From an uncultured Geobacteraceae bacterium (lineage in GTDB: Bacteria; Desulfobacterota; Desulfuromonadia; Geobacterales; Pseudopelobacteraceae), in assembly GCA_903939115.1 (NCBI GenBank), contig CAJAFV010000070.1, positions 28,332 to 92,331 on the forward strand: a stretch of 64,000 nucleotides of DNA. Direction: 5' to 3'. Both the position numbers and the translations under genes were made by a program. Shown piece by piece: positions 1 through 64,000 of the stretch. Each line of letters starts with the position of its first letter. The stretch's first letter is position 1. The notes under the pieces are model-generated. The model was not told the DNA's origin. It worked only from the letters and a program-made list of their open reading frames with translations, and made no database searches.

Positions 1-1463
1 TCAGGGTTAGGGTCACTGAAGAGCCGATCGAACAGACGTACTTCTGCGGTAACAGAATGAGCAGCTGAAACCCAATGAATAACACCCTTGACCTTTCGAC
101 CGTCTGCAGTATGTATCCCCTCAAGAGAAGCAGGATCGTACTCGCCACGAAGTTCCAGGACAGTGCCCTGCTCGTCCTTGATGATGCGCGTGCAGGTAAC
201 AATATAACCGGAGCGCAACTTAACCTGGCCACCGACGGTTAAGCGGTGGAACCCTTTGCTCGGTGTCTCCATGAAGTCATCAGCATCAATCCAGACCTCA
301 CTGGAGAAATGAATGATACGGCTGCCCATTTCAGGTTTCTGGGGGTGGTTTGCCGCCTGCAGCTCTTCGGACTGACCGGTGGGATAATTTTCAATTACCA
401 GTTTTACCGGCCGCAGTACCGCCATCGCTCGTGGCGCCGATTCATTCAGGTCAGCGCGAACTGACTCCTCCAAAACCGACACATCAATCCAGGAATCGCT
501 CCGGCCGACACCTATCTGCTCACAAAAGTTTCGAATCGAAACCGGAGTATATCCCCGCCGCCTGAGACCTTCCAGGGTTGGGAGTCGCGGGTCGTCCCAT
601 CCGGTGACATGATTGAGCCGCACTAACTCCTGCAGTTTACGCTTACTCATCACCGTGTAGGTCAGGTTCAGGCGGGCAAATTCATATTGCCGCGGCCGGG
701 TCGGTACCGGCAGATTATCCAGGAACCATTCATAGAGCGGTTTGTGGGATTCAAACTCCAGAGTGCAGATGGAGTGTGTGATCCCTTCAATGGCGTCGGT
801 CTGCCCATGAGCAAAATCATACATCGGGTAGATTTTCCAGGCATCACCAACATGCGGGTGCGGGGTATGGAGGATACGGTAGAGAACCGGATCACGCAGG
901 CTCATGTTTGGTGAAGCCATGTCGATCTTGGCCCGTAGAACGTGGCTGCCATCGGGGAATTCCCCATCGCGCATGCGTTGAAACAGAGTCAGATTTTCTT
1001 CAACTGAGCGGGTACGAAACGGGCTCTCAACCCCCGGTTCCGTCAGTGTGCCGCGATAGGCCCGGATCTGCTCGGCATTCAGCTCCTCAACGTACGCTTT
1101 TTCCTCTGTTATCAGATGAATCGCCCATTGATAGAGCTGTTCAAAGTTATCCGATGCATAATAGAGATGCTCTCCCCAATCAAAGCCGAGCCACCTGACG
1201 CTCTCCTTGATTGAATCGATATATTCCTGTTCTTCCTTGGCCGGATTGGTATCATCAAAGCGAAGATGACAGCGCCCGCCAAATTCCCGCGCCAGCCCGA
1301 AATTGATGCAGATGGATTTGGCATGACCAATATGAAGATAGCCATTCGGTTCAGGGGGAAAACGGGTCACGACACTACTATGCTTGCCACTCTTGAGATC
1401 TTCGTCAATGATGGTTTTCAAAAAGTTATTTGGTGTTGATGATGGCTGTTCGACAGTGGTCAT
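1..1463 (-). CDS. glnS: Glutaminyl-tRNA synthetase (3' end truncated by window edge)
   Basis: Minus-strand translation from ATG at 1463 reads [58 protein letters not shown]..., with the class I HIGH motif ([10 protein letters not shown]) and a VMSKRKL motif. It is not in the ORF track because no stop falls within the window. Confidence 0.95.
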
Positions 1464-1483
1464 ATAACCCTCTTGAATATTTT

Positions 1484-2797
1484 TTACAGCTCACCCAGGA
1501 GCGAATTCGGATACGCTTTGGCGATTTTCACATCGACAAAACTGCCGATCAGGGAAGTGTCACCGGTAAAATTAACAATGCGCCCGATATCTGCCTTACC
1601 GGAAACCTGACCGGGAAGTTTCCCCTCCCCTTCAACCAGTACCGACATGACGCTGCCGATATAGGTTTGGCTGATCTCACGAGTGTGGCGCCGCTGCAGT
1701 TCCATCAGGCGGTCAAGGCGCGCCATTTTTACCGTACGGGACAGATCATCGACAAGTTCAGCGGCTTTAGTGCCGGGGCGGGGCGAATAGACAAACGAAA
1801 ACAGATCGATGTAACGGACCTCTTCCATCAGGGAGAGAGTTTGTTCAAAGTCCGCTTCTGTTTCGCCCGGAAAGCCAACGATGATATCACCGGTAAAAAC
1901 GATATCGGGACGCAGTGCCTTAAGTTTTCTGACTTTAGCCAGATAGGAGTCACGGGTATACCCGCGTCCCATCAGTTTCAGAACAGCATCGCTGCCGGAT
2001 TGAGCAGGGAGATGAATCTGGCCGCTCAGTTTTGGAACATCGGCAAAACAGGCGATCAATTCGTCCGACATATCTTTGGGGTGCGAGGTCGTAAACCGGA
2101 CACGGTTGATTCCGTCAATGGCGGCAACCTGATGAAGCAGCTCCGGAAAAGACGGTTCATGTTCGCTTTTCAAGCCGTAGGAGTTGACGTTCTGGCCGAG
2201 CAAAATAACCTCTCTGACCCCTTCATCAACCAGCTGCCTGATCTCGGACAGGATATCCGCCGAGCGGCGGCTGATCTCCCGGCCACGGACAAACGGTACG
2301 ATACAGTACGAACAAAAATTGTCACACCCCTGCATTACCGTCACAAAGCGCGAGAGACGGGACTCACCCTTAATCGACGGAAACAGGTCAAGTCTCTGGT
2401 CGTTATCGATAAAAGTCGTCTCGGAGCGTCGCTCGCCCCGTTCGGCGCCGCGCACCATTTCCGGCAGCAGGTGCAGATTATGGGTACCTATCACCAGGTC
2501 CAGATACGGCAGTTTCCGGAGAAGCTCCTCTCCCTCCTGCTGCGCAACACAACCGCCAACCGCAATAATCTGCTTCTTACCGTCGCGTTTGTAGATCCGG
2601 AGATTAGCGAGTCTTCTATAGACTTTCTCCTCAGCTCCGCCGCGCACACTGCAGGTGTTGAGCAGAATCATATCTGACGAGGCTGGATCGTTAGTCGCTG
2701 CATAGCCGAGATCAGCCAGCATGGTAACAATCCGCTCGGAATCGTTGACATTCATCTGGCAGCCGAATGTTTCTATGTACAATAGTTTGTCGAGCAT
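1484..2797 (-). CDS. miaB: tRNA-2-methylthio-N6-dimethylallyladenosine synthase MiaB
   Basis: [21 protein letters not shown] start and radical [16 protein letters not shown] motif. The ORF extends to 2923 but ATG at 2797 fits the family N-terminus. Confidence 0.95.
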
Positions 2798-2866
2798 AGT
2801 GGATCGAACTTTATACGCGATAAGTGCGCTTAAAGTCAAATGAATTGAAATTTTGCATAAGAATGC

Positions 2867-2895
2867 TTGACAGCAATGAGGATTATCATTGTAAT
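2867..2895 (+). promoter_or_regulatory. Candidate sigma70 promoter TTGACA-N17-TGTAAT for the sensor kinase
   Basis: TTGACA at 2867-2872, 17-bp spacer, TGTAAT at 2890-2895. It lies inside the longest ORF extension, supporting a GTG start near 2929. Confidence 0.5.
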
Positions 2896-2928
2896 CGGGC
2901 AATTTCAATTGCAGAGGTGTCAACGACG

Positions 2929-5490
2929 GTGCCCCGCATTACACTTTTCAAAAAAATCCTGATCATCACCCTGCTGCTGACTCTGCTGCCGCTGCTGGCA
3001 TCTTCGCTGGTATTGCTGGTCAAACTGGATTTAATAAATGTCAAACTGACCTCTGAGATAGCCAACAGTGCAGATACCCATGCATCTGAAACTCTGCAGA
3101 TGCGGGCCCAGCACGTGGCTGAAACCGTGGGAGATTTCTTGCGGCAGTGCGAAAACGATCTGCTTTTTCTTTCCCGTACACCACTGAAGCAACAGAATCT
3201 TCGCAACTTCTACGAACTCCGCCGCAACGATGTCTGGGAGCGCCACGGCACGGCATCTGCGCCCAAAGAGATCCGCAGGCAGATCCCCCTCTACCGGTCT
3301 ATCGCCTTTATTGACAGCAGTGGCAAAGAGCAGATCGTGATCCAGGACGGTCGCTTCCTGACCCCCTCAGAACTTCGTGATGTTTCAAATCCTGCCAATA
3401 CCCAGTTCAAGAGCGAAGATTACTTCAACAGGATCAGACTCCTGAAACGGAACGAAATATTCGTCTCCCACCTGACAGGCTTCCATGTCTCGAAACAGGA
3501 GCAGCTTGCCGGCGCCTCCGAACCGGAAAACGCCTTCAACGGCAGCAGTTACCAGGGGGTCATCCGCTTTGGCACCCCGCTCTACTCACCGGAGGGCACT
3601 TTCATCGGCATGGTGGTACTCTCGCTCGACCATCGCCACCTAATGGAGTTCACACAGCATATTGACCCCGGCAAAAAATTCTCTACGGTATTCCCTTCGT
3701 ACCGAAGCGGTAACTATGCCTTTCTATTTGACGACGAGGGGTGGATCATTACCCATCCAAAATACTGGGACATCCGCGGCAACGACAACAACGGCCGACT
3801 GGTGCCCCCATACACGAAGAAATCCAGCGAGGCAGACATTGAGGCCGGGCGAATTCCTTACAACCTTGATCATGCCGGCTTCGTCCATCCCAACTATCCT
3901 GTAGTCGCCGCTCTGGTTCGGACTCAGCGCACCGGATATGTAGACATTACCAACGTGGGAGGGCAAAAAAAAATCATGGCCTTTGCTCCGATCCTCTACG
4001 AAACCGGGGACTACGGCAAACACGGGGTGTTCGGCGGCATAACCATCGGATTCCAGGCGGACCAGTTCCACGACGCAGCCCGCAAGGGGAGTCGCCTGAT
4101 CAACAGCGAGCTGCGGGAACACCGCACAGTGAGCGCCCTCTTTATCCTCCTTACCGCCATGCTCTCGGCCTTTTCCGCCTGGCTGTTGTCAAGGGGGATC
4201 AGCCGCCCCCTTCGACAGCTTACCGAGGGTGCTAGCAGGATAGCAGCAGGCGATACTCATGAAAGAGTAACAGTGACATCATCCAACGAGATCGGCGAAT
4301 TGGCCACTACTTTCAATTTCATGGCCGATGAACTGAAGTTGCGCAAGCAGACTCTGCTTGCCACCTTAGACGAACTGCGCAACTCGCGCCTAGAAATAAT
4401 GGATGAGCGTAACTTTAAGGCTAACATCCTGGAGAGTATCTCCAGTGCCATAGTCACCTTCTCTCCAGAAGGGGTGCTGACCTCGATAAACGGCACAGGT
4501 CTTTCGTTTCTTGGCCACAATATTTGTCTGGATATGCACTTCAGTAAGGTTTTCAGCGGCTGGGGCGACATGGCCGACCGCATTGCCAATACCCTCAGCA
4601 GTAAAGCCGGTTATGGCCGTTCATCCCTGGTGATAGACCGGAGCATGGGCAAAACCTATTTTGATGTCGGACTGTTTCCCATAGGTAACGACGCTGGAAA
4701 GGGTCTGACAGTCACAATGCGCAACGAAACGGAAAAGGAGAAACTTCGGGAAGAGATGGTCCGACTCGACCGACTGGCCTCTCTTGGAAAGCTGTCAGCC
4801 GGCATTGCCCACGAGGTGAGAAACCCGCTGACCGGCATATCGCTTCTGCTGGATGATCTTCATGACCGGGCTTCAACAGCATCAGAAGACAAGACCTTGA
4901 TAACAAAGGCTCTTGAGGAAATTGAACGTGTAGAGCGGCTGATCAGCGCACTTTTGAACTACTCTTCACCGGCGCGGGCAGATTTCAGGGATGGGAACCT
5001 GAATGCTGTCGTCCATGACACTCTGCTGCTGATACGGAGGCCCTGCGAACGGCAGAAGATCAGCCTGAGGTTGGAACCTGGAGATGTGCCGATTTTTAAA
5101 TTTGATCCGGAAAAAATCAAGCAGGCGCTGTTGAACATCGTCAAAAATGCCCAGGAGGCGATGCCGGACGGAGGAAATATTACAATAACAACCGGCTGCA
5201 GGGAAGAGTTTGCGTCTGTAGTCATCTGCGACAGCGGCCCCGGCATCAACGCCGATGACCTGCCGCTGATATTCGAGCCTTTTTTTACCCATAAGGGTGC
5301 TGGCACCGGACTGGGACTCTCCATAACTCAGCGAATCATCGAAGAGCACCACGGCCGGATCGGCGTGGAAAGCTCTCCGGAGCAGGGGACATGCTTCACC
5401 ATAGAACTACCGCTCACTAAATTGTTCAAAAAACATTTTTATGATCTAAATTGCGACCGAAAAGAAGGCAACTCATGGAAAATATTCTGA
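2929..5490 (+). CDS. Sensor histidine kinase (periplasmic Cache-type sensor, HAMP, PAS-like, HisKA/HATPase), DctB/NtrB-like
   Basis: N-terminal TM segment, HAMP region (SRGISRPLRQLTEGASRIAAGD), H-box GIAHEVRNPLTGI, G-boxes GPGINADD and GAGTGLGLSI. ORF track start is 2824; in-frame GTG at 2929 preferred. Confidence 0.88.
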   Translation: MPRITLFKKILIITLLLTLLPLLASSLVLLVKLDLINVKLTSEIANSADTHASETLQMRAQHVAETVGDFLRQCENDLLFLSRTPLKQQNLRNFYELRRNDVWERHGTASAPKEIRRQIPLYRSIAFIDSSGKEQIVIQDGRFLTPSELRDVSNPANTQFKSEDYFNRIRLLKRNEIFVSHLTGFHVSKQEQLAGASEPENAFNGSSYQGVIRFGTPLYSPEGTFIGMVVLSLDHRHLMEFTQHIDPGKKFSTVFPSYRSGNYAFLFDDEGWIITHPKYWDIRGNDNNGRLVPPYTKKSSEADIEAGRIPYNLDHAGFVHPNYPVVAALVRTQRTGYVDITNVGGQKKIMAFAPILYETGDYGKHGVFGGITIGFQADQFHDAARKGSRLINSELREHRTVSALFILLTAMLSAFSAWLLSRGISRPLRQLTEGASRIAAGDTHERVTVTSSNEIGELATTFNFMADELKLRKQTLLATLDELRNSRLEIMDERNFKANILESISSAIVTFSPEGVLTSINGTGLSFLGHNICLDMHFSKVFSGWGDMADRIANTLSSKAGYGRSSLVIDRSMGKTYFDVGLFPIGNDAGKGLTVTMRNETEKEKLREEMVRLDRLASLGKLSAGIAHEVRNPLTGISLLLDDLHDRASTASEDKTLITKALEEIERVERLISALLNYSSPARADFRDGNLNAVVHDTLLLIRRPCERQKISLRLEPGDVPIFKFDPEKIKQALLNIVKNAQEAMPDGGNITITTGCREEFASVVICDSGPGINADDLPLIFEPFFTHKGAGTGLGLSITQRIIEEHHGRIGVESSPEQGTCFTIELPLTKLFKKHFYDLNCDRKEGNSWKIF

Positions 5491-6854
5491 TTATCGACGA
5501 CGAGGCCTTTATCCGCGAGAATGTTGAGCGGATCCTGGAGGACCAGGGGTACCAGGTCTGCGGAGCCGCATCTGGAGCTGATGCGCGAGAAATCGTGGCA
5601 GCCGGGGAGATCGACCTGGTGCTGCTCGACCTTAATCTGGGCACAGAAAACGGCATCGACGTGCTTAAATCGTTGAGGGAACTGGTGCCGGATCTTCTGG
5701 TTATCATCATCACCGGCTACGGATCGGTGGAGACAGCGGTAGATGCCATCAAACTGGGCGCCTTCCATTACATGAAAAAACCGTTTAAGGCTGACGCCCT
5801 TCGGGTAATCGTCAAGCTGGCCCTGCAGACTCAGACCCTCAAGCGGGAGGTGCGCAACCTGAAGCGCCTTGAGGGCATCCTGCCGGGGCGCTCGCCCATG
5901 ATCGGACGGAGCCTGGCCTTCGGCGAGACGATCAAGCAGGTTCGCGAAATTGCCCGAATCCCCTCCACCGCTTTAATCACCGGCGAATCAGGTACCGGCA
6001 AGGAGCTTGTTGCCCGCGCCATTCATGATCTGTCCGACCGCAAGGAGAGACCCTTTATCGGAATCAACTGTGCCTCGATCCCGGCCAACCTGCTGGAAAG
6101 CGAACTGTTCGGCCATGAAAAAGGCTCTTTCACCGGTGCCATTGCCCGCAAGACCGGTCTGTTCGAGGAGGCTAATCGCGGTACGTTGTTTCTCGACGAA
6201 GTTGGCGAAATGGACATGGCCACGCAAGCCAAGCTGCTGAGGGTTCTGCAGGAGCGGATCATCCGCCGGGTCGGCGGCGTCAAGGATATCCCGATCGATG
6301 TCCGGGTTATTGCCGCCACCAACCGCAATCTGCAGGAGAATATAGCAGCCAGATCTTTTCGTGAGGATCTGTTCTACCGCATCAACGTCTTTCCTATCCA
6401 TATCCCGCCGCTCAGGGAGAGAACTGAGGATATTGAGCTGCTGGCAGCTTTCTTCCTGGAAAGTTTCAGCAGGGCCTTTGGACGCGATTTTCACGGTATC
6501 GACCCCGAGGCGACCGCATTCATGAAGCGATACTCCTGGCCAGGCAACATCCGGGAGCTGCGAAATGTTATAGAAAGAATCTGTATCATGCGTTCAGGCC
6601 CTACCCTCAGAGCTGAAGACCTTCCACTGGAAATCAGTGGCGTGCGGCTATTGGCCATGGTTGCAGAGAAGCAGAATAGCGTCAGCACGGCACTCTCCGA
6701 AGACACGGGACTTGAGGACGCCGTGGCGGAATTCGAGTGCGGCATCATCCGGGAAGCGCTGAAAAAGATGAGTGCCAACGTACTGCAGACCGCCTCGCTG
6801 TTAAAGATTCCCAGAGGAACGCTGCGCTATAAGATGGATAAGTACGGGCTGTAA
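5475..6854 (+). CDS. Sigma54-dependent response regulator (NtrC/DctD family)
   Basis: Receiver domain (MENILIIDDE..., LVLLDLNLG), AAA+ GESGTGKE and GAFTGA-type motif (GSFTGAIARKTG), Fis-type HTH at C-terminus. Confidence 0.93.
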   Translation: MENILIIDDEAFIRENVERILEDQGYQVCGAASGADAREIVAAGEIDLVLLDLNLGTENGIDVLKSLRELVPDLLVIIITGYGSVETAVDAIKLGAFHYMKKPFKADALRVIVKLALQTQTLKREVRNLKRLEGILPGRSPMIGRSLAFGETIKQVREIARIPSTALITGESGTGKELVARAIHDLSDRKERPFIGINCASIPANLLESELFGHEKGSFTGAIARKTGLFEEANRGTLFLDEVGEMDMATQAKLLRVLQERIIRRVGGVKDIPIDVRVIAATNRNLQENIAARSFREDLFYRINVFPIHIPPLRERTEDIELLAAFFLESFSRAFGRDFHGIDPEATAFMKRYSWPGNIRELRNVIERICIMRSGPTLRAEDLPLEISGVRLLAMVAEKQNSVSTALSEDTGLEDAVAEFECGIIREALKKMSANVLQTASLLKIPRGTLRYKMDKYGL

Positions 6855-6870
6855 AAGAAAGGTGTTTTTG

Positions 6871-6907
6871 TGGCTAAAATTGGCCATCTTCTGGCCGTTA
6901 TTGGCCA
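6871..6907 (+). promoter_or_regulatory. Tandem dyad enhancer-like sites (candidate UAS)
   Basis: TGGCTAAAATTGGCCA (6871-6886) and TGGCCGTTATTGGCCA (6892-6907), starts 21 bp apart, about 85-130 bp upstream of a sigma54 promoter. Confidence 0.6.
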
Positions 6908-6991
6908 CATTGCGAAGTTCAGGCAAAGCTCCTTTTGTTAAATGGTGTAAATAGAGAATGTAATCCGGCATGTTACATACATACATCGTAT

Positions 6992-7006
6992 TGGCACTCC
7001 ATTTGC
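6992..7006 (+). promoter_or_regulatory. Sigma54 (-24/-12) promoter
   Basis: TTGGCAC-TCCAT-TTGC: exact TGGCAC-N5-TTGC upstream of dctP. Confidence 0.8.
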
Positions 7007-7077
7007 TATTAGAACAGCATCTTACAATGTTGTCTACGTCGCACATAAGCAGTACCAATCCAAAGGAGGAATACCGT

Positions 7078-8103
7078 ATGAGTTTTAATAGCTGTCTCAA
7101 AAGTCTGGTAATCGTCGCAGCCGCAGCAGTTGCTTTCCCGCTGGCAGCCGTGGCAGCCCCCGCTGCTGGCGGCCCAATTGTCATCAAGTTCAGCCACGTC
7201 GTCGCTCAGAACACCCCCAAGGGGCAGGCCGCCGACTATTTCAAGAAAATCGTAGAAGAACGAACAAAAGGTAAAGTGAAGATTGAAGTTTATCCAAACA
7301 GCCAGCTATATAAGGATAAAGAGGAAATGGAGGCACTCCAGTTGGGCGCGGTACAGATGCTGGCCCCCTCACTGGCGAAATTTGCACCGCTCGGCGTAAA
7401 AGAATTTGAAGTATTTGACCTCCCCTTCATTTTTAACAACTATGAGGACCTGCACAAGGTTACCCAGGGGCCAATAGGCGCAAAGCTTCTTGCCAAGCTT
7501 GACGCAAAAGGAATTCATGGCCTCGCCTACTGGGATAATGGTTTTAAAGTCATGAGTGCCAACAAGCCGCTTAAGTCCGTTGATGATTTCAGAGGTCTGA
7601 AGATGCGCATCCAGTCATCAAAAGTACTCGATTCCCAGATGCGTTCCGTCAGCGCAATTCCTCAGGTTATGGCTTTCTCGGAAGTCTACCAGGCTTTACA
7701 GACCGGAGTTGTCAATGGCACCGAGAATCCTCCTTCAAACCTCTACACGCAGAAAATGTACGAGGTACAGAAATATGTCACCCTCTCAGATCACGGCTAT
7801 CTCGGTTATGCAGTTATCGTAAATAAAAAATTCTGGGCTGCCCTGCCGGCTGATATCCGTACTACCCTTGAAGGCGCCATGAAAGATGCCACTAAATTTG
7901 CCAATGATGTAGCTAAAAAAGACAATGACGAAGCCCTCGCCGGCGTTAAAAAATCTGGCAAGTCACAACTGGTCACTCTGACCCCTCAGGAAAAGGCCGC
8001 CTGGAAAAAGGCTATGGACAAAACCCATAAAGATAATATGAGCCGCATTGGCGCTGATATTGTCAATGAAGTCTACGCAGTCACCGGATACACTTCCAAC
8101 TAA
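7078..8103 (+). CDS. dctP: TRAP transporter substrate-binding protein, DctP family
   Basis: Signal peptide followed by IKFSHVVAQNTPKGQAADYFKKIVEERTKGKVKIEVYPNSQLYKDKE. RBS AAGGAGGA upstream of ATG 7078. Confidence 0.92.
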   Translation: MSFNSCLKSLVIVAAAAVAFPLAAVAAPAAGGPIVIKFSHVVAQNTPKGQAADYFKKIVEERTKGKVKIEVYPNSQLYKDKEEMEALQLGAVQMLAPSLAKFAPLGVKEFEVFDLPFIFNNYEDLHKVTQGPIGAKLLAKLDAKGIHGLAYWDNGFKVMSANKPLKSVDDFRGLKMRIQSSKVLDSQMRSVSAIPQVMAFSEVYQALQTGVVNGTENPPSNLYTQKMYEVQKYVTLSDHGYLGYAVIVNKKFWAALPADIRTTLEGAMKDATKFANDVAKKDNDEALAGVKKSGKSQLVTLTPQEKAAWKKAMDKTHKDNMSRIGADIVNEVYAVTGYTSN

Positions 8104-8122
8104 TCCAGCTTAGTCCGTTTAA

Positions 8123-8148
8123 GGCCGCTGTAACTCAGCGGCCTTTTT
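8123..8148 (+). terminator. Rho-independent terminator between dctP and dctQ
   Basis: GGCCGCTG-TAACT-CAGCGGCC-TTTTT. Confidence 0.85.
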
Positions 8149-8174
8149 ATTGCCCCCTCACAGGAGTCATAATT

Positions 8175-8828
8175 ATGATGAAATACCTTGATCACCTGGA
8201 AGAATTTATCATCACCTTTCTCATTGGTGCAGCAACACTAATAATCTTTTGCTCTATTATCCATCGTTACGCAGCCGGACTGCCGATTCCTGGTCTGCAG
8301 GATCGGCTGATCGCATTTAACTTCAGCTGGGCTCAAGAGCTCTGCATCTATATGTTCGTCTGGATGGCCAAGTTTGGCGCCGCGTACGGTGTCCGCTCCG
8401 GTATCCACGTCGGTGTCGATGTTCTGGTCAACCGTCTCCCTGATGAATGGCGGAAGAAGGGCGTTCTGATCGCGATTATCTGCGGTACCGTATTCACCGG
8501 CATCATTGGAACCCTGGGCGCCACGTTCGTTTGGGAGAATGGCATGCATTACGCTGTGTACACTCTGTTGAGCATAGACATCGGTGATGTGCCTCAAGGC
8601 CCGATCACCCCTGACCTGGAGTGGCCAACCTGGATAATCTACTCTGCCGTGCCGCTCGGATCCTACCTGATGTGCTTCCGCTTTATGCAGGTCGGATGGC
8701 GTTTCGTGCGGTTTGGAGAACTGCCCCACCATGATCATGCACATGTGGATGGCATCGAAGAAGAGATACTTGATCAACCAGGCATTTTACACGACGGAGT
8801 CACACATAAAGGAGGTGCTACGAAATGA
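8175..8828 (+). CDS. dctQ: TRAP transporter small permease, DctQ family
   Basis: Four-TM small protein between dctP and dctM; its stop overlaps the next start. Confidence 0.85.
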   Translation: MMKYLDHLEEFIITFLIGAATLIIFCSIIHRYAAGLPIPGLQDRLIAFNFSWAQELCIYMFVWMAKFGAAYGVRSGIHVGVDVLVNRLPDEWRKKGVLIAIICGTVFTGIIGTLGATFVWENGMHYAVYTLLSIDIGDVPQGPITPDLEWPTWIIYSAVPLGSYLMCFRFMQVGWRFVRFGELPHHDHAHVDGIEEEILDQPGILHDGVTHKGGATK

Positions 8829-10216
8829 GTACTGCCGAAGCAATCAACATTATCCCTCCTATGAGCAAACCCCGGGCTGCTGCCTGGCTGATTGGAATAT
8901 CGACAATACTGATCGGTGTCGGCCTCTACTTTGGCAATATAGGTATCGTATTTGCACTGCTGCTTGCATTAATGCTGACCGGCGTCCCGGTATCCATCGC
9001 CCTCGGTTTAACGGTTCTCACGTTCCTCTATCTCCTCACAAATGTACCAATCGAGGCTGTGGCTCTCAAGCTCTTCACCGGTATCGAAAAATTCGAGATC
9101 ATGGCCATACCGTTCTTTATTCTGGCTGGTAACTTCCTCACCCATGGCGGCGTGGCCAAACGGATGATCGACTTTGCCATCAGCGTGATCGGCCATTTCC
9201 ATGGTGGTTTGGCACTGGCGGGCATTATCGCCTGCGCCATGTTCGCTCTGGTCTGTGGCTCAAGCGTTGCCACTGTCGTTGCCATCGGCTCCATTGTCCT
9301 TCCTGCAATGGTCCAGAATGGTTATCCGATGCGCTTCGGTGCCGGGGTCATAGTCTGTGCCGGTTCACTCGGAATCCTTATGCTGCCGTCAATACCGAAG
9401 GTGGTATATGCCGTGTCGACGAATACTTCGATTGGTGCGCTCTTCGTGGCCGGCCTGATTCCCGGAATTCTTTTGTCATTCATGCTTGGTGTCGTCACCT
9501 GGTATCTTGCTAAAAAACGAAATTATCCCCGTATGCCAAAAGCCTCCTGGGCTCAACGCCTATCTGCCTTCCAAAAGAGCGTCTGGGGATTGATGCTGGT
9601 TGTGATCATTATCGGAGGAATCTATTCCGGTGTGTTCACCGCAACCGAAGCAGCCGCAATGTCGGCGGTCTACGCCTTCTTTATCTCCGTTTTTGTGTAT
9701 AAAGACTTGGGGATGAAGGATGTTCCCCGCGTCCTGCTAAACTCAGCCAACATGAGCGCTATGCTGCTCTATATCATCACTAACGCGGTGTTATTTTCGT
9801 TCCTGATGTCTCATGAGAACATACCACAGATGATGGCTGACTGGATCCTCGGCAAAGATCTCGGTGTGGTATCATTCCTTATCGTAGTAAACCTGGTTCT
9901 TCTATTGGCCGGTAACGTCATGGAGCCTTCATCAATAATCCTCATTTTCGCGCCAATTCTGTTCCCGGCCGCCATGAAGCTTGGTATTGACCCGGTCCAT
10001 TTTGGTATCCTCATTGATGCCAACATGGAAGTCGGTCTCTGTCATCCGCCAGTTGGCCTGAATCTTTACGTTGCCAGCGGTATCTCGAAACTCAGTATTA
10101 CCGAATTGACTGTAGCGGTAATGCCATGGCTGATGACCATGGTCGTATTTTTGGTTATTGTCACATACTGGCCGTCGCTGTCGATTTGGCTGCCAAAAAT
10201 GATGGGTATGATGTAA
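8825..10216 (+). CDS. dctM: TRAP transporter large permease, DctM family
   Basis: Large hydrophobic protein, LALMLTGVPVSIALGL..., VCGSSVATVVAIGSIVLPAM, GLCHPPVGLNLYVASGI. Confidence 0.93.
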   Translation: MSTAEAINIIPPMSKPRAAAWLIGISTILIGVGLYFGNIGIVFALLLALMLTGVPVSIALGLTVLTFLYLLTNVPIEAVALKLFTGIEKFEIMAIPFFILAGNFLTHGGVAKRMIDFAISVIGHFHGGLALAGIIACAMFALVCGSSVATVVAIGSIVLPAMVQNGYPMRFGAGVIVCAGSLGILMLPSIPKVVYAVSTNTSIGALFVAGLIPGILLSFMLGVVTWYLAKKRNYPRMPKASWAQRLSAFQKSVWGLMLVVIIIGGIYSGVFTATEAAAMSAVYAFFISVFVYKDLGMKDVPRVLLNSANMSAMLLYIITNAVLFSFLMSHENIPQMMADWILGKDLGVVSFLIVVNLVLLLAGNVMEPSSIILIFAPILFPAAMKLGIDPVHFGILIDANMEVGLCHPPVGLNLYVASGISKLSITELTVAVMPWLMTMVVFLVIVTYWPSLSIWLPKMMGMM

Positions 10217-10222
10217 CCGGCC

Positions 10223-10549
10223 ATGCCAAATCATTCACTCATATATGTAATTGTGATACTTAACGCGGCCTGCCAAGCTATGCTTATCTGGCGGCTCAAA
10301 TTTGATACACGTTCAAAATTGAAATACTGCTGTCTTGCTGTTGCCGTTCCATTGTTGATAGCTATAATAATGAGACTATTGGTTGCCGTGGGTGTTATAC
10401 ACGCACAGCTATCGGAGCAGGCCGCTCTTGAGCGGGCAGTTACGTCGCTGGCCAGTATGCTCCTGATTGCAGGGCCATTTATGGTAACAATTGCAGCGTT
10501 CGTATTCAGGCGCAGACAGAGAATTGTTGAGGCATTACAACATCAATAA
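10223..10549 (+). CDS. Small conserved-looking membrane protein, unknown function
   Basis: 108 aa with three predicted TM segments, 6 bp downstream of dctM, followed by a terminator. Confidence 0.65.
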   Translation: MPNHSLIYVIVILNAACQAMLIWRLKFDTRSKLKYCCLAVAVPLLIAIIMRLLVAVGVIHAQLSEQAALERAVTSLASMLLIAGPFMVTIAAFVFRRRQRIVEALQHQ

Positions 10550-10598
10550 TTATACGTTCGCTTATCTTCTAACCACTGACGTATATGCTTCTTTCGTT

Positions 10599-10626
10599 GC
10601 CGGGGATTGTTTCCCCGGCTTTTTTT
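10599..10626 (+). terminator. Rho-independent terminator
   Basis: GCCGGGGA-TTGT-TTCCCCGGC followed by a T tract. Confidence 0.85.
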
Positions 10627-10792
10627 AAATTTATTTTCTCTGTATGAATTTGTGCGGCATCGACTTGATTTATTTCTACGTTCTGGTTGCCCCGATTACT
10701 CGAATATTGACAAATCAATCACTTTACGTCAAAAAAAGGCCTGCCAATAGCGACGGGCCTTTTACTTAACAGGACTACATGGACGGATAATC

Positions 10793-12031
10793 ATGGAATC
10801 GGCAGCAATCAGTTCTGCAAAACATATTCTGTTTATCATCGGCGTTATCTTGTTGGCCGGTTCGCTCAGCGGCATACTGTCACAGAAACTAAAGTTGCCG
10901 GATGTGGTCGTCTTTCTTCTGATCGGTATGGGACTGGGACCGGAAGCAACCGGTATCTTTGACGTCAAAGCCGATTCCACCATCAACCAGCTGATCCTTA
11001 TTTTCGGTTCCTCCTACATTCTTTTTGATGGAGGAGCCAGTTTGCGCCTGAAAGTGCTGAAAGAAGTCTGGATTACGATCCTGATAATCTCCACCATCGG
11101 TGTCCTGATAACAACCGCCATCACCGGATTTGCTGCTACCTACCTTCTGGGGATTCCGTTGATCACAGCTCTTCTGCTCGGCAGCACGGTCGCCTCTACC
11201 GATCCGGCGACACTGGTTCCAGTTTTCAAACAGGTGCGCATCAAAGACCGGGTTGCTCAGACAGTTATGAGCGAATCAGCCTTTAATGATGCTATGGGTG
11301 CCATTGTCACTTTCACGGTCATGGGTGTTGCCCTTGGTACCGGCGGTAGCTTTTCTCTCACTGCTGCCACGTTCGGCCTCGTCAGCAACGCCGTGGTCGG
11401 AGTCGTTATCGGCTGCATTCTCGGTTATCTGGCTGCGGCCTTGATAGCCCATGAAAAATATGATTTCCTGCAGGAATATGCACCGTTGGTGACATTGATG
11501 GCGGTGCTGGGAGCCTACATGACCGCCGAAAATTTCCATTCCAGTGGCTTTATGGCTGTGTTCGTGTTTGGCATCATGCTCGGCAACAAGGATATTTTTG
11601 GCTTCGCCATGGAGCAGCGCGAAGAAGAAAAGCTGGAGGATTTCATTCTCACCACAGCTCTTATTATGCGGATGTTTATCTTTATCCTGCTCGGAAGTCA
11701 GGTCAATTTTACCCTGATGGGAAAATACCTGTGGGGTGGATGTGCGCTGGTTGCGGTATTCATGCTGATTGCCCGTCCGCTGACAGTTTTCTGCTGCGCC
11801 CTGCCCGACCGCCGTGCCTGTTGGAGTTTAAATGAACTTCTGTTTATGTGCTGGACAAGAGAGACCGGTGTCATTCCTGGCGCCCTGGCCGGCATCCTGC
11901 TCGGCATGAAGGTGCCTGGTGCTGAAATTATTGCCTCGGTAACCTTCATCACCATCCTGTTGACCATTATCATCCAGGCAACAACCACCCGCTGGTTGGC
12001 GGGAAAGCTGGGTTTACTGGTTGATAATTGA
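10793..12031 (+). CDS. Cation:proton antiporter (CPA1/NhaP-like)
   Basis: LAGSLSGILSQKLKLPDVVVFLLIGMGLGPEATGIF, GSTVASTDPATLVPVFKQV, SESAFNDAMGA. Confidence 0.88.
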   Translation: MESAAISSAKHILFIIGVILLAGSLSGILSQKLKLPDVVVFLLIGMGLGPEATGIFDVKADSTINQLILIFGSSYILFDGGASLRLKVLKEVWITILIISTIGVLITTAITGFAATYLLGIPLITALLLGSTVASTDPATLVPVFKQVRIKDRVAQTVMSESAFNDAMGAIVTFTVMGVALGTGGSFSLTAATFGLVSNAVVGVVIGCILGYLAAALIAHEKYDFLQEYAPLVTLMAVLGAYMTAENFHSSGFMAVFVFGIMLGNKDIFGFAMEQREEEKLEDFILTTALIMRMFIFILLGSQVNFTLMGKYLWGGCALVAVFMLIARPLTVFCCALPDRRACWSLNELLFMCWTRETGVIPGALAGILLGMKVPGAEIIASVTFITILLTIIIQATTTRWLAGKLGLLVDN

Positions 12032-12134
12032 CTGATCTTGCGTCACACGACGCAAAATAATATTGATTAATTCAGGCTGAAGGTGTAGGTAAATCCCCTG
12101 TAGAGAGCTCAGATATATCAAAGGAGAATGATCA

Positions 12135-13109
12135 ATGAAATCTTTCATCAACCTTATGGCGGTAGTAGTTTGTTCCTTTATTATTTCCGCGTGCGTAGGT
12201 AGTTCAAATTCAAATACTGCTACAACTACTCCTGGTACCCCAAATACACCTTCTGCTGACATTGCTCGTAAAATCAACATGAGATCAGCTATTTATCAGA
12301 CATTTACTTCTTCCACCTCTCCTATTTCAAGTCCTCTTTTAAACACATTGACCCTCACAACCGATTCCGTAGGAACTGACGTATTCGGCAAGTACAGTGT
12401 TATAAAGAAGGATGGAACACTTGTCTCTGCCGGCACGGTATCAGGTACAACCTCGAAGCTTTTACTCTTTAGTAACTATTCAGTCTGCAAAAAAGAAAAT
12501 ATGAGCCTGTATCCAATAGGTGCTACTAATAACAGTACTCAAGTAATGATTTATGGCGAAGATTGCAACGGTAAATCCATTGTTGCAATTGACAACATCA
12601 GGAAGGTTACAGGGTCACCTGTAGTTGCGACGGCACTTTCAAACAATATGCCATTGATTGTGGACATGAATATTTCTGCATTTAGTGCTGATAATCTGAC
12701 TTTTCTCGGTACATTGAATCTGAATAATGCTTATTTACCTGCCCTGGATTCAGGTACACCAAGAAGGACTGCCACTGCGACTGTAGTTGGTATTAGTACA
12801 TCCAGAGTTGGCACGTCCAGTAGTAATACAGTGAGTTCAGTTTACAACGGGGAAAATACCGAAATCCCGTTTAAAGTAACTAATTTTTCCGGGCATCTTT
12901 TTTCGCCTGTTGATGTGCTGACTTTTCCAGACTATTCACCAGATCCTTTATTATCACCTCCGCACACATACATCCACTTTAACGGTTCCGTAATTGACGA
13001 ATTCATTGTTTACATAACAGACACATTTCCCTTAACCCAGAGCATTCTTCTCGGCAATAACCCTTCTGATACTATAACCACAACTACACCGTATATCCCG
13101 CTATATTAG
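12135..13109 (+). CDS. Putative lipoprotein of unknown function
   Basis: MKSFINLMAVVVCSFIISACVGSS lipobox; 324 aa; RBS AAGGAG upstream. Confidence 0.75.
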   Translation: MKSFINLMAVVVCSFIISACVGSSNSNTATTTPGTPNTPSADIARKINMRSAIYQTFTSSTSPISSPLLNTLTLTTDSVGTDVFGKYSVIKKDGTLVSAGTVSGTTSKLLLFSNYSVCKKENMSLYPIGATNNSTQVMIYGEDCNGKSIVAIDNIRKVTGSPVVATALSNNMPLIVDMNISAFSADNLTFLGTLNLNNAYLPALDSGTPRRTATATVVGISTSRVGTSSSNTVSSVYNGENTEIPFKVTNFSGHLFSPVDVLTFPDYSPDPLLSPPHTYIHFNGSVIDEFIVYITDTFPLTQSILLGNNPSDTITTTTPYIPLY

Positions 13110-13146
13110 GTAAGGCTCAAAGGCACATCACACGTTTCAGAACCGA

Positions 13147-13180
13147 AAATAGCCGACAGAACATTGTCGGCTATTTTTTT
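13147..13180 (+). terminator. Rho-independent terminator
   Basis: AAATAGCCGACA-GAACAT-TGTCGGCTATTT plus T tract. Confidence 0.9.
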
Positions 13181-13194
13181 TTACAAGGTTTCAT

Positions 13195-14058
13195 ATGCAC
13201 ATCCCACTGACATCAATTCCCCTTGCGATTCTCGCCGCCTCCCTGTTCCTGACAGGCTGTTCTTCTACCATAACCCGTGCCATGCGCGTTGAAGATCGCG
13301 TAACGGTGGATGTTCGCACTATGATCGACGAGGTCAGTACCGTTCCGATCGTCTTCGTCGGCGAACGCCATGATGCAGCGGCACACCACGCGCTGCAGCT
13401 GGAAGTTATAAAAGGACTTCTGGCAAAAGGGAAATCTGTTGCCATCGGCATGGAGATGTTCGAAGGGGCAAGTCAGAAGGTACTGGATGGCTGGAGCACC
13501 GGTGCCGTAACAACGGACGCTTTCATCAAGGTTTACCGGTCAAACTGGAGAAACATCCCGTACCGGCTTTACGAGGATATCTTCAGTTACGCCCGGGTCA
13601 ACCATATTCCCATCGTCGCACTTAACGCTCCACGGGATATCGTCATGAAGGTTTCCCGACTCGGTTTATCTTCTCTCAGTTCAGCCGACAAGCGCCTGCT
13701 CCCCCCTGACGCCGATGCTGAAGTAAGCGATATCTACGTCAATTTTATCAGATCGGCCTATTGGGCTCACGGGAGAAACAGCGATAACTTTCGTTACATC
13801 TGCGAAGCGCAAATGCTCAGAAACAGGGTGATGGCGAGTCGCATTCTTGATTACCATCAACTGCACCCGGAAAGAGTCATGGTGATACTTGCGGGAGGGG
13901 GGCATGCGCGGGAGAAGGGTGGCATCCCTGCGGAACTCGGCACTCTGCCGTTTAAAATAATCCTCCCACAGGTTCCGGGTCTGGCGGCAGATGCGATCAG
14001 CAGTGCAGATGCTCATTTTCTTCTGGAGGAGCCGTTTTCACTCATTGATCTGCTCTAA
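13195..14058 (+). CDS. ChaN family lipoprotein (putative haem/iron-associated)
   Basis: LTGCSS lipobox, VFVGERHDAAAHHALQLEVIKGL, GMEMFEG, VILAGGGHAREKGGIP. Confidence 0.85.
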   Translation: MHIPLTSIPLAILAASLFLTGCSSTITRAMRVEDRVTVDVRTMIDEVSTVPIVFVGERHDAAAHHALQLEVIKGLLAKGKSVAIGMEMFEGASQKVLDGWSTGAVTTDAFIKVYRSNWRNIPYRLYEDIFSYARVNHIPIVALNAPRDIVMKVSRLGLSSLSSADKRLLPPDADAEVSDIYVNFIRSAYWAHGRNSDNFRYICEAQMLRNRVMASRILDYHQLHPERVMVILAGGGHAREKGGIPAELGTLPFKIILPQVPGLAADAISSADAHFLLEEPFSLIDLL

Positions 14059-14079
14059 AGCGGGTCACTAGGAAACAGG

Positions 14080-14934
14080 TCAACGCTTCACCCGGGGATC
14101 AAGTGCATCGCGGATCCCCTCCCCTAACAGATTATAGGAGAGCACGGTCACCAAAATAGCCAATCCGGGGAAAAGCGACAACCACCAGGCAAATTCGATG
14201 TAATCCTTACCGGAGGTGAGGATGTTGCCCCAGCTGGGGGTCGGAGGTTGTACGCCGATACCGAGAAATGACAACGCCGATTCGGTCAGGATGGCGCCGG
14301 CAATACCGAGCGTAGCGGAGACAAGTACAGGGGAGACCGCATTGGGGAGTATATGACGAAATAGTATGCGACTGTTTGAGCAGCCGATGCAGCGGGCTGC
14401 CAGAATATAGTCCATTTCCCGTATCGAGAGCGTTTCTGCACGCACGAGGCGTGCCACTCCCATCCAGCCGGTCAGACCGATCACTATCATGATGTACCAG
14501 ATTGATGGTTCAAGAAAGGTGATGATCGCCAGAATCAGAAAGAAGGCGGGAAAGCAGAGCATCACATCTACTGCTCTCATCAGGGCAGTATCAACCAGGC
14601 CGCTGAAATACCCGGAGACGAGGCCGACAACCGTCCCGATTGAAACAGCGATGCCGACCGCAACAAAGCCGACTTTGAGGGATACGCGAGAACCGTACAG
14701 CACTCGACTGAGCACATCTCTGCCAAGTTCGTCGGTGCCGAACCAGTGATGCCACGTAGGCGGTGACAGCACGGCATAGGCGTTGATGGCGCTCGGATCA
14801 AACGGAGCAATGACGGGAGCCAGCAGTGAGATAACAAAGAGTGCCACCACTATGCCGCCGCCACACAGAGCCAAACGATTACGGCGGATTCGCGGCCAGA
14901 AAATCGAATAAAAATAAGTATGTTTGAAGTCCAT
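14080..14934 (-). CDS. Peptide ABC transporter permease, DppC/OppC-like
   Basis: RRNRLALCGGGIVVALFVISLLAPVIAPFDPSAIN, GTDELGRDVLSRVLYGSRVSL. MDFKHTYF start chosen after the stop of the upstream permease; ORF track start is 14994. Confidence 0.93.
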   Translation of the reverse strand: MDFKHTYFYSIFWPRIRRNRLALCGGGIVVALFVISLLAPVIAPFDPSAINAYAVLSPPTWHHWFGTDELGRDVLSRVLYGSRVSLKVGFVAVGIAVSIGTVVGLVSGYFSGLVDTALMRAVDVMLCFPAFFLILAIITFLEPSIWYIMIVIGLTGWMGVARLVRAETLSIREMDYILAARCIGCSNSRILFRHILPNAVSPVLVSATLGIAGAILTESALSFLGIGVQPPTPSWGNILTSGKDYIEFAWWLSLFPGLAILVTVLSYNLLGEGIRDALDPRVKR

Positions 14935-14938
14935 GTTT

Positions 14939-15919
14939 CTACCCTTCCCCATGCCGGATGCGCGGATCAGCGAGAACATAGCAGAGATCGGCAACCAGAT
15001 TACCGATCAAGGTCAGAAAAGCACCAATCACCAGAATCCCCATGACAACCGGATAATCTCGCGACATGACCCCCTGATAAAAGAGCTGTCCCATTCCGGG
15101 TATGGCAAAAATTGTTTCGAAAATAACACTGCCGCCGATCAGCCCGGGAATCGAAAACCCAAGCAGCGTTATCAGCGGTAGCAGAGCATTGCGCAGGGCA
15201 TGCTTCCAGATGACAACACGTTCGGAAAGACCTTTTGCCCTGGCGGTGGTTATGTAATCCTGACTGACAACATTCAGCATGGCAGAGCGCATATAGCGCG
15301 AGAGGCCGGCCAGACTGCCGAACGACGCCACCATGATCGGCATGATCAGATGCTTGGCCAGATCACACAGGTAGCGCCCTGTTCCCCATGAATCGCTCCC
15401 CAGAGTATGTAATCCGGAAATAGGCAAGCACCCCAGTTTGACGCCGAAAAAATACATGAGCAGCAGCGCCAGCCAGAAGGTAGGCACGGCAAAACCGACA
15501 AACACGAATACCGTAATTCCCTTATCAAGCCAGGTATCACGGCTGGTGGCGGCCAGAATGCCGATCGGAATCGCCAGGCCGAATTCGAGCAGCAGCGCGA
15601 TAACATTTAAAGAGATGGTAACCGGTAGCCGTTCCTTGATCTTGTCTACCACAGGACGGCCATCAGAAGAAAACGATCGTCCCAGATCAAACCGGGCGAT
15701 ATGACCAACCCAACTGAAGTACTGTTCATGCAGTGGCTTATCAAGACCGTAGAACTTTGTCAGACGTTCACGGGCCTCTTTGCCGACCTTGGGATTCATC
15801 GCCATCTGCATCTCGACCGGTTCGCCCGGCGCCAGATGAATAACGGAGAAGGTAATCAGAGTAATGCCGATCATCAGCGGAATCAGCATCAGGATGCGTT
15901 TTATGAGATATGTTGTCAT
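14939..15919 (-). CDS. Peptide ABC transporter permease, DppB/OppB-like
   Basis: [65 protein letters not shown] extends to 16093; ATG 15919 fits the family. Confidence 0.93.
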
Positions 15920-15924
15920 GGCAA

Positions 15925-16995
15925 CTATACTTTCACGGGTGTGATTTTTTCCAAGCTTTGTGCAGTGAGGACAATGTGCGGCATCATGCCAAGCGATGCT
16001 CCCCCCTTTTTCTCCCACTGGGAAACTGAAGGAGCGGTTATTCCGAGACGGGCCGCAAAAACCGCCTGCGTCTCTCCCAGGGATGTACGCCAAGTGTAAA
16101 TGTCGCTTCCGGTAAGCGGTTCAGGAAAAGGAGTAATGGCAGACGTTTTTTTACCACTTTTTATCGGAGTTAGGGATTGTTTTTTCTGCAACTGTGATTT
16201 AAATACTGATATATCGGCTACTTTGCCGGTCATTTTCAATCTTTTTGTTGAAGTATCGGCGACTGCTCCGATCTCCACCTCTCCTGCTTCAGCCATCTCG
16301 ACTCCAAATACATCTGCAAGGCCGCTTGCGGCGATCCTGCGGCGGGATGTTCCCGCTTTGGCAACACCAGTAACAACCGCCGAGACATCGACCAGCTCTT
16401 CGTGATTGACGCCGCGCAGGTGAAACAGCAGTTCTGGCGAGTGATCGAGCCGCGCCCCCACTCCGTACAGCACAGCCGCAATGTGCTTGCACATCCCCGC
16501 CGAATCAGGGCAGTCGCAGCCGAATGTTATCTCGCCCGGCAGTGGAAAAAGTCCCTCTTTTCGATCCGAGACGACTTCCATGACGCCTCGATCCAGCTTG
16601 CCGCGCAACAGATCGATCAACGATCCGATCCTTCCGCTACAGGCCGCTTTGACCGCTTTCCATTTGTGAATAGCAAGCGGAAAGATTGTGACTGAAACAT
16701 TGTAGAGCGACGAGCCGCTAACAATCGCCTCGATCCTGCCCGGCTTGATCTCCAGATGGCAGACTGAACCGTTTCTGACGTAGGTCCGGCCACGCGGCAG
16801 TCGGTTGGCATAATCACCGAACGACTCCATATGGTCGCACCACCCCTTCCCCCAGAAGGAATCAGCAATCTTGCGCCCAGACAGCTGCACCGGCTGCACG
16901 TTCAGCCCCTTCTTTTTCATCTTTTCAAGCTGTTTCTGTGCTTTGGCACGGCGCTCGGCAACCGGAACGTACGGTGCCCATCCGTAATAACTCAT
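15925..16995 (-). CDS. SWIM zinc-finger protein with C-terminal XRE-type HTH
   Basis: SWIM motif [24 protein letters not shown]-terminal [27 protein letters not shown] helix-turn-helix. Confidence 0.88.
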
Positions 16996-17158
16996 ACTTG
17001 GGGGGCCCTCCCGATCTTGGATTCAGTCGATCTTTTCTTCAACGAAGCCCATTTGTCCTCCATTGAGCAGGCATGGTTCTGACCTGCCGGTTTTAAGGCA
17101 GGACGCAAGTCTTGATGAATGTTTCAATTTTCGGTGTTACTTTATTTGTTGCTGGTTT

Positions 17159-17596
17159 TTAATTATGCAAGTCAAGAAACTTTTGTGGAGTTACTATTTT
17201 GATTTCTCCGATGCTCTTGAAATCCGTATCGAAGGTGATCAGGTAGGAACAACGGGTTTCAATGGCTGTTGAAAGAATGATCGCGTCAGCGATAACCAGT
17301 CGATTGGCTTTTTTCAGGGTGGCTGTACGCAAAATCCACCCATTGCAAAATTCTGCGATGAAGAAGAGGGGGAGTGATTCAATAGATTTGATGATTCTTT
17401 CAGCTTCAGCGGATTGATCGGCAGCAGTGAGAATGGCAGCCAGTTCTAAGAGGGTAATGGTGGCAATAATGGACTTGATGCGTTTTGTGAAAAGTAACTG
17501 AAAAAAAGCGGTACAGCTTTCTACCTTGTCAGGCTCGTTATTGAAAAAGCCGAGCAGTACATTAGTGTCGATGCAGACAGTCACAGTCCGCGCCAC
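17159..17596 (-). CDS. PIN-domain putative toxin
   Basis: VCIDTNVLLGFF, acidic residues (ADAIILSTAI, TFDTDFKSI), overlapping an antitoxin-like gene. Confidence 0.82.
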   Translation of the reverse strand: MARTVTVCIDTNVLLGFFNNEPDKVESCTAFFQLLFTKRIKSIIATITLLELAAILTAADQSAEAERIIKSIESLPLFFIAEFCNGWILRTATLKKANRLVIADAIILSTAIETRCSYLITFDTDFKSIGEIKIVTPQKFLDLHN

Positions 17597-17811
17597 TCAC
17601 TGCGAATCTGCTTCTGAACTTCAACAGAGTCTATCTTTGCAAGATTATGGCTGATACCGCGCAATGCAAGGAAACTCATTTCCGCTTCAGTCATCTGATT
17701 CCGTTTTATTTTAGGAAGCAGGAGCTTTACCTCGGTGTGTTCAGGCAGATTGACTGGTATGCAGGGCACGAATACACCATGTTCATATGTGGCAGCAATG
17801 GTCTGTGACAT
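17581..17811 (-). CDS. Putative antitoxin (AF2212/DUF104-like N-terminus)
   Basis: MSQTIAATYEHGVFVPCIPVNLPEHTEVKLLLPKI; overlaps the start of the PIN gene. ORF track start 17880. Confidence 0.75.
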   Translation of the reverse strand: MSQTIAATYEHGVFVPCIPVNLPEHTEVKLLLPKIKRNQMTEAEMSFLALRGISHNLAKIDSVEVQKQIRSEWRGL

Positions 17812-17889
17812 TGTGATAATCCTCCCTTTATGAGGTGACTGTAACACAGAGAGTAGTGTGAGGCAAGCGTCCTTGAGCACATGCCCCCC

Positions 17890-20586
17890 TCATATCCCTG
17901 CCTTCTCCATATCAAGCGCGACCAGCTTCAACAACGTCTCGTCATCCATCTCGGTCAGCAAGGATTCCGCCCCTTCCAGCAATTCAGTCGCCATACCGGC
18001 CTTCGCAGCGATCAGTGCGTCGATCTTCTCCTCCACAGTTCCCTTGCAGACAAACTTGTGCACCATGACGTTTTTTTTCTGGCCGATACGGAAGGCGCGG
18101 TCGGTAGCCTGATTTTCGACCGCCGGATTCCACCAGCGGTCGAAGTGAATGACATGAGCGGCGGCGGTCAGATTGAGGCCGGAACCACCCGCTTTGAGGG
18201 AGAGTACAAAAAAGGGGGGACCATCCTCATGCTGAAAACGATCCACCAGCTTCTTGCGCTCAGACACCGGGGTGCCGCCATGCAGCACCAGACCGGGGCA
18301 GCCAAACAGAGTGGCCAGAAAGGAGGCTATCGGCGCTGTCATCTCCCGGAACTGGGTAAAAATCAGCACCTTTTCCTGACGCGACGCTATTTCTTCAGCC
18401 AGTTCGCGCAACCTGATAAACTTGCCGCTCCTCTCCTCGGCATAGTCGCCATCTCCGAGAGACTGGCCGGGGTGGTTACAGATCTGCTTGAAACGCATCA
18501 GAGAGGATAAAATCAGCCCCCTCCGCTTCATCCCTCCCTCCTGCTGTTCCTTCAGTGCCTCGGCCAGTTCCTTAACCGCCTGAGCGTACAACCGCGCCTG
18601 CGCCTTGCTGAGACCGCACCAGGCGGCCATCTCGACTTTGTCCGGGAGGTCACTGATGACGCTCCGGTCGCTCTTGAGACGCCGCAGAATGTACGGCTGC
18701 ACCAACGAACGCAACGGGGCGTAGGAAGGGGGTTCGCAACTTTCCATGGAAGAAACGAATTGTTTGAAACGGGATGCGTTGCCGAGCAGACCGGGACAGA
18801 TGAAGTCGAACAGCGACCAGAGATCGGAGAGCCTGTTTTCAATAGGGGTGCCGGTCAGGACGATGCGCGCCCGCCCGGTAAGGGACTTGACCGCCTTGGC
18901 CTGCTGTGTGCCCGGGTTTTTGATCGCCTGGGCTTCATCCAGCACGATCAGATTCCACGCCAACTTTCGCAGCCACTCCTGCCGTTGCAACATGCCGTAG
19001 GTGGTCAGCACCGCGTCGACTGATGTCAACGCCTCTTCGGGACCGGCGGCAATACGCTCCAGTTCCGTCCGCTCCATCTCTGACGGATGCAGAGATACGA
19101 CTTTCAGCGACGGTGCAAAACGCGAAAGTTCGCTCTTCCAGTTGGAGAGCAGCGACGCCGGCAGCACCAGCAGACTGGGTACTTTTTTTCCGGCGCGGCC
19201 CTTTTGTGCCAGCAGCAGCGAGATTACCTGAATGGTCTTGCCAAGTCCCATGTCATCGGCCAGACACGAGCCCAGGCCAAGCTCAGACAGGAACCAGAGC
19301 CAGTTGAGGCCGGTCTGCTGATAAGGGCGCAGAACGGCTTGTAACGAGGAACCGGCCTGCACTGCTGCCAGTCGGGCGGGCTCGCGCAATCCGGCAAGCA
19401 TCTCCCGCAGCCGGTCGCCAGCCTCCACAAAGGCCCAGCCGTTTTCATTGAGCATCGGGTCATTACCGGACAGGTCGCGCCGGGCACCGGCCAGAAGGCG
19501 CATCCCTTCGACAAACGACAGACCGTCCTCACCGGCTTCCGCCTCGACCCGCCGCCACTGATCGAGCGCCTCACGAAGCTTGTCGCCATCAACCTCAACC
19601 CACTGACCCCGCAGGAGCGCAAGTCCCTCCCCTGCCGTCGTCAATGCGGCGATCTCGTCCGGCGTAAGGTCGGCGCCGTCCAGGCTCAACTGCACCCTGA
19701 AATCAAGCAGAGCCCGCGCGGACAGAGCCTCACCGGTATTGGTGCCGATAACAACCTGCACACGGGGGCGGGGGCGTTTTTTCCACCAGTCCGGCAGACG
19801 CACGACAAGACCGCTCTCTTCCAGAAGCGGCACATCCTTCAGAAACGGATAGGCTTCTTCCGGCGTCCAGGCGAGCGGATGATAGATGTCACCGCTCTCC
19901 AGTAACTCCCGAACCCAGTCGCAGTTATTGCCGGCATAGTGAACCGGTTCCAGCAGACGCAGGAGCGCGGCGCGGTTATTGGCTCCGGCATATTCACCGA
20001 GCGCCTGATTGAGCGGAAGGTGCTGTGCGCGGGCATTCTTGCCGAGCCTCGGGATATAGGTCGCCATGAAGGCAAAGGGAAATTCGGGATCATTTTTGTT
20101 TTCAGCCAGATGGAAGCAGACCCGCCCCACCTGACGCCAGAGCGGCGCGTACCGGTGGAGGAAACCGGACAACCCCTCCGACTCTCCGGCAATAGATTCA
20201 AGCGCCCAGGCATCAAGGTCGCTCCAGATGGCACACAGAACATCGGGGGTGCAGTATTCCGCGCCCGGCATGGGGGGAATACTCAGGGTGAGATGGGCAA
20301 GAATAGCAGCATCGGGGAGAGGAAGCGGTTCAATACGTTCGGACGACGGCTGGTTCTGGCAGAGCTGCAGAAGGAAGCGGGTGCCAAAATCCCGCCAGAA
20401 CATCCAGGAGAGCGGCCAATCGGGAGCGGATTTTCCTCCGGCAAGGGATATGATCCCGGCAGACTGGCAAACAGCAAAGGACTTTTCAATCTCTCCGTTG
20501 CGGTCCGGAACGGAATTCGCTGATCCAACCGAATCCGGCGTTGATGTCATCAGCAGATGCCCTGAAGGGGTCAGGACAAGCGTCAC
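17890..20586 (-). CDS. SNF2/SWI2-family DEAD-like helicase
   Basis: GSCLADDMGLGKTIQVISLLLAQ, VLDEAQAIKNPGTQQAKAVKSL, LTGTPIENRLSDLWSLFDF, SLKAGGSGLNLTAAAHVIHFDRWWNPAVENQATDRAFRIGQ. Confidence 0.95.
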   Translation of the reverse strand: MTLVLTPSGHLLMTSTPDSVGSANSVPDRNGEIEKSFAVCQSAGIISLAGGKSAPDWPLSWMFWRDFGTRFLLQLCQNQPSSERIEPLPLPDAAILAHLTLSIPPMPGAEYCTPDVLCAIWSDLDAWALESIAGESEGLSGFLHRYAPLWRQVGRVCFHLAENKNDPEFPFAFMATYIPRLGKNARAQHLPLNQALGEYAGANNRAALLRLLEPVHYAGNNCDWVRELLESGDIYHPLAWTPEEAYPFLKDVPLLEESGLVVRLPDWWKKRPRPRVQVVIGTNTGEALSARALLDFRVQLSLDGADLTPDEIAALTTAGEGLALLRGQWVEVDGDKLREALDQWRRVEAEAGEDGLSFVEGMRLLAGARRDLSGNDPMLNENGWAFVEAGDRLREMLAGLREPARLAAVQAGSSLQAVLRPYQQTGLNWLWFLSELGLGSCLADDMGLGKTIQVISLLLAQKGRAGKKVPSLLVLPASLLSNWKSELSRFAPSLKVVSLHPSEMERTELERIAAGPEEALTSVDAVLTTYGMLQRQEWLRKLAWNLIVLDEAQAIKNPGTQQAKAVKSLTGRARIVLTGTPIENRLSDLWSLFDFICPGLLGNASRFKQFVSSMESCEPPSYAPLRSLVQPYILRRLKSDRSVISDLPDKVEMAAWCGLSKAQARLYAQAVKELAEALKEQQEGGMKRRGLILSSLMRFKQICNHPGQSLGDGDYAEERSGKFIRLRELAEEIASRQEKVLIFTQFREMTAPIASFLATLFGCPGLVLHGGTPVSERKKLVDRFQHEDGPPFFVLSLKAGGSGLNLTAAAHVIHFDRWWNPAVENQATDRAFRIGQKKNVMVHKFVCKGTVEEKIDALIAAKAGMATELLEGAESLLTEMDDETLLKLVALDMEKAGI

Positions 20587-22226
20587 GGCAGGTACACCTG
20601 TTCATTCTTCGGCACATACCAGCGGTTCTGGTTATGCCCAATGCCGGCCGGAGCAGGCTCAACACCCCGAATTCGCGAACTGACAACCGGGAGGGCATCC
20701 GGCACGTATAGGAACGTGTACGGCTGTTCCTCTGCCAGTATCTCCTGAATACGAAAATACGCTTGTTTGCGCTTGTTAATATCGAAGGTGTTGCGCCCTG
20801 CGATTAACAGGCGATCAACTTCCGTGTTATTGAAGCCGATAAAATTCAGTTCACCAGGCTTGTTCTTGCTGGAATGCCAGATATCATACATATCCGGATC
20901 CTGGGAGATACTCCAGGCGAGCATGACGACTTCAAAATTACCTTTATTGACAAACTCCTTCAGGAACGCCGCCCACTCGACAATCCGGATCTTGACGTCA
21001 ATCCCAACCTGACGCAGGCGCTGCTGAACGATCTGAGCAGTCATCAGGCGCTGTTGGTTTCCCTGGTTGGTCAGGATGGTAAATTTAAACGGCTTGCCAT
21101 CCTTTACCAGAATCCCGTCACTGTTTTTTTCCTTCCATCCGGCCTGTGCCAGCAACTCAACAGCATGCTTCGGGTCATAGCCGATATCTTTGACCGCCGG
21201 ATTATAAGCCCAGCGCCCCGGGACGATCGGGCCGTGAGCTTTTTGTCCCATGCCGAACAATACACCCTGAATCAACTCATCTTTGTTGATAGCGGCGGTC
21301 ATGGCCTGGCGGATACGTTTATCACCGAAAAGCGGATGGCGCAAATTATAGCCCATATACAGATAGTTGGATGACGGATATCGATATTTCTTGAAGCGGC
21401 TGGTAAAACTTTTTGCCGAGGTTTGACGCGCATACTGAACCGGTGACAGATTCATCAGGTCAATAGCGCCCGCCTTCAGCTCCATGTACATTGTTGAACT
21501 GTCGGGAATAATGCGATAGATAAAGCGATCTATATAGGGGCGCCCTTCGAAATACTCCTTGTTAGCTTCAAGCACGATTTTCTGACCGGACACCCACTCT
21601 TTGAAGCGGTACGGTCCTGTGCCGACCGGATTTCTCGCCAGGGGGCTTTTGGTAACATCCTTACCTTCCAGAAGGTGGGCAGGGAGGATATTCATCCCCC
21701 ATGACGCCAATGCCGGCGCAAACGGCTCTCCGTACGTCACTCGAATCGTAAAGTCATCGGGTGCCGCAATACTTTTGACCTGCTTGAAATCTTCAGCGTA
21801 TGCAGTGGGAGTTTTAGGATCGATCGTCACCTGATAGGTGTACAGGACATCTTTTGCCGTAAACGGGGCACCGTCATGCCACCTGACACCGTGATGCAGA
21901 TGGAACGTAATAGTGAGACCGTCTTTGGAAACATCAAACACTTCAGCAAGATCACCAACGATCTTAAGATTTTTGTCGTACTTGATGAGGCCGTTATAAA
22001 TCTGACCAGCAACCGCATGGGAAGAGGCATCTGTAGCAAGAAGCGGAATGAGTGTGGAAGCTTCGCCGATGGTTCCCTCAACAAGTGAATCACCGGTGGC
22101 AGGAACTGCCGGGGACGAAGCAGGTACGACGGGTGTGGTAGAATTCTCAGGAGGGCTGCATCCGGAAAAAAACACGCTGAACAACAGCGCCATCAGCAGG
22201 GAGCGCACACCTGGTGATGCCTTCAT
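20583..22226 (-). CDS. Peptide ABC transporter substrate-binding lipoprotein (SBP family 5)
   Basis: LLFSVFFSGCSPPEN lipobox; VEGTIGEASTLIPLLATDASSHAVAGQIYNGLIKYDKNLKIVGDLAEVFDVSKDGLTITFHLHHGVRWHDG. Confidence 0.93.
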   Translation of the reverse strand: MKASPGVRSLLMALLFSVFFSGCSPPENSTTPVVPASSPAVPATGDSLVEGTIGEASTLIPLLATDASSHAVAGQIYNGLIKYDKNLKIVGDLAEVFDVSKDGLTITFHLHHGVRWHDGAPFTAKDVLYTYQVTIDPKTPTAYAEDFKQVKSIAAPDDFTIRVTYGEPFAPALASWGMNILPAHLLEGKDVTKSPLARNPVGTGPYRFKEWVSGQKIVLEANKEYFEGRPYIDRFIYRIIPDSSTMYMELKAGAIDLMNLSPVQYARQTSAKSFTSRFKKYRYPSSNYLYMGYNLRHPLFGDKRIRQAMTAAINKDELIQGVLFGMGQKAHGPIVPGRWAYNPAVKDIGYDPKHAVELLAQAGWKEKNSDGILVKDGKPFKFTILTNQGNQQRLMTAQIVQQRLRQVGIDVKIRIVEWAAFLKEFVNKGNFEVVMLAWSISQDPDMYDIWHSSKNKPGELNFIGFNNTEVDRLLIAGRNTFDINKRKQAYFRIQEILAEEQPYTFLYVPDALPVVSSRIRGVEPAPAGIGHNQNRWYVPKNEQVYLP

Positions 22227-23923
22227 TTTTCGCTATGCTCCCCTTTTAACTTATGCATCTTTTCAACAATTTCTTTACGTTCAGGAGCCAATTCCAGTGC
22301 TCTTTGATACTGCTTCAGAGCTTTCTTGATGATATGACGTGCGGCATACACATCTCCCAGGTGCTCAATGACCGTTGGATCATCATCAACGAGTGAAATA
22401 GCTTCTTCAAGAGCTTCGGTTGCTTCATCATACCGCTTGAGCTTAAAATAAGCCCAGCCAAGACTGTCAAGTATGAAAGCATCTTGCGGGCGGATTGCAA
22501 CCGCCTGTTTAATTAAGCTCAGAGCCTCCTCAAGATGAATCCCCATTTCGGCATACGAATAACCAAGATAATTGAGAGCCTGGGCATCTTTCGGATCAAG
22601 CTGCAAAACCTGCTTCATTTCATTGATCGATTCAGTCCGCTTGCCGAGTTTGTCCAACAGAACACCAACCCGAAAGTGAAAGCGCGGCTCTTTCAGAAAA
22701 TAGCGTTCATTTTCATGCAGTATATCCAGGGCGGCTTGAGGTCTGTCGATTGATTCGTACAGCGAGGATAAATTAAGATACAACTCAAGATTATGAGGGT
22801 TTGCGCTGATTTCATCCATAAGAACAGCGATGGCTGCCTCTACGTTACCCTGCTCTTTCAGTATCAGCGCTCTATGGCTGACAGCTTCATAAAACTGCGG
22901 CGAGTTTCGAGAGATCTTACTGAACTCCGCTAGGGCGTTACCAAGATCACCTTTTTCTTCGTACGCAATGCCACGATAGATCCGGATATTATCTGCAGTC
23001 GGGTCCTTATCAAGCATAGCGCCAAACACAGTGATGGCTTCGTCATATTGCTCAAGCTCAAGGTGAACCAGGCCGATTTTCCGGATTGTCTCCTGACCGC
23101 CCAAACTCGATTGCGCAGCGAGACGAAGATATTCAAGTGCCTCGGGAAAACGGCGCTGCTGGAGTAACAACTGGATCAGTCGCTGCAGTACGGCAGGACG
23201 CTGATCATCCTGGTCGACAAGTGACCGATAGGCCTCTATGGCCTCTGGATATTCACTTAAAGCCTCATGAGTTGCGGCTTTATCGATAACCGCCTGGTCA
23301 AATTCCGGGCGCAATTCAAGAACTTTGGCAAAATAACCAAGCGCATCACGGTAAAGCTTCATCTGGCTGTACGTACGTCCCAGATAATAATAGCCAAGTA
23401 CGGAATCCGGATTGAGTTTAACCAATGCCTTGAGGGTTGAAACCGCTTCCTCATACTCAAAAAGACGCGTCAGAGACAAGACAAGGTGCAGGTAGGCATC
23501 TTCTTTGGCAGGATCAAGCTTAACCGCCGTGCGCAAATAATCTACCGCTTCCCGGTCTTTTCCCGCCGCTGTCATCAGAACCCCTCCCAGGACATACGGA
23601 GGACGATAGGCAGGGTCGAGCGCGATAGCCTTGTTTATATATTCAAGAGCTTCCGGGATCTGGCCGATTTTGACCTTGATGTCAGCAATATCAGCGTGCA
23701 TAAGTGCTGAATCCGGTTCGAGCGATATGGCTTCACGCAGCAGGTTGAGGGCCGCCGGATAGTCTCCCTCGTTAACTGAAATACGTGATCGGGAAAAAAG
23801 GTACAGGGCACGGGCATGATTATCGCGAAACGCGGGAGCATCAGAAGCAATGTTTTCCGGAGTCGGAGCGACGCTGGCGCACGCAGTAAGCAGCAGGAGA
23901 AAAAGCAGAATAATCAGGCGCAT
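22223..23923 (-). CDS. TPR-repeat lipoprotein
   Basis: MRLIILLFLLLLTACASV lipobox; many TPR units (e.g. PEALEYINKAIALDPAYRPPYVLGGV). ORF extends to 23977. Confidence 0.88.
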   Translation of the reverse strand: MRLIILLFLLLLTACASVAPTPENIASDAPAFRDNHARALYLFSRSRISVNEGDYPAALNLLREAISLEPDSALMHADIADIKVKIGQIPEALEYINKAIALDPAYRPPYVLGGVLMTAAGKDREAVDYLRTAVKLDPAKEDAYLHLVLSLTRLFEYEEAVSTLKALVKLNPDSVLGYYYLGRTYSQMKLYRDALGYFAKVLELRPEFDQAVIDKAATHEALSEYPEAIEAYRSLVDQDDQRPAVLQRLIQLLLQQRRFPEALEYLRLAAQSSLGGQETIRKIGLVHLELEQYDEAITVFGAMLDKDPTADNIRIYRGIAYEEKGDLGNALAEFSKISRNSPQFYEAVSHRALILKEQGNVEAAIAVLMDEISANPHNLELYLNLSSLYESIDRPQAALDILHENERYFLKEPRFHFRVGVLLDKLGKRTESINEMKQVLQLDPKDAQALNYLGYSYAEMGIHLEEALSLIKQAVAIRPQDAFILDSLGWAYFKLKRYDEATEALEEAISLVDDDPTVIEHLGDVYAARHIIKKALKQYQRALELAPERKEIVEKMHKLKGEHSEK

Positions 23924-24058
23924 ATGCATCGGGAAGTGGTTCCATTTCGAAGATAAATAAGTGAAAAAAACTAGCATAAATTAACATATTGGTCAAACGA
24001 TAATAATTATTTAAATGTTGCGGTTGACATCGGCCACGTACGGATAGAGTATGGGGCA

Positions 24059-25366
24059 ATGAATTCTACATTACTATATCTTTTTCTTGTACTGCTGTTG
24101 GTTGCCGCTAATGGTTTTTTTGTCGCGGCGGAGTTTTCCCTCGTCTCCGTTCGTCGTTCGCGGATAGCCTCTCTTGTTGAGAGCGGTGACGCTCGTGCGG
24201 TAACACTGCTTGAACTGCTCGACAACCTTAATTCGTACATTTCAGCAACTCAACTCGGCATTACCATGGCATCGTTAGCCTTAGGGTGGATTGGCGAACC
24301 GGCCCTCTCCAAATTACTGGAAATACCACTTCACGGCCTCGTTTCCAACGCTGTCCGTCACACCATAGCATTTGCCGGAGCCTTCACGATTATTACGTTT
24401 CTGCATATTGTTCTTGGTGAACTTGCACCGAAAACGTTAGCCCTTGATCGTTCCGAACGCATTGCATTAGCTGTTGCATGGCCGATGCACCTGTTTCATA
24501 CGCTGTTCAGTTGGCCGATACGCATGCTTGATTATGCCGGCAGAGGCACCGTCCGCATGCTCGGATTTCGCTGTTCGGATGAACATGCCAGCATATACAC
24601 AGTGGATGAGCTACGGCAAATCATCAGTACTTCTCACTCGAGCGGCACGCTGGAGGATGGTGAGCAGCAACTTCTTCACCGCATCTTTGAATTTTCAGAT
24701 TCGGAAGTTCAAGAAGTAATGATCCCTCGAAATGCCGTTACGGCCCTTCCTGACTCTGCCACCCTTGCTGAAACGCTGGACTCTTTTAATGCTCTCGGTT
24801 ACTCGCGCATTCCGGTCTTTAAGGAACAGATTGACGATATCATCGGCATTGTCGTCAGAAGAGATTTGGAACCATACCTTTCACTGCCTGAAGCGCCTGA
24901 TTTCAACCTGAATAATCTTATTCACACGCCGCATTTTATCCCGGCTAACGCTCAATTGAGTACCGCCTTGAAATTGATGCAGACAACCCGCACCCATATG
25001 GTTTTTGTTGTTGATGAATACGGCGGTTTTGAAGGCATCATAACCCTGGAAGATCTTCTTGAGGAGATAGTCGGGGAGATTGACGACGAGTTTGATGACG
25101 TATCCCCTGACCAATGCGTTGAGGATACTAATGGCTATCTGCTTGATGGTATGCTGACCGTGCGCGAGGTTAATCTGCGACTCAATCTCAATCTGCCTGA
25201 AGACGCTCCCTATACAACTATTGCCGGTTTTCTTCTTGCCCAGACCGGGCGACTGCTGCAGCAGGGTGAAAGCGTTCTGTTTGACAGTACTCGTTTCACT
25301 GTAGAAAGCGTTGACCGGAAAAGAATCCGTCGTGTCAGGGTTTTATCAGAGAGACCTATGCCGTGA
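24059..25366 (+). CDS. CorC/HlyC-family transporter (DUF21, CBS pair, CorC_HlyC)
   Basis: [25 protein letters not shown] region [43 protein letters not shown]. Confidence 0.93.
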
Positions 25367-28300
25367 GAATATCATCCCGCTTTGTCAAATTATCCGGCAT
25401 TCTTCTTGTTGCCTTCGCCACACTGGTCACCGCGACTGCGCTGTTTCTTCCCTATTTGCTTGATGTCAATGCCTACCGGAATGAGATTGTGACGGCTCTC
25501 CAACAAAGTCTTAATCGCCCGGTCAGCTTCAGTTCCGGATCTTTTACCTGGCATTTCGGCCCTTCTTTCAAGTTCAAGGAATTCATCGTGAAGGAGCACG
25601 ATGGCAAAGCAGATTTTATTACGGCCCGGCAGATAACCGTAACAGTGGCTCTATTGCCGTTATTGGAAAAGAAAATTGAGTTAAAGAACCTGATTCTGGA
25701 TGGTGCCACAATTTCACTCGTTCGAAGAGCAGACGGCACATTAAACATTGATGACTTGTTAAAACCGGGCGAAGACGCCGTAACTCTGGATTTTAAAAGA
25801 ATCAGTATAACGAAGGGAGAGCTCCGCTGGAGTGACCTGGCAGGGCGCAAAGAACCCTTTTCAGATTCGTTGCGCAATATCTCTTTTTCTGCAACCCATA
25901 TCGGGCGTGGCCAAAAGGGGCGTATGAAGTTGTCTGCTGATATCTCTGCAGCAAAAGGCACCCCTACTCGAATAGCTCTTTCGGGAGATCTGCAACTGCC
26001 GCCTGAGGGAATATCATTGCTGGAAACCGCTTTGGATTGCGATGTATCGGTAAAGCAGGTCGATATCGGAAGGTACTGGCACTACTTTGGGCGCTTTATC
26101 CCTTTTACCAATTCCGGGGGACGACTGGATGTTGTCACCAGTTTTAAGGGAAAGCCGCAGGATTTTGCCGCCAAAGGGAAGATTCAAATCAGTAGTGCAA
26201 CGGTGAACTGGCCAACTGTATTTCATGCCGTGCTGGCGCCTAAAGCGCTTCAGCTTGAATATACAGCTGCAGTTACAAAAGAGGTTATTTCCCTCTCCGC
26301 AATAGATCTGAGCATGGCAGGGTTCAGAATCAAGGGGAGTTTCCAGATGCAGGATTATTTGTCCAAAGATCCGCGTATTATTGCCCGGGCAAGCACCCCG
26401 TCAACATTCCGTTATGAAGATGTAAGACCGTATGTGCCGTATGGAATAATTGATAAAGACACTGCTGACTATATCGAAAACAAGATTACTACCGGTATAT
26501 TTAAACTTGATACCGGAGTTCTGGATGGGCGGATAAGCCAGATAGCCCACATGGAGATCGGGCAGAACTGTAATACTCTCATGATTCGCGGTCCGGTAGA
26601 GAAGGCAACGTTAAGTTACGGCCCCAAAGTCCCGACTTTCAATAACTTAAAGGGTATCATTGAATTAAAAGGTAAAAATTTTAACCTGGTCGGCATGACC
26701 GGAAACTTCGGCACCTCCCCTTTTTCACTGGATGGAGCAATTACAGAATACAATACCGATAAGCCGGCCGATTATCCCGTGAAAATGAGTATTTCACCGC
26801 ACGCGCCTGAAATGGCATGGCTGGCTAAATTAGCCGGAATTCCAATGCTTGAGTATGGCAACAGCTCATCGTTACTCCTTAACGGCAGCGGTCATTATTC
26901 TGCATACCGGTTAAATGGCGACTGGGATGTCAGCCAAGCGGCCTACTCGCTCCCCGGCTATGTCAATAAACCGCTCTTAACGCCGAACACACTCAGGTTC
27001 AATACCGTTATCGGGAAGGCTTCCACCAAGGTAACATCGGTGACCTATAATCTTCATCCGATGGTTATCAGCGGCAGCGGCCTGATTGGCTACGGAGAAC
27101 TGCCGTATTTAGGATTTGATCTCCATACTAACAAGTTTGCCATGAACGATGCTCTGCCGATTCTCTCGATGTGGAACAAACATAAACTTCAGGGGATGGT
27201 GCAGGCGCATATCAAAGGTGGCGGTGACCCGGATGATCTGAGCGCCATGGATTACTACGGCACTGTTGATCTTACCGGCTTCAGCCTCCTCCCGGACGAC
27301 CAGCTGAAACAGATGAGCGGCATTGCCGGTACAATCACCTTCAAAGGGAACAGCCTGGAAACGTCCAACATCACCTCCCGTTACGGCAGTTCGGCTCTTA
27401 CCATGAAAGTAGCCATTCCGAGTTTTAAAAGCCCTGAAGGGAATATACAACTTTCATCACCGCAACTCTTTCTACGCGATTTAAACCTTGCCGAAGGACG
27501 TCCGGAAGCAAGTGTCAGGAGGTTTAGTGCAAATTGCACACTGCATAAAGACTCAGTCACTCTGCACAGCTCCTCCGGAATGTTAAATTCGTCCAACTTC
27601 AGTCTGAGTGGTGTGTATGTAACCGGTCGTAATCGCCAGGCGACCATCTCAGTTATATCATCAAAACTCGATCTCGATGATCTGCGCATGTTTTCGACGC
27701 CACCGCGGAGTAATGACAAGCATCAAACTCCCGGCATGGATGTAAAACTGACGTTGAACGTAGAGTCCGGAAATTTCGGGAAAGTGACTTTCAGCAAATT
27801 GAATGCATCTGCACAGCAGGAGAAAGGGACTATTTACCTGCAGAGCATGACTGCAGGGCTGTTTGGTGGTCAATTAACAGCAAAAGGGAGAATAGCCCCG
27901 GGGGGAGAGCAGGGAGATCGCTATGACTTACACCTTGATATTTCCCGCGCCGATGCTGAAAAGCTTTTCGCAGCTCTCGACATAAGCAAGGAGGCTACCG
28001 GCACATTGTCGCTTCAAGGAGACCTTACGGCGCACGGCAACACTCTTCTGGATATAAAAAAGAGCGCTTTGGGGAATGTGCGGCTCAACATGGTTAATGG
28101 TGCACTCAGAAAATTCAATACACTTGCAAAAGTGTTTTCAATTTTAAATGTATCACAACTACTCAAATTCAAGCTGCCGGACCTCTCGTCGTACGGAATC
28201 CCCTACAGCAGCATTAAAGGGAGTTTCTCGATTAAGGACGGTATAATGGCCACTCAGGATCTTTTCATAACCAGCAGCGCCATCAATATATCGATTGTGG

Positions 28301-28590
28301 GAAATGCAAATATTGTTAAGGAAGAGTTGAATGTCACTCTCGGAGCGCAACCACTCCAAACCGTGGACAAGATAATCAACCGGATCCCTATCGTTGGCTG
28401 GCTGTTGACCGGCAAGGATAAGGACTTGTTAACTGCATACTTTGAGGCAAAAGGGAAATGGTCAAACCCTCAAGTCACGGCCATTCCGGTAAAATCAATG
28501 GGCAGGGGCATACTGAATATATTCATCAGAGCGTTTCAATTACCGGTGAAGCTGTTCACCGACACCGGAGAGGTTGTGTTAGGTCAGTAG
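25363..28590 (+). CDS. AsmA-family protein (outer-membrane biogenesis/lipid transport-like)
   Basis: N-terminal TM plus LPYLLDVNAYRNEIVTALQQSLNRPVSFSSGSFTW; C-terminal GSFSIKDGIMATQDLFITSSAINISIVGNANIVKEELNVTLGAQPL. Confidence 0.85.
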   Translation: MRISSRFVKLSGILLVAFATLVTATALFLPYLLDVNAYRNEIVTALQQSLNRPVSFSSGSFTWHFGPSFKFKEFIVKEHDGKADFITARQITVTVALLPLLEKKIELKNLILDGATISLVRRADGTLNIDDLLKPGEDAVTLDFKRISITKGELRWSDLAGRKEPFSDSLRNISFSATHIGRGQKGRMKLSADISAAKGTPTRIALSGDLQLPPEGISLLETALDCDVSVKQVDIGRYWHYFGRFIPFTNSGGRLDVVTSFKGKPQDFAAKGKIQISSATVNWPTVFHAVLAPKALQLEYTAAVTKEVISLSAIDLSMAGFRIKGSFQMQDYLSKDPRIIARASTPSTFRYEDVRPYVPYGIIDKDTADYIENKITTGIFKLDTGVLDGRISQIAHMEIGQNCNTLMIRGPVEKATLSYGPKVPTFNNLKGIIELKGKNFNLVGMTGNFGTSPFSLDGAITEYNTDKPADYPVKMSISPHAPEMAWLAKLAGIPMLEYGNSSSLLLNGSGHYSAYRLNGDWDVSQAAYSLPGYVNKPLLTPNTLRFNTVIGKASTKVTSVTYNLHPMVISGSGLIGYGELPYLGFDLHTNKFAMNDALPILSMWNKHKLQGMVQAHIKGGGDPDDLSAMDYYGTVDLTGFSLLPDDQLKQMSGIAGTITFKGNSLETSNITSRYGSSALTMKVAIPSFKSPEGNIQLSSPQLFLRDLNLAEGRPEASVRRFSANCTLHKDSVTLHSSSGMLNSSNFSLSGVYVTGRNRQATISVISSKLDLDDLRMFSTPPRSNDKHQTPGMDVKLTLNVESGNFGKVTFSKLNASAQQEKGTIYLQSMTAGLFGGQLTAKGRIAPGGEQGDRYDLHLDISRADAEKLFAALDISKEATGTLSLQGDLTAHGNTLLDIKKSALGNVRLNMVNGALRKFNTLAKVFSILNVSQLLKFKLPDLSSYGIPYSSIKGSFSIKDGIMATQDLFITSSAINISIVGNANIVKEELNVTLGAQPLQTVDKIINRIPIVGWLLTGKDKDLLTAYFEAKGKWSNPQVTAIPVKSMGRGILNIFIRAFQLPVKLFTDTGEVVLGQ

Positions 28591-29411
28591 ATACAATAGT
28601 TGAGAGGGTCTGAAAAGAGCTCTCTGAGCAGGAGATTGTTAAGGTAATGCCCCGTCTTGTTCGCTTCTACTTTCCCGAGAATCCGGTAGCCGCTGGTGTA
28701 GAAATCACCAATTAAATCAAGTATTTTGTGATTTACCAACTCCTTTTTATATCGTAGCCCCATCGGGTTTACTATCTCATCGCTCCCGATAACTACAGCA
28801 TTATCAAGAGACCCACCTCTTGCAAGACCGACTTTTTTAATGGCCTCAATCTCTTCCTGAAGCACAAAGGTTCGTGAATTTATTATTGCAAACGCATTTT
28901 CAACATCAACCAGACGCTTTTTCTGTTTCCCGACCGGCGGGCGAAACTCTATTGACATCGTAATTTCAAGTGTATTAAGGGGTTTGATCGTAACCCAGGA
29001 ATCATTGTTGTGTACTTCTACCGGACGGAGAACTTTTAAATACACGCCCGATTCGGGAAATTCATACACCCCCGCCCTCCACATTCCCTGATAAAATTCC
29101 CAGGCTGAGCCATCCAGAATCGGCACCTCGGGACCGTTAATATAGACCAGACAGTTTGTGATCCCTGAAAAATAGAGCGCTGCCATCAGGTGTTCAATTG
29201 TCGAAACAGAGATGCCGTCACAGCTGATTTGTGTCGAAAGTCGTGTGTCGCCAACCATGTCGTAGCGGGCGGGGATAATCTGGCCATTATACACAAAAGC
29301 GATACCGAATTCGCGCCGCGGAAGAAACTCCAGCGTCACTTCTTTCCCACTGTGCAAACCAATTCCGGAAATTTTGAATATCTGGTTTATTGTTGTTTGA
29401 CGTTTAATCAT
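28584..29411 (-). CDS. lpxC: UDP-3-O-acyl-N-acetylglucosamine deacetylase
   Basis: KISGIGLHSGKEV, STIEHLMAALYFSGITNC, VPILDGSAWEF, VNHKILDLIGDFY, TGHYLNNLLLREL. Confidence 0.9.
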   Translation of the reverse strand: MIKRQTTINQIFKISGIGLHSGKEVTLEFLPRREFGIAFVYNGQIIPARYDMVGDTRLSTQISCDGISVSTIEHLMAALYFSGITNCLVYINGPEVPILDGSAWEFYQGMWRAGVYEFPESGVYLKVLRPVEVHNNDSWVTIKPLNTLEITMSIEFRPPVGKQKKRLVDVENAFAIINSRTFVLQEEIEAIKKVGLARGGSLDNAVVIGSDEIVNPMGLRYKKELVNHKILDLIGDFYTSGYRILGKVEANKTGHYLNNLLLRELFSDPLNYCIY

Positions 29412-29641
29412 TCTGTCACCCTTTTTTGAGCCTTGTAAACTGCACCGTTATAATTGGTAATATATTATTTTTATTGTGTTTTATACTGTACAACGGAACT
29501 TGTCAATCGTCTTTGAAATTTAATGTCTTTGAAATTCAACCAACCATCACCGTTTAAGAACTCCATTTTCACCCGTATCATTGACAAGCGCCCCGCTCAA
29601 CAGGCATATCTGTTATAAAATCACACCTGAGAGGACAATTC

Positions 29642-30436
29642 ATGAACCCGCCATATACATTTGACCAACTCGTCGCCATTATGCGCAGACTCCGCGCCCC
29701 GGGCGGTTGTCCCTGGGATGCTGAACAGACCCACGAAAGCCTTACCCGCTATCTGCTTGAGGAAACCTACGAAGTTATCGAAGCTATCGACGAGAAAGAT
29801 CCCCGGCATCTCAAGGAAGAGTTGGGGGATCTGCTTCTTCAACCGGTTTTTCATGCCGCTATTGCCGAGGAGTCAGGGAACTTCTCAATTAATGATGTCA
29901 TTCACACGCTCTGCGATAAACTGATCCGCCGTCACCCTCACGTATTTGGCGATCTTGAGATCAAGGATAGCAATGCTCAGATTGAAAACTGGGAAAAAAT
30001 CAAACAACTCGAAAAGGGTGCTGAACGGCCATCAGCTCTTTCAGGAGTTCCTGACCACCTTCCGGCACTATTGAAAGCTCACAAAATAAGTGAGAAAGCT
30101 TCGCGGGTCGGTTTTGACTGGGAGCATGCCGATCAGGTCTTTGCTAAGGTTATAGAGGAACTGCATGAATTTGAAGAGGCCTGGGCCGGAGGGAATCCGA
30201 CTCGAATGGAAGATGAATTGGGTGATTTACTGTTTGCCATCTCAAATCTGGGACGTTTTTTACACCTTAATCCGGAAGAGGCTCTTCGTAAAACCATATG
30301 CCGCTTTCAAAAACGCTTCAGCTATGTAGAAGCTGAGTTGCTTCGTCAGGGGGTGCCGATGCAAAATGCCACACTTGAAGAGATGGACCTGCTGTGGGAA
30401 AAGGCAAAAAGTGCTGAACGTGAGAGCAAACTTTAA
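29642..30436 (+). CDS. mazG: Nucleoside triphosphate pyrophosphohydrolase MazG
   Basis: LRAPGGCPWDAEQTHESLTRYLLEETYEVIEAIDEKDPRHLKEELGDLLLQPVFHA; second domain DELGDLLFAISNLGRFL. Confidence 0.95.
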   Translation: MNPPYTFDQLVAIMRRLRAPGGCPWDAEQTHESLTRYLLEETYEVIEAIDEKDPRHLKEELGDLLLQPVFHAAIAEESGNFSINDVIHTLCDKLIRRHPHVFGDLEIKDSNAQIENWEKIKQLEKGAERPSALSGVPDHLPALLKAHKISEKASRVGFDWEHADQVFAKVIEELHEFEEAWAGGNPTRMEDELGDLLFAISNLGRFLHLNPEEALRKTICRFQKRFSYVEAELLRQGVPMQNATLEEMDLLWEKAKSAERESKL

Positions 30437-30477
30437 TTCCTATGTGCAATGTAACTGTTTTTACACGGTTGTTATTC

Positions 30478-30511
30478 TTATCCACAAAAATTGTGGATAA
30501 CCTGTGGAGAA
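30478..30511. promoter_or_regulatory. Cluster of DnaA-box-like sequences
   Basis: TTATCCACA (30478-30486, +), TGTGGATAA (30492-30500, reverse complement of TTATCCACA), TGTGGAGAA (30503-30511, one mismatch, reverse). Confidence 0.6.
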
Positions 30512-30674
30512 CAATGTTGACGACAGGTAAAAGTGATATTTTTGCAAGAGTTTTTGCCTAAATGCCTTTTTTTTATACAACATAGTTTAACTGTATTATC
30601 AGCATGTTATGAACGTATACAGTAAAAATAAGGGGTTACGCTGTCAAGCTATTTCAGCGCTGAAAAATATTTTT

Positions 30675-31229
30675 TTATCGGCTTGATGTCCTGTGCATAA
30701 GTAACTGATTTACCACAACCTGCAACCCTTTGAATTCAACACCTTCCAACTGTAACAACACTATTTTTGAGCTTACTCCGCCAGGAGCCGAAAAGCCGGT
30801 CAGGCGCCCGTCAGATGCCACAACCCGATGACAGGGAATAATAACTGGTATCGGGTTGGCCGCCAGCGCTCCCCCGATAGCCCTGGCGGCACGAGGAGCT
30901 CCACACAGCTCTGCAACCTGGCCGTACGATCTGATTTCACCAAACGCAACTGTTCGAATTATATTCAGAACCTTTTGGCGAAACGAAGGAAGAGCACGGA
31001 GATCGACCGGAATATCGCTAAAGTCTATACGTTCACCATGAAAATACCTTTGTAGCATCAGAGCAGCGTTAATTGATATTTCTGACGACTCTGATTCGTA
31101 CAATTCCTCATGACACGTAGTATCATGCCGGCTTACGTCAGGCAATTCCACACCGGTTACCCCCAGATCTGAGGCGGTCACGATTCCGGACCCGTACCGG
31201 GTCAAATAATGCGAACCGTATAATTTCAT
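30675..31229 (-). CDS. ogt: Methylated-DNA--protein-cysteine methyltransferase
   Basis: FGEIRSYGQVAELCGAPRAARAIGGALAANPIPVIIPCHRVVASDGRLTGF (PCHRV active site). Confidence 0.92.
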   Translation of the reverse strand: MKLYGSHYLTRYGSGIVTASDLGVTGVELPDVSRHDTTCHEELYESESSEISINAALMLQRYFHGERIDFSDIPVDLRALPSFRQKVLNIIRTVAFGEIRSYGQVAELCGAPRAARAIGGALAANPIPVIIPCHRVVASDGRLTGFSAPGGVSSKIVLLQLEGVEFKGLQVVVNQLLMHRTSSR

Positions 31230-32795
31230 CTATACCTTCAGCTTTCTGCGCAGCATCGATAATGCTTCAAGCGCTTCTTCGGATTTCATCAGTTTTGCCA
31301 GCAGAAAATAGACCGTGCCGCCACATATAATGGACCCGCCTAACACGACGCCTTTCAGAATCTTGTGACCATCTTGTGCCCAATCAACAAACGAGCAGCC
31401 ATACCATACAATCAACGCCATCGGAAGCGAAGCGGCAGTCGATTTAAGCGCAGTCACCATGATGGAGCGCCCGCCGAAAGAGCCTATCTTGCGCCTTAAC
31501 AGCCAGAGCAGCATCAGCATGTTACAGAACGCCGAAAAAGTTGTTGCCAGGGCCAATCCGCCATGTTTGAGAGGACCCATCAGGGCAAGGCTCAGGCTAA
31601 AGTTGATGATAAAGGCTATAAGCGCCGTATATACTGGAGTTTTTGTATCTTTGAGGGCGTAAAATACCGGTGCCAGAACCCGGGTCAATGCAACAAATGA
31701 GAGGCCGACCGAATAATAGAGCAGCGCAGTGGCAGAATTTACGACAGTGCTGTAATCAAACGCGCCACCCATGAATATCAGGCTGAATATTGGGGTTGAA
31801 CAGACCATCAAGCCGGCCATTGCAGGAATAGTGATAAAGAGCATCAGACGTACCCCAAAAGAGAGAGTCTCTTTCATGCCGCTTATGTCGCCTTCTGCCG
31901 CCTGCCTACTCATCGAAGGCAGCACCGCCTGCGCTACCGACACCGTAAAAATTCCCTGAGGAAACTCGAATAATCGCTGCGCATAATAGAGATACGAAAC
32001 GCTCCCTTGAGGTAAAAGGGAGGCCAGAATGGCACTGACAGTTATATTCAGATAATAGACGCCTACCCCGAACACAGACGGCACCATCAGCAAGGCAATG
32101 CTGCGGATTTCAGGGGTATTGAAGTTGAAATCAGGCCTGGGGGCATAGCCTCTACTCCAGAGTACCGGCATTTGCATGATCAACTGGATACAGCCACCAA
32201 TCAGGACACCGACAGCAAGGGAGGTGATGGGAACTTCAAAGAAGTCACTGAGACAGAGGGCGGCCAGAATCATGGAAATATTCAGAAACACTGTTGAAAT
32301 TGCGGGGGTAAAAAAGTGCCGCAACGTATTGAGGATCCCCATGCAGAGCGCTACCAGGCTGATGAAAAATATATAGGGGAACATCAGCCGATTGAGCAGC
32401 ACCGTCAGTTCAAATTTTCCCGGTACTGAAGTGAAGCCGGGAAACATACAACCAACAATGGCGGGCGAGAAGAGGATGCCGAGCAGGGTAATAATCGCCA
32501 TGACGATGGTAAGCAGGGTAAAGCAGGTATTGGCGAGCTCGCGGGCTTTTTCATCGCCGCGATGGGTGAGAGTCGCTGAAAACGTTGGAATGAACGCTGA
32601 AGTCAGGGCGCCCTCGGCAAAAAAACGCCGCAGCATGTTGGGTATCTGGAAAGCCGCAAAAAACGCATCCGTGGCCAGTCCGGCACCGAACAGCCGCGAA
32701 ACGACCATATCACGAACCATTCCCATGATTCGTGACAGCATCGTGGCGCTGCCAAGAATTCCGGCAGCTCTGGCTATATTCCGTTTTTCTGACAT
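31230..32795 (-). CDS. murJ: Lipid II flippase MurJ (MviN)
   Basis: AGILGSATMLSRIMGMVRDMVVSRLFGAGLATDAFFAAFQIPNMLRRFFAEGALTSAFIPTFS. Confidence 0.95.
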   Translation of the reverse strand: MSEKRNIARAAGILGSATMLSRIMGMVRDMVVSRLFGAGLATDAFFAAFQIPNMLRRFFAEGALTSAFIPTFSATLTHRGDEKARELANTCFTLLTIVMAIITLLGILFSPAIVGCMFPGFTSVPGKFELTVLLNRLMFPYIFFISLVALCMGILNTLRHFFTPAISTVFLNISMILAALCLSDFFEVPITSLAVGVLIGGCIQLIMQMPVLWSRGYAPRPDFNFNTPEIRSIALLMVPSVFGVGVYYLNITVSAILASLLPQGSVSYLYYAQRLFEFPQGIFTVSVAQAVLPSMSRQAAEGDISGMKETLSFGVRLMLFITIPAMAGLMVCSTPIFSLIFMGGAFDYSTVVNSATALLYYSVGLSFVALTRVLAPVFYALKDTKTPVYTALIAFIINFSLSLALMGPLKHGGLALATTFSAFCNMLMLLWLLRRKIGSFGGRSIMVTALKSTAASLPMALIVWYGCSFVDWAQDGHKILKGVVLGGSIICGGTVYFLLAKLMKSEEALEALSMLRRKLKV

Positions 32796-32805
32796 GAGAG
32801 GGAAT

Positions 32806-34191
32806 TTACCCTACGTGAGCAATGAAAAAGTCACGAATCTTCTCTATATCAGCATCCATGAGCTCACATCGGGTAGGTTTCCCATATAATTTTTTGACGG
32901 ACTCCGGGGGGGGCGGCTGAAATCCGAGTGACCGCTCCACTGTTTCGCTGAATTTTGCCGGGTGGGCAGTAGCAAGGCAGACCCTCGCAGAATCGGGCGG
33001 TAACAGGTCAAGAGCCGCTTTGACGCCAACTGCGGTATGAGGGTCAAGCAGGTAGTCGGTCTCAGCGTAAAAATCACGTATTGTCTGAAGCGTTGCGCTC
33101 TGATCAACTGAAGCCGAACAAAAGTCTGCACGAACCTGAGTCATCTCAACCTGAGTGAATGAAATCCGGCCAGACTCCTTCAGTTCTACAAATGCTTCTT
33201 TAAGCCGGGAAGAGTCATCAGCAAACAGATGAAACAGGTAGCGCTCAAAATTGGAAGCGATCTGGATATCCATAGAGGGAGAAACCGTTGCAACCACCTC
33301 TCCAAGAGAATAATCAGACGCATTGATAAAGCGGGTCAGAATATTATTCTCATTCGTCGCCAGTAACAGCTTGTCAACAGGCAAACCCATTCTCTTTGCA
33401 ACATATCCGGCAAAAATATCGCCAAAATTTCCGGTCGGCACCGAAAAATGAACCGCTGCATCGGTCGTATCAGTGACCCGCAGCCAGGCGTAAAAATAAT
33501 AGACCACCTGAGCCAGCACCCGTGCCCAGTTGATGGAGTTAACCGCTCCCAGAGAATATTTTTCCTTAAACTCCAGATCACCGAAAAGTTCTTTCACCAT
33601 ATCCTGACAGTCATCGAATGTTCCGCGTACCGCAATGTTGTGAACGTTGGCATCGGTAACAGAGGTCATTTGCAGCGCCTGAACCTCGGATGTTTTGCCA
33701 TACGGATGCAGGATAAAGATGGAAATACCACTTTTCCCGCGAACTCCGTGGATGGCGGCACTGCCGGTATCGCCGGATGTTGCCCCTATGATGTTTAATG
33801 TTTGCTTGCGTTCCGCCAGAATGTATTCAAACATATTGCCGAGAAACTGTAGCGCAACATCCTTAAAAGCCAGGGTAACGCCGTGAAACAGCTCGAGAAT
33901 ATAAACACCATTCTTTTTAATCAGCGGAGTAACGTCCGGATGGGTAAAGGTAGAGTATGAACGATTGATAAGCGATTTCAGATCTTCGGCCGGAATATCA
34001 CTGACGTACAGGGATATAATTTCAAAGGCGAGTTCAGCATAGGTAAGCTTCCGCCAGGATTCAAGCTTTTCTCTGGATACGGCTGGATACGATTGCGGAA
34101 GAAGCAGGCCTCCATCGGAAGCAAGTCCCATCATAACAGCATCCTTGAAGGTAATAGGGGCGATGCCGCCACGGGTACTTATATAACGCAT
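32806..34191 (-). CDS. thrC: Threonine synthase
   Basis: MRYISTRGGIAPITFKDAVMMGLASDGGLLLPQSYP, FHGVTLAFKDVALQFLGN, GATSGDTGSAAIHG. Confidence 0.95.
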   Translation of the reverse strand: MRYISTRGGIAPITFKDAVMMGLASDGGLLLPQSYPAVSREKLESWRKLTYAELAFEIISLYVSDIPAEDLKSLINRSYSTFTHPDVTPLIKKNGVYILELFHGVTLAFKDVALQFLGNMFEYILAERKQTLNIIGATSGDTGSAAIHGVRGKSGISIFILHPYGKTSEVQALQMTSVTDANVHNIAVRGTFDDCQDMVKELFGDLEFKEKYSLGAVNSINWARVLAQVVYYFYAWLRVTDTTDAAVHFSVPTGNFGDIFAGYVAKRMGLPVDKLLLATNENNILTRFINASDYSLGEVVATVSPSMDIQIASNFERYLFHLFADDSSRLKEAFVELKESGRISFTQVEMTQVRADFCSASVDQSATLQTIRDFYAETDYLLDPHTAVGVKAALDLLPPDSARVCLATAHPAKFSETVERSLGFQPPPPESVKKLYGKPTRCELMDADIEKIRDFFIAHVG

Positions 34192-34295
34192 GATATAAAC
34201 CTCTTTTCGAAAAATGTGCCGCCAACTGTGGTAAATAACACACTTTCACGCAGAACACAAAACTTGTATCCGGAGTTCAGAAGTCACGGGTATTC

Positions 34296-34829
34296 TCAAC
34301 GCTCCCTGATGGCCCGGCTATTTCGTCTTATCCACTCTACGATCAAACCGGCCGCGTACAATAGTGACATAGGTATCATCCATGCGATCAGGCAGATCAT
34401 CTGGCCAAGGTTACGCTCTGTCGGCAAGTTGGAAAGAGCATCTCGGTACTCTTTCTCAACCCTGTCAAAACCAGCCTTACCCTCAGGGCCTATCTGATAG
34501 GTACTGCGAAGTTTCGCTATCCAGACGGCATATCCCTCTGAAGCGGCATTCTCAAAGATCTTCCGGGGCGACTCTCCGGCAAAGGCCATCCCCTCGTATC
34601 GCTTGACCTCTTCGGTAATTGCAAAGACCATTTTGCGCTCAATACTTTGCCTGTCGGGCATACGCACGAAATAACAGCATGCCAGAATCAGAAGGTAGGT
34701 TACACCGGTAATCAACCAGAGTCGCTGCCAGGGTTGAATTTGACCCCTGGGATATTCTGGAACAACCCATGTGCCGGTAGGGGACTTTTCGAGGGTGACT
34801 TCTATGGGAATATCGCTCTTTAGTGGCAT
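34296..34829 (-). CDS. Hypothetical membrane protein
   Basis: 177 aa ORF with two hydrophobic segments (LWLITGVTYLLILACCYFV; MICLIAWMIPMSLLYAAGLIV). Confidence 0.6.
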   Translation of the reverse strand: MPLKSDIPIEVTLEKSPTGTWVVPEYPRGQIQPWQRLWLITGVTYLLILACCYFVRMPDRQSIERKMVFAITEEVKRYEGMAFAGESPRKIFENAASEGYAVWIAKLRSTYQIGPEGKAGFDRVEKEYRDALSNLPTERNLGQMICLIAWMIPMSLLYAAGLIVEWIRRNSRAIRER

Positions 34830-34853
34830 GTTACAGTTATAGCATTCAGGGTG

Positions 34854-35105
34854 TCAGGCATATACAGAGAAAGAATCGCGGAGCGCCTGGCTTTCCGCAT
34901 ACGTCACCGGAGCTGAGGGTTCTTTTTTCAATGACAAGACAGAAGAGCGCTCTTCCGAAAGTGTTACAACGTCCACAGGAAGAATGGATATGTGCATACG
35001 CAGGGGTTTTTTGTCAGCGCTTACTGCTGAATTCCTGTTTCCGGGCGTTTTCTGCGGAAAAGGAATAATCTGAAGCTGAGTTAGCTTGTCATTGACCGGT
35101 TGCAT
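34854..35105 (-). CDS. Small hypothetical protein
   Basis: 83 aa ORF immediately after a 54-aa ORF on the same strand; weak support. Confidence 0.4.
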   Translation of the reverse strand: MQPVNDKLTQLQIIPFPQKTPGNRNSAVSADKKPLRMHISILPVDVVTLSEERSSVLSLKKEPSAPVTYAESQALRDSFSVYA

Positions 35106-35123
35106 ACGCAGTAACCCTCCTCT

Positions 35124-35288
35124 TTATTGCCGTTGAGCGTCTTCGCGGTAATGTTCCTGTTTTTTCAGGATGGATGCGACTACATTGTCCAGAACTGACT
35201 TAAGATCACGGAGTGATGTGCGTTCATAATGCGTGGCAATCTTGTCCAGTACTTTGCAGGTTGTCACGGGGTCGGTATACCAGGGCAT
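35124..35288 (-). CDS. Small hypothetical protein (54 aa)
   Basis: Manual translation MPWYTDPVTTCKVLDKIATHYERTSLRDLKSVLDNVVASILKKQEHYREDAQRQ*. Below the ORF-track length cutoff; upstream sequence AAGGGGGATA resembles an RBS. Confidence 0.55.
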   Translation of the reverse strand: MPWYTDPVTTCKVLDKIATHYERTSLRDLKSVLDNVVASILKKQEHYREDAQRQ

Positions 35289-35659
35289 TTGTTTATCCCC
35301 CTTTCTTATGTCGCATGTCGGAGTCGTCCTGATGTCGTTGATTTTTTTGAAGAGCTTTGAAACAGACTAAAGCATAAGTTGTACCAATTTCAAAAAAAAC
35401 TGTAATTAAGATATGCTACCTGGTTTCATGGTATTTGCCTCTCCTGCAGGAGAAAAGCAGTGTCAGAATTTTGTTCTGTTTATATGCTGCCTGTGGCAAG
35501 TTTCTGACGTGGAGGAATCTAGTTGATAGAGCAAAATATCATGACATCAGAAAAAAACTTCAGGTTAGCCAAATATGCTGTTAAACTGAAGCGCTTGTCA
35601 GAGGACAGGTCTACTAGCGAAAAAATAATTCGTCGTAATCAAATAACGGGAGGCAGTGA

Positions 35660-36163
35660 ATGAAACGGTTGATGTCGTTACTGGTTGGATTATTAATGAT
35701 AACAGTGTGGGCTGGAACGGTGTTAGCGGACGATGCGCGGTTTGTCTTTTCCAGGAAGACAATAGAGGATAAACGTACTGACTTGACGTGGGCGAGAGAT
35801 GCCGACATGGGCAAACTGGACTGGATTGGTGCCGCCGAATTGATTAATAAACTGAATGAGAAGGAATACGCCGGGGCGAAAGATTGGAGGCTCCCAAACA
35901 GAGAAGAGTTCGGAACGCTGGTAACCTACGCCATACGGTCAGGCTACGGTGGCGGAGCGGGACTCTTATCTCCGTATCAACTTTTCAATAAAATAGGATT
36001 TAATAACGTACAACTTTGTTTTTACTGGTCATCGACTCCTGCCGACGATAGTGCAGCCAACGCCTGGGTGATAAACATGTACGATGGCAAGGGACGGATT
36101 GAGAGCAAGGAAAGCAACTATTGTGTATGGCCTGTCCGTGGCGGAAAAAAGGATGGCAAGTGA
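35660..36163 (+). CDS. Secreted DUF1566 (Lcl-like) domain protein
   Basis: Signal peptide; DLTWARDADMGKLDWIGAAELINKLNEKEYAGAKDWRLPNREEFGTLV...FYWSSTPADDSAANAWVINMYDG...WPVRGG. Confidence 0.85.
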   Translation: MKRLMSLLVGLLMITVWAGTVLADDARFVFSRKTIEDKRTDLTWARDADMGKLDWIGAAELINKLNEKEYAGAKDWRLPNREEFGTLVTYAIRSGYGGGAGLLSPYQLFNKIGFNNVQLCFYWSSTPADDSAANAWVINMYDGKGRIESKESNYCVWPVRGGKKDGK

Positions 36164-36223
36164 GGAATTGCTAAACACCCTGCTGTTCTTCCGTTATCAA
36201 ATGATTACCTGCAACGCTGATAG

Positions 36224-36934
36224 TCAGTGCGTCGCAGCCAAACTCAATCGGCGCATACCGGCACCCCCGGTAAGCGCCGTTTTATTGTCGTTCTGCGAAT
36301 CTTTGCATCCCTCACGCTCTCCATCCCGCAGATTATAATAATCTTCCGGAGTATTTATATTCCTGAAAGAGTTAAAGTCCGGGTCTACAAAGCGGACAGT
36401 GTTGCCGGGGAAAATAACGGCCTGGATTTCAGAATAAAACGAGACGAGCCGCCTCTTTCCTGCCTGCAGCGCCGTATCCATAGCAGGGAGACAGGAGCGG
36501 CAGTACACGGCATGCAGCGGTTCCAGACCGTCATCACTCTCAGGAATAATGACATCCCCCCGATGACGGCGGGCTACGAGTGCCCGGATCAGAGCATCGT
36601 TAAGGTAAGGCATGTCACAGGCGACAGAGAAAATATGCGGTGTGCGGCTGTTGACAAGTCCGGCGTGCAATCCTGCCAATGCCCCCATGCCATGGTAGAT
36701 GTCAGAAACCATGCGGCACCCCAGAAAAGCATACTGTTCCGGAGTATTGGTCACCACCAGCACTTCATCGAAAAGTCCTGACAACTGGCGATAAATTGAC
36801 TCAATAAAGCGTCCGCCACGATAGGGGAGCAACGCTTTGTTGCTCCCCATGCGGCTTGATTCTCCGCCGGCCAGAATGACGCCGGTAACTCCGGCAATCG
36901 CCGTGATTTTAGTGCTGTAGGGCATCAATGACAT
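36224..36934 (-). CDS. mobA: Molybdenum cofactor guanylyltransferase
   Basis: GVILAGGESSRMGSNKALLPYRGGRFIESIYRQL, VACDMPYLNDALI. Confidence 0.92.
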   Translation of the reverse strand: MSLMPYSTKITAIAGVTGVILAGGESSRMGSNKALLPYRGGRFIESIYRQLSGLFDEVLVVTNTPEQYAFLGCRMVSDIYHGMGALAGLHAGLVNSRTPHIFSVACDMPYLNDALIRALVARRHRGDVIIPESDDGLEPLHAVYCRSCLPAMDTALQAGKRRLVSFYSEIQAVIFPGNTVRFVDPDFNSFRNINTPEDYYNLRDGEREGCKDSQNDNKTALTGGAGMRRLSLAATH

Positions 36935-38154
36935 TAATGAACCACTCCATTGTCCGGTCTGTGCGCATGCCCATGTTCAACCGTGGTGCTGTGGGCATGG
37001 TCGGGGATGGAATAATCGACTGTCTCGGGGTGATGTTCGAATATCGGGAAATATTTGGCCAGCAGTACGAAAAAGAGGACATGGGCGGCGATAATGCCGA
37101 TCGTAACCAGTGATTCGATGATGGATGGGTAGTAGATCGCCTGATCGGCCTGCTCCATGCCGAACATAGAGACGTTGAAGCGGTTCAGCACCAGACCAAA
37201 GATTACCAGTGACGCCCCGCGCAGCTGCATGCGCTGATTCTCACGGCACTCCTGCTTCATGAACATGAACATCGGCACAATGACACCGATGATTATTTCC
37301 ACCACAAACAGCGCCAGCAGGCTGGGACGATCGAAAAGCGGACCGTGGGACAACAGGGTGGTTGCGCCGAGTTTAACCACCAGATAGACCCCGAGCACCC
37401 AGGGGAGAATTTTGGTCAAAACCTCCAGCAGTTCGGATTCATCCGGCTGGCCCATGAAGCGGTGAACCATGGTGGCTTCAAGGATAATTATCGAGATGCC
37501 GGTAAAGATGGCCGATAGCCAGAACAACAGCGGCAGAAGCGGGTTGTACCAGAGGGCGTGCAGCTTGTCCACGGCGATCAGGAAAAACGTGCCTAGCGAT
37601 GACTGGTGCAGGGTCGAGATGGAGGCGGCGCCGATAACGAGGGGCATTTCCAGCCAGCGCAATACCCGCAGCGGCACATGGTAACCGAGCTTCTCGCAGA
37701 CCGGTGAGAGGAATTCCATGAAGAGCACCGTGGTATAAGCCATGATGCACATCGACACCTCAAACATCGGTGAATGGACGTTCCAGTAGACCATGGTATG
37801 CCAGGCCCGCTGTGGCTGTCCCAGGTCGAGCAGCAGCCCGACGCTGACGAGAGAATAGCCGAGAAAGCCGGTCACAATGGCGGGGCGTACCAGCGGCTCT
37901 AGTTTTTTTATGTGGAAGCAGTGGACGATGGCACCCAGAGTAAAGGCCCCGGCCGCCAGCGGTACGGCGGTGACGACATCGAACGAGATCCAGAGGCCCC
38001 AGGGGTAGACATCGTTCAGGTTAGTGGTGACGCCGAGGCCGAAGATGAAGCGCACCAACGAGGCGAGCGCCCCGAGTACCACCAGGACGATCATGAACTT
38101 GAGGAAACGGTGATACCCTCTGATTTCATTGATAATGAGTTTTGCAGCGGTCAT
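36934..38154 (-). CDS. NrfD/PsrC-family membrane quinone-interacting subunit of formate dehydrogenase
   Basis: Polytopic protein, GLWISFDVVTAVPLAAGAFTLGAIVHCFHIKKLEPLVRPAIVTGFLGY; 4-bp overlap with the FeS subunit gene. Confidence 0.9.
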   Translation of the reverse strand: MTAAKLIINEIRGYHRFLKFMIVLVVLGALASLVRFIFGLGVTTNLNDVYPWGLWISFDVVTAVPLAAGAFTLGAIVHCFHIKKLEPLVRPAIVTGFLGYSLVSVGLLLDLGQPQRAWHTMVYWNVHSPMFEVSMCIMAYTTVLFMEFLSPVCEKLGYHVPLRVLRWLEMPLVIGAASISTLHQSSLGTFFLIAVDKLHALWYNPLLPLLFWLSAIFTGISIIILEATMVHRFMGQPDESELLEVLTKILPWVLGVYLVVKLGATTLLSHGPLFDRPSLLALFVVEIIIGVIVPMFMFMKQECRENQRMQLRGASLVIFGLVLNRFNVSMFGMEQADQAIYYPSIIESLVTIGIIAAHVLFFVLLAKYFPIFEHHPETVDYSIPDHAHSTTVEHGHAHRPDNGVVH

Positions 38155-39020
38155 CGGCTCTCCTCCTTCGTCCCGGCTTCAGTCGTTTCAACTTCCGGCT
38201 GTACCTTGCTGTTCTTGAATGCCTCTTCCCGTCTGACCCGCTCGGTGCGGTGGGTAAACCAGGAGAGGAGTGACAGGCCGCCTCCCACGGTGAGGAAGAT
38301 GCCCGGTACGAGGCGGAGCGCCTGCCAGGTGTAGGACGGCAGCGGACGTTTGGTTACCGGCTTGAAGCCGAGTTCATCCAGAGGTTGATGAGTCAGGTAG
38401 AGAACGCTGGTCCCCCCCGCCTCTTCCTTGCCGTAAATCGCCTGATGATAGCGCTCCGGCCGGTTATTGAGGCGCCTTTCGGCTTCCTTGAGCATGTCGC
38501 CGCGGCTACCGTAGGTGATAGCGGTCGGACAGGCAGTGGCGCAGGCAGGTTGCAGCCCTTCCTTGATGCGGCTGTAACAACCGGTGCATTTGCGTACCAG
38601 TGGAAAGGCTTTGCTCCATTCATACTTGGGCACGCCGAATGGGCAGGCGATCATGCAGAAACGGCAGCCGATGCAGCGACCCGCATCGTACACTACAGGC
38701 CCTTCGGCGGTTTTATTGAAGGCACCGACCGGACAAACCGAGGCGCAGGCCGGCTCATTACAGTGCATGCACATCTCTTTGTAGAACGCGAACTCGTTCT
38801 GGCCGTTCTTCTGGTAATCCTTGAACTTGACCCGGGTGAACGTGTATTCCGACATCAGCGGCGGATTCTGATACCCTTCGCCGCTGAAAAACTTCGTATT
38901 CTCCGCTTTCAGTTGGTTCCACTGCTTGCAGGCCACCTGGCAGCCACGACAGCCGGTACATTTAGTCGTATCTATCAGGAACGATTTCGTTTTATCAAAA
39001 TTTATCGGTGTCGAACTCAT
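38151..39020 (-). CDS. Formate dehydrogenase iron-sulfur subunit
   Basis: Ferredoxin-type clusters: CTGCRGCQVACKQWNQ, CMHCNEPACASVCPVGAF, CIGCRFCMIACPFGVP, CTGCYSRIKEGLQPACATACP. Confidence 0.95.
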   Translation of the reverse strand: MSSTPINFDKTKSFLIDTTKCTGCRGCQVACKQWNQLKAENTKFFSGEGYQNPPLMSEYTFTRVKFKDYQKNGQNEFAFYKEMCMHCNEPACASVCPVGAFNKTAEGPVVYDAGRCIGCRFCMIACPFGVPKYEWSKAFPLVRKCTGCYSRIKEGLQPACATACPTAITYGSRGDMLKEAERRLNNRPERYHQAIYGKEEAGGTSVLYLTHQPLDELGFKPVTKRPLPSYTWQALRLVPGIFLTVGGGLSLLSWFTHRTERVRREEAFKNSKVQPEVETTEAGTKEESR

Positions 39021-42000
39021 GCCTTGTTACCCCCTTTTTCAAGATTGCAGAGAAATGCCTTGAACTCGGGAATGCTGGTATTGGCACAACCCACCGTCGG
39101 TGTCAGCATATTAGCGCTGTCACCGGTTGAGAGACCGGCGTAGCCGAAATGCCACGGCATCCCGATCTGCTCGATCATTTTTCCTTCTACGTTGAACGGC
39201 TTGAGACGAGCAGTAATAAGGGTCACCGCCTCGATCGAGCCACGCTCGGTGGTAACGCGCACCTTGTCGCCTTTTTTGATTCCCTTCTGTTTGGCCAGAG
39301 ATTCACTGATCTCCACGAACATATCCGGGACCAGTTCGTTCAGCCATGGCAGGGAGCGGGTCATACCGCCGGTCTGCCAATGCTCGGTCATGCGGTAGGT
39401 CGTACCGATGAAAGGGAACTTCGCCAGATCACTGGAGACATTCTTCGGAATCTTGACCGCCGGGTTGTTCTGCACCTTCGACATCAGGTTGCTGGCCGGA
39501 CTCTCCACCGGTTCATAATGTTCCGGGAACGGGCCGTCCTTCAGATCCAGCGCATAAAGGCGCGCATGCCCTTCCGGCAGCATGATGAACGGGTATTTAC
39601 CCTCTTTGTCATCCTTCATAGGGGGCCAGGGGCCGTCAGGCACATCCCCCTTCCATTTCTTTTCAGTTGCATCCCAGGCGATAACGATCCGCTTGGGGTT
39701 GAACGGTTCACCCGCCTGGTTGACCGAGGCGCGATTGTAGATAATACGGCGGTTAACCGGCCAGCACCATGACCATTTGGGAAACAGTCCCAATCCGGTC
39801 GGGTCCGACTCGTCGCGACGCGCCATGAGGTTGCCCTCCTTGGTGTAGGAGCCGCTGTAGATCCAGCAGCCCGAAACGGTGGAGCCGTCATCCATCAGAT
39901 ATTTGAAGGCGGGAACCTGGTCGCCGGCCTTGAATTCCAGCGTCTTGTCCTTCTCAACGACCGTCACATCCCTGGTAAAATAGCCGTTAATCTCCTTGGC
40001 AACCATATGAACATCCGGCTCATGGCCGGTGCCGTAATTCCACGCCAGCTTGGTGATCGGCTCCGGGAAGACGCCCTTCTCTTTCGTGTAGAGAGCCTTC
40101 ATCCGTTTGTAGAACTGGTCGATGATCCAGAGGTCGCTCATGGATTTGCCCAGCGGTTCTACCGCCTTGTAGCGCCACTGCGCCCAGCGACCGGAGTTGG
40201 AGATGGAACCTTCCTTCTCTACTGAAGAGGCTGCCGGCAGCATGAATACTTCGGTCTGGATATCCTTCGGGTTGACGCCGGGGCGTTTCCAGAAGATAGA
40301 GGTTTCGGTTTCCCACAGGTCCACCGTCACCAGCCACTTGAGCGTGCCGAGTGCGGTGCGGGCGTGACCGGAATCGGGACCGCCGACCGCCGGGTTCATT
40401 CCCATGCAGACCAGTCCCTCTAGCTCCCCTTTGCCCATTTTTTCCAGAATCTTGTTGTAAGCATAGTTCCCCATGCGTTTCGGCAGATAGGAGTAGCAGA
40501 AGTCGTTGGCGGCCGTGGCGTTGTCACCGTACCAGGCCTTGAGCAGGCTGGTCAGATATTTGGGGGTATTGCCCCACCAGTTGACACTCTTGGTATCAGT
40601 GGTTTTGGGGGTCCATTTCTCTACATAGGCCTTGAGATCGACATTGTCGAACTCGGGGGATTTGAGGTAGCCGGGAAGCATGTGAAAGAGCAGGCCGTAG
40701 TCAGTTGAACCCTGGACGTTCGATTCACCGCGCAGGGCGTTAACTCCACCACCTGCGATGCCGATGTTGCCCAGCAGCATCTGCAGCATGGCAACCGCGC
40801 GAACGTTCTGGGTTCCGTGGGTGGACTGGGTGATGCCCATTGCGTAGAGGATCGTGCCTGCCTTGTCCGGGCGACCGGTGGCACAGAAGTTCTGCACGAC
40901 CTTGAGATAATCCTCTTTCTTCGTCCCGGTGATGGAGCAGACCATCTCCACGTTGTAGCGCGAGTAGTGATTCTTCAGCAGTTGAAAGACGCTGCGGGGA
41001 TTGTTCATGGTCAGGTCGCGCTTTGGCTTGCCGTCGCCCGCCGTTTCGTACGCCCAGGATTTCAGGTCGTAGCTTTTTTCCTTGTCATCAAAGGCGCAGA
41101 ACATGCCGTCCTTGAAATCGTACTTTTCGCCGACGAGGAAGGTAGCGTTAGTATAGTCACGCACATATTCTTCGTGGATCAACCGGTTCTGCAGGGCATA
41201 GTTGATCATGCCGCCCAGAAAGGCGATGTCGGTGCCGGGACGGACCTGGGCGTAGATGTCGGCCTTGGAGGCGCTACGGGTGTAACGGGGATCAACGACA
41301 ATCAGCTTGCCGCCGTTATCCATAGCTTCTTCAATCCACTTAAAGGAGATCGGGTGATTTTCGGCCGGGTTGCAGCCGATGATAAAAATGCTGTCGCTGT
41401 TCTTCAGATCAATCCAGTGATTCGTCATTGCCCCACGTCCAAATGAAGCCGCCAGACCGGCGACTGTTGAGGAGTGTCAAAGTCGTGCCTGATGTTCCAG
41501 TTGTCCGACACCCATGGCGCGGGAGAATTTGGACCAGAGGTAGCATTCCTCGTTGTCCAGTCCGGCACCGCCGAAGAAGGCCATGCCGTCAGTGCGGTTC
41601 ACCACGTATTCCTTGTTGTCCTTCTTGTTCAGTTCGGTGGTCTTGAAAGTCTTGTCGCGGGTCTCCTTCATACGCAGAGCAATTCTATCCAGAGCCCAAT
41701 CCCACGGTTTTTCCTCGAATTTGTCGGAACCGGGTGCACGGTACATGACCTTCTGCAGACGACGGTCATTGACCGCCACCTGGAAGAGCGAACTCCCCTT
41801 GGAACAGAGCGAGCCCTGATTGATGGGATGTTTCGGGTCACCCTCAATGTTGATGACTTTGCCCTCTTTGGTGTGAACCAGAAGACCGCACCCGACGGCG
41901 CAATAAGGACAGATTGTGGTTGAGGCCTTGAGTCCCTTGATACGTGTTACCGGTGCGTCGGCGTTGGCTTCGCCCGGTGTGCCGCTGAGGGCAATGCCGG

Positions 42001-42049
42001 TTGCTGCCAGCGCCCCACCCTGTAAAAACTGCCTGCGTGTCATTCCCAT
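39017..42049 (-). CDS. fdnG: Selenocysteine-containing formate dehydrogenase alpha subunit (UGA recoded at 41477-41479)
   Basis: ORF 41477..42049 (TAT signal MGMTRRQFLQGGALAATG, 4Fe4S CPYCAVGCGLLVH) reads through TGA in frame into ORF 39017..41428: ...[37 protein letters not shown], matching the FDH Sec active-site context. Confidence 0.96.
41447..41479 (-). promoter_or_regulatory. Bacterial SECIS element plus UGA Sec codon
   Basis: Minus strand TGA-CACTCCTCAAC-AGTCGCC-GGTCT-GGCGGCT: 7-bp stem with GGUCU apical loop, loop beginning 18 nt after UGA. Confidence 0.88.
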
Positions 42050-42119
42050 GTGTTGAATACTCCTTCGATATGGATAAAAAACAATAATGCCTAAAATAGT
42101 GCGACAAACGGCGTATACA

Positions 42120-42134
42120 GCAAGTTTTGCGCCA
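42120..42134 (-). promoter_or_regulatory. Sigma54-type promoter of the formate dehydrogenase operon
   Basis: Minus strand TTGGCGC-AAAAC-TTGC (TGGCAC-N5-TTGC with one mismatch), 71 bp upstream of ATG 42049. Confidence 0.65.
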
Positions 42135-42380
42135 ATAGCGTTTACGCTATTATGTATCTGCGGCTAAAGCCCGGTATAAAAGGGATTGCAGTCTGAACGG
42201 CTTGATAAAATGTGGAGAGGTAGCGGCCGGCAACGTTTTTTCTAAATGTGCATATCTGTCTTGGAATGCGCACTTCTGCCGACTGTTGTGCACATATGTC
42301 GCTACCCGTATGTGCAATTATTTGTCTCTTGTATTATTAACTCAATAAAGCTATAGATTTCTTATTGACTCTATTTTTTT

Positions 42381-42478
42381 GGAAGTACATCGGTCGCTGG
42401 CGGGCCGCCCGGTCTTCAAAACCGGTGGGGGGGATGAGAAATTCCCTTGGCAGGTTCGATTCCTGTGTGCTTCCGCCA
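42381..42478 (+). tRNA. selC: tRNA-Sec (UCA anticodon)
   Basis: GGAAGUAC/GUGCUUCC 8-bp acceptor stem, anticodon arm CCGGU-CUUCAAA-ACCGG with UCA anticodon, long variable arm, encoded GCCA end. Confidence 0.97.
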
Positions 42479-42484
42479 TAATAA

Positions 42485-42525
42485 AAACAGGGACTTAGGC
42501 GTTATTGCCTAGTCCCTGTTTTTTG
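42485..42525 (+). terminator. Terminator after tRNA-Sec
   Basis: AACAGGGACTTAGGC-GTTATT-GCCTAGTCCCTGTT-TTTT (one bulge). Confidence 0.85.
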
Positions 42526-43135
42526 TTACCATGTCATTAAAACATCAATTGTCATGTTAATTTCATGTAACGACCTGTTACCCACAGCAACCAACCCAGG
42601 ACAGATGGGAGAGTCTGCGGTGAAAGGTCTCACAACAATGCTTGCCATGTTTGGTCAATACATGCTGCCCTTCGCATTCGGCCTAGCACGGTACTGGAGG
42701 TGTCACTCAAGATCGTAATAAGTCTCATAGCTTTTATGGTGAAAAGGTGAATTGAGCGAGTGAAATCAAGGTACGGCAGATCGTAAGCTGGGGGGAATGC
42801 TGGTGCGGAGCGCAGAGGATGGTACACGAAAAGTCAGGGGTGGTGACAGAGGCAATCAATATGTTGCCAAAGAATCATGACGATATTATGTTTAGCCTTC
42901 ATTTTGTTTGTTTGTCCAGCCAGAGAAAGGCAACTGGTATTACCGCCGTTTGACGCGAACCGCTTGCCCTTGACTTGCTCTACAAAGCTAATTCCAGCTG
43001 TTCATTATTTAATACTATAAAAAGCAAGTTTCGATCCAAGAATGTAACCACCTAGTTTAGCTAACTTAATCTATTTAGATGTTGTAGGAAGATGCCGAGT
43101 GTAAAGAAAACCGACGGAGAATGGTGCTTATACGT

Positions 43136-44005
43136 CTATGGGGAGTGGATGAGGTGATCCTTTTCATTTCCCTTCAGAGGATGGTACTGCTTGAGCATCT
43201 CGATAGTGCGATGCCATGCGTTGCGATCGTCATCAGGACGATATGCGCTGACAGGTTCTCCCTTGGCGCCCGTTTGCAGATTGAATCCATGGTTCGCCTC
43301 GGGGTATACCACGAGTTCGAATTGCTTCCCGTTCTGTTTCGCGGCCGCTTCCATGGCCTGCATCGACTCGATCACACAGCACTCCTTATACCGGTCGCGC
43401 TGCGCCGCCAGCACCAGTATCGGAACTTGGAAACGTTTGGTAAACCAGCCCATCTTGTTCGCCCAAGTCTTGGTGTACGGGTAATAGGCCACCACCATAG
43501 AGACGAGATCGGATAGCGGAGTTGCGTTGTAGAGTGCGCCGCCTCCACCAAGGGAAAAGCCGATTACCGCCGTTCTGCCCTTGACGGCATTCGGGGAACG
43601 TTGTGCCCGATCGATTGCCTTCTTCAAATTGGTCTCGCCAGTAAGTTCAGGGTTAAGGATATCCTTGCCAGGGAGAAGGACCGAGTAGTAGCCGAGCTTA
43701 GCGAGCTCTGCAGCATAATTCTGATATGAGTTTGGCCCACTCTGTCCTGAAATAACGATGATCACCGGTCCGGGTCCGGTGTCTGGGGCAAAGGCCGTCT
43801 GGGCCGGACCTTCTGGACCCGCCTCGGTTGATACACCTTCTGCGGCGAATGCCGACGCTGTAATGGCGGAAAGTATCCATCCAATAATCAGCACAGTTGC
43901 GACTCGTCGAAGCCACCATCTTCGATTCATGTACTTTGTCATTATCGTCTTCATTCTTGCTCCTCTGAAAAACGGGTATGAAGTTGACCCGCCGTCTTTT
44001 GTCAC
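43136..44005 (-). CDS. Secreted dienelactone-hydrolase/alpha-beta hydrolase family protein
   Basis: Signal peptide; IVISGQSGPNSYQNYAAELAKLGYYSVLLPGKD, AVIGFSLGGGGALYNA, YPEANHGFNLQTG. Confidence 0.85.
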   Translation of the reverse strand: MTKDGGSTSYPFFRGARMKTIMTKYMNRRWWLRRVATVLIIGWILSAITASAFAAEGVSTEAGPEGPAQTAFAPDTGPGPVIIVISGQSGPNSYQNYAAELAKLGYYSVLLPGKDILNPELTGETNLKKAIDRAQRSPNAVKGRTAVIGFSLGGGGALYNATPLSDLVSMVVAYYPYTKTWANKMGWFTKRFQVPILVLAAQRDRYKECCVIESMQAMEAAAKQNGKQFELVVYPEANHGFNLQTGAKGEPVSAYRPDDDRNAWHRTIEMLKQYHPLKGNEKDHLIHSP

Positions 44006-44009
44006 ACTT

Positions 44010-44417
44010 CTATGGACAATTTCCTAGTCGCTTGGCCTTAACATTCATATTCACAGTCTGGCCTTCTGCCACCATTTTCATGATTGAATTGAATGAATCA
44101 CCTTTAAATACGGTCTCACCGCTGAAATCACCGGGGGTTTTTCCTGTACACTTCATCTTCCAAGTGACTTTATTACCAGACTGCTTCAAGTCGGTAACGG
44201 TGCAGTTTTTATCAGTAGTGATTGCTTTCTTCTGATCCTTAACATCTTCCTTGGTATAGCAGTGTTCAGTCTTTGTGGGCGGCATTTTCATAGGCATACC
44301 CTGCATTTCCATTGTAGTAGTAAGTTCCCATCTTCCTTCATGCATTGTGTCGGCAGCTAAGATAGTGACAGGGAGTACCAAGGTGAACACGACGGCATTA
44401 ATGACAATCTTCTTCAT
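44010..44417 (-). CDS. DUF3617-like secreted protein
   Basis: Signal peptide then MHEGRWELTTTMEMQGMPMKMPPTKTEHCYTKEDV. Confidence 0.8.
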   Translation of the reverse strand: MKKIVINAVVFTLVLPVTILAADTMHEGRWELTTTMEMQGMPMKMPPTKTEHCYTKEDVKDQKKAITTDKNCTVTDLKQSGNKVTWKMKCTGKTPGDFSGETVFKGDSFNSIMKMVAEGQTVNMNVKAKRLGNCP

Positions 44418-44776
44418 GATAAAATCTCCTTTGTAGGTAAGATCGAGGGTCGATTATCGGACAAATAATATTTAGATTATATCACTAAAAGAGAACCGTG
44501 GCAAAAAGGCATAAACAAAACACCCTTGAATATTTTGGCATGTCACCGCTTCACGCTAGGCAGATGTCAAATACAAAGACTTTGCGATGGAGAGGAGGAG
44601 TGTTTCCAAACCAATTTGGTAGACCAGACTGATGAACCCCTTTGAAAAACTCCTCGATACATGTAAGCATTGGGCCATCACGGGACAACGCCGACAAAAA
44701 CCGGCATGATTTACAACACAACACAATTGAGGTATAAGGGTGACATTATCTTCCACTGACTTTTCCGGCGAACCCC

Positions 44777-46687
44777 ATGAAAAACCTCATTCTCGGCACG
44801 GCCGGGCATATCGATCACGGCAAGACATCCCTTGTAAAAGCGCTGACCGGCGTCGATACAGATCGACTTCCTGAAGAAAAATTACGTGGCATCACCATTG
44901 AACTCGGCTTTGCCGCTCTCGACCTTCCTGGCGGGATCCATTTCGGCATCGTCGATGTACCGGGGCATGAGAAATTCGTGCGCACCATGGTAGCCGGGGT
45001 TGGTGGCATGGATCTGGTTATGCTGGTGATCGCCGCCGACGAGGGTGTGATGCCCCAGACCCGCGAGCACCTTGATATCTGCCGACTCCTCGGCGTCCGC
45101 AAAGGACTGTTAGCCCTGACTAAAAGCGACCTGGTTGATCCGGACTGGCTGGATCTGGTCGTGGAGGAGGTGCGTGATTATATAGCCGGCAGTTTTCTCG
45201 AAGGCGCTCCGGTCATACCGGTCTCTTCGCGCAGCGGCAGTGGGCTTGACCGGCTTAAGGATGAACTGGCCCTGATTGCCCGAGATCTGGAGCAGAAGAG
45301 AAACGAAGGGCCGTATCGCCTGCCGGTGGACCGTGTCTTTACTCTGGCAGGCTTCGGCACGGTCGTCACCGGCACGCTCCTGACCGGGACGGTCAAAGTA
45401 GGCGATGAAGCTGAACTTCTGCCATCCGGGCTGCCGTGCCGAATCCGTGGTATCCAGACACATGGCGCGAAGAGCGAAAAGGGAGAGGCCGGCTCGCGGC
45501 TCGCCCTTAACCTGCAGGGGGTGGATCACCATCAGGTGCTGCGCGGCGATGTCGTCGTCCCTGCCGGGCTCTACCGCACCACCCGTCTCGTTGATGTCTA
45601 CCTCAATCACCTCGCTTCCGCCCCGCGCAGCCTGAAACACCGCGCGAGCCTGCGACTCCACTCGTCCACCTACGACGTCCCTGCCACCGTAATCCTGCTT
45701 GACCGTGACACCCTCGAACCTGGGGAAAGCACCCACGCCCAGCTGCGCCTCGCCCGACCGGTGCTGCTCCTGAACGGCGACCCGTTTGTTCTCCGCTCGT
45801 CATCTCCATCGGCCACCGTTGCTGGTGGCAGGATTCTCGACCCGTTCCCGCCGAGCCACCGGCGACGCTCGGCTGAGGCGCTGGAACTCCTGGAAAACCT
45901 GTCTGGCGGTGCTGAAAATGACGTCATCGCCGGGATGGTCACCGGGAGTCTCCTTTCGGGGATTACCCATGCCGAAATTATCTCCCGAAGCGGTATTATG
46001 TCCAAGCGACTGGAAGCCGCCCTGGCCGGGTTGCTGGCAAGTGGTGAGATAATTCAGGTTGTGCGCGATCCCAAAAAATATCTCAGCCGTGCGGCGTTTG
46101 CTACTTTATGCAACCTTTTGATCGACGTGATGAAAGAGTATTTTGCCAGGAATCCCCTGAAGGAAGGGATCAGTAAGGAGGAGTTGAAGACGAGGATTCC
46201 CGACCGCAGTGACGAGCGCTTTTTCACCCCCTGCCTGGCAGCCCTTGAAAATGAGGGAAAGATTATTGCCGAGCGGGACCGGGTGCGACTGGCCGGGAGA
46301 AAAGCGGGGAGCGACACTGTCCAGGCGGACATCCGCGAGCAGATCCTGCTTGAACTTGAACATGGAGGGAAAGAACCGCCGTTTCTGAACAGTATCTGCA
46401 GTCGCCTGAATATACCGGAGAAGCCGGCGCTGGAACATCTGGCGCTGCTTGCCGCCTCAGGCGCGGTGGTAAAGGTGAAGGGTGACATCTTCTACAGCAC
46501 CGCAGCGCTTGGCGAAATAGAGGCACTACTGACCGGCTACCTGAGAGAGCACGGCGAAATTTCACCGCTGCAATTTCGGGAGATAACCGGCCTGTCACGC
46601 AAGTTCATGATCCCGGTGCTGGAATATTTTGACTCGCGTAAGGTGACGATACGTCTGGGAGATAAACGGGTGCTGCGGAAGAGATAA
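44777..46687 (+). CDS. selB: Selenocysteine-specific translation elongation factor SelB
   Basis: [57 protein letters not shown], SelB winged-helix C-terminus. Confidence 0.97.
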
Positions 46688-46715
46688 TCAAAACCGGTGC
46701 GCATTGCCATTGCCT

Positions 46716-48104
46716 TCAGGCAACTGTCGCACGCAGACCGTCGACTACCGCTGCCCAGTCATCGTCGGCAACCGTCCGCAGGTCGAGGAGATACTCACCT
46801 TTGGCGATGCGCCCGATCACCGGCACCGGCTGACGGCGCAACACCGCTTCCAACTCTCCGGGAGACAACAGACCGGAGCGGATCGCCACAAGCCAGGTCG
46901 GGAGTTGGGCCAGAGGCAGGGCACCGCCACCAACCTGGGAAATACCCGGTACCAACTCAAATTGGACCGTTGCCGGAAGCTGCCGGCGCAAGCGGCGCAG
47001 CACCTGCTGCCCCTTCTTCTTCAGTTCGTCCGCTGTCAGCCGCAGAAGGCGTAACGTCGGAATTTCCGCCCACGCCTGCCGTTCGTCGCGATAGAGCCGG
47101 AGCGTTCCCTCCAGCGCCGCCAAAGTCAGTTTGTCAACCCGCAGCGCCCGCAGCAGCGGGTGTTTCTTCAGAGGGTTCACCACCGCCGCCCGTCCGGCGA
47201 TAATCCCCGCCTGGGGGCCGCCCAGCAGTTTGTCGCCGCTGAAGGTGACCAGGTCCACACCGGCGGCCAGATACTCCTGCACCTTCGGCTCGGTCATGCC
47301 AGGAATCCCCTGCCACTCCATCAGGTTGCCGCTGCCGATGTCGGCCACTACCGGTATACCGCGTTCCCTCCCCAACGCTGCCAGCTCTGCGACAGTCACT
47401 TCCGCCGTGAACCCGACAACCGCAAAATTGCTGCAATGCACCTTGAGCAGCATCGCCGTCTGATCAGTGATGGCGCCGCAGTAATCCTTCGCGTGAGTCC
47501 GGTTGGTACTGCCAACCTCCTTGAGGATCGCTCCCCCCTGCTTCATAACGTCCGGAATCCGGAATGATCCGCCGATTTCCACCAGCTCACCGCGGGAGAC
47601 AACCACTTCACGCCCCGCCGCCAGGGCAGAAAGCACGAGGAGCACCGCCGCCGCGTTGTTGTTCACCACAAGTGCCGCTTCAGCACCGGTGAGCTGGCAG
47701 ATCAGCTGCTCTACATGGGCATAGCGGGTGCCGCGCTCACCGGTGGCAACATCATATTCCAGGGTCGTATAGCCGAAGGCGATGTCGGCGAGATGCTCGC
47801 GCAGGGCGGGCGCCAGGGGCGATCGCCCCAGGTTGGTGTGCAGCACCACGCCGGTGCCGTTTACCACCCGGCGCAGACTGAAAGTTTCACCGGCTGTCAG
47901 GCGTTGTTCTATGGCGGCGCCAAGCGCCGAAGGATCAAGATCGGCTGAGGTCAGGGTGCCGGCTCTGGCGGCTGTACGCAATTCATCCAGCGTGCGGCGC
48001 ACCGCCGCGAGTACCACCGGGCGGGGGTGTTTGGCCAGCAGGCGGCGGCAGGCCGAATCGGCCAGAATCTTGTCTACTTTGGGTATCTGCTGTAACAGGT
48101 CCAT
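46716..48104 (-). CDS. selA: L-seryl-tRNA(Sec) selenium transferase
   Basis: MDLLQQIPKVDKILADSACRRLL, VNGTGVVLHTNLGRSPLAP, TFSGDKLLGGPQAGIIAGR. ORF extends to 48143. Confidence 0.97.
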   Translation of the reverse strand: MDLLQQIPKVDKILADSACRRLLAKHPRPVVLAAVRRTLDELRTAARAGTLTSADLDPSALGAAIEQRLTAGETFSLRRVVNGTGVVLHTNLGRSPLAPALREHLADIAFGYTTLEYDVATGERGTRYAHVEQLICQLTGAEAALVVNNNAAAVLLVLSALAAGREVVVSRGELVEIGGSFRIPDVMKQGGAILKEVGSTNRTHAKDYCGAITDQTAMLLKVHCSNFAVVGFTAEVTVAELAALGRERGIPVVADIGSGNLMEWQGIPGMTEPKVQEYLAAGVDLVTFSGDKLLGGPQAGIIAGRAAVVNPLKKHPLLRALRVDKLTLAALEGTLRLYRDERQAWAEIPTLRLLRLTADELKKKGQQVLRRLRRQLPATVQFELVPGISQVGGGALPLAQLPTWLVAIRSGLLSPGELEAVLRRQPVPVIGRIAKGEYLLDLRTVADDDWAAVVDGLRATVA

Positions 48105-48274
48105 CCGCTGCTCCTTGCTGAATAGATGGTGAAATCTTAGCATACAATGCGCAATTGGCGAGGAGAATATCCAATAATGGACAAAAATGCATTCATTTTA
48201 TGGATTGCCAAATGTGTATATTTACCTAATACTGTGCAAAAATGTCTTTACCACGATAGTACAGGAGTGCGCGT

Positions 48275-49639
48275 ATGGCACAAATCTGCATTTGCGATGA
48301 CGAGGAAGGTATCCTCAAATATCTGAAAAAGCTGCTCAAAGGGCATCAGGTAACAACCTTCAATCGCGGGGGCGAACTGCTGGCGCATCTGGAGTCGCCT
48401 GCCGGCGAACGGGCTGAACTGCTGCTGCAGGATCTGCGCATGCCGGATTTTGACGGCATTCAAATTTTGCAGAGGGTTAAGGAAAAACGTCCGGAGCTGC
48501 CGGTAATCATCATGACCGCCTTTGCCACGGTGGATGACGCGGTGCGGGCTATCAAGCTCGGCGCTTATGATTACGTGACCAAGCCGTGTCCCAACGAAAA
48601 GCTGCTCAGCATGGTGGAAAACGTGCTTCAGCTGCGCCGCCTGGCGACCGAAAACCGCCGCCTGCGGGAAGAGCTGGCCGGAGGGACACCGGAGCAGATT
48701 GTCTTTGCCAGTCCCCGTTTCCGCGAGGTCTATGATCTGACCCTCAAAGTGGCGTTCAGTGACGCCAATATCCTCGTCCTCGGCGAGTCCGGCACCGGCA
48801 AGGAGCTGATTGCCAGCGCCCTGCATCATAACAGCCAGCGCTGCAACCATCCGTTCGTCTCTCTCAACTGCGCAGCCTTGACGGACACCCTGCTGGAAAG
48901 CCAGCTGTTCGGGCATCTGCGCGGCTCCTTTACCGGTGCGATCTCCAATCAGAAGGGGATGCTGGAAGAGGCCGACGGCGGCACTCTTTTTCTGGACGAG
49001 ATCGGCGATGTCAGTCCGGCGGTGCAGGCCAAACTGCTGCGAGTCATCCAGGAGCGTGATTTCATCCCGGTCGGCTCGACCCGACCCAAAAAGGTGGATG
49101 TGCGCTTCGTAGCCGCCACTAACAAGGATCTGCAGCGCGAGGTAGCCGAGGGGCGTTTTCGCGAGGATCTTTTCTATCGACTCAACGTGATCAGCATCAA
49201 CCTGCCGCCTCTCAGGGATCGCCCCGAGGATATCGAGCCGCTGGCGCACCACTTCCTCCGCCGTTTTGCCTCGCGCATGGCGAAGGATATCCACACTATT
49301 TCCCCGGATGGACTGGAGGCGCTGCAGTCCTACGGCTGGCCCGGCAATGTGCGCGAACTGGAGAATGTCATGGAGCGGGCGGTTATTCTGACCAACGGCA
49401 GCGCTATTACCGCCGACGTCATTCCGTTACGTAATGCAACTACGGCAGCGATACAGCAGACGCTGCCGGCGGCACGCCCTGCGATGGTGGCGCTGGAGGA
49501 GATGGAGCGCCAGCATATTGAGGCGGTATTGAAGGGGCACAACTACAACAAGAGCCGCACTGCTGAGGTGCTTAACATCTCGCGCCGAACGCTCGATCGC
49601 CGCATTGCCGATTTTGGCCTGATGAACAGCGAACGCTAG
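48275..49639 (+). CDS. Sigma54-dependent response regulator (NtrC family)
   Basis: Receiver MAQICICDDEEGILKYL, AAA+ GESGTGKELIASALHHNS, GSFTGA motif, Fis HTH. Confidence 0.93.
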   Translation: MAQICICDDEEGILKYLKKLLKGHQVTTFNRGGELLAHLESPAGERAELLLQDLRMPDFDGIQILQRVKEKRPELPVIIMTAFATVDDAVRAIKLGAYDYVTKPCPNEKLLSMVENVLQLRRLATENRRLREELAGGTPEQIVFASPRFREVYDLTLKVAFSDANILVLGESGTGKELIASALHHNSQRCNHPFVSLNCAALTDTLLESQLFGHLRGSFTGAISNQKGMLEEADGGTLFLDEIGDVSPAVQAKLLRVIQERDFIPVGSTRPKKVDVRFVAATNKDLQREVAEGRFREDLFYRLNVISINLPPLRDRPEDIEPLAHHFLRRFASRMAKDIHTISPDGLEALQSYGWPGNVRELENVMERAVILTNGSAITADVIPLRNATTAAIQQTLPAARPAMVALEEMERQHIEAVLKGHNYNKSRTAEVLNISRRTLDRRIADFGLMNSER

Positions 49640-51618
49640 TGCTGCGGGTCCGTTCCTCCATACGCAGAAAACTGATCTTCGCCACCCTGACGCCGCTCTG
49701 CGTGGCGATTCTGCTCTGTTGGCTTATCGGTTCACTGCTGATCACCGACCGCGTGTTCCGCCAGGCGCAACGTAAGGTTGTAAGCGACCTCAACCTGGCG
49801 CGCAAGGTATATCAGGACGAGATTAATCACCTGGCCAGTATCGTCCGGGTGGCCGGACTGACACCGACGATGGCCGACCATCTTGTCTCCGGCCGGCAAC
49901 CGCTGCCGGAACAGGCACTGAAGCAACTACTGCAGAGCGAACACTTAAGCTTTCTCAATATCATCGACAATAGCGGTGCGGTGCACTACCGGACCGCCAA
50001 TCCGCAGCAGCATGGCGACAACCTTAACGATGACCCTTTGGTCGCCCGGGCCCTGAAAGGCGAGCTGACCGGCGGAGCAGTGATCTATTCCCCCGAACGT
50101 CTGACCACCGAGAACCCAGGCCTGGCTGAAAAAGCACAGACGCCGGTCAAGACGACTCCCCGCGCCCGCGCCGTAACGCATAAAAGTGAACAGCGCGGCT
50201 TGATGCTGGTGGCGGCGGCTCCGCTACTGACATCTGACGGTCGCGTGACCGGAGCGCTGCAGGCCGGCTTCATGCTCAACGGCGACAGCCGGGTGGTGGA
50301 TACAATCACCCGCATCGTCTACGAGAGCGAAGGTGGCGGCGCAGCGACCGTTTTTCTTGGTGACGTGCGTATCGCCACCAATGTACGAGATGCTGCAGGA
50401 GATCGCGCCACCGGCACGCTCATGTCAGGGGAAGTTGCCCGGGTGGTACTCTCTCTGGGCAAGCCCTGGAACGACAGGGCCTTCGTATTGAATAACTGGT
50501 TTATTTCAGCCTATGAACCGATTTGCGACCCTTCCGGGGGGGTCATCGGCGCCCTCTATGTCGGCATGCCGGAACAGCCGCTGCTGGATCTGCGGACTAA
50601 TCTCAACCTGATCTTTGCCGGGGTTCTGCTGTTCGTGGCGTTGATCGGCATCACCCTCTCCACCTGGATCGGCAGCCGCCTGGCACAACCGGTACGCGTG
50701 CTGGCCGATGCCGCCCGGCGCATGGCGGCCGGTGAACCGGTCGAGCCGGTGGTGGTCAGGAGCGATGACGAGATCGGCCTGCTGGCTGACGAGTTTAACA
50801 CCATGACCCGCGAGGTCAGTACCCTTAACCAGACCCTGGAGTTGAAGGTGGCGGAGCGCACCGGGCAGCTGGAGGAGAAGAGCCGGGAGCTGTTGGCCGC
50901 CCAGCAGGAACTGGCCAAGTCCGAACGTCTGGCGGGACTTGGACTGCTGGCGGCCGGAGTGGCTCATGAAATCAACAACCCGCTGGCGGTGATCCGCGGC
51001 AACGCCGAGCTGCTGCAAACATCGATTCCAGGCGACTCGGAAGATCGGGAAGAGGTGGATGCCATTGTGGAGGAGGCGATCCGCATCGGTCGCATTGTCA
51101 ACAACCTGAGGGTATTCTCGCGCAGCGGTCTGCAGCGGGTATCACGTTTTTCACTGGGGGGGCTGCTGGACGGCATCCTAGATCAGATCGGTCACCAGAT
51201 CCCGCTGGAACGCTACCGGGTGGAGCGGAATTATTGGGGTAAGGATGTGACTCTGTCGGGTGACGAGGATCAGCTGCGGCAGGTTTTCACCAATCTTGTC
51301 ATAAACGGCCTTCAGGCCATGCCAGAAGGTGGGGAGCTGTATGTTGATGCTGCTCTGGAGTGTGATGGAGAACGTGTGTGTGTGACCGTGCGTGATCAGG
51401 GTGTCGGTATCAGGCCGGAGGATATGGAAAAGCTGTTTACCCCGTTTTTTTCGACCAAGGTTCGTGGCACCGGACTCGGACTTGCCGTTTCGTACGGCAT
51501 TGTCTGCGACCATGGCGGCGAGATCAAAGCCGTCAGCAGTTACGGGAACGGGGCTGTCTTTACGGTACGGTTGCCTCTGCTGCAGGGTCTCCGAGGTGCG
51601 ACCCCAACGCAGCAGTAA
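49639..51618 (+). CDS. Sensor histidine kinase (periplasmic sensor, HAMP, HisKA/HATPase)
   Basis: GTG start overlapping the regulator stop; HAMP (AQPVRVLADAARRMAAGEPVEPV), GVAHEINNPLAVIRGN, GTGLGLAVSYGIV. Confidence 0.92.
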   Translation: MLRVRSSIRRKLIFATLTPLCVAILLCWLIGSLLITDRVFRQAQRKVVSDLNLARKVYQDEINHLASIVRVAGLTPTMADHLVSGRQPLPEQALKQLLQSEHLSFLNIIDNSGAVHYRTANPQQHGDNLNDDPLVARALKGELTGGAVIYSPERLTTENPGLAEKAQTPVKTTPRARAVTHKSEQRGLMLVAAAPLLTSDGRVTGALQAGFMLNGDSRVVDTITRIVYESEGGGAATVFLGDVRIATNVRDAAGDRATGTLMSGEVARVVLSLGKPWNDRAFVLNNWFISAYEPICDPSGGVIGALYVGMPEQPLLDLRTNLNLIFAGVLLFVALIGITLSTWIGSRLAQPVRVLADAARRMAAGEPVEPVVVRSDDEIGLLADEFNTMTREVSTLNQTLELKVAERTGQLEEKSRELLAAQQELAKSERLAGLGLLAAGVAHEINNPLAVIRGNAELLQTSIPGDSEDREEVDAIVEEAIRIGRIVNNLRVFSRSGLQRVSRFSLGGLLDGILDQIGHQIPLERYRVERNYWGKDVTLSGDEDQLRQVFTNLVINGLQAMPEGGELYVDAALECDGERVCVTVRDQGVGIRPEDMEKLFTPFFSTKVRGTGLGLAVSYGIVCDHGGEIKAVSSYGNGAVFTVRLPLLQGLRGATPTQQ

Positions 51619-51747
51619 TATGTCCACCGCTTATTGAACCAGAGTGGAATTACAACGTTTCATTCATAGCCCCGGTCCGATACCCCTGCAATCGAGCGCA
51701 ACATAGGTAAAACCTGCTTTTTTTACTAAATAGCTATAGCAGGTATG

Positions 51748-52521
51748 CTACGGACTATTACCAAGTTTCTCAAACACCTTCATCAACTCAATAGGGAGCG
51801 GGAAAACGATGGTGCTGTTCTTTTCCACGGCGATTTCGGTTAGCGTCTGCAGATAGCGCATCTGCATGGCGGCGGGATTTTTGCTGAGGGTGTTGGCGGC
51901 TTCCAACAGCTGCTGACTGGCCAGGAGTTCGCCTTCGGCAGCAATAACTTTGGCACGCTTTTCCCGTTCGGCTTCGGCCTGTTTACCCATAGCGCGCTGG
52001 ATCTGTTCGGGAAGGTCCACGCTCTTGAGTTCAACAGCGGAAACCTGAATACCCCATGGCTCGGTGGAGGAATCGATTATCTCCCGAAGCCTCAGGCTCA
52101 GCTTCTCACGATCAGCCAGCAGTTCGTCCAGCGTTACCTCTCCGAGAATAGATCGCAGCGTGGTCTGCGCTATTTGACTCGTGGCGTAATGGTAGTTCTC
52201 GACACCGAGGATCGCCTGTTTAGCGTCCATTACCTTGAAGTAGACAACTGCACTGACCTTTAGACTGACGTTATCACGAGTAATAATGTCCTGACTCGGA
52301 ACATCCAGCACCACGGTGCGGAGACTGATCCGTATTGCCGTCTGAAAGGGGCGGAAGACGAAGAGAAGACCCGGCCCCTTTGGATCTTTATTGACCTTGC
52401 CAAGAGTGAATACTACCAGCCGCTCATACTCATTAACAACCTTGAGGCAGCTCGCGAGCCAGACGAATGTGATAAAAACAAATGGAGCAAAGCTGAACAT
52501 CGTATTGTACAGGGCGTGCAT
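51748..52521 (-). CDS. SPFH/stomatin (slipin) family protein
   Basis: VVNEYERLVVFTLGKVNKDPKGPGLLFVFRPFQTAIRISLRTVVLDVPSQDIITRDNVSLKVSAVVYFKV. Confidence 0.92.
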   Translation of the reverse strand: MHALYNTMFSFAPFVFITFVWLASCLKVVNEYERLVVFTLGKVNKDPKGPGLLFVFRPFQTAIRISLRTVVLDVPSQDIITRDNVSLKVSAVVYFKVMDAKQAILGVENYHYATSQIAQTTLRSILGEVTLDELLADREKLSLRLREIIDSSTEPWGIQVSAVELKSVDLPEQIQRAMGKQAEAEREKRAKVIAAEGELLASQQLLEAANTLSKNPAAMQMRYLQTLTEIAVEKNSTIVFPLPIELMKVFEKLGNSP

Positions 52522-52871
52522 AGATTACCTCCGGAGCTAAAGATTGAATACAACTTATGTGCATGGTTTCACTATAACTCAAAACAAACCTCCGTCAATT
52601 CAATAATTATCGAACTTGACGGACTTTAGGTGTTTTGTTGCTCGTAGCCAGATACACAAATCAGTAATTCTGACATTTCTCATCAGTTGCCCTTTTGCTC
52701 ACTGTTTCAATACTTTTTAAGGATTTAATGTGTTACAAGAGGAAAGTCATGGTTCAGTGGATAAAATGAATTACTTACTGACAGTTTTAGCTATATAGGA
52801 CATGGTTTGTCCTCAGGTGCTGCGAAAAAGGCCTAATTATAGACCAATTCAGCATTCGAGGATTACAATAC

Positions 52872-54128
52872 ATGCCATCTCCATCACTTCTGATTGCCCG
52901 ACCACCCTCCGTCAACACCCTGCAGCAGCGACTGATTGATGCCAACTCCCATGAGTATGGCGGTCGCTACAGTCTCCTCTCTTTTGCATCTCCTGAACAA
53001 TTGACTGCCGCTACCGCTGAACGGGAAGAATTACTTCAGTGGCTGGCACAGCGTGTCTCTTTTGGCTACGCAGACACCAAGATAGATTGTAACGGCCTCT
53101 CTCCCGGATGTCAGCGCTGTGGAGATGGCAGTTGGTCCTGCCTGTTCATCAACGGTCGCTGTAACGGACGGTGCTTCTACTGCCCCACACCTCAGGATGA
53201 TGACGGCCCTCCGGTTACCAACGGCCTTGCGTTTGCATCTCCTGAGGAATATGCCGCCTATGTGGCCAAGCTCGGCTTTAAAGGGGTCAGTATCAGTGGC
53301 GGCGAACCGCTGCTTACGCCTGATCTTACCTTGGCATACCTGAAAGCCGTTCGCGACCGGTGTGGCGATGATATTCATCTTTGGCTTTATACCAACGGAA
53401 CCAGGTTGACAGCAGATCTCTGCAGCCGTTTGCGGGACGCTGGCCTCAGCGAAATCCGTTTTGATCTCGGGGCGGTCCGCTATAATCTTAAAAAATTACG
53501 CCTTGCGGCGGGATGCATCCCGAAAATAACCGTTGAAATTCCGGCGGTGCCGGAAGACGAAGAGTTGCTGAAACTGAAAATGCTGGAAATGGTCGAGAGT
53601 GGCGTCAATCACCTCAATCTGCACCAGATGCGTTTGACTCCGCATAATTTTGGACCGTTAACGGAGCGCGGTTATACATTTATCCACGGCGAAAAAGTGA
53701 CGGTGCTTGAGTCGGAACTCTCTGCGTTGAGGATTGTTCGGTACGGCCTGGAGAATGAGATTCCGCTGCCGGTTAACTACTGTTCCTTTGCCTACAAACG
53801 TCGCTTTCAGCACGCTGCAGCCAGGCGTCGTGCGGCAATAAATATTTGTAAATCCGGCGAGTTTGTCACAGAGCCTGGCTATCTCCGTACCCTTTCAGAA
53901 ACTGGTGTCTGTTACAGCGAGGCCGTTTTGTTACAGAATCCAGGCTATCGTCATCCATTTGAAAAAATTGTTTTGGCAACCGGTCGGGCCCTTTACCTGG
54001 AACGCCGTCCATTATCTCCGGAACTGGAACTTTCGAATGTCGAGCGGAGTGCCTTAGAGGCTGGTCACCCACCTGAGCGGGTAACACGTTTTGAAAGGAT
54101 AGAGTGCGGATTGGCTGAGTACTTTTAA
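52872..54128 (+). CDS. Radical SAM protein of unclear specificity
   Basis: CNGRCFYCP (CX3CX2C) with SISGGEPLL; extra upstream Cys cluster CQRCGDGSWSC. Confidence 0.85.
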   Translation: MPSPSLLIARPPSVNTLQQRLIDANSHEYGGRYSLLSFASPEQLTAATAEREELLQWLAQRVSFGYADTKIDCNGLSPGCQRCGDGSWSCLFINGRCNGRCFYCPTPQDDDGPPVTNGLAFASPEEYAAYVAKLGFKGVSISGGEPLLTPDLTLAYLKAVRDRCGDDIHLWLYTNGTRLTADLCSRLRDAGLSEIRFDLGAVRYNLKKLRLAAGCIPKITVEIPAVPEDEELLKLKMLEMVESGVNHLNLHQMRLTPHNFGPLTERGYTFIHGEKVTVLESELSALRIVRYGLENEIPLPVNYCSFAYKRRFQHAAARRRAAINICKSGEFVTEPGYLRTLSETGVCYSEAVLLQNPGYRHPFEKIVLATGRALYLERRPLSPELELSNVERSALEAGHPPERVTRFERIECGLAEYF

Positions 54129-54169
54129 AACGCGTAATGGAATTATTACTTATAGAGTCCTGATAACGA

Positions 54170-54424
54170 TTAATGGCTGCTTTTATTAATTTCCAAACGC
54201 GCCAGTGCTACGCGGATTTTCAATTCAAGGCGATCACAACAGATGTCATTTTTCAGATCATCCAGGTCAGACTGGTGTACTAACGCGCTTACCATTTTAT
54301 CGGTTGTGCCGAAATACAAAAGATGAACGCCGAGACATCCTACGCTTCTGCCATCTACAACTGACATTCTTGTAAGCGATATCCCCATCTGCCTGGCAAG
54401 ATCATACACATATTTATAAATCAT
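54170..54424 (-). CDS. Small hypothetical protein
   Basis: 84 aa ORF MIYKYVYDLARQMGISLTRMSVVDGRSVGCLGVHLL... Confidence 0.5.
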   Translation of the reverse strand: MIYKYVYDLARQMGISLTRMSVVDGRSVGCLGVHLLYFGTTDKMVSALVHQSDLDDLKNDICCDRLELKIRVALARLEINKSSH

Positions 54425-54491
54425 TCGTTACACCTCAGAAAAGACATTAATACCTGCATACTATTACTAAAGTTTTTTCTAATGAGCAAAT

Positions 54492-54525
54492 AAAAATGGG
54501 GACCTGATCTCAGGCCCCCATTTTT
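54492..54525. terminator. Probable bidirectional terminator hairpin
   Basis: AAAAATGGGG-A-CCTG-ATCT-CAGG-C-CCCCATTTTT. Confidence 0.75.
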
Positions 54526-54620
54526 GTGTAAAATCATGTTTGCTATAACTTACCGCTGTTAACGCACTTCTACATATTTCCTGACTGTTCAGGAAATTAA
54601 ATTGTCACATACAGTAATTA

Positions 54621-54776
54621 TTAGCCGATAAAGGTGTTACTATTTCTGGCACGATTGGCAAGTATGGTGGAATCTAGCAGTTCTCCACAGCAGGTGCATT
54701 TCCAGGCGTCGAAAGATCTAACAAAATCATAAAACTTCTCAGCGAACATACGACCCTTACAGCGTGGACATTTCAT
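54621..54776 (-). CDS. Small zinc-ribbon protein (51 aa)
   Basis: Manual translation MKCPRCKGRMFAEKFYDFVRSFDAWKCTCCGELLDSTILANRARNSNTFIG*: CPRC...CTCC zinc-ribbon pattern. Absent from the ORF track by length. Confidence 0.75.
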   Translation of the reverse strand: MKCPRCKGRMFAEKFYDFVRSFDAWKCTCCGELLDSTILANRARNSNTFIG

Positions 54777-54877
54777 GGAATCCCCCGGCAATCATTTTTT
54801 AATTGAGATACCCGAGGTAATACATCTTGTGTGCCAATATTTACAACTCTCCATAAAAAAGCTATAACAAATAATCT

Positions 54878-55504
54878 TTATTTATTAGTTTCAGCAGGTT
54901 GAACTAATTTTTGAATATGCTGCAGCTTCTTTTCACCCATACCTTCAATTGCGGTGAGATCATTAAAACGCAATACACCGCCATTTAGTTGACGATAAGC
55001 AACAATGCGCTTGGCTAAAGCGGGCCCAATACCGGGCAAACGGTCAAAATCGGCCTCACTCATAGTAGAAATATCGAGAGGAATTCCGAGGATCATACAC
55101 TCTGGGACGGTCATGCGGTCAACTATTACGTGGTAGGTTCCATCTGGTAAAGAGGCAAGGTTGACGGCCTGACCATTAAATAGGGGAACTGTGGCTGCAG
55201 TTTTAATAGTAATCTGCTCAAGCGGCTTTATTGGTGACGCCAATTTAATGACGGCCTCCGCCAATACATTGACTGGCACTTCATAAATCCCCTGATACTG
55301 AACTGCACCGCTGACCTTTATCAGCATTCTGCCACTGGATAAAGCCCGAAAAACCGGACGAGCAGATAAAATCTGACTCGGCCGGCTTTTAATGTAGAGA
55401 GGCACACACAGAAGCGCTGCACATACGACCATTACCACCCGTCGCATGATATCAATATTCAGATCATTCCTCAGATTTATGCAGTTTATACTGAATATAG
55501 TCAT
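54878..55504 (-). CDS. ComEA-like helix-hairpin-helix protein
   Basis: SEADFDRLPGIGPALAKRIVAYRQLNGGVLRFNDLTAIEGMGEKKLQHIQ; N-terminal TM and SLBB-like region. Confidence 0.82.
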   Translation of the reverse strand: MTIFSINCINLRNDLNIDIMRRVVMVVCAALLCVPLYIKSRPSQILSARPVFRALSSGRMLIKVSGAVQYQGIYEVPVNVLAEAVIKLASPIKPLEQITIKTAATVPLFNGQAVNLASLPDGTYHVIVDRMTVPECMILGIPLDISTMSEADFDRLPGIGPALAKRIVAYRQLNGGVLRFNDLTAIEGMGEKKLQHIQKLVQPAETNK

Positions 55505-55543
55505 GACTATTTTATCAAATGTTACAAGGCAGGCCGAAGGTCG

Positions 55544-56098
55544 TTAATGAGCCAAATCAAATAGCAATTCTAAACTATCTGTGAGGAGAACAGTGGTCTT
55601 AGCAGTGGAATCGTAGCCAACAGCCTTATAAATAGTCACCGGGCTGTTCAGAGTTTGCAGATCGCCAAGAGAAATTTTCGTATTAGGCGCTACATTGCAG
55701 ATCAGGCGCAGAAACTCTCCCGAACGGAATGCGCCACTCGTCGTTGCCATGCCCAGAGACACTTTGCGTGTTGCAATCGAATAGGAACCAAAAATAAGGA
55801 TTTTTCCCACCATGCCATTTCCTGGCTGAACTGAATCGGGAACAATCGCACCTGAAAGTCCATTTGCCGTTGCCACGCTTATCCCCGGAAGCAAAGTAAT
55901 GGAAAAATTAATCCCGCTTACCGATGTCTGTAGTTTTGCTGTGCTTGTAATGGCAAATACCAGCGTGTTCTTCCCGACCGCGAGCAGATTGGCGTTAGAG
56001 GGACTTCCGCCTCCACTTCCTCCTCCGCCACCACAGCCATAAAATACCAGGGAGATCACAATAGCCAGTATCCCTAAAAGTGAATTAAATATTTTCAT
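55544..56098 (-). CDS. Lipoprotein, possibly with a cohesin-like fold
   Basis: Lipobox LVFYGCGGGGG; body VSGINFSITLLPGISVATANGLSGAIV...FRSGEFLRLICNV resembles cohesin-type beta-sandwich sequences (by eye). Confidence 0.6.
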   Translation of the reverse strand: MKIFNSLLGILAIVISLVFYGCGGGGGSGGGSPSNANLLAVGKNTLVFAITSTAKLQTSVSGINFSITLLPGISVATANGLSGAIVPDSVQPGNGMVGKILIFGSYSIATRKVSLGMATTSGAFRSGEFLRLICNVAPNTKISLGDLQTLNSPVTIYKAVGYDSTAKTTVLLTDSLELLFDLAH

Positions 56099-56126
56099 AT
56101 AAACTCCTCTGAAAAATAAAGTTCAA

Positions 56127-58292
56127 TCAGATAAGCCCTATCGCCATTAGCAGAATGACGACCACATCATCGATATCAATTTTTCCATCTCCTACAGACA
56201 CTCCATTGACCATTGGCGCCATATCAAATTTCAGAATTTGGCTGGAGTTTGCTACTGTGCTTCCGACTGATATCATCAAGGCTTGTAGAGCATCAGTAAT
56301 GGTAAAGCGAGTGGGTATTACACTATTAGAGTTGCTTGAAGCGGGGCCTATTCCTGCCGCATTGGTGGCAGTTACTGTGAAAGTATAGGCCGTGCCGTTG
56401 GTCAGACCGGTGACGGTAATAGGGCTGGAAGTAGCGGTTCCAGTCAAACCGCCGGGATTGGAAGTCGCTCTGTATGAACTAATTGACTCGCCCCCTGTAA
56501 AGTCCGGGGAGGTGAAGGAAATGGTAACCTCTGCGTTACCCGCAGTTGCTGTGCCGATTATCGGAGCACCAGGGAGTGAGGCGGTAACAAAAACTGTGTT
56601 AACGGCACTGTCCGTATTGCCGGCATTGTCAGTCACCGTCAACGTCACCGTGACAGCCCCGGCACTGCTCGCCACCAAGGTTGCGCTAGCCTGATAGGAA
56701 TTGGTTAATGTCCCGCCACTGCTTGTCCAGAGATAGCTGGCAATCTGATGACCGTCTGCCGCAGTACTGCCTGCACTACTGAAGCTAATGCTGCTGCCCA
56801 CCGTAGCTGTAGTCACTGAGGAGAGGACTGCTACCGGTCGCAACGCCTCATTTACAGCTTTGGCAGCATTAACCATACCCGCCCCGCAGGTAGTTGTGGA
56901 GCAGTTACACTCTGCTTCACTTCCATGCGTCAATGCCGAGCAACTAGCTACATTAGCGACAGCAGGAAAAGCTGTTGCGCTGGATTTGAGACGACGAACC
57001 AGTAAATCGGGGGACAGCGAAGAATTGACCGAGCACATCAACGCCATAACCCCTGCCACTAGGGGGGAAGCAAAACTTGTCCCAACTTCTGCATCATCTG
57101 CAGTGGTATACGTATTGATATTGGGTACCGTCAATCCGCTGTTCTTGGTGGTATAAAACGGGTACTGACAAACTGCAGAAGAACCACAATTACCTCCAGG
57201 TGCAGCAATACCGGCAGCCGTGCCATAGTTGCTATACCCAACCTTGGTGCCGACGTTGCGTAGCGCTGTCACGGCAAGAACCCCGGAGCAATTGGCAGGC
57301 GAACCGACACTTATAGATTCGTTCCCGGCAGCGGCAACCACAATACTCCCTGCGGAGTGTAGCTGATCAACCGTATCCTGATAGGCCGCATTACAACTAT
57401 CGACTGAACCCAGGCTCATGTTTATTATCTTGGCCGGATATATGTTGTTCTCCACTCCACTGACCGGCAACCCAGCGGCCCAGAGCATGCCCACAATGAT
57501 ATCAGAGTCATAGCCCCCGCATTTACCAAGTACTCGCACAGGCAGGATTTTGACTCCCCAGGAAACACCTGCAACGCCAATAGCATTATTGCTGTTTGCG
57601 GCAATAATGCCGGCAACCATGGAACCATGCCAACTGCTGTTGGAGACCGAACAACCTATAAATTCACCCGTTGCAGCCTCTGCTGAAGTGACCCAATCGC
57701 CCGGATCAGAAGGATCTGTGTCGCGGCCATTGCCATCATTGGCACCGGCAACATCCGACACAAAATCATGACCATAAAGAGTGCTGTCGTTATAGGTCAG
57801 TTTGCCGGTCAAATCAGGATGGTTTGCAAGGACACCCGAATCGAGCACCGCCACGACCACGCTACTACTGCCGGTAGTAGTGTCCCACGCGGACTGGGCA
57901 TTGATGGCAGCTGCCTGGGCTGATTGCAGGTACCACTGCTGGGTATAGAAAGAATCGTTCGGCACAGCGCTAATGTACTTGCGTTTATCCGGTACAGCAT
58001 ATTCCACATCGGCACGCGACGCCAATTGTGTTGCCAGTTCCTCGGAACTCACCCCTTCAGCACGGACGGCATGCATACGCCCGATCAGCGCCCTACTCGC
58101 CACCACTTTCCGGCCGATTTGCGTGCCCATGATGTGCATCCGGGATGTATCGCTCTCCACTGCCTGGATTGTTGATTCACTTCGAAACTTTACAATGACA
58201 CGGCCAACGTCTGCCAGTGCAGCCCCGCTAAGCAAGAGGTTACAGACACAAAGCGCAGCAGTGAATACGGTGACTGACAGTAGTCTACTCAT
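56127..58292 (-). CDS. Secreted subtilisin-family (S8) serine protease with PKD/FN3 domains and dockerin-like C-terminus
   Basis: Catalytic motifs VVAVLDSGVLANHPDL, SSWHGSMVAGIIAA, VGTSFASPLVAGVMALM; FN3 segment PGAPIIGTATAGNAEVTISF; C-terminal FDMAPMVNGVSVGDGKIDIDDVVVILLMAIGLI. Confidence 0.9.
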   Translation of the reverse strand: MSRLLSVTVFTAALCVCNLLLSGAALADVGRVIVKFRSESTIQAVESDTSRMHIMGTQIGRKVVASRALIGRMHAVRAEGVSSEELATQLASRADVEYAVPDKRKYISAVPNDSFYTQQWYLQSAQAAAINAQSAWDTTTGSSSVVVAVLDSGVLANHPDLTGKLTYNDSTLYGHDFVSDVAGANDGNGRDTDPSDPGDWVTSAEAATGEFIGCSVSNSSWHGSMVAGIIAANSNNAIGVAGVSWGVKILPVRVLGKCGGYDSDIIVGMLWAAGLPVSGVENNIYPAKIINMSLGSVDSCNAAYQDTVDQLHSAGSIVVAAAGNESISVGSPANCSGVLAVTALRNVGTKVGYSNYGTAAGIAAPGGNCGSSAVCQYPFYTTKNSGLTVPNINTYTTADDAEVGTSFASPLVAGVMALMCSVNSSLSPDLLVRRLKSSATAFPAVANVASCSALTHGSEAECNCSTTTCGAGMVNAAKAVNEALRPVAVLSSVTTATVGSSISFSSAGSTAADGHQIASYLWTSSGGTLTNSYQASATLVASSAGAVTVTLTVTDNAGNTDSAVNTVFVTASLPGAPIIGTATAGNAEVTISFTSPDFTGGESISSYRATSNPGGLTGTATSSPITVTGLTNGTAYTFTVTATNAAGIGPASSNSNSVIPTRFTITDALQALMISVGSTVANSSQILKFDMAPMVNGVSVGDGKIDIDDVVVILLMAIGLI

Positions 58293-58424
58293 GACATTTT
58301 CCTTGTCTAACAATGTTTATTAATTGAAGCAGTTCAGTAAACCACTGACTACGCCGGTGAAACTTGAAGGTTATACCGTTTCAGTTGCACTTCCACCTGA
58401 GAAAGTTTCGAGTGGCAACGAAAA

Positions 58425-58457
58425 ACCCGCTAGAACTTTAACAAAGCTCTAGCGGGT
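58425..58457 (-). terminator. Terminator of the citramalate synthase gene
   Basis: ACCCGCTAGA...TCTAGCGGGT followed by TTTTT on the minus strand. Confidence 0.85.
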
Positions 58458-58533
58458 CATCCGAATAAAATCAAGCTGAATATCTTTGTTTGTAAGCATA
58501 ACATGTACATACTAAAACAGTTTAAAAGTAATA

Positions 58534-60102
58534 TCAATCCTCAGATTTGTGCAGTTTATAGTCTATGCTGTCAATGAGAGCCTGATAGGAAGCATCGATA
58601 ATGTTGTCGGAAACCCCGACAGTGCCCCAGCGGGTATGCTTGTCCCCCGATTCGATCAGCACCCGGGTAGAAGAAGCCGTGCCTTGGCCGGCTGGCAGCA
58701 CGCGCACTTTGTAGTCAAGCAGTTTCACTTCTTTTAATTTTGGATAGAACTTTTCCAATGCCTTGCGAATAGCGTTATCAAGGGCATTGACCGGGCCATT
58801 CCCTTCAGCGGCAGTATGCTCAACCTTGCCCCCTACCTTGACCATGATGGTTGCTTCGGCAACCGGCCTCTGATCATCACCACGTTTTTCATCAATCACA
58901 CGAAAGCCAAGGACCGTGAAGAATTTTTTGTGAGCGCCGATCGCTTTTTTCATCAACAGTTCAAATGATGCTTCAGCACCCTCAAACTGATAGCCGCGAT
59001 TCTCCATCTCCTTGATGTTATCAAGAATCTCCATGGTGACAGGATCTTTGCTGTCCAGATTGATGTTAAACTCAGCCGCCTTGGCAAGTATATTTGAACG
59101 GCCAGAGAGATCAGATATCAACACACGGGTACAGTTACCAACCAACTCCGGACGCATATGCTCATAGGTTTCCGGGTGACGCTGAATCGCGCTGACATGC
59201 ACCCCACCCTTGTGGGCAAACGCCGAATTTCCGACATAGGCCTGATGTTTGTTCGGGGATAAGTTGGCCAGCTCATACACATACCGGGAAACATCACGAA
59301 GGTGTCGCATCTGTTCATCGGTAATGCACTCCTTCTTCATCTTGGCCTTCAACGCGGGAATAATAGAACAAAGATTGGCGTTACCGCACCGTTCACCAAA
59401 GCCGTTAATTGTACCCTGAACCTGGACAATACCCTGCTCGACCGCAATCATGGTGTTGGCTACGGCACATTCACCATCATTATGGGTATGAATGCCGAGC
59501 GGAGTTTTAATATGTTTTTTCACGGTTTTTATAATATCCGCGATTTCAAACGGCATTGTTCCACCATTTGTATCGCAAAGAATAATACAGTCAACGTTAG
59601 CCTGCTCAGCAGCCTGCAGGGATTTTATGGCATATTCGGGGTTGGCTTTGTAGCCGTCGAAAAAATGCTCGGCATCATAAAACACTTCCGGTGCATGCTT
59701 CTTCAGATATTCGAGGGAGTCAAAAATCAGCTCCAGGTTTTCTTCAAGTGAGATACGCAATGCTTCGCGTACGTGAAAATCCCAGGTTTTTCCAAAAATA
59801 GTAATCGCATCCGGCTCTGCCTTTACCAGTGTTATGATGTTGTTATCTTTGTCCGGTGTCACCTTGGCGCGACGGGTTGAACCAAACGCGGCTATTTTGG
59901 CCTGGTGCAGCTTTTCCTTTTTCATATCCTTGAAGAAAGAGATATCTTTGGGATTACTCCCCGGCCACCCACCCTCGATGTAGTGAATACCTAATTCGTC
60001 AAGCTTGTGGGCAATGCGGATCTTGTCCTCAACCAGAAAAGAGATGTCTTCGGCCTGAGTACCATCCCGCAGGGTTGTATCATACAACTGAATCAAACTC
60101 AT
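58534..60102 (-). CDS. cimA: (R)-citramalate synthase
   Basis: [66 protein letters not shown]. Homocitrate/isopropylmalate synthase superfamily, citramalate type by length and motifs. Confidence 0.9.
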
Positions 60103-60258
60103 GTGTGCCTCCCGAAAGTAGTAAAAATGCTGCGACGTCGTTACAAATAAAATCGTGTTCCTATTTAGCTGTTTTTTACAGATTTTTCAACTAAAACGGG
60201 TGGCAGCTACAAACTGTTTTTTCTTGACCGGCGCCACGGGACATCTTACCCTGCAGAA

Positions 60259-61614
60259 ATGACTTCCGATTTAACCTCAGCACCAATACCACAACTCATC
60301 AGGCGCCTGGCCATACCTGCCGGAACCGGCTTCTTCTTCAATACCATGTTCAATGTTGTCGACACCTGGTACGGGGGTCAGCTTTCAACCACCGCACTAG
60401 CCGCCATGTCGCTTTCATTCCCGGTTTTCTTTCTGATTCTGGCGTTCGGCAGCGGCGTCTCAACCGGAGCAACGGCTCTGATAGGCAATGCCCTCGGACG
60501 AAAAAATCATGACGAAGCCAGACTCTACCTGACCCAGTCACTCTCATTTACCCTGCTGCATGCACTGTTTCTTACAGCTGCCGGCCTGATCCTTGCGCCA
60601 CAGATCTTCATGTTAATGGGTGCCACCGGTGAGTACCTGGCTCATGCACTGAGCTATATGAATGTCATATTCGCCGGCAGCACCTTTTTTCTCCTTAATT
60701 ATGTTATGAACGCTATCCTCAATTCACACGGCAACACTTTGGCATACCGAAACTTTTTGATTGGAGGTTTTTTTCTCAACCTGACTCTTGACCCCTGGTT
60801 TATGTACGGTGGAGCGGGATTGCCGGCACTCGGACTGGCCGGGATTGCGCTGGCGACGGTATTTATCCAGTGCCTCGGCGTTTTTTACCTGTTCAGCCAA
60901 CTCTCTAAAACCGGCAGCATGCCATCATTCCACCTTGTCGACCTTCGACCTCGCTGGAGTTATTTTCGCGAACTTTTCAGGCAGGGCTTTCCGGCAACCA
61001 TGAATATGATGACCGTCTCACTCGGCATTTTCATCATTACCTGGTTTGTTGGTCGTTTTGGTGAACAGGCCGTAGCGGCATACGGCATTGGCACACGCAT
61101 AGAACAAATTGCACTGCTGCCGGTCATGGGGTTGAACGTCTCCACCCTTGCCCTCACCGCACAAAATTTCGGCGCTGAACGAATTGACCGGATACGAGAA
61201 ACTCTGCGCGTCTCGCTCCGCTACGGAGTAATGCTTGCACTTTCAGGCACCCTCGGGGCGCTCCTGTTTAGCCGTCAATTAATGGGGTTCTTCACTGCAG
61301 ACCGCGCAGTTATTGACACCGGAGTCAGTTTTCTGGCTGTTGAAGCGTATGTCCTCCCGGCCTATGTTTTTCTGTACGTTTCAATTTCTGCCATGCAGGG
61401 CATCAAAATGCCGCTCTTTGGTCTCATTATCGGCCTGTACCGCCAGATTGCCGGACCGGCATGTATCTTTTATTTATTCACTACAGTTATGGGTATGGGG
61501 CTTATCGGTGTCTGGTGGGGAATATTCGGTATAACGTGGTCGGCGGCACTGGTCGTTATTGTCTATGTCAGCAGGGCGCTTGCCGCACTTGAACGAGAAA
61601 CCATTAAGATATGA
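60259..61614 (+). CDS. MATE-family efflux transporter
   Basis: PQLIRRLAIPAGTGFFFNTMFNVVDTWYGGQLSTTALAAMSLSFPVFFLILAFGSGVSTGATALIGNALGRK. Confidence 0.93.
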   Translation: MTSDLTSAPIPQLIRRLAIPAGTGFFFNTMFNVVDTWYGGQLSTTALAAMSLSFPVFFLILAFGSGVSTGATALIGNALGRKNHDEARLYLTQSLSFTLLHALFLTAAGLILAPQIFMLMGATGEYLAHALSYMNVIFAGSTFFLLNYVMNAILNSHGNTLAYRNFLIGGFFLNLTLDPWFMYGGAGLPALGLAGIALATVFIQCLGVFYLFSQLSKTGSMPSFHLVDLRPRWSYFRELFRQGFPATMNMMTVSLGIFIITWFVGRFGEQAVAAYGIGTRIEQIALLPVMGLNVSTLALTAQNFGAERIDRIRETLRVSLRYGVMLALSGTLGALLFSRQLMGFFTADRAVIDTGVSFLAVEAYVLPAYVFLYVSISAMQGIKMPLFGLIIGLYRQIAGPACIFYLFTTVMGMGLIGVWWGIFGITWSAALVVIVYVSRALAALERETIKI

Positions 61615-61786
61615 AACGTTTCGCTATCATCAACTAAAATGTGGTAGTCGATGAATCGATGACATCAAAAATTCGACGATAAATTGTGCGATCAGAAAAC
61701 CGGTGTTGAATTTGAGCAAAAAATAGCATATAAGAAACGTTCAAATAAATGTACCTTAGGCAATATATGTAGAGGTTAACCGGCAC

Positions 61787-61874
61787 GGAGAGGTGTCCGA
61801 GTGGTCGATGGTGCCTGACTCGAAATCAGGTGTACGGAAACGTACCTAGGGTTCGAATCCCTACCTCTCCGCCA
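61787..61874 (+). tRNA. tRNA-Ser (CGA anticodon)
   Basis: GGAGAGG...CCTCTCC acceptor stem, anticodon arm CCTGA-CTCGAAA-TCAGG, long variable arm, GTTCGAATC T-loop, GCCA end. Confidence 0.95.
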
Positions 61875-62079
61875 CAAAAACAATGGGTTACGACTTTCGT
61901 GTTGTGACCCTTTTGTTTGTATGGCTGATTTATGTACCAGATATGTACCAAAAAAACTGAGGATGTTTTGTCGATTGCCGCCGTCACGGTCGAACGATCT
62001 GTAATCGGAAACAAGGAAAGACTTGTAAAGGGGGTAGATTATTCAACCATCACTTATAGTGAAGGTAAACATTCAGGTA

Positions 62080-62222
62080 TTACTATGTCACCGTGAATTA
62101 ACCGTTATGTCACCGTGAACCCTCCGTGACTACTCCGTGAGTGTTCTGTGAATTAACCGTTATGCTCCCGTGGCCTCACCGTTCAACCTGCGTAAAATAT
62201 CCGTTATGCCTTCGGTGCTATT
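62080..62222. repeat. Phased array of 11-bp degenerate repeats (consensus CCGTKANNNNN)
   Basis: Consecutive 11-mers from 62091: CCGTGAATTAA, CCGTTATGTCA, CCGTGAACCCT, CCGTGACTACT, CCGTGAGTGTT, CTGTGAATTAA, CCGTTATGCTC, CCGTGGCCTCA, CCGTTCAACCT, GCGTAAAATAT, CCGTTATGCCT, TCGGTGCTATT. A degenerate unit TTACTATGTCA lies at 62080-62090. Confidence 0.85.
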
Positions 62223-62257
62223 AGATACGAAGCAATCCATTATCACCCGCCGCCCTG

Positions 62258-62278
62258 AATGTGACGAAACATCACATT
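62258..62278. repeat. Inverted repeat AATGTGA-N7-TCACATT
   Basis: AATGTGA (62258-62264), CGAAACA, TCACATT (62272-62278). Confidence 0.65.
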
Positions 62279-62415
62279 ATAACTGAATCACCACCACCGT
62301 GAAGGAATCCGCCATTGCTCGACCGCCTGAGAAGCCGCTGGAAGGGCGAACGGCTTCAGGGACATAGTGCCGCCTGCCCTTATTCCTGAAAGACCATGGA
62401 AATGTGCTTGCTGCT

Positions 62416-62430
62416 CGTTACCGTGTAACG
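62416..62430. promoter_or_regulatory. Palindrome copy 1 (CGTTACCGTGTAACG, inverted orientation)
   Basis: Reverse complement of CGTTACACGGTAACG; spans the stop codon of the 62418..62675 gene. Confidence 0.75.
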
Positions 62431-62675
62431 GTCAAGTAAGTATCCCATTCAGGCGTGTCAATCTGAAGAGTCTTGAGAATGGCATCATCATCTTCAATAA
62501 CAAGCCGCTCCAACATCTGCCGCCTCGTTACACGGTAACGCTGTGCAAGTCGGTTAAGAGCAAAGTGTATGCTGACAGACACCCTAGTATCAATACGCCG
62601 CTCCCCTTCGCCATTATTGCACCGTGATCTATACGCCGCTTGTCTCTCTGCGGATGTTTTAGCCATTGTGGACAC
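62418..62675 (-). CDS. Small putative DNA-binding protein (85 aa)
   Basis: MSTMAKTSAERQAAYRSRCNNGEGERRIDTRVSVSIHFALNRLAQRYRVTRRQMLERLVIEDDDAILKTLQIDTPEWDTYLTVTR; basic N-terminus and RVSVSIHFALNRLAQRYRVTRRQMLERL resembling a beta-strand plus two helices (RHH-like). Confidence 0.65.
   Translation of the reverse strand: MSTMAKTSAERQAAYRSRCNNGEGERRIDTRVSVSIHFALNRLAQRYRVTRRQMLERLVIEDDDAILKTLQIDTPEWDTYLTVTR
62526..62540. promoter_or_regulatory. Palindrome copy 2 (CGTTACACGGTAACG), intragenic
   Basis: Exact copy; on the minus strand it encodes the RYRVT codons. Confidence 0.75.
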
Positions 62676-62688
62676 CTCCCCTGAATAT

Positions 62689-62703
62689 CGTTACACGGTA
62701 ACG
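62689..62703. promoter_or_regulatory. Palindrome copy 3 (CGTTACACGGTAACG), upstream of the small gene
   Basis: Exact copy 14 bp upstream of ATG 62675 (minus strand), an operator-like position. Confidence 0.75.
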
Positions 62704-62907
62704 TAATGCATCAGGGCTACTGGTTATCGGCAATCTGAAAAAGAAAAGCCGCCCCATATTTCAGGAGCGGCCATTGAGTTATTCACAAAATAATGAAAAA
62801 GTGGATTGTCAGCAACCATTATGCAGATTCCACTGCATTTAGATAACACGAGTTAATATTAATAAATCTGTCACATATCCGTATCTCAAACTCAATAAGA
62901 ACGTGTC

Positions 62908-62936
62908 TTGATATTATTGGAATTGATTGATACTGT
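62908..62936 (+). promoter_or_regulatory. Candidate sigma70 promoter TTGATA-N17-TACTGT
   Basis: TTGATA at 62908-62913, 17-bp spacer, TACTGT at 62931-62936; about 140 bp upstream of the PEP-CTERM gene. Confidence 0.5.
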
Positions 62937-63008
62937 AACTCAGTTTATATGGATTGAATAATTGACTTTGAGGGAACTTTGCTGACCTGCTAATCAGGGA
63001 CTAGAAAG

Positions 63009-63051
63009 CCCGTACTAAAGAGTTATATACTCTGGTACGGGCTTTTTTTAT
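63009..63051 (+). terminator. Terminator-like hairpin in the leader of the PEP-CTERM gene
   Basis: AAGCCCGTACTAAAGAG-TTATATA-CTCTGGTACGGGCTT plus T tract, ending about 25 nt before ATG 63076. Confidence 0.8.
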
Positions 63052-63075
63052 TATCTTTAAAATAGGAGTTCCACG

Positions 63076-63813
63076 ATGCTAAAAAAGAAGTTTGCTGCAT
63101 TTATCGCTGTAGCATTAATTCAGCTGTCTTCAAGTGCTGCTTTTGCTGCTTTTGCTGACCTTGATTTAGTTCAAGTAGTATATGAACGTAATGGCGGCGC
63201 TGAGTATGCCACCGATCTTGGCAACATTAGGTCTGGTTTAAGTAATTACGATGTATTTAAAGATGGCGTTTGGCAGACTTATATTCCAATTTTTGCGCCT
63301 GTCAATAACCCTGCTAATTTTTCTCTTGTTTATTTTGCTTTTGATAGATCAACAAATCAACTATGGGCGACTGGCAGTTCTTACAATCAAATACCTCCAG
63401 TAATTAATGGAAGTAATGCAGGTATAGTAGGACTTAAGTCTGGCACTACAAGCATGTATTCTCTCTATAACTCACAGGGCGGTAGTTACTACACTGGCTT
63501 AACATCTAATTATAACTCTTACAAAAATAGGCTTTCAACTCCTGTTGGTTCTCTGGCAAACACCATTAATGCCGCAACACGTGCAAATACCGAAGCCAGT
63601 CTTGCTAGCTTAACCTACAGCAATACTATTACTCAGTCACTTTACTACTGGCCTGACGCAACAACCACCGTGGCATCAGAAAAAGTCGGCATGAGAGTAG
63701 CCTCTATTACCTCGTATGTCACTGTCACACCAATCCCACCCGCATTTCTGCTAATGGGTTCAGGCCTTGTTGGATTAGCTGGAATGAGGAAAAGAATTAA
63801 AGTTGAAATATAA
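63076..63813 (+). CDS. PEP-CTERM-type sorting-signal protein
   Basis: Signal peptide; C-terminal TPIPPAFLLMGSGLVGLAGMRKRIKVEI (Pro-rich motif, TM helix, basic tail). Confidence 0.85.
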   Translation: MLKKKFAAFIAVALIQLSSSAAFAAFADLDLVQVVYERNGGAEYATDLGNIRSGLSNYDVFKDGVWQTYIPIFAPVNNPANFSLVYFAFDRSTNQLWATGSSYNQIPPVINGSNAGIVGLKSGTTSMYSLYNSQGGSYYTGLTSNYNSYKNRLSTPVGSLANTINAATRANTEASLASLTYSNTITQSLYYWPDATTTVASEKVGMRVASITSYVTVTPIPPAFLLMGSGLVGLAGMRKRIKVEI

Positions 63814-63902
63814 TTTGATATGGCTTAATTTGCCGCCATTAAATGTCATGGCATGTCATTACATCCAATGTCATGTCATTACATCGGCCATTCAGCCAGA
63901 GA

Positions 63903-63967
63903 GAAGTTAACGCAGGATTCAGGAGAATGTGACCGCAAGGCAAGGCGGCACGATCTGTGTTAACTTC
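63903..63967. repeat. 65-bp element bounded by 13-bp inverted repeats
   Basis: GAAGTTAACGCAG (63903-63915) and CTGTGTTAACTTC (63955-63967), 12/13 complementary. Confidence 0.6.
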
Positions 63968-63971
63968 CAAG

Positions 63972-64000
63972 CCCCCCCCCCCCCCCCCCCCCCCCCCCCC
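63972..64000. other. Poly-C homopolymer at the window end (probable assembly artefact)
   Basis: 29 consecutive C residues running to the end of the window. Confidence 0.8.

Follow-up and report, generated by a model that had tools for sequence, protein, structure and literature searches.

An orphan array of phased 11-bp repeats beside a tRNA-Ser gene shares its core with putative iterons inside phage replication-initiator genes

The parC/ParR system of plasmid R1 has 11-bp repeats with a ribbon-helix-helix-type (RHH-type) gene nearby. The replication origin of phage lambda contains four iterons (ITN1-4) and an adjacent A+T-rich stretch, and plasmid-borne copies of the iterons ITN3-4 together with oop inhibit lambda replication (PMC3349717). 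In PLE of Vibrio cholerae there are three iterons, semi-palindromic and about 30 bp long, which are bound by a RepA encoded by PLE itself (PMC8263062). The 64-kb window described here, by which we mean the whole stretch of Geobacteraceae DNA that was analysed, carries an array of 11-bp units next to a tRNA-Ser gene. In common with ori-lambda and its O protein, the locus presents several phased dyad iterons, and in phages that have this core the array likewise falls within the initiator gene, which is of the O-like/DnaD-like functional class. Unlike ori-lambda with its four iterons, the array in the window has twelve 11-bp units and no initiator gene. It also resembles the satellite origin of PLE in being a non-coding iteron cluster, for which PLE provides a precedent within an integrated element (PMC8263062), but PLE encodes RepA whereas no initiator is seen at the array in the window.

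The array (62091..62222, plus strand) comprises 12 units that keep register every 11 nt from 62091 and share a CCGTKA core, with no slippage; its definition rests on phase, column information and shuffles. In order, units 1-6 read CCGTGAATTAA CCGTTATGTCA CCGTGAACCCT CCGTGACTACT CCGTGAGTGTT CTGTGAATTAA and units 7-12 read CCGTTATGCTC CCGTGGCCTCA CCGTTCAACCT GCGTAAAATAT CCGTTATGCCT TCGGTGCTATT. Units 1-9 and 11 are clear, unit 10 is weak and unit 12 is poor, and CCGTKA or a near match is kept in 11 of the 12. A half unit, TATGTCA (62084..62090, plus strand), lies 5' of unit 1 and completes it as the palindrome TCACCGTGA. Three complete 9-bp palindromes of the form TMACCGTKA follow one another at 11 bp (62088..62118; starts at 62088, 62099 and 62110), and a fourth, TAACCGTTA, is located at 62154..62162. 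Over 153 bp, the autocorrelation of the array is 0.47 at 11, 0.51 at 22, 0.42 at 33, 0.51 at 44 and 0.47 at 55 bp, and the summed score is 2.72 as against 1.75 at the next best place in the window. The score of a ten-unit stack is 0.88, above the maximum of 0.68 reached when the whole window was Markov-shuffled 200 times. An earlier note on this DNA had claimed that CCGTGA or CCGTTA recurs every 11 nt without slippage, and the units from 62091, the 11-bp autocorrelation peak and the shuffles all bear this out. Its claim that no ORF explains the repeat also holds, because stop codons occur in all six frames and no ORF passes through the array. The 5-unit higher-order period proposed there is seen in the recurrence of units 1-2 as units 6-7, but periods of 22 and 44 bp are at least as strong. 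TRF calls only short pieces of the region (62084-62116 and 62113-62140) because the linkers differ.

The information content is confined largely to the core. Columns 1-6 carry 1.16, 1.54, 2.18, 1.52, 0.73 and 0.96 bits and linker columns 7-11 carry 0.14, 0.11, 0.17, 0.45 and 0.65 bits (null mean 0.20 for both sets), columns 7-10 being at chance level and column 11 alone marginal (p 0.02). A core that is kept beside a random linker is the pattern expected of binding sites that are, or recently were, under selection. The array could instead be an aged 11-bp minisatellite without binding function. A 5-unit duplication is visible in it, and four exact units occur at 112 places among 84,980 genomes, mostly as plain tandem duplications with equal linkers. 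However, decay would hit all columns alike, whereas here the core is kept and linker columns 7-10 are random, and we regard a minisatellite as very unlikely. The description of the locus in the earlier note as a helically phased, iteron-like array of putative protein-binding sites fits well.

The 4.76-Mb genome has no second such array, and in it pairs of CCGTKA at 11 bp otherwise occur once, inside a kinase gene. The conservation in relatives that the earlier note envisaged did not emerge: a four-unit pattern with three mismatches, run over 147 genomes (the source and 146 relatives), revealed no second array of this kind among the 146 at the patterns used, two isolated matches (G023 and G024) aside. 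Two further matches were rejected as further arrays: in G031 an 11-bp repeat, CYGTGATGACG, and in G004 a match that overlaps a histidine-kinase gene. No DNA similar to the array is present in 72,556 plasmids and 50,697 phage records. At the level of the phylum, three more arrays with 11-bp CCGTTA units occur in two genomes (L527-L529), between or beside ordinary genes, and the core is therefore not exclusive to phages. Arrays of 11-bp CCGTTA units on several contigs of a single Cloacimonadota genome (JAJBBH01; L091, L097, L111, L162, L174) and of a single Saprospiraceae genome (JAGNXB01; L087, L130, L165) are a dispersed repeat.

Three or more units at 11 bp are found in 111 viral contigs of IMG/VR. 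In 52 of these an ORF of 100 aa or more contains the array; 41 such ORFs are non-redundant, and 32 of the 41 run antisense to their array. As a set, the array-bearing ORFs most often match DnaD-like helicase loaders and replication initiation proteins. When 22 of the ORFs were scanned singly, 15 matched a replication family (O/DnaD-like) at 1e-5 or better, one gave a weak match, one was a baseplate protein and five had no match; these 22 were not sampled strictly at random, since the first five were chosen at sight. Unequal linkers like those in the window are seen in the scanned viral arrays L203, L231, L241, L251 and L253. The closest unit sequence is that of phage contig L295 (CTGTTAACTAA CCGTGAATTAA CCGTTACTTCA CCGTTATCGCA), where the stretch that holds them reads as a portion of an initiator gene; L295 is the sole viral contig to match the 17-mer CCGTGAATTAACCGTTA of units 1-2. 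Eight viral contigs that match CCGTTATGTCACCGTGA were set aside as a coincidence within one coat-type protein gene. Among 277 genomes of the class to which the source organism belongs, the sole other exact three-unit array, L522, sits inside a phage initiator ORF (phrog_16167, E 1e-42) with phage-type neighbours, in a prophage-like region from the same taxonomic order as the source organism. A control pattern with 10-bp spacing was found in 80 contigs with 20 in-ORF cases, fewer than with 11 bp, and some of these ORFs are initiators too, so that part of the signal comes from the core and not from the exact spacing. A control with 12-bp spacing was dropped in favour of the 10-bp one as uninformative, since 12 is a codon multiple.

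Putative iterons with the CCGTKA (TMACCGTKA) core are present inside O/DnaD-like initiator genes of several PHROGs, for example in viral contigs L188-L190, L194, L203, L231, L241, L250, L251, L253, L262 and L295, and in L522. Many uncharacterised phage initiators of the O/DnaD-like type thus appear, from sequence comparison, to share this core at about one helical turn within their own genes. No description of such a shared core was found in the open-access literature searched, which is not proof of absence.

We consider it somewhat better than an even chance, roughly 0.55, that the array in the window represents replication-origin iterons of the phage O/DnaD-like type stranded at tRNA-Ser. 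It consists of tandem phased iterons with a conserved core, and both core and spacing are common to the arrays of phage initiator genes; its 12 units, more than in most phage examples, speak against this reading, as do the lack of an initiator gene or clear remnant of one next to it, the initiators picked up by the 10-bp control, the bacterial arrays among ordinary genes and the failure to find another tRNA-Ser end in the assembly. The earlier note had offered an iteron-, centromere- or partition-like role, and the replication-iteron part of that guess is strengthened by the occurrence of core and spacing inside phage initiator genes, L522 included, whereas the centromere and partition part is not. 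When the surroundings of the array were searched for a decayed initiator gene, the only matches were to peptides encoded by the iterons themselves (SHG, TVT, SR). The whole assembly contains no match to phrog_16167, and its matches to phrog_270 are generic and were rejected as evidence of an initiator. No initiator gene overlaps or adjoins the array in the sequence at hand, which stops with the contig 1.8 kb to the right. Because no initiator is present, the array is termed orphan and origin-like and is not filed as a complete member.

The nearest gene codes for an RHH-type, CopB/RepA2-like protein of 82 aa (62418..62666, minus strand; 85 aa from a GTG at 62675). Its small family shows low-score kinship to CopB/RepA2 and to RepC of IncL/M, both regulators of plasmid replication, and also weakly matches RepB-RCR_reg. 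Nine of 12 family members match NF010256 (best 1.9e-5), while the protein in the window does not at E 0.1; because it does not reach the curated cut-off for CopB/RepA2, it is labelled CopB/RepA2-like and not a member. A PDB search with a monomer model of the protein gave no significant match, and the 17 weak matches to this predicted structure include several RHH proteins, namely MatP, AtaR2, TacA1 and Arc. Three putative operator palindromes accompany the gene, one upstream of it (62689..62703), one inside it at RYRVT codons (62526..62540) and one overlapping its stop codon (62416..62430). All three are exact copies of CGTTACACGGTAACG, and the genome has no other exact CGTTAC-N3-GTAACG site. 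Loci of relatives have GTTAC-N3-GTAAC sites (at most one mismatch) near -30, near -58 and at the 3' end, and in many cases a further one at the RYxVT codons, with a spacer that varies (TGC, GCA, CGG); at least one upstream site is present in 12 of the 15 loci compared. This 5-3-5 palindrome presumably resembles matS, the site of the RHH protein MatP. The layout suggests that the gene may be autoregulated by looping.

Relatives of this gene occur in IS66 elements, in IS21 (istA/istB), on a 2.65-kb plasmid or alone, and none was found in phage records and viral contigs. The family of palindrome-bracketed CopB/RepA2-like RHH genes includes the window (62416-62703) and L063, L065, L066, L014-L018 and L069-L071. 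In two genomes of different families, a relative is flanked by the istA and istB genes of one and the same IS21-type element (L065, 132-2831; L066, 765-3464). On Burkholderiales plasmids (L015-L018) a relative is the constant neighbour of IS66 transposase genes and is possibly an IS66 passenger. The Raoultella plasmid NZ_AP021996.1 (L014; 2,653 bp) carries a relative together with operator-type palindromes, five in number, but lacks a recognised replication gene.

The neighbouring protein raises the question of whether the array is its binding site, as an operator, a parC-like partition site or, in an integrated plasmid-like element, a site for copy-number handcuffing. Gene and array are 200 bp apart, the protein's family is distantly related to regulators of plasmid replication, and RHH proteins often bind repeats spaced by one helical turn. 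Moreover, the genomic operators GTTACCGTGTAAC have TnACCGTG in common with units 1 and 3. However, what is conserved among relatives is GTTAC-N3-GTAAC with a variable spacer, so the CCGTG common to operator and array is largely spacer. The array is also situated past the gene's 3' end, and no 11-bp array exists at the examined loci of the gene's relatives. The resemblance to R1 parC/ParR, which the earlier note had drawn, extends to the 11-bp repeats and the RHH-type gene nearby but not further: the array is one uninterrupted block and not two sets around a promoter, and the adjacent protein looks CopB/RepA2-like, not ParR-like, by weak family matches. The ParM, ParA or Rep gene that the note proposed to look for was not found beside the array in the sequence at hand, nor was a ParM-like gene found in the assembly by a search run without a positive control. 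Binding by the neighbouring protein is thus rather unlikely to account for the array.

The tRNA-Ser (CGA) gene (61787..61874, plus strand) is followed by a terminator-like hairpin (61885..61910, plus strand). The stretch conserved with relatives around this gene stops at 61918, and the array starts about 170 bp further on. The left flank of the array (62000..62083) is A+T-rich, at 60-68% in 40-bp blocks compared with 49% for the window, and could conceivably serve as an unwinding region; A+T content beside the phage example arrays is widely variable. A promoter-like site directed into the array, TTCACG-16-TATAAT (10/12; 62276..62303, minus strand), overlaps with its first hexamer an extra CCGTGAA at 62297. 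No promoter-like site lies within the array, and the number of such sites in the array region shows no excess over shuffles. In an Rfam search of the array region, the tRNA alone scored above threshold. Farther to the right, a hairpin with a T run (AGCCCGTAC...GTACGGGCTTTTTTT; 62960-63075) lies 5' of a PEP-CTERM-type ORF at 63076 and is a possible attenuator or riboswitch, with no riboswitch match in Rfam. The contig finishes with a run of 29 C (63972..64000), probably an assembly end or a sequencing artefact. Because this probable assembly end is 1.8 kb from the array, the remainder of the element is out of view.

Genes for tRNAs, tRNA-Ser among them, are common attachment sites for integrating elements. 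In a genome of the same genus (G010), a relative of the 82-aa neighbour gene comes after the corresponding tRNA-Ser, and about 1.3 kb past it lies a fragment that weakly matches a phage head maturation protease, which suggests that mobile DNA enters at this spot. A search of the assembly for another copy of the tRNA-Ser end found none. Adjacency to tRNA-Ser, being typical of integration sites, also suits a reading of the array as terminal or arm-type repeats for a transposase or integrase whose mobile element has been lost, such as an IS21-type end or integrase arms. The ends of IS21-type elements consist of repeated sites, with transposase sites about two helical turns apart, and L065 combines repeats of about 22 bp near both IS21 ends with a relative of the neighbour gene. 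However, the IS21 core of L065 differs from that of the array, and the 2.1 kb to the right of tRNA-Ser, where the contig stops, contain no transposase or integrase ORF, istA and istB included. The lack of similar DNA in the plasmid and phage records likewise counts against this reading, and an unbroken row of 12 phased sites is not what integrase arms would usually have. We therefore find it quite unlikely.

Under the preferred reading of phage-type origin iterons, each 11-bp unit would be centred on a TMACCGTKA dyad, complete in four copies, and would be bound by an initiator dimer. With one dimer per helical turn on the same face of the DNA, many dimers could load together, and the resulting nucleoprotein would open the adjacent A+T-rich stretch. 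The other end of the integrated element would have been lost at the contig end. A solitary array in non-coding DNA at tRNA-Ser is most likely the leftover, or a part dependent on factors in trans, of an integrated phage- or satellite-like element, with a putative origin function and a putative phage or satellite descent. As a more specific possibility, the array might act in trans as a mimic of a phage origin: an integrated element that lacks an initiator would either replicate with the one supplied by an infecting phage, or titrate it and thereby block phage replication. By analogy with the inhibition exerted by plasmid-borne lambda iterons together with oop, the titrating or blocking form may be plausible, and a mimic of either form is nevertheless quite improbable. 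The array is accordingly best seen as a probable fossil of an integrated phage or satellite and, less likely, as a trans-dependent origin or decoy.

An unexplained repeat has now become a testable statement. If a free-standing chromosomal copy of these sites binds phage initiators, it would represent the fossil of an origin or else a decoy that occurs naturally against phage. The iteron core shared across phage initiator genes may outweigh in worth the copy carried by the window itself.

Follow-up and report, generated by a model that had tools for sequence, protein, structure and literature searches.

Why does a small gene carry the same near-palindrome upstream of its start codon, within its reading frame and across its stop codon? 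The locus lies in a 64,000-nucleotide stretch of DNA from an uncultured Geobacteraceae bacterium (the window), and an initial annotation had suggested either an autoregulator with intragenic operators or a mobile unit with inverted ends. We deduce, with a probability of roughly 0.7, that the gene encodes a ribbon-helix-helix (RHH) autorepressor borne by mobile elements, with predicted operators in the promoter region, within the coding sequence and at the stop.

Three copies of a palindrome at one gene

The 15-bp sequence CGTTACACGGTAACG is found exactly at copies 2 and 3 on the forward strand and as its reverse complement at copy 1 (Table 1), and the three copies span 288 bp of the window. 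When up to three mismatches to CGTTACACGGTAACG were allowed, the window contained seven matches, six of which are the three copies read on both strands, while 100 shuffled windows averaged 0.97 matches and never had more than 3. The pattern CGTTACNNNGTAACG occurs only at these three places in the whole assembly of 4,763,089 bases; the copies described initially are real and far beyond chance. The arms of each copy are perfect 6-bp inverted repeats and only the three central bases (ACG or CGT) set an orientation, and the opposite orientation ascribed to copies 1 and 3 is therefore true of the centres and has no meaning for the arms.

Translation agrees with the earlier reading that copy 2 encodes RYRVT and copy 1 encodes T-V-T-R-stop in another frame. 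In the predicted fold, the codons of copy 2 specify the turn that joins the pair of RHH helices. Because homologs begin with M-A-x-T, we place the start at the ATG and not at GTG 62675, which reduces the annotated protein from 85 to 82 aa and moves copy 3 from 14 bp to 22 bp upstream of the start codon.

Table 1. Coordinates of the gene, its predicted operators and neighbouring features in the window
Feature	Position	Strand	Basis and remarks
Gene, 82-aa predicted RHH autoregulator	62418..62666	-	Homolog alignment, AlphaFold model; start ATG 62666, stop TAA 62418-62420
Shine-Dalgarno GGAGG	62675..62679	-	Sequence; 8 nt before ATG 62666
Operator copy 3 (upstream; predicted)	62689..62703	.	Exact match; 22 bp before ATG
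Operator copy 2 (intragenic; predicted)	62526..62540	.	Exact match; encodes R43-Y-R-V-T47
Operator copy 1 (predicted)	62416..62430	.	Exact match; overlaps stop codon, V-T-R-TAA-CG
tRNA-Ser(CGA), probable integration site	61787..61874	+	Window gene downstream; G010 homolog likewise just downstream of its tRNA-Ser(CGA)
Terminator-like hairpin then T-run, upstream of gene on its strand	62747..62772	-	1 vs shuffle mean 0.6, weak

A predicted CopG-like fold

The protein has no significant match in Pfam, NCBIfam or PADLOC, and hence no curated family, and in PHROGs it matches, weakly, only families with no known function (best E = 0.0035). An AlphaFold2 model, built on 34 aligned sequences from the window and the loci, has a mean pLDDT of 85.8 with helices at residues 5-17, 31-43, 48-66 and 72-77, the second and third of which make up the RHH pair; the beta strand is unformed in this monomer. 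Foldseek neighbours in the PDB are mostly RHH proteins (CopG, Arc and TacA antitoxins), with MatP having the top E-value, and CopG (1b01) fits the model with an rmsd of 1.0 and a TM-score of 0.86 by target length. The Foldseek E-values are poor (>0.1; 0.3 and above) because the domain is short (45 residues). A sequence profile of the family found CopG and MatP only marginally. RHH_1 is matched by 2 of the 34 homologs (best 4.9e-5) and no curated RHH profile by the window protein itself, while NF010256 (plasmid replication regulatory protein) is matched by 22 of the 34 family members (best 5e-7) and PF10723 (RepB-RCR_reg) by 10 (best 3e-6).

A CopG-like fold of the ribbon-helix-helix type is thus a well supported prediction, and the RHH part of the original repressor/RHH assignment is upheld by the model, its structural neighbours and the marginal profile similarity. 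The protein is likely to bind DNA.

Homologs and their mobile context

Genomes from the same genus and order as the window contained relatives, as did plasmids, 53 genome loci and five loci on viral contigs; a phage collection had none. A single-protein scan of genome contigs returned no relatives; an alignment-based scan then gave the 53 loci, using a YxVT peptide pattern that enriches this amino-acid motif and not its codons. The family occurs in Beta- and Gammaproteobacteria, Desulfuromonadota and one Kiritimatiellae MAG, with members in Cupriavidus, Burkholderia, Paraburkholderia, Caballeronia, Massilia, Duganella, Accumulibacter, Raoultella, Tolumonas and Geobacteraceae. The gene is a hypothetical protein without assigned function in the plasmid records examined, and neither this family nor a GTTAC-N3-GTAAC operator was found described in the open-access literature searched, which is weak evidence of absence.

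The majority of homologs reside on mobile elements, namely IS66 ends, IS21, tyrosine-recombinase islands and small plasmids. In IS66 relatives the gene lies just inside the element end, about 95 bp from it and convergent with tnpC, and in IS21 relatives it directly follows istB. Others directly follow tyrosine-recombinase genes or stand beside a relaxase gene (L029), and the Raoultella plasmid homolog (L013) is carried by a circular plasmid of 2,653 bp. One IS21-type element with the gene between istA and istB is present in two genomes of different families (L005, identical to L038). We regard the family gene as one that mobile elements carry as a passenger or accessory. Its relatives resemble IS66/IS21 passenger genes by their position inside the IS66 end or next to istB; unlike these, the window copy has no nearby transposase, and for this passenger we saw no curated family or functional annotation. 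The window gene was not located within such an element: no IS66, IS21 or recombinase match lies within 2.5 kb of it, the contig ending 1.3 kb past the gene.

Recurrence of the sites and selection on their codons

Across homologs the shared motif generalises to the 13-bp GTTAC-N3-GTAAC (GTTACnnnGTAAC). We compiled a representative set of 31 divergent sequences (<80% nucleotide identity), in which 78 sites are distributed over 28 members, compared with a mean of 0.27 expected in shuffled sequences. An upstream site is present in 26 representatives, an inner site in 15 and a stop site in 22, and all three are combined in 11. Genes with upstream sites have one to three of them, placed some 30 and 60 bp ahead of the ATG, and often two about 28 bp apart. 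The inner site coincides in frame with the RYxVT codons, and the stop-proximal site mostly overlaps the stop at -12, often through a C-terminal V-T-x-TAA-C, or sits 4 to 15 bp past it. This recurrence at the same three positions in aligned, divergent homologs supports the suggestion of an autoregulator with intragenic operators.

The initial annotation had named homologs lacking the palindromes at synonymous positions as evidence against its view, and we found that the operator codons are almost always retained where RYxVT itself is retained. Where RYxVT is replaced (e.g. L005, L034, L050 and L058), the inner site is lost and the outer sites are mostly kept. In 35 non-redundant genes with the motif, we compared the codons at the inner site with those of the same residues elsewhere in the same genes. 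Arginine is encoded by CGT in 32 of 32 cases at the inner site and in 46 of 412 elsewhere (p = 1e-27), and valine by GTA in 33/35 against 14/98 (p = 8e-18), these p-values being inflated by kinship of the homologs, for which the representative set and a within-locus test are a partial remedy. The corresponding values are 33/35 against 39/73 for the tyrosine codon TAC and 32/35 against 80/186 for the threonine codon ACG. Among the divergent representatives, the codons are most uniform at residues 43, 44 and 46 (0.75, 0.87 and 0.85), with 0.65 at Thr47, 0.47 at the central codon 45 and 0.23-0.5 at most other four- and six-fold codons; uniformity is also raised at Val80, the start of the stop-proximal site (GTT, 0.69). 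Such fixation of codons indicates that selection acts on the DNA at the inner site rather than on the peptide, as had been proposed.

Two homologs have diverged in the sequence of their sites: one has GTTAC..CTAAC at all three of its sites (L010) and another GTTAG..CTAAC at both (L012). Moreover, the central triplets form 33 exact pairs within loci compared with 12 expected, and none of 5000 permutations reached 33. Together, the triplet agreement and the two variants point to a single cognate binder at each locus. The motif is rare in the 19 genomes scanned, where most listed sites lie at family genes; in one genome (G004) the homolog has no sites and neither has the rest of the genome. A few additional sites directly follow an associated gene's stop codon, namely that of fic (L036), brnA (L073) and a relaxase gene (L029).

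Two homologs without any operator (L007 and L008) follow, at a distance of about 30 bp, a long open frame (about 490 codons) and may represent a domesticated branch. Sites of the form GTTACnnnGTAAC were also seen inside TOPRIM/CHC2 primase genes (L036:848, L110:884 and L109:5605), two of them in almost matching positions shortly before the TOPRIM motif, offset from one another by about 8 nt and read in different frames. We rejected a conserved operator in primase genes, as these three loci are the only cases and the site is absent in the primase loci of the other genomes searched.

Proposed autorepression and the likely role of the inner and terminal sites

In the mechanism we propose, the small RHH protein would bind GTTAC-N3-GTAAC as a dimer and repress its own synthesis. 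The upstream sites would occlude the promoter, which is their natural role given that good sigma-70 promoters overlap or bracket the predicted upstream operators in three loci (L010, L012 and L013); in L013 the promoter is TTGATT-N16-TATAAT and the predicted operator falls in the spacer. The promoter scan was uninformative in the other loci, and in the window copy it gave no convincing candidate. The inner and stop-codon sites may be extra operators that act as roadblocks, halting RNA polymerase inside the unit and at its end. These would tighten autorepression and would insulate the passenger gene from transcription entering or leaving the host element. Roadblock or insulation is the most likely role of the inner and terminal sites, and we hold it with moderate confidence. 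The inner site is absent in 16 of the 31 representatives and is therefore not essential, and the upstream-to-inner spacing has no fixed helical distance, which fits independent binding and gives no positive support for cooperativity.

More tentatively, the RHH family borne by mobile elements may use operators at stop codons and in coding sequence, its own and occasionally that of primase genes, as built-in insulation or silencing against transcription through the element. It would then be a compact matS-like site system adapted to mobile DNA, in contrast to a conventional promoter repressor.

Alternatively, the inner and terminal sites could be auxiliary operators bridged to the promoter sites by looping, as lacO2 inside lacZ is an auxiliary operator of the lac repressor. 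Several sites per gene at fixed gene positions, one of them intragenic, would suit such an autorepressor. However, the helical phasing of a lac-type auxiliary intragenic operator was not found in the U-U, U-I and U-D distances, which show no 10.5-bp period (Rayleigh p = 0.99, 0.56 and 0.99), the phasing of the I-D distances (p = 0.001) follows from coding constraint, and the 82-aa protein has no evident tetramerisation domain. The unphased upstream distances therefore disfavour rigid looping and favour roadblock or insulation, and we consider looping rather unlikely.

A structural or segregation system comparable to MatP/matS or parS, in which the site cluster nucleates an assembly that organises or maintains the element, also seems improbable, as does its corollary that autoregulation is a by-product. 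The matS site is GTGACRNYGTCAC, with two 5-bp arms and a 3-bp centre (PMC6907758), and the present 13-bp palindrome shares this 5-3-5 geometry. MatP has the RHH fold, is a top structural neighbour and a weak sequence neighbour in profile comparison, and some gene-carrying elements have extra sites in primase genes or just past the stops of relaxase, fic and brnA. Yet the half-sites differ (GTTAC here, GTGAC in matS), and the protein has 82 aa compared with about 150 aa in MatP, whose extra domains it lacks. The sites are few, within about 300 bp per gene and almost only at the family's own gene, and no ParA-like partner stands beside the window gene. The spread of matS over the Ter region has no counterpart among the GTTACnnnGTAAC sites in the genome of the window, of which three lie within 288 bp and none elsewhere.

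A mobile unit with the palindromes as its inverted ends is very hard to maintain: palindromes do flank the gene on both sides and the gene does occur in unrelated elements, but identity between (near-)identical copies in different contexts runs far past the outer palindromes (to about -93 and to +344 to +3260 relative to the ATG) and stops at element ends such as -93, the inner copy is left unexplained, the window unit has no recombinase, the position of the 3'-end site varies with the C-terminus, and the IS66, IS21 or recombinase elements carrying the gene account for its mobility. An RNA hairpin or an attC-like or REP-like origin was rejected, since the sequence and not just the pairing is kept, several frames are used and Rfam gave no match to the palindromes.

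Under the autorepressor reading, this is a protein-coding gene with codons set by the apparent binding site of its own product, an easily testable case in which the predicted operator shares its codons with the turn that links the two helices of the predicted DNA-binding domain, and also takes in the stop codon. What emerges is a regulator, widespread and so far uncharacterised, that belongs to insertion sequences, islands and small plasmids; with GTTACnnnGTAAC as its likely recognition sequence, the regulation or insulation of transposon genes becomes directly testable.

Comparison with known systems

The family resembles the CopG/Arc autorepressors in its predicted beta-alpha-alpha fold, small size and apparent autoregulation through palindromic operators, whereas it has further predicted operators inside the reading frame and at the stop codon. 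The window protein further differs from CopG/Arc by an extra N-terminal basic helix (TxAERQAAYRARR) and by the lack of a Pfam RHH match. For many homologs the closest curated sequence families are CopB/RepA2 of IncFII plasmids and RepB-RCR_reg, which share the plasmid and mobile context, and this distant similarity of profile to plasmid replication repressors adds to the case for an autorepressor. The window protein has no match to NF010256 or PF10723 at E<=0.5, while many homologs match them weakly, and inspection of the open-frame list showed no replication gene beside the window copy. To our knowledge, an intragenic operator architecture has not been described for CopB.

No toxin gene adjoining the window gene is recognisable in the open-frame list, and the gene pair of a type II antitoxin is thus not seen. 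Two exceptional relatives are followed by brnT-brnA (L073, 4001-4759) and by fic (L036, 4001-5055), each with a predicted operator right after the last stop; recruitment into toxin-antitoxin units is possible there. A defence-system reading was rejected, as PADLOC gave no match. By the tests made, the window protein is no member of the MatP, CopB or antitoxin families, and operator placement within codons and at the stop appears to set its family apart.

Surroundings of the window gene

The window copy adjoins a tRNA-Ser hotspot without a recognisable transposase. Between the tRNA gene and the window gene (62091-62204) there are eleven consecutive 11-bp units with a CCGT core, nine exact and two one base off, which are helically phased and iteron- or integrase-arm-like. 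A search of 39 genomes of the genus gave no other place with four consecutive CCGT units at 11-bp spacing. The contig closes with 29 consecutive C residues (63972-64000), probably an assembly artefact, which hide the sequence beyond the gene. The product of the adjoining gene (63076-63813) is a secreted protein that ends in a PEP-CTERM-like tail (weak Pfam match, E = 0.53), and a selenocysteine tRNA gene was predicted by ARAGORN at 42381-42478.
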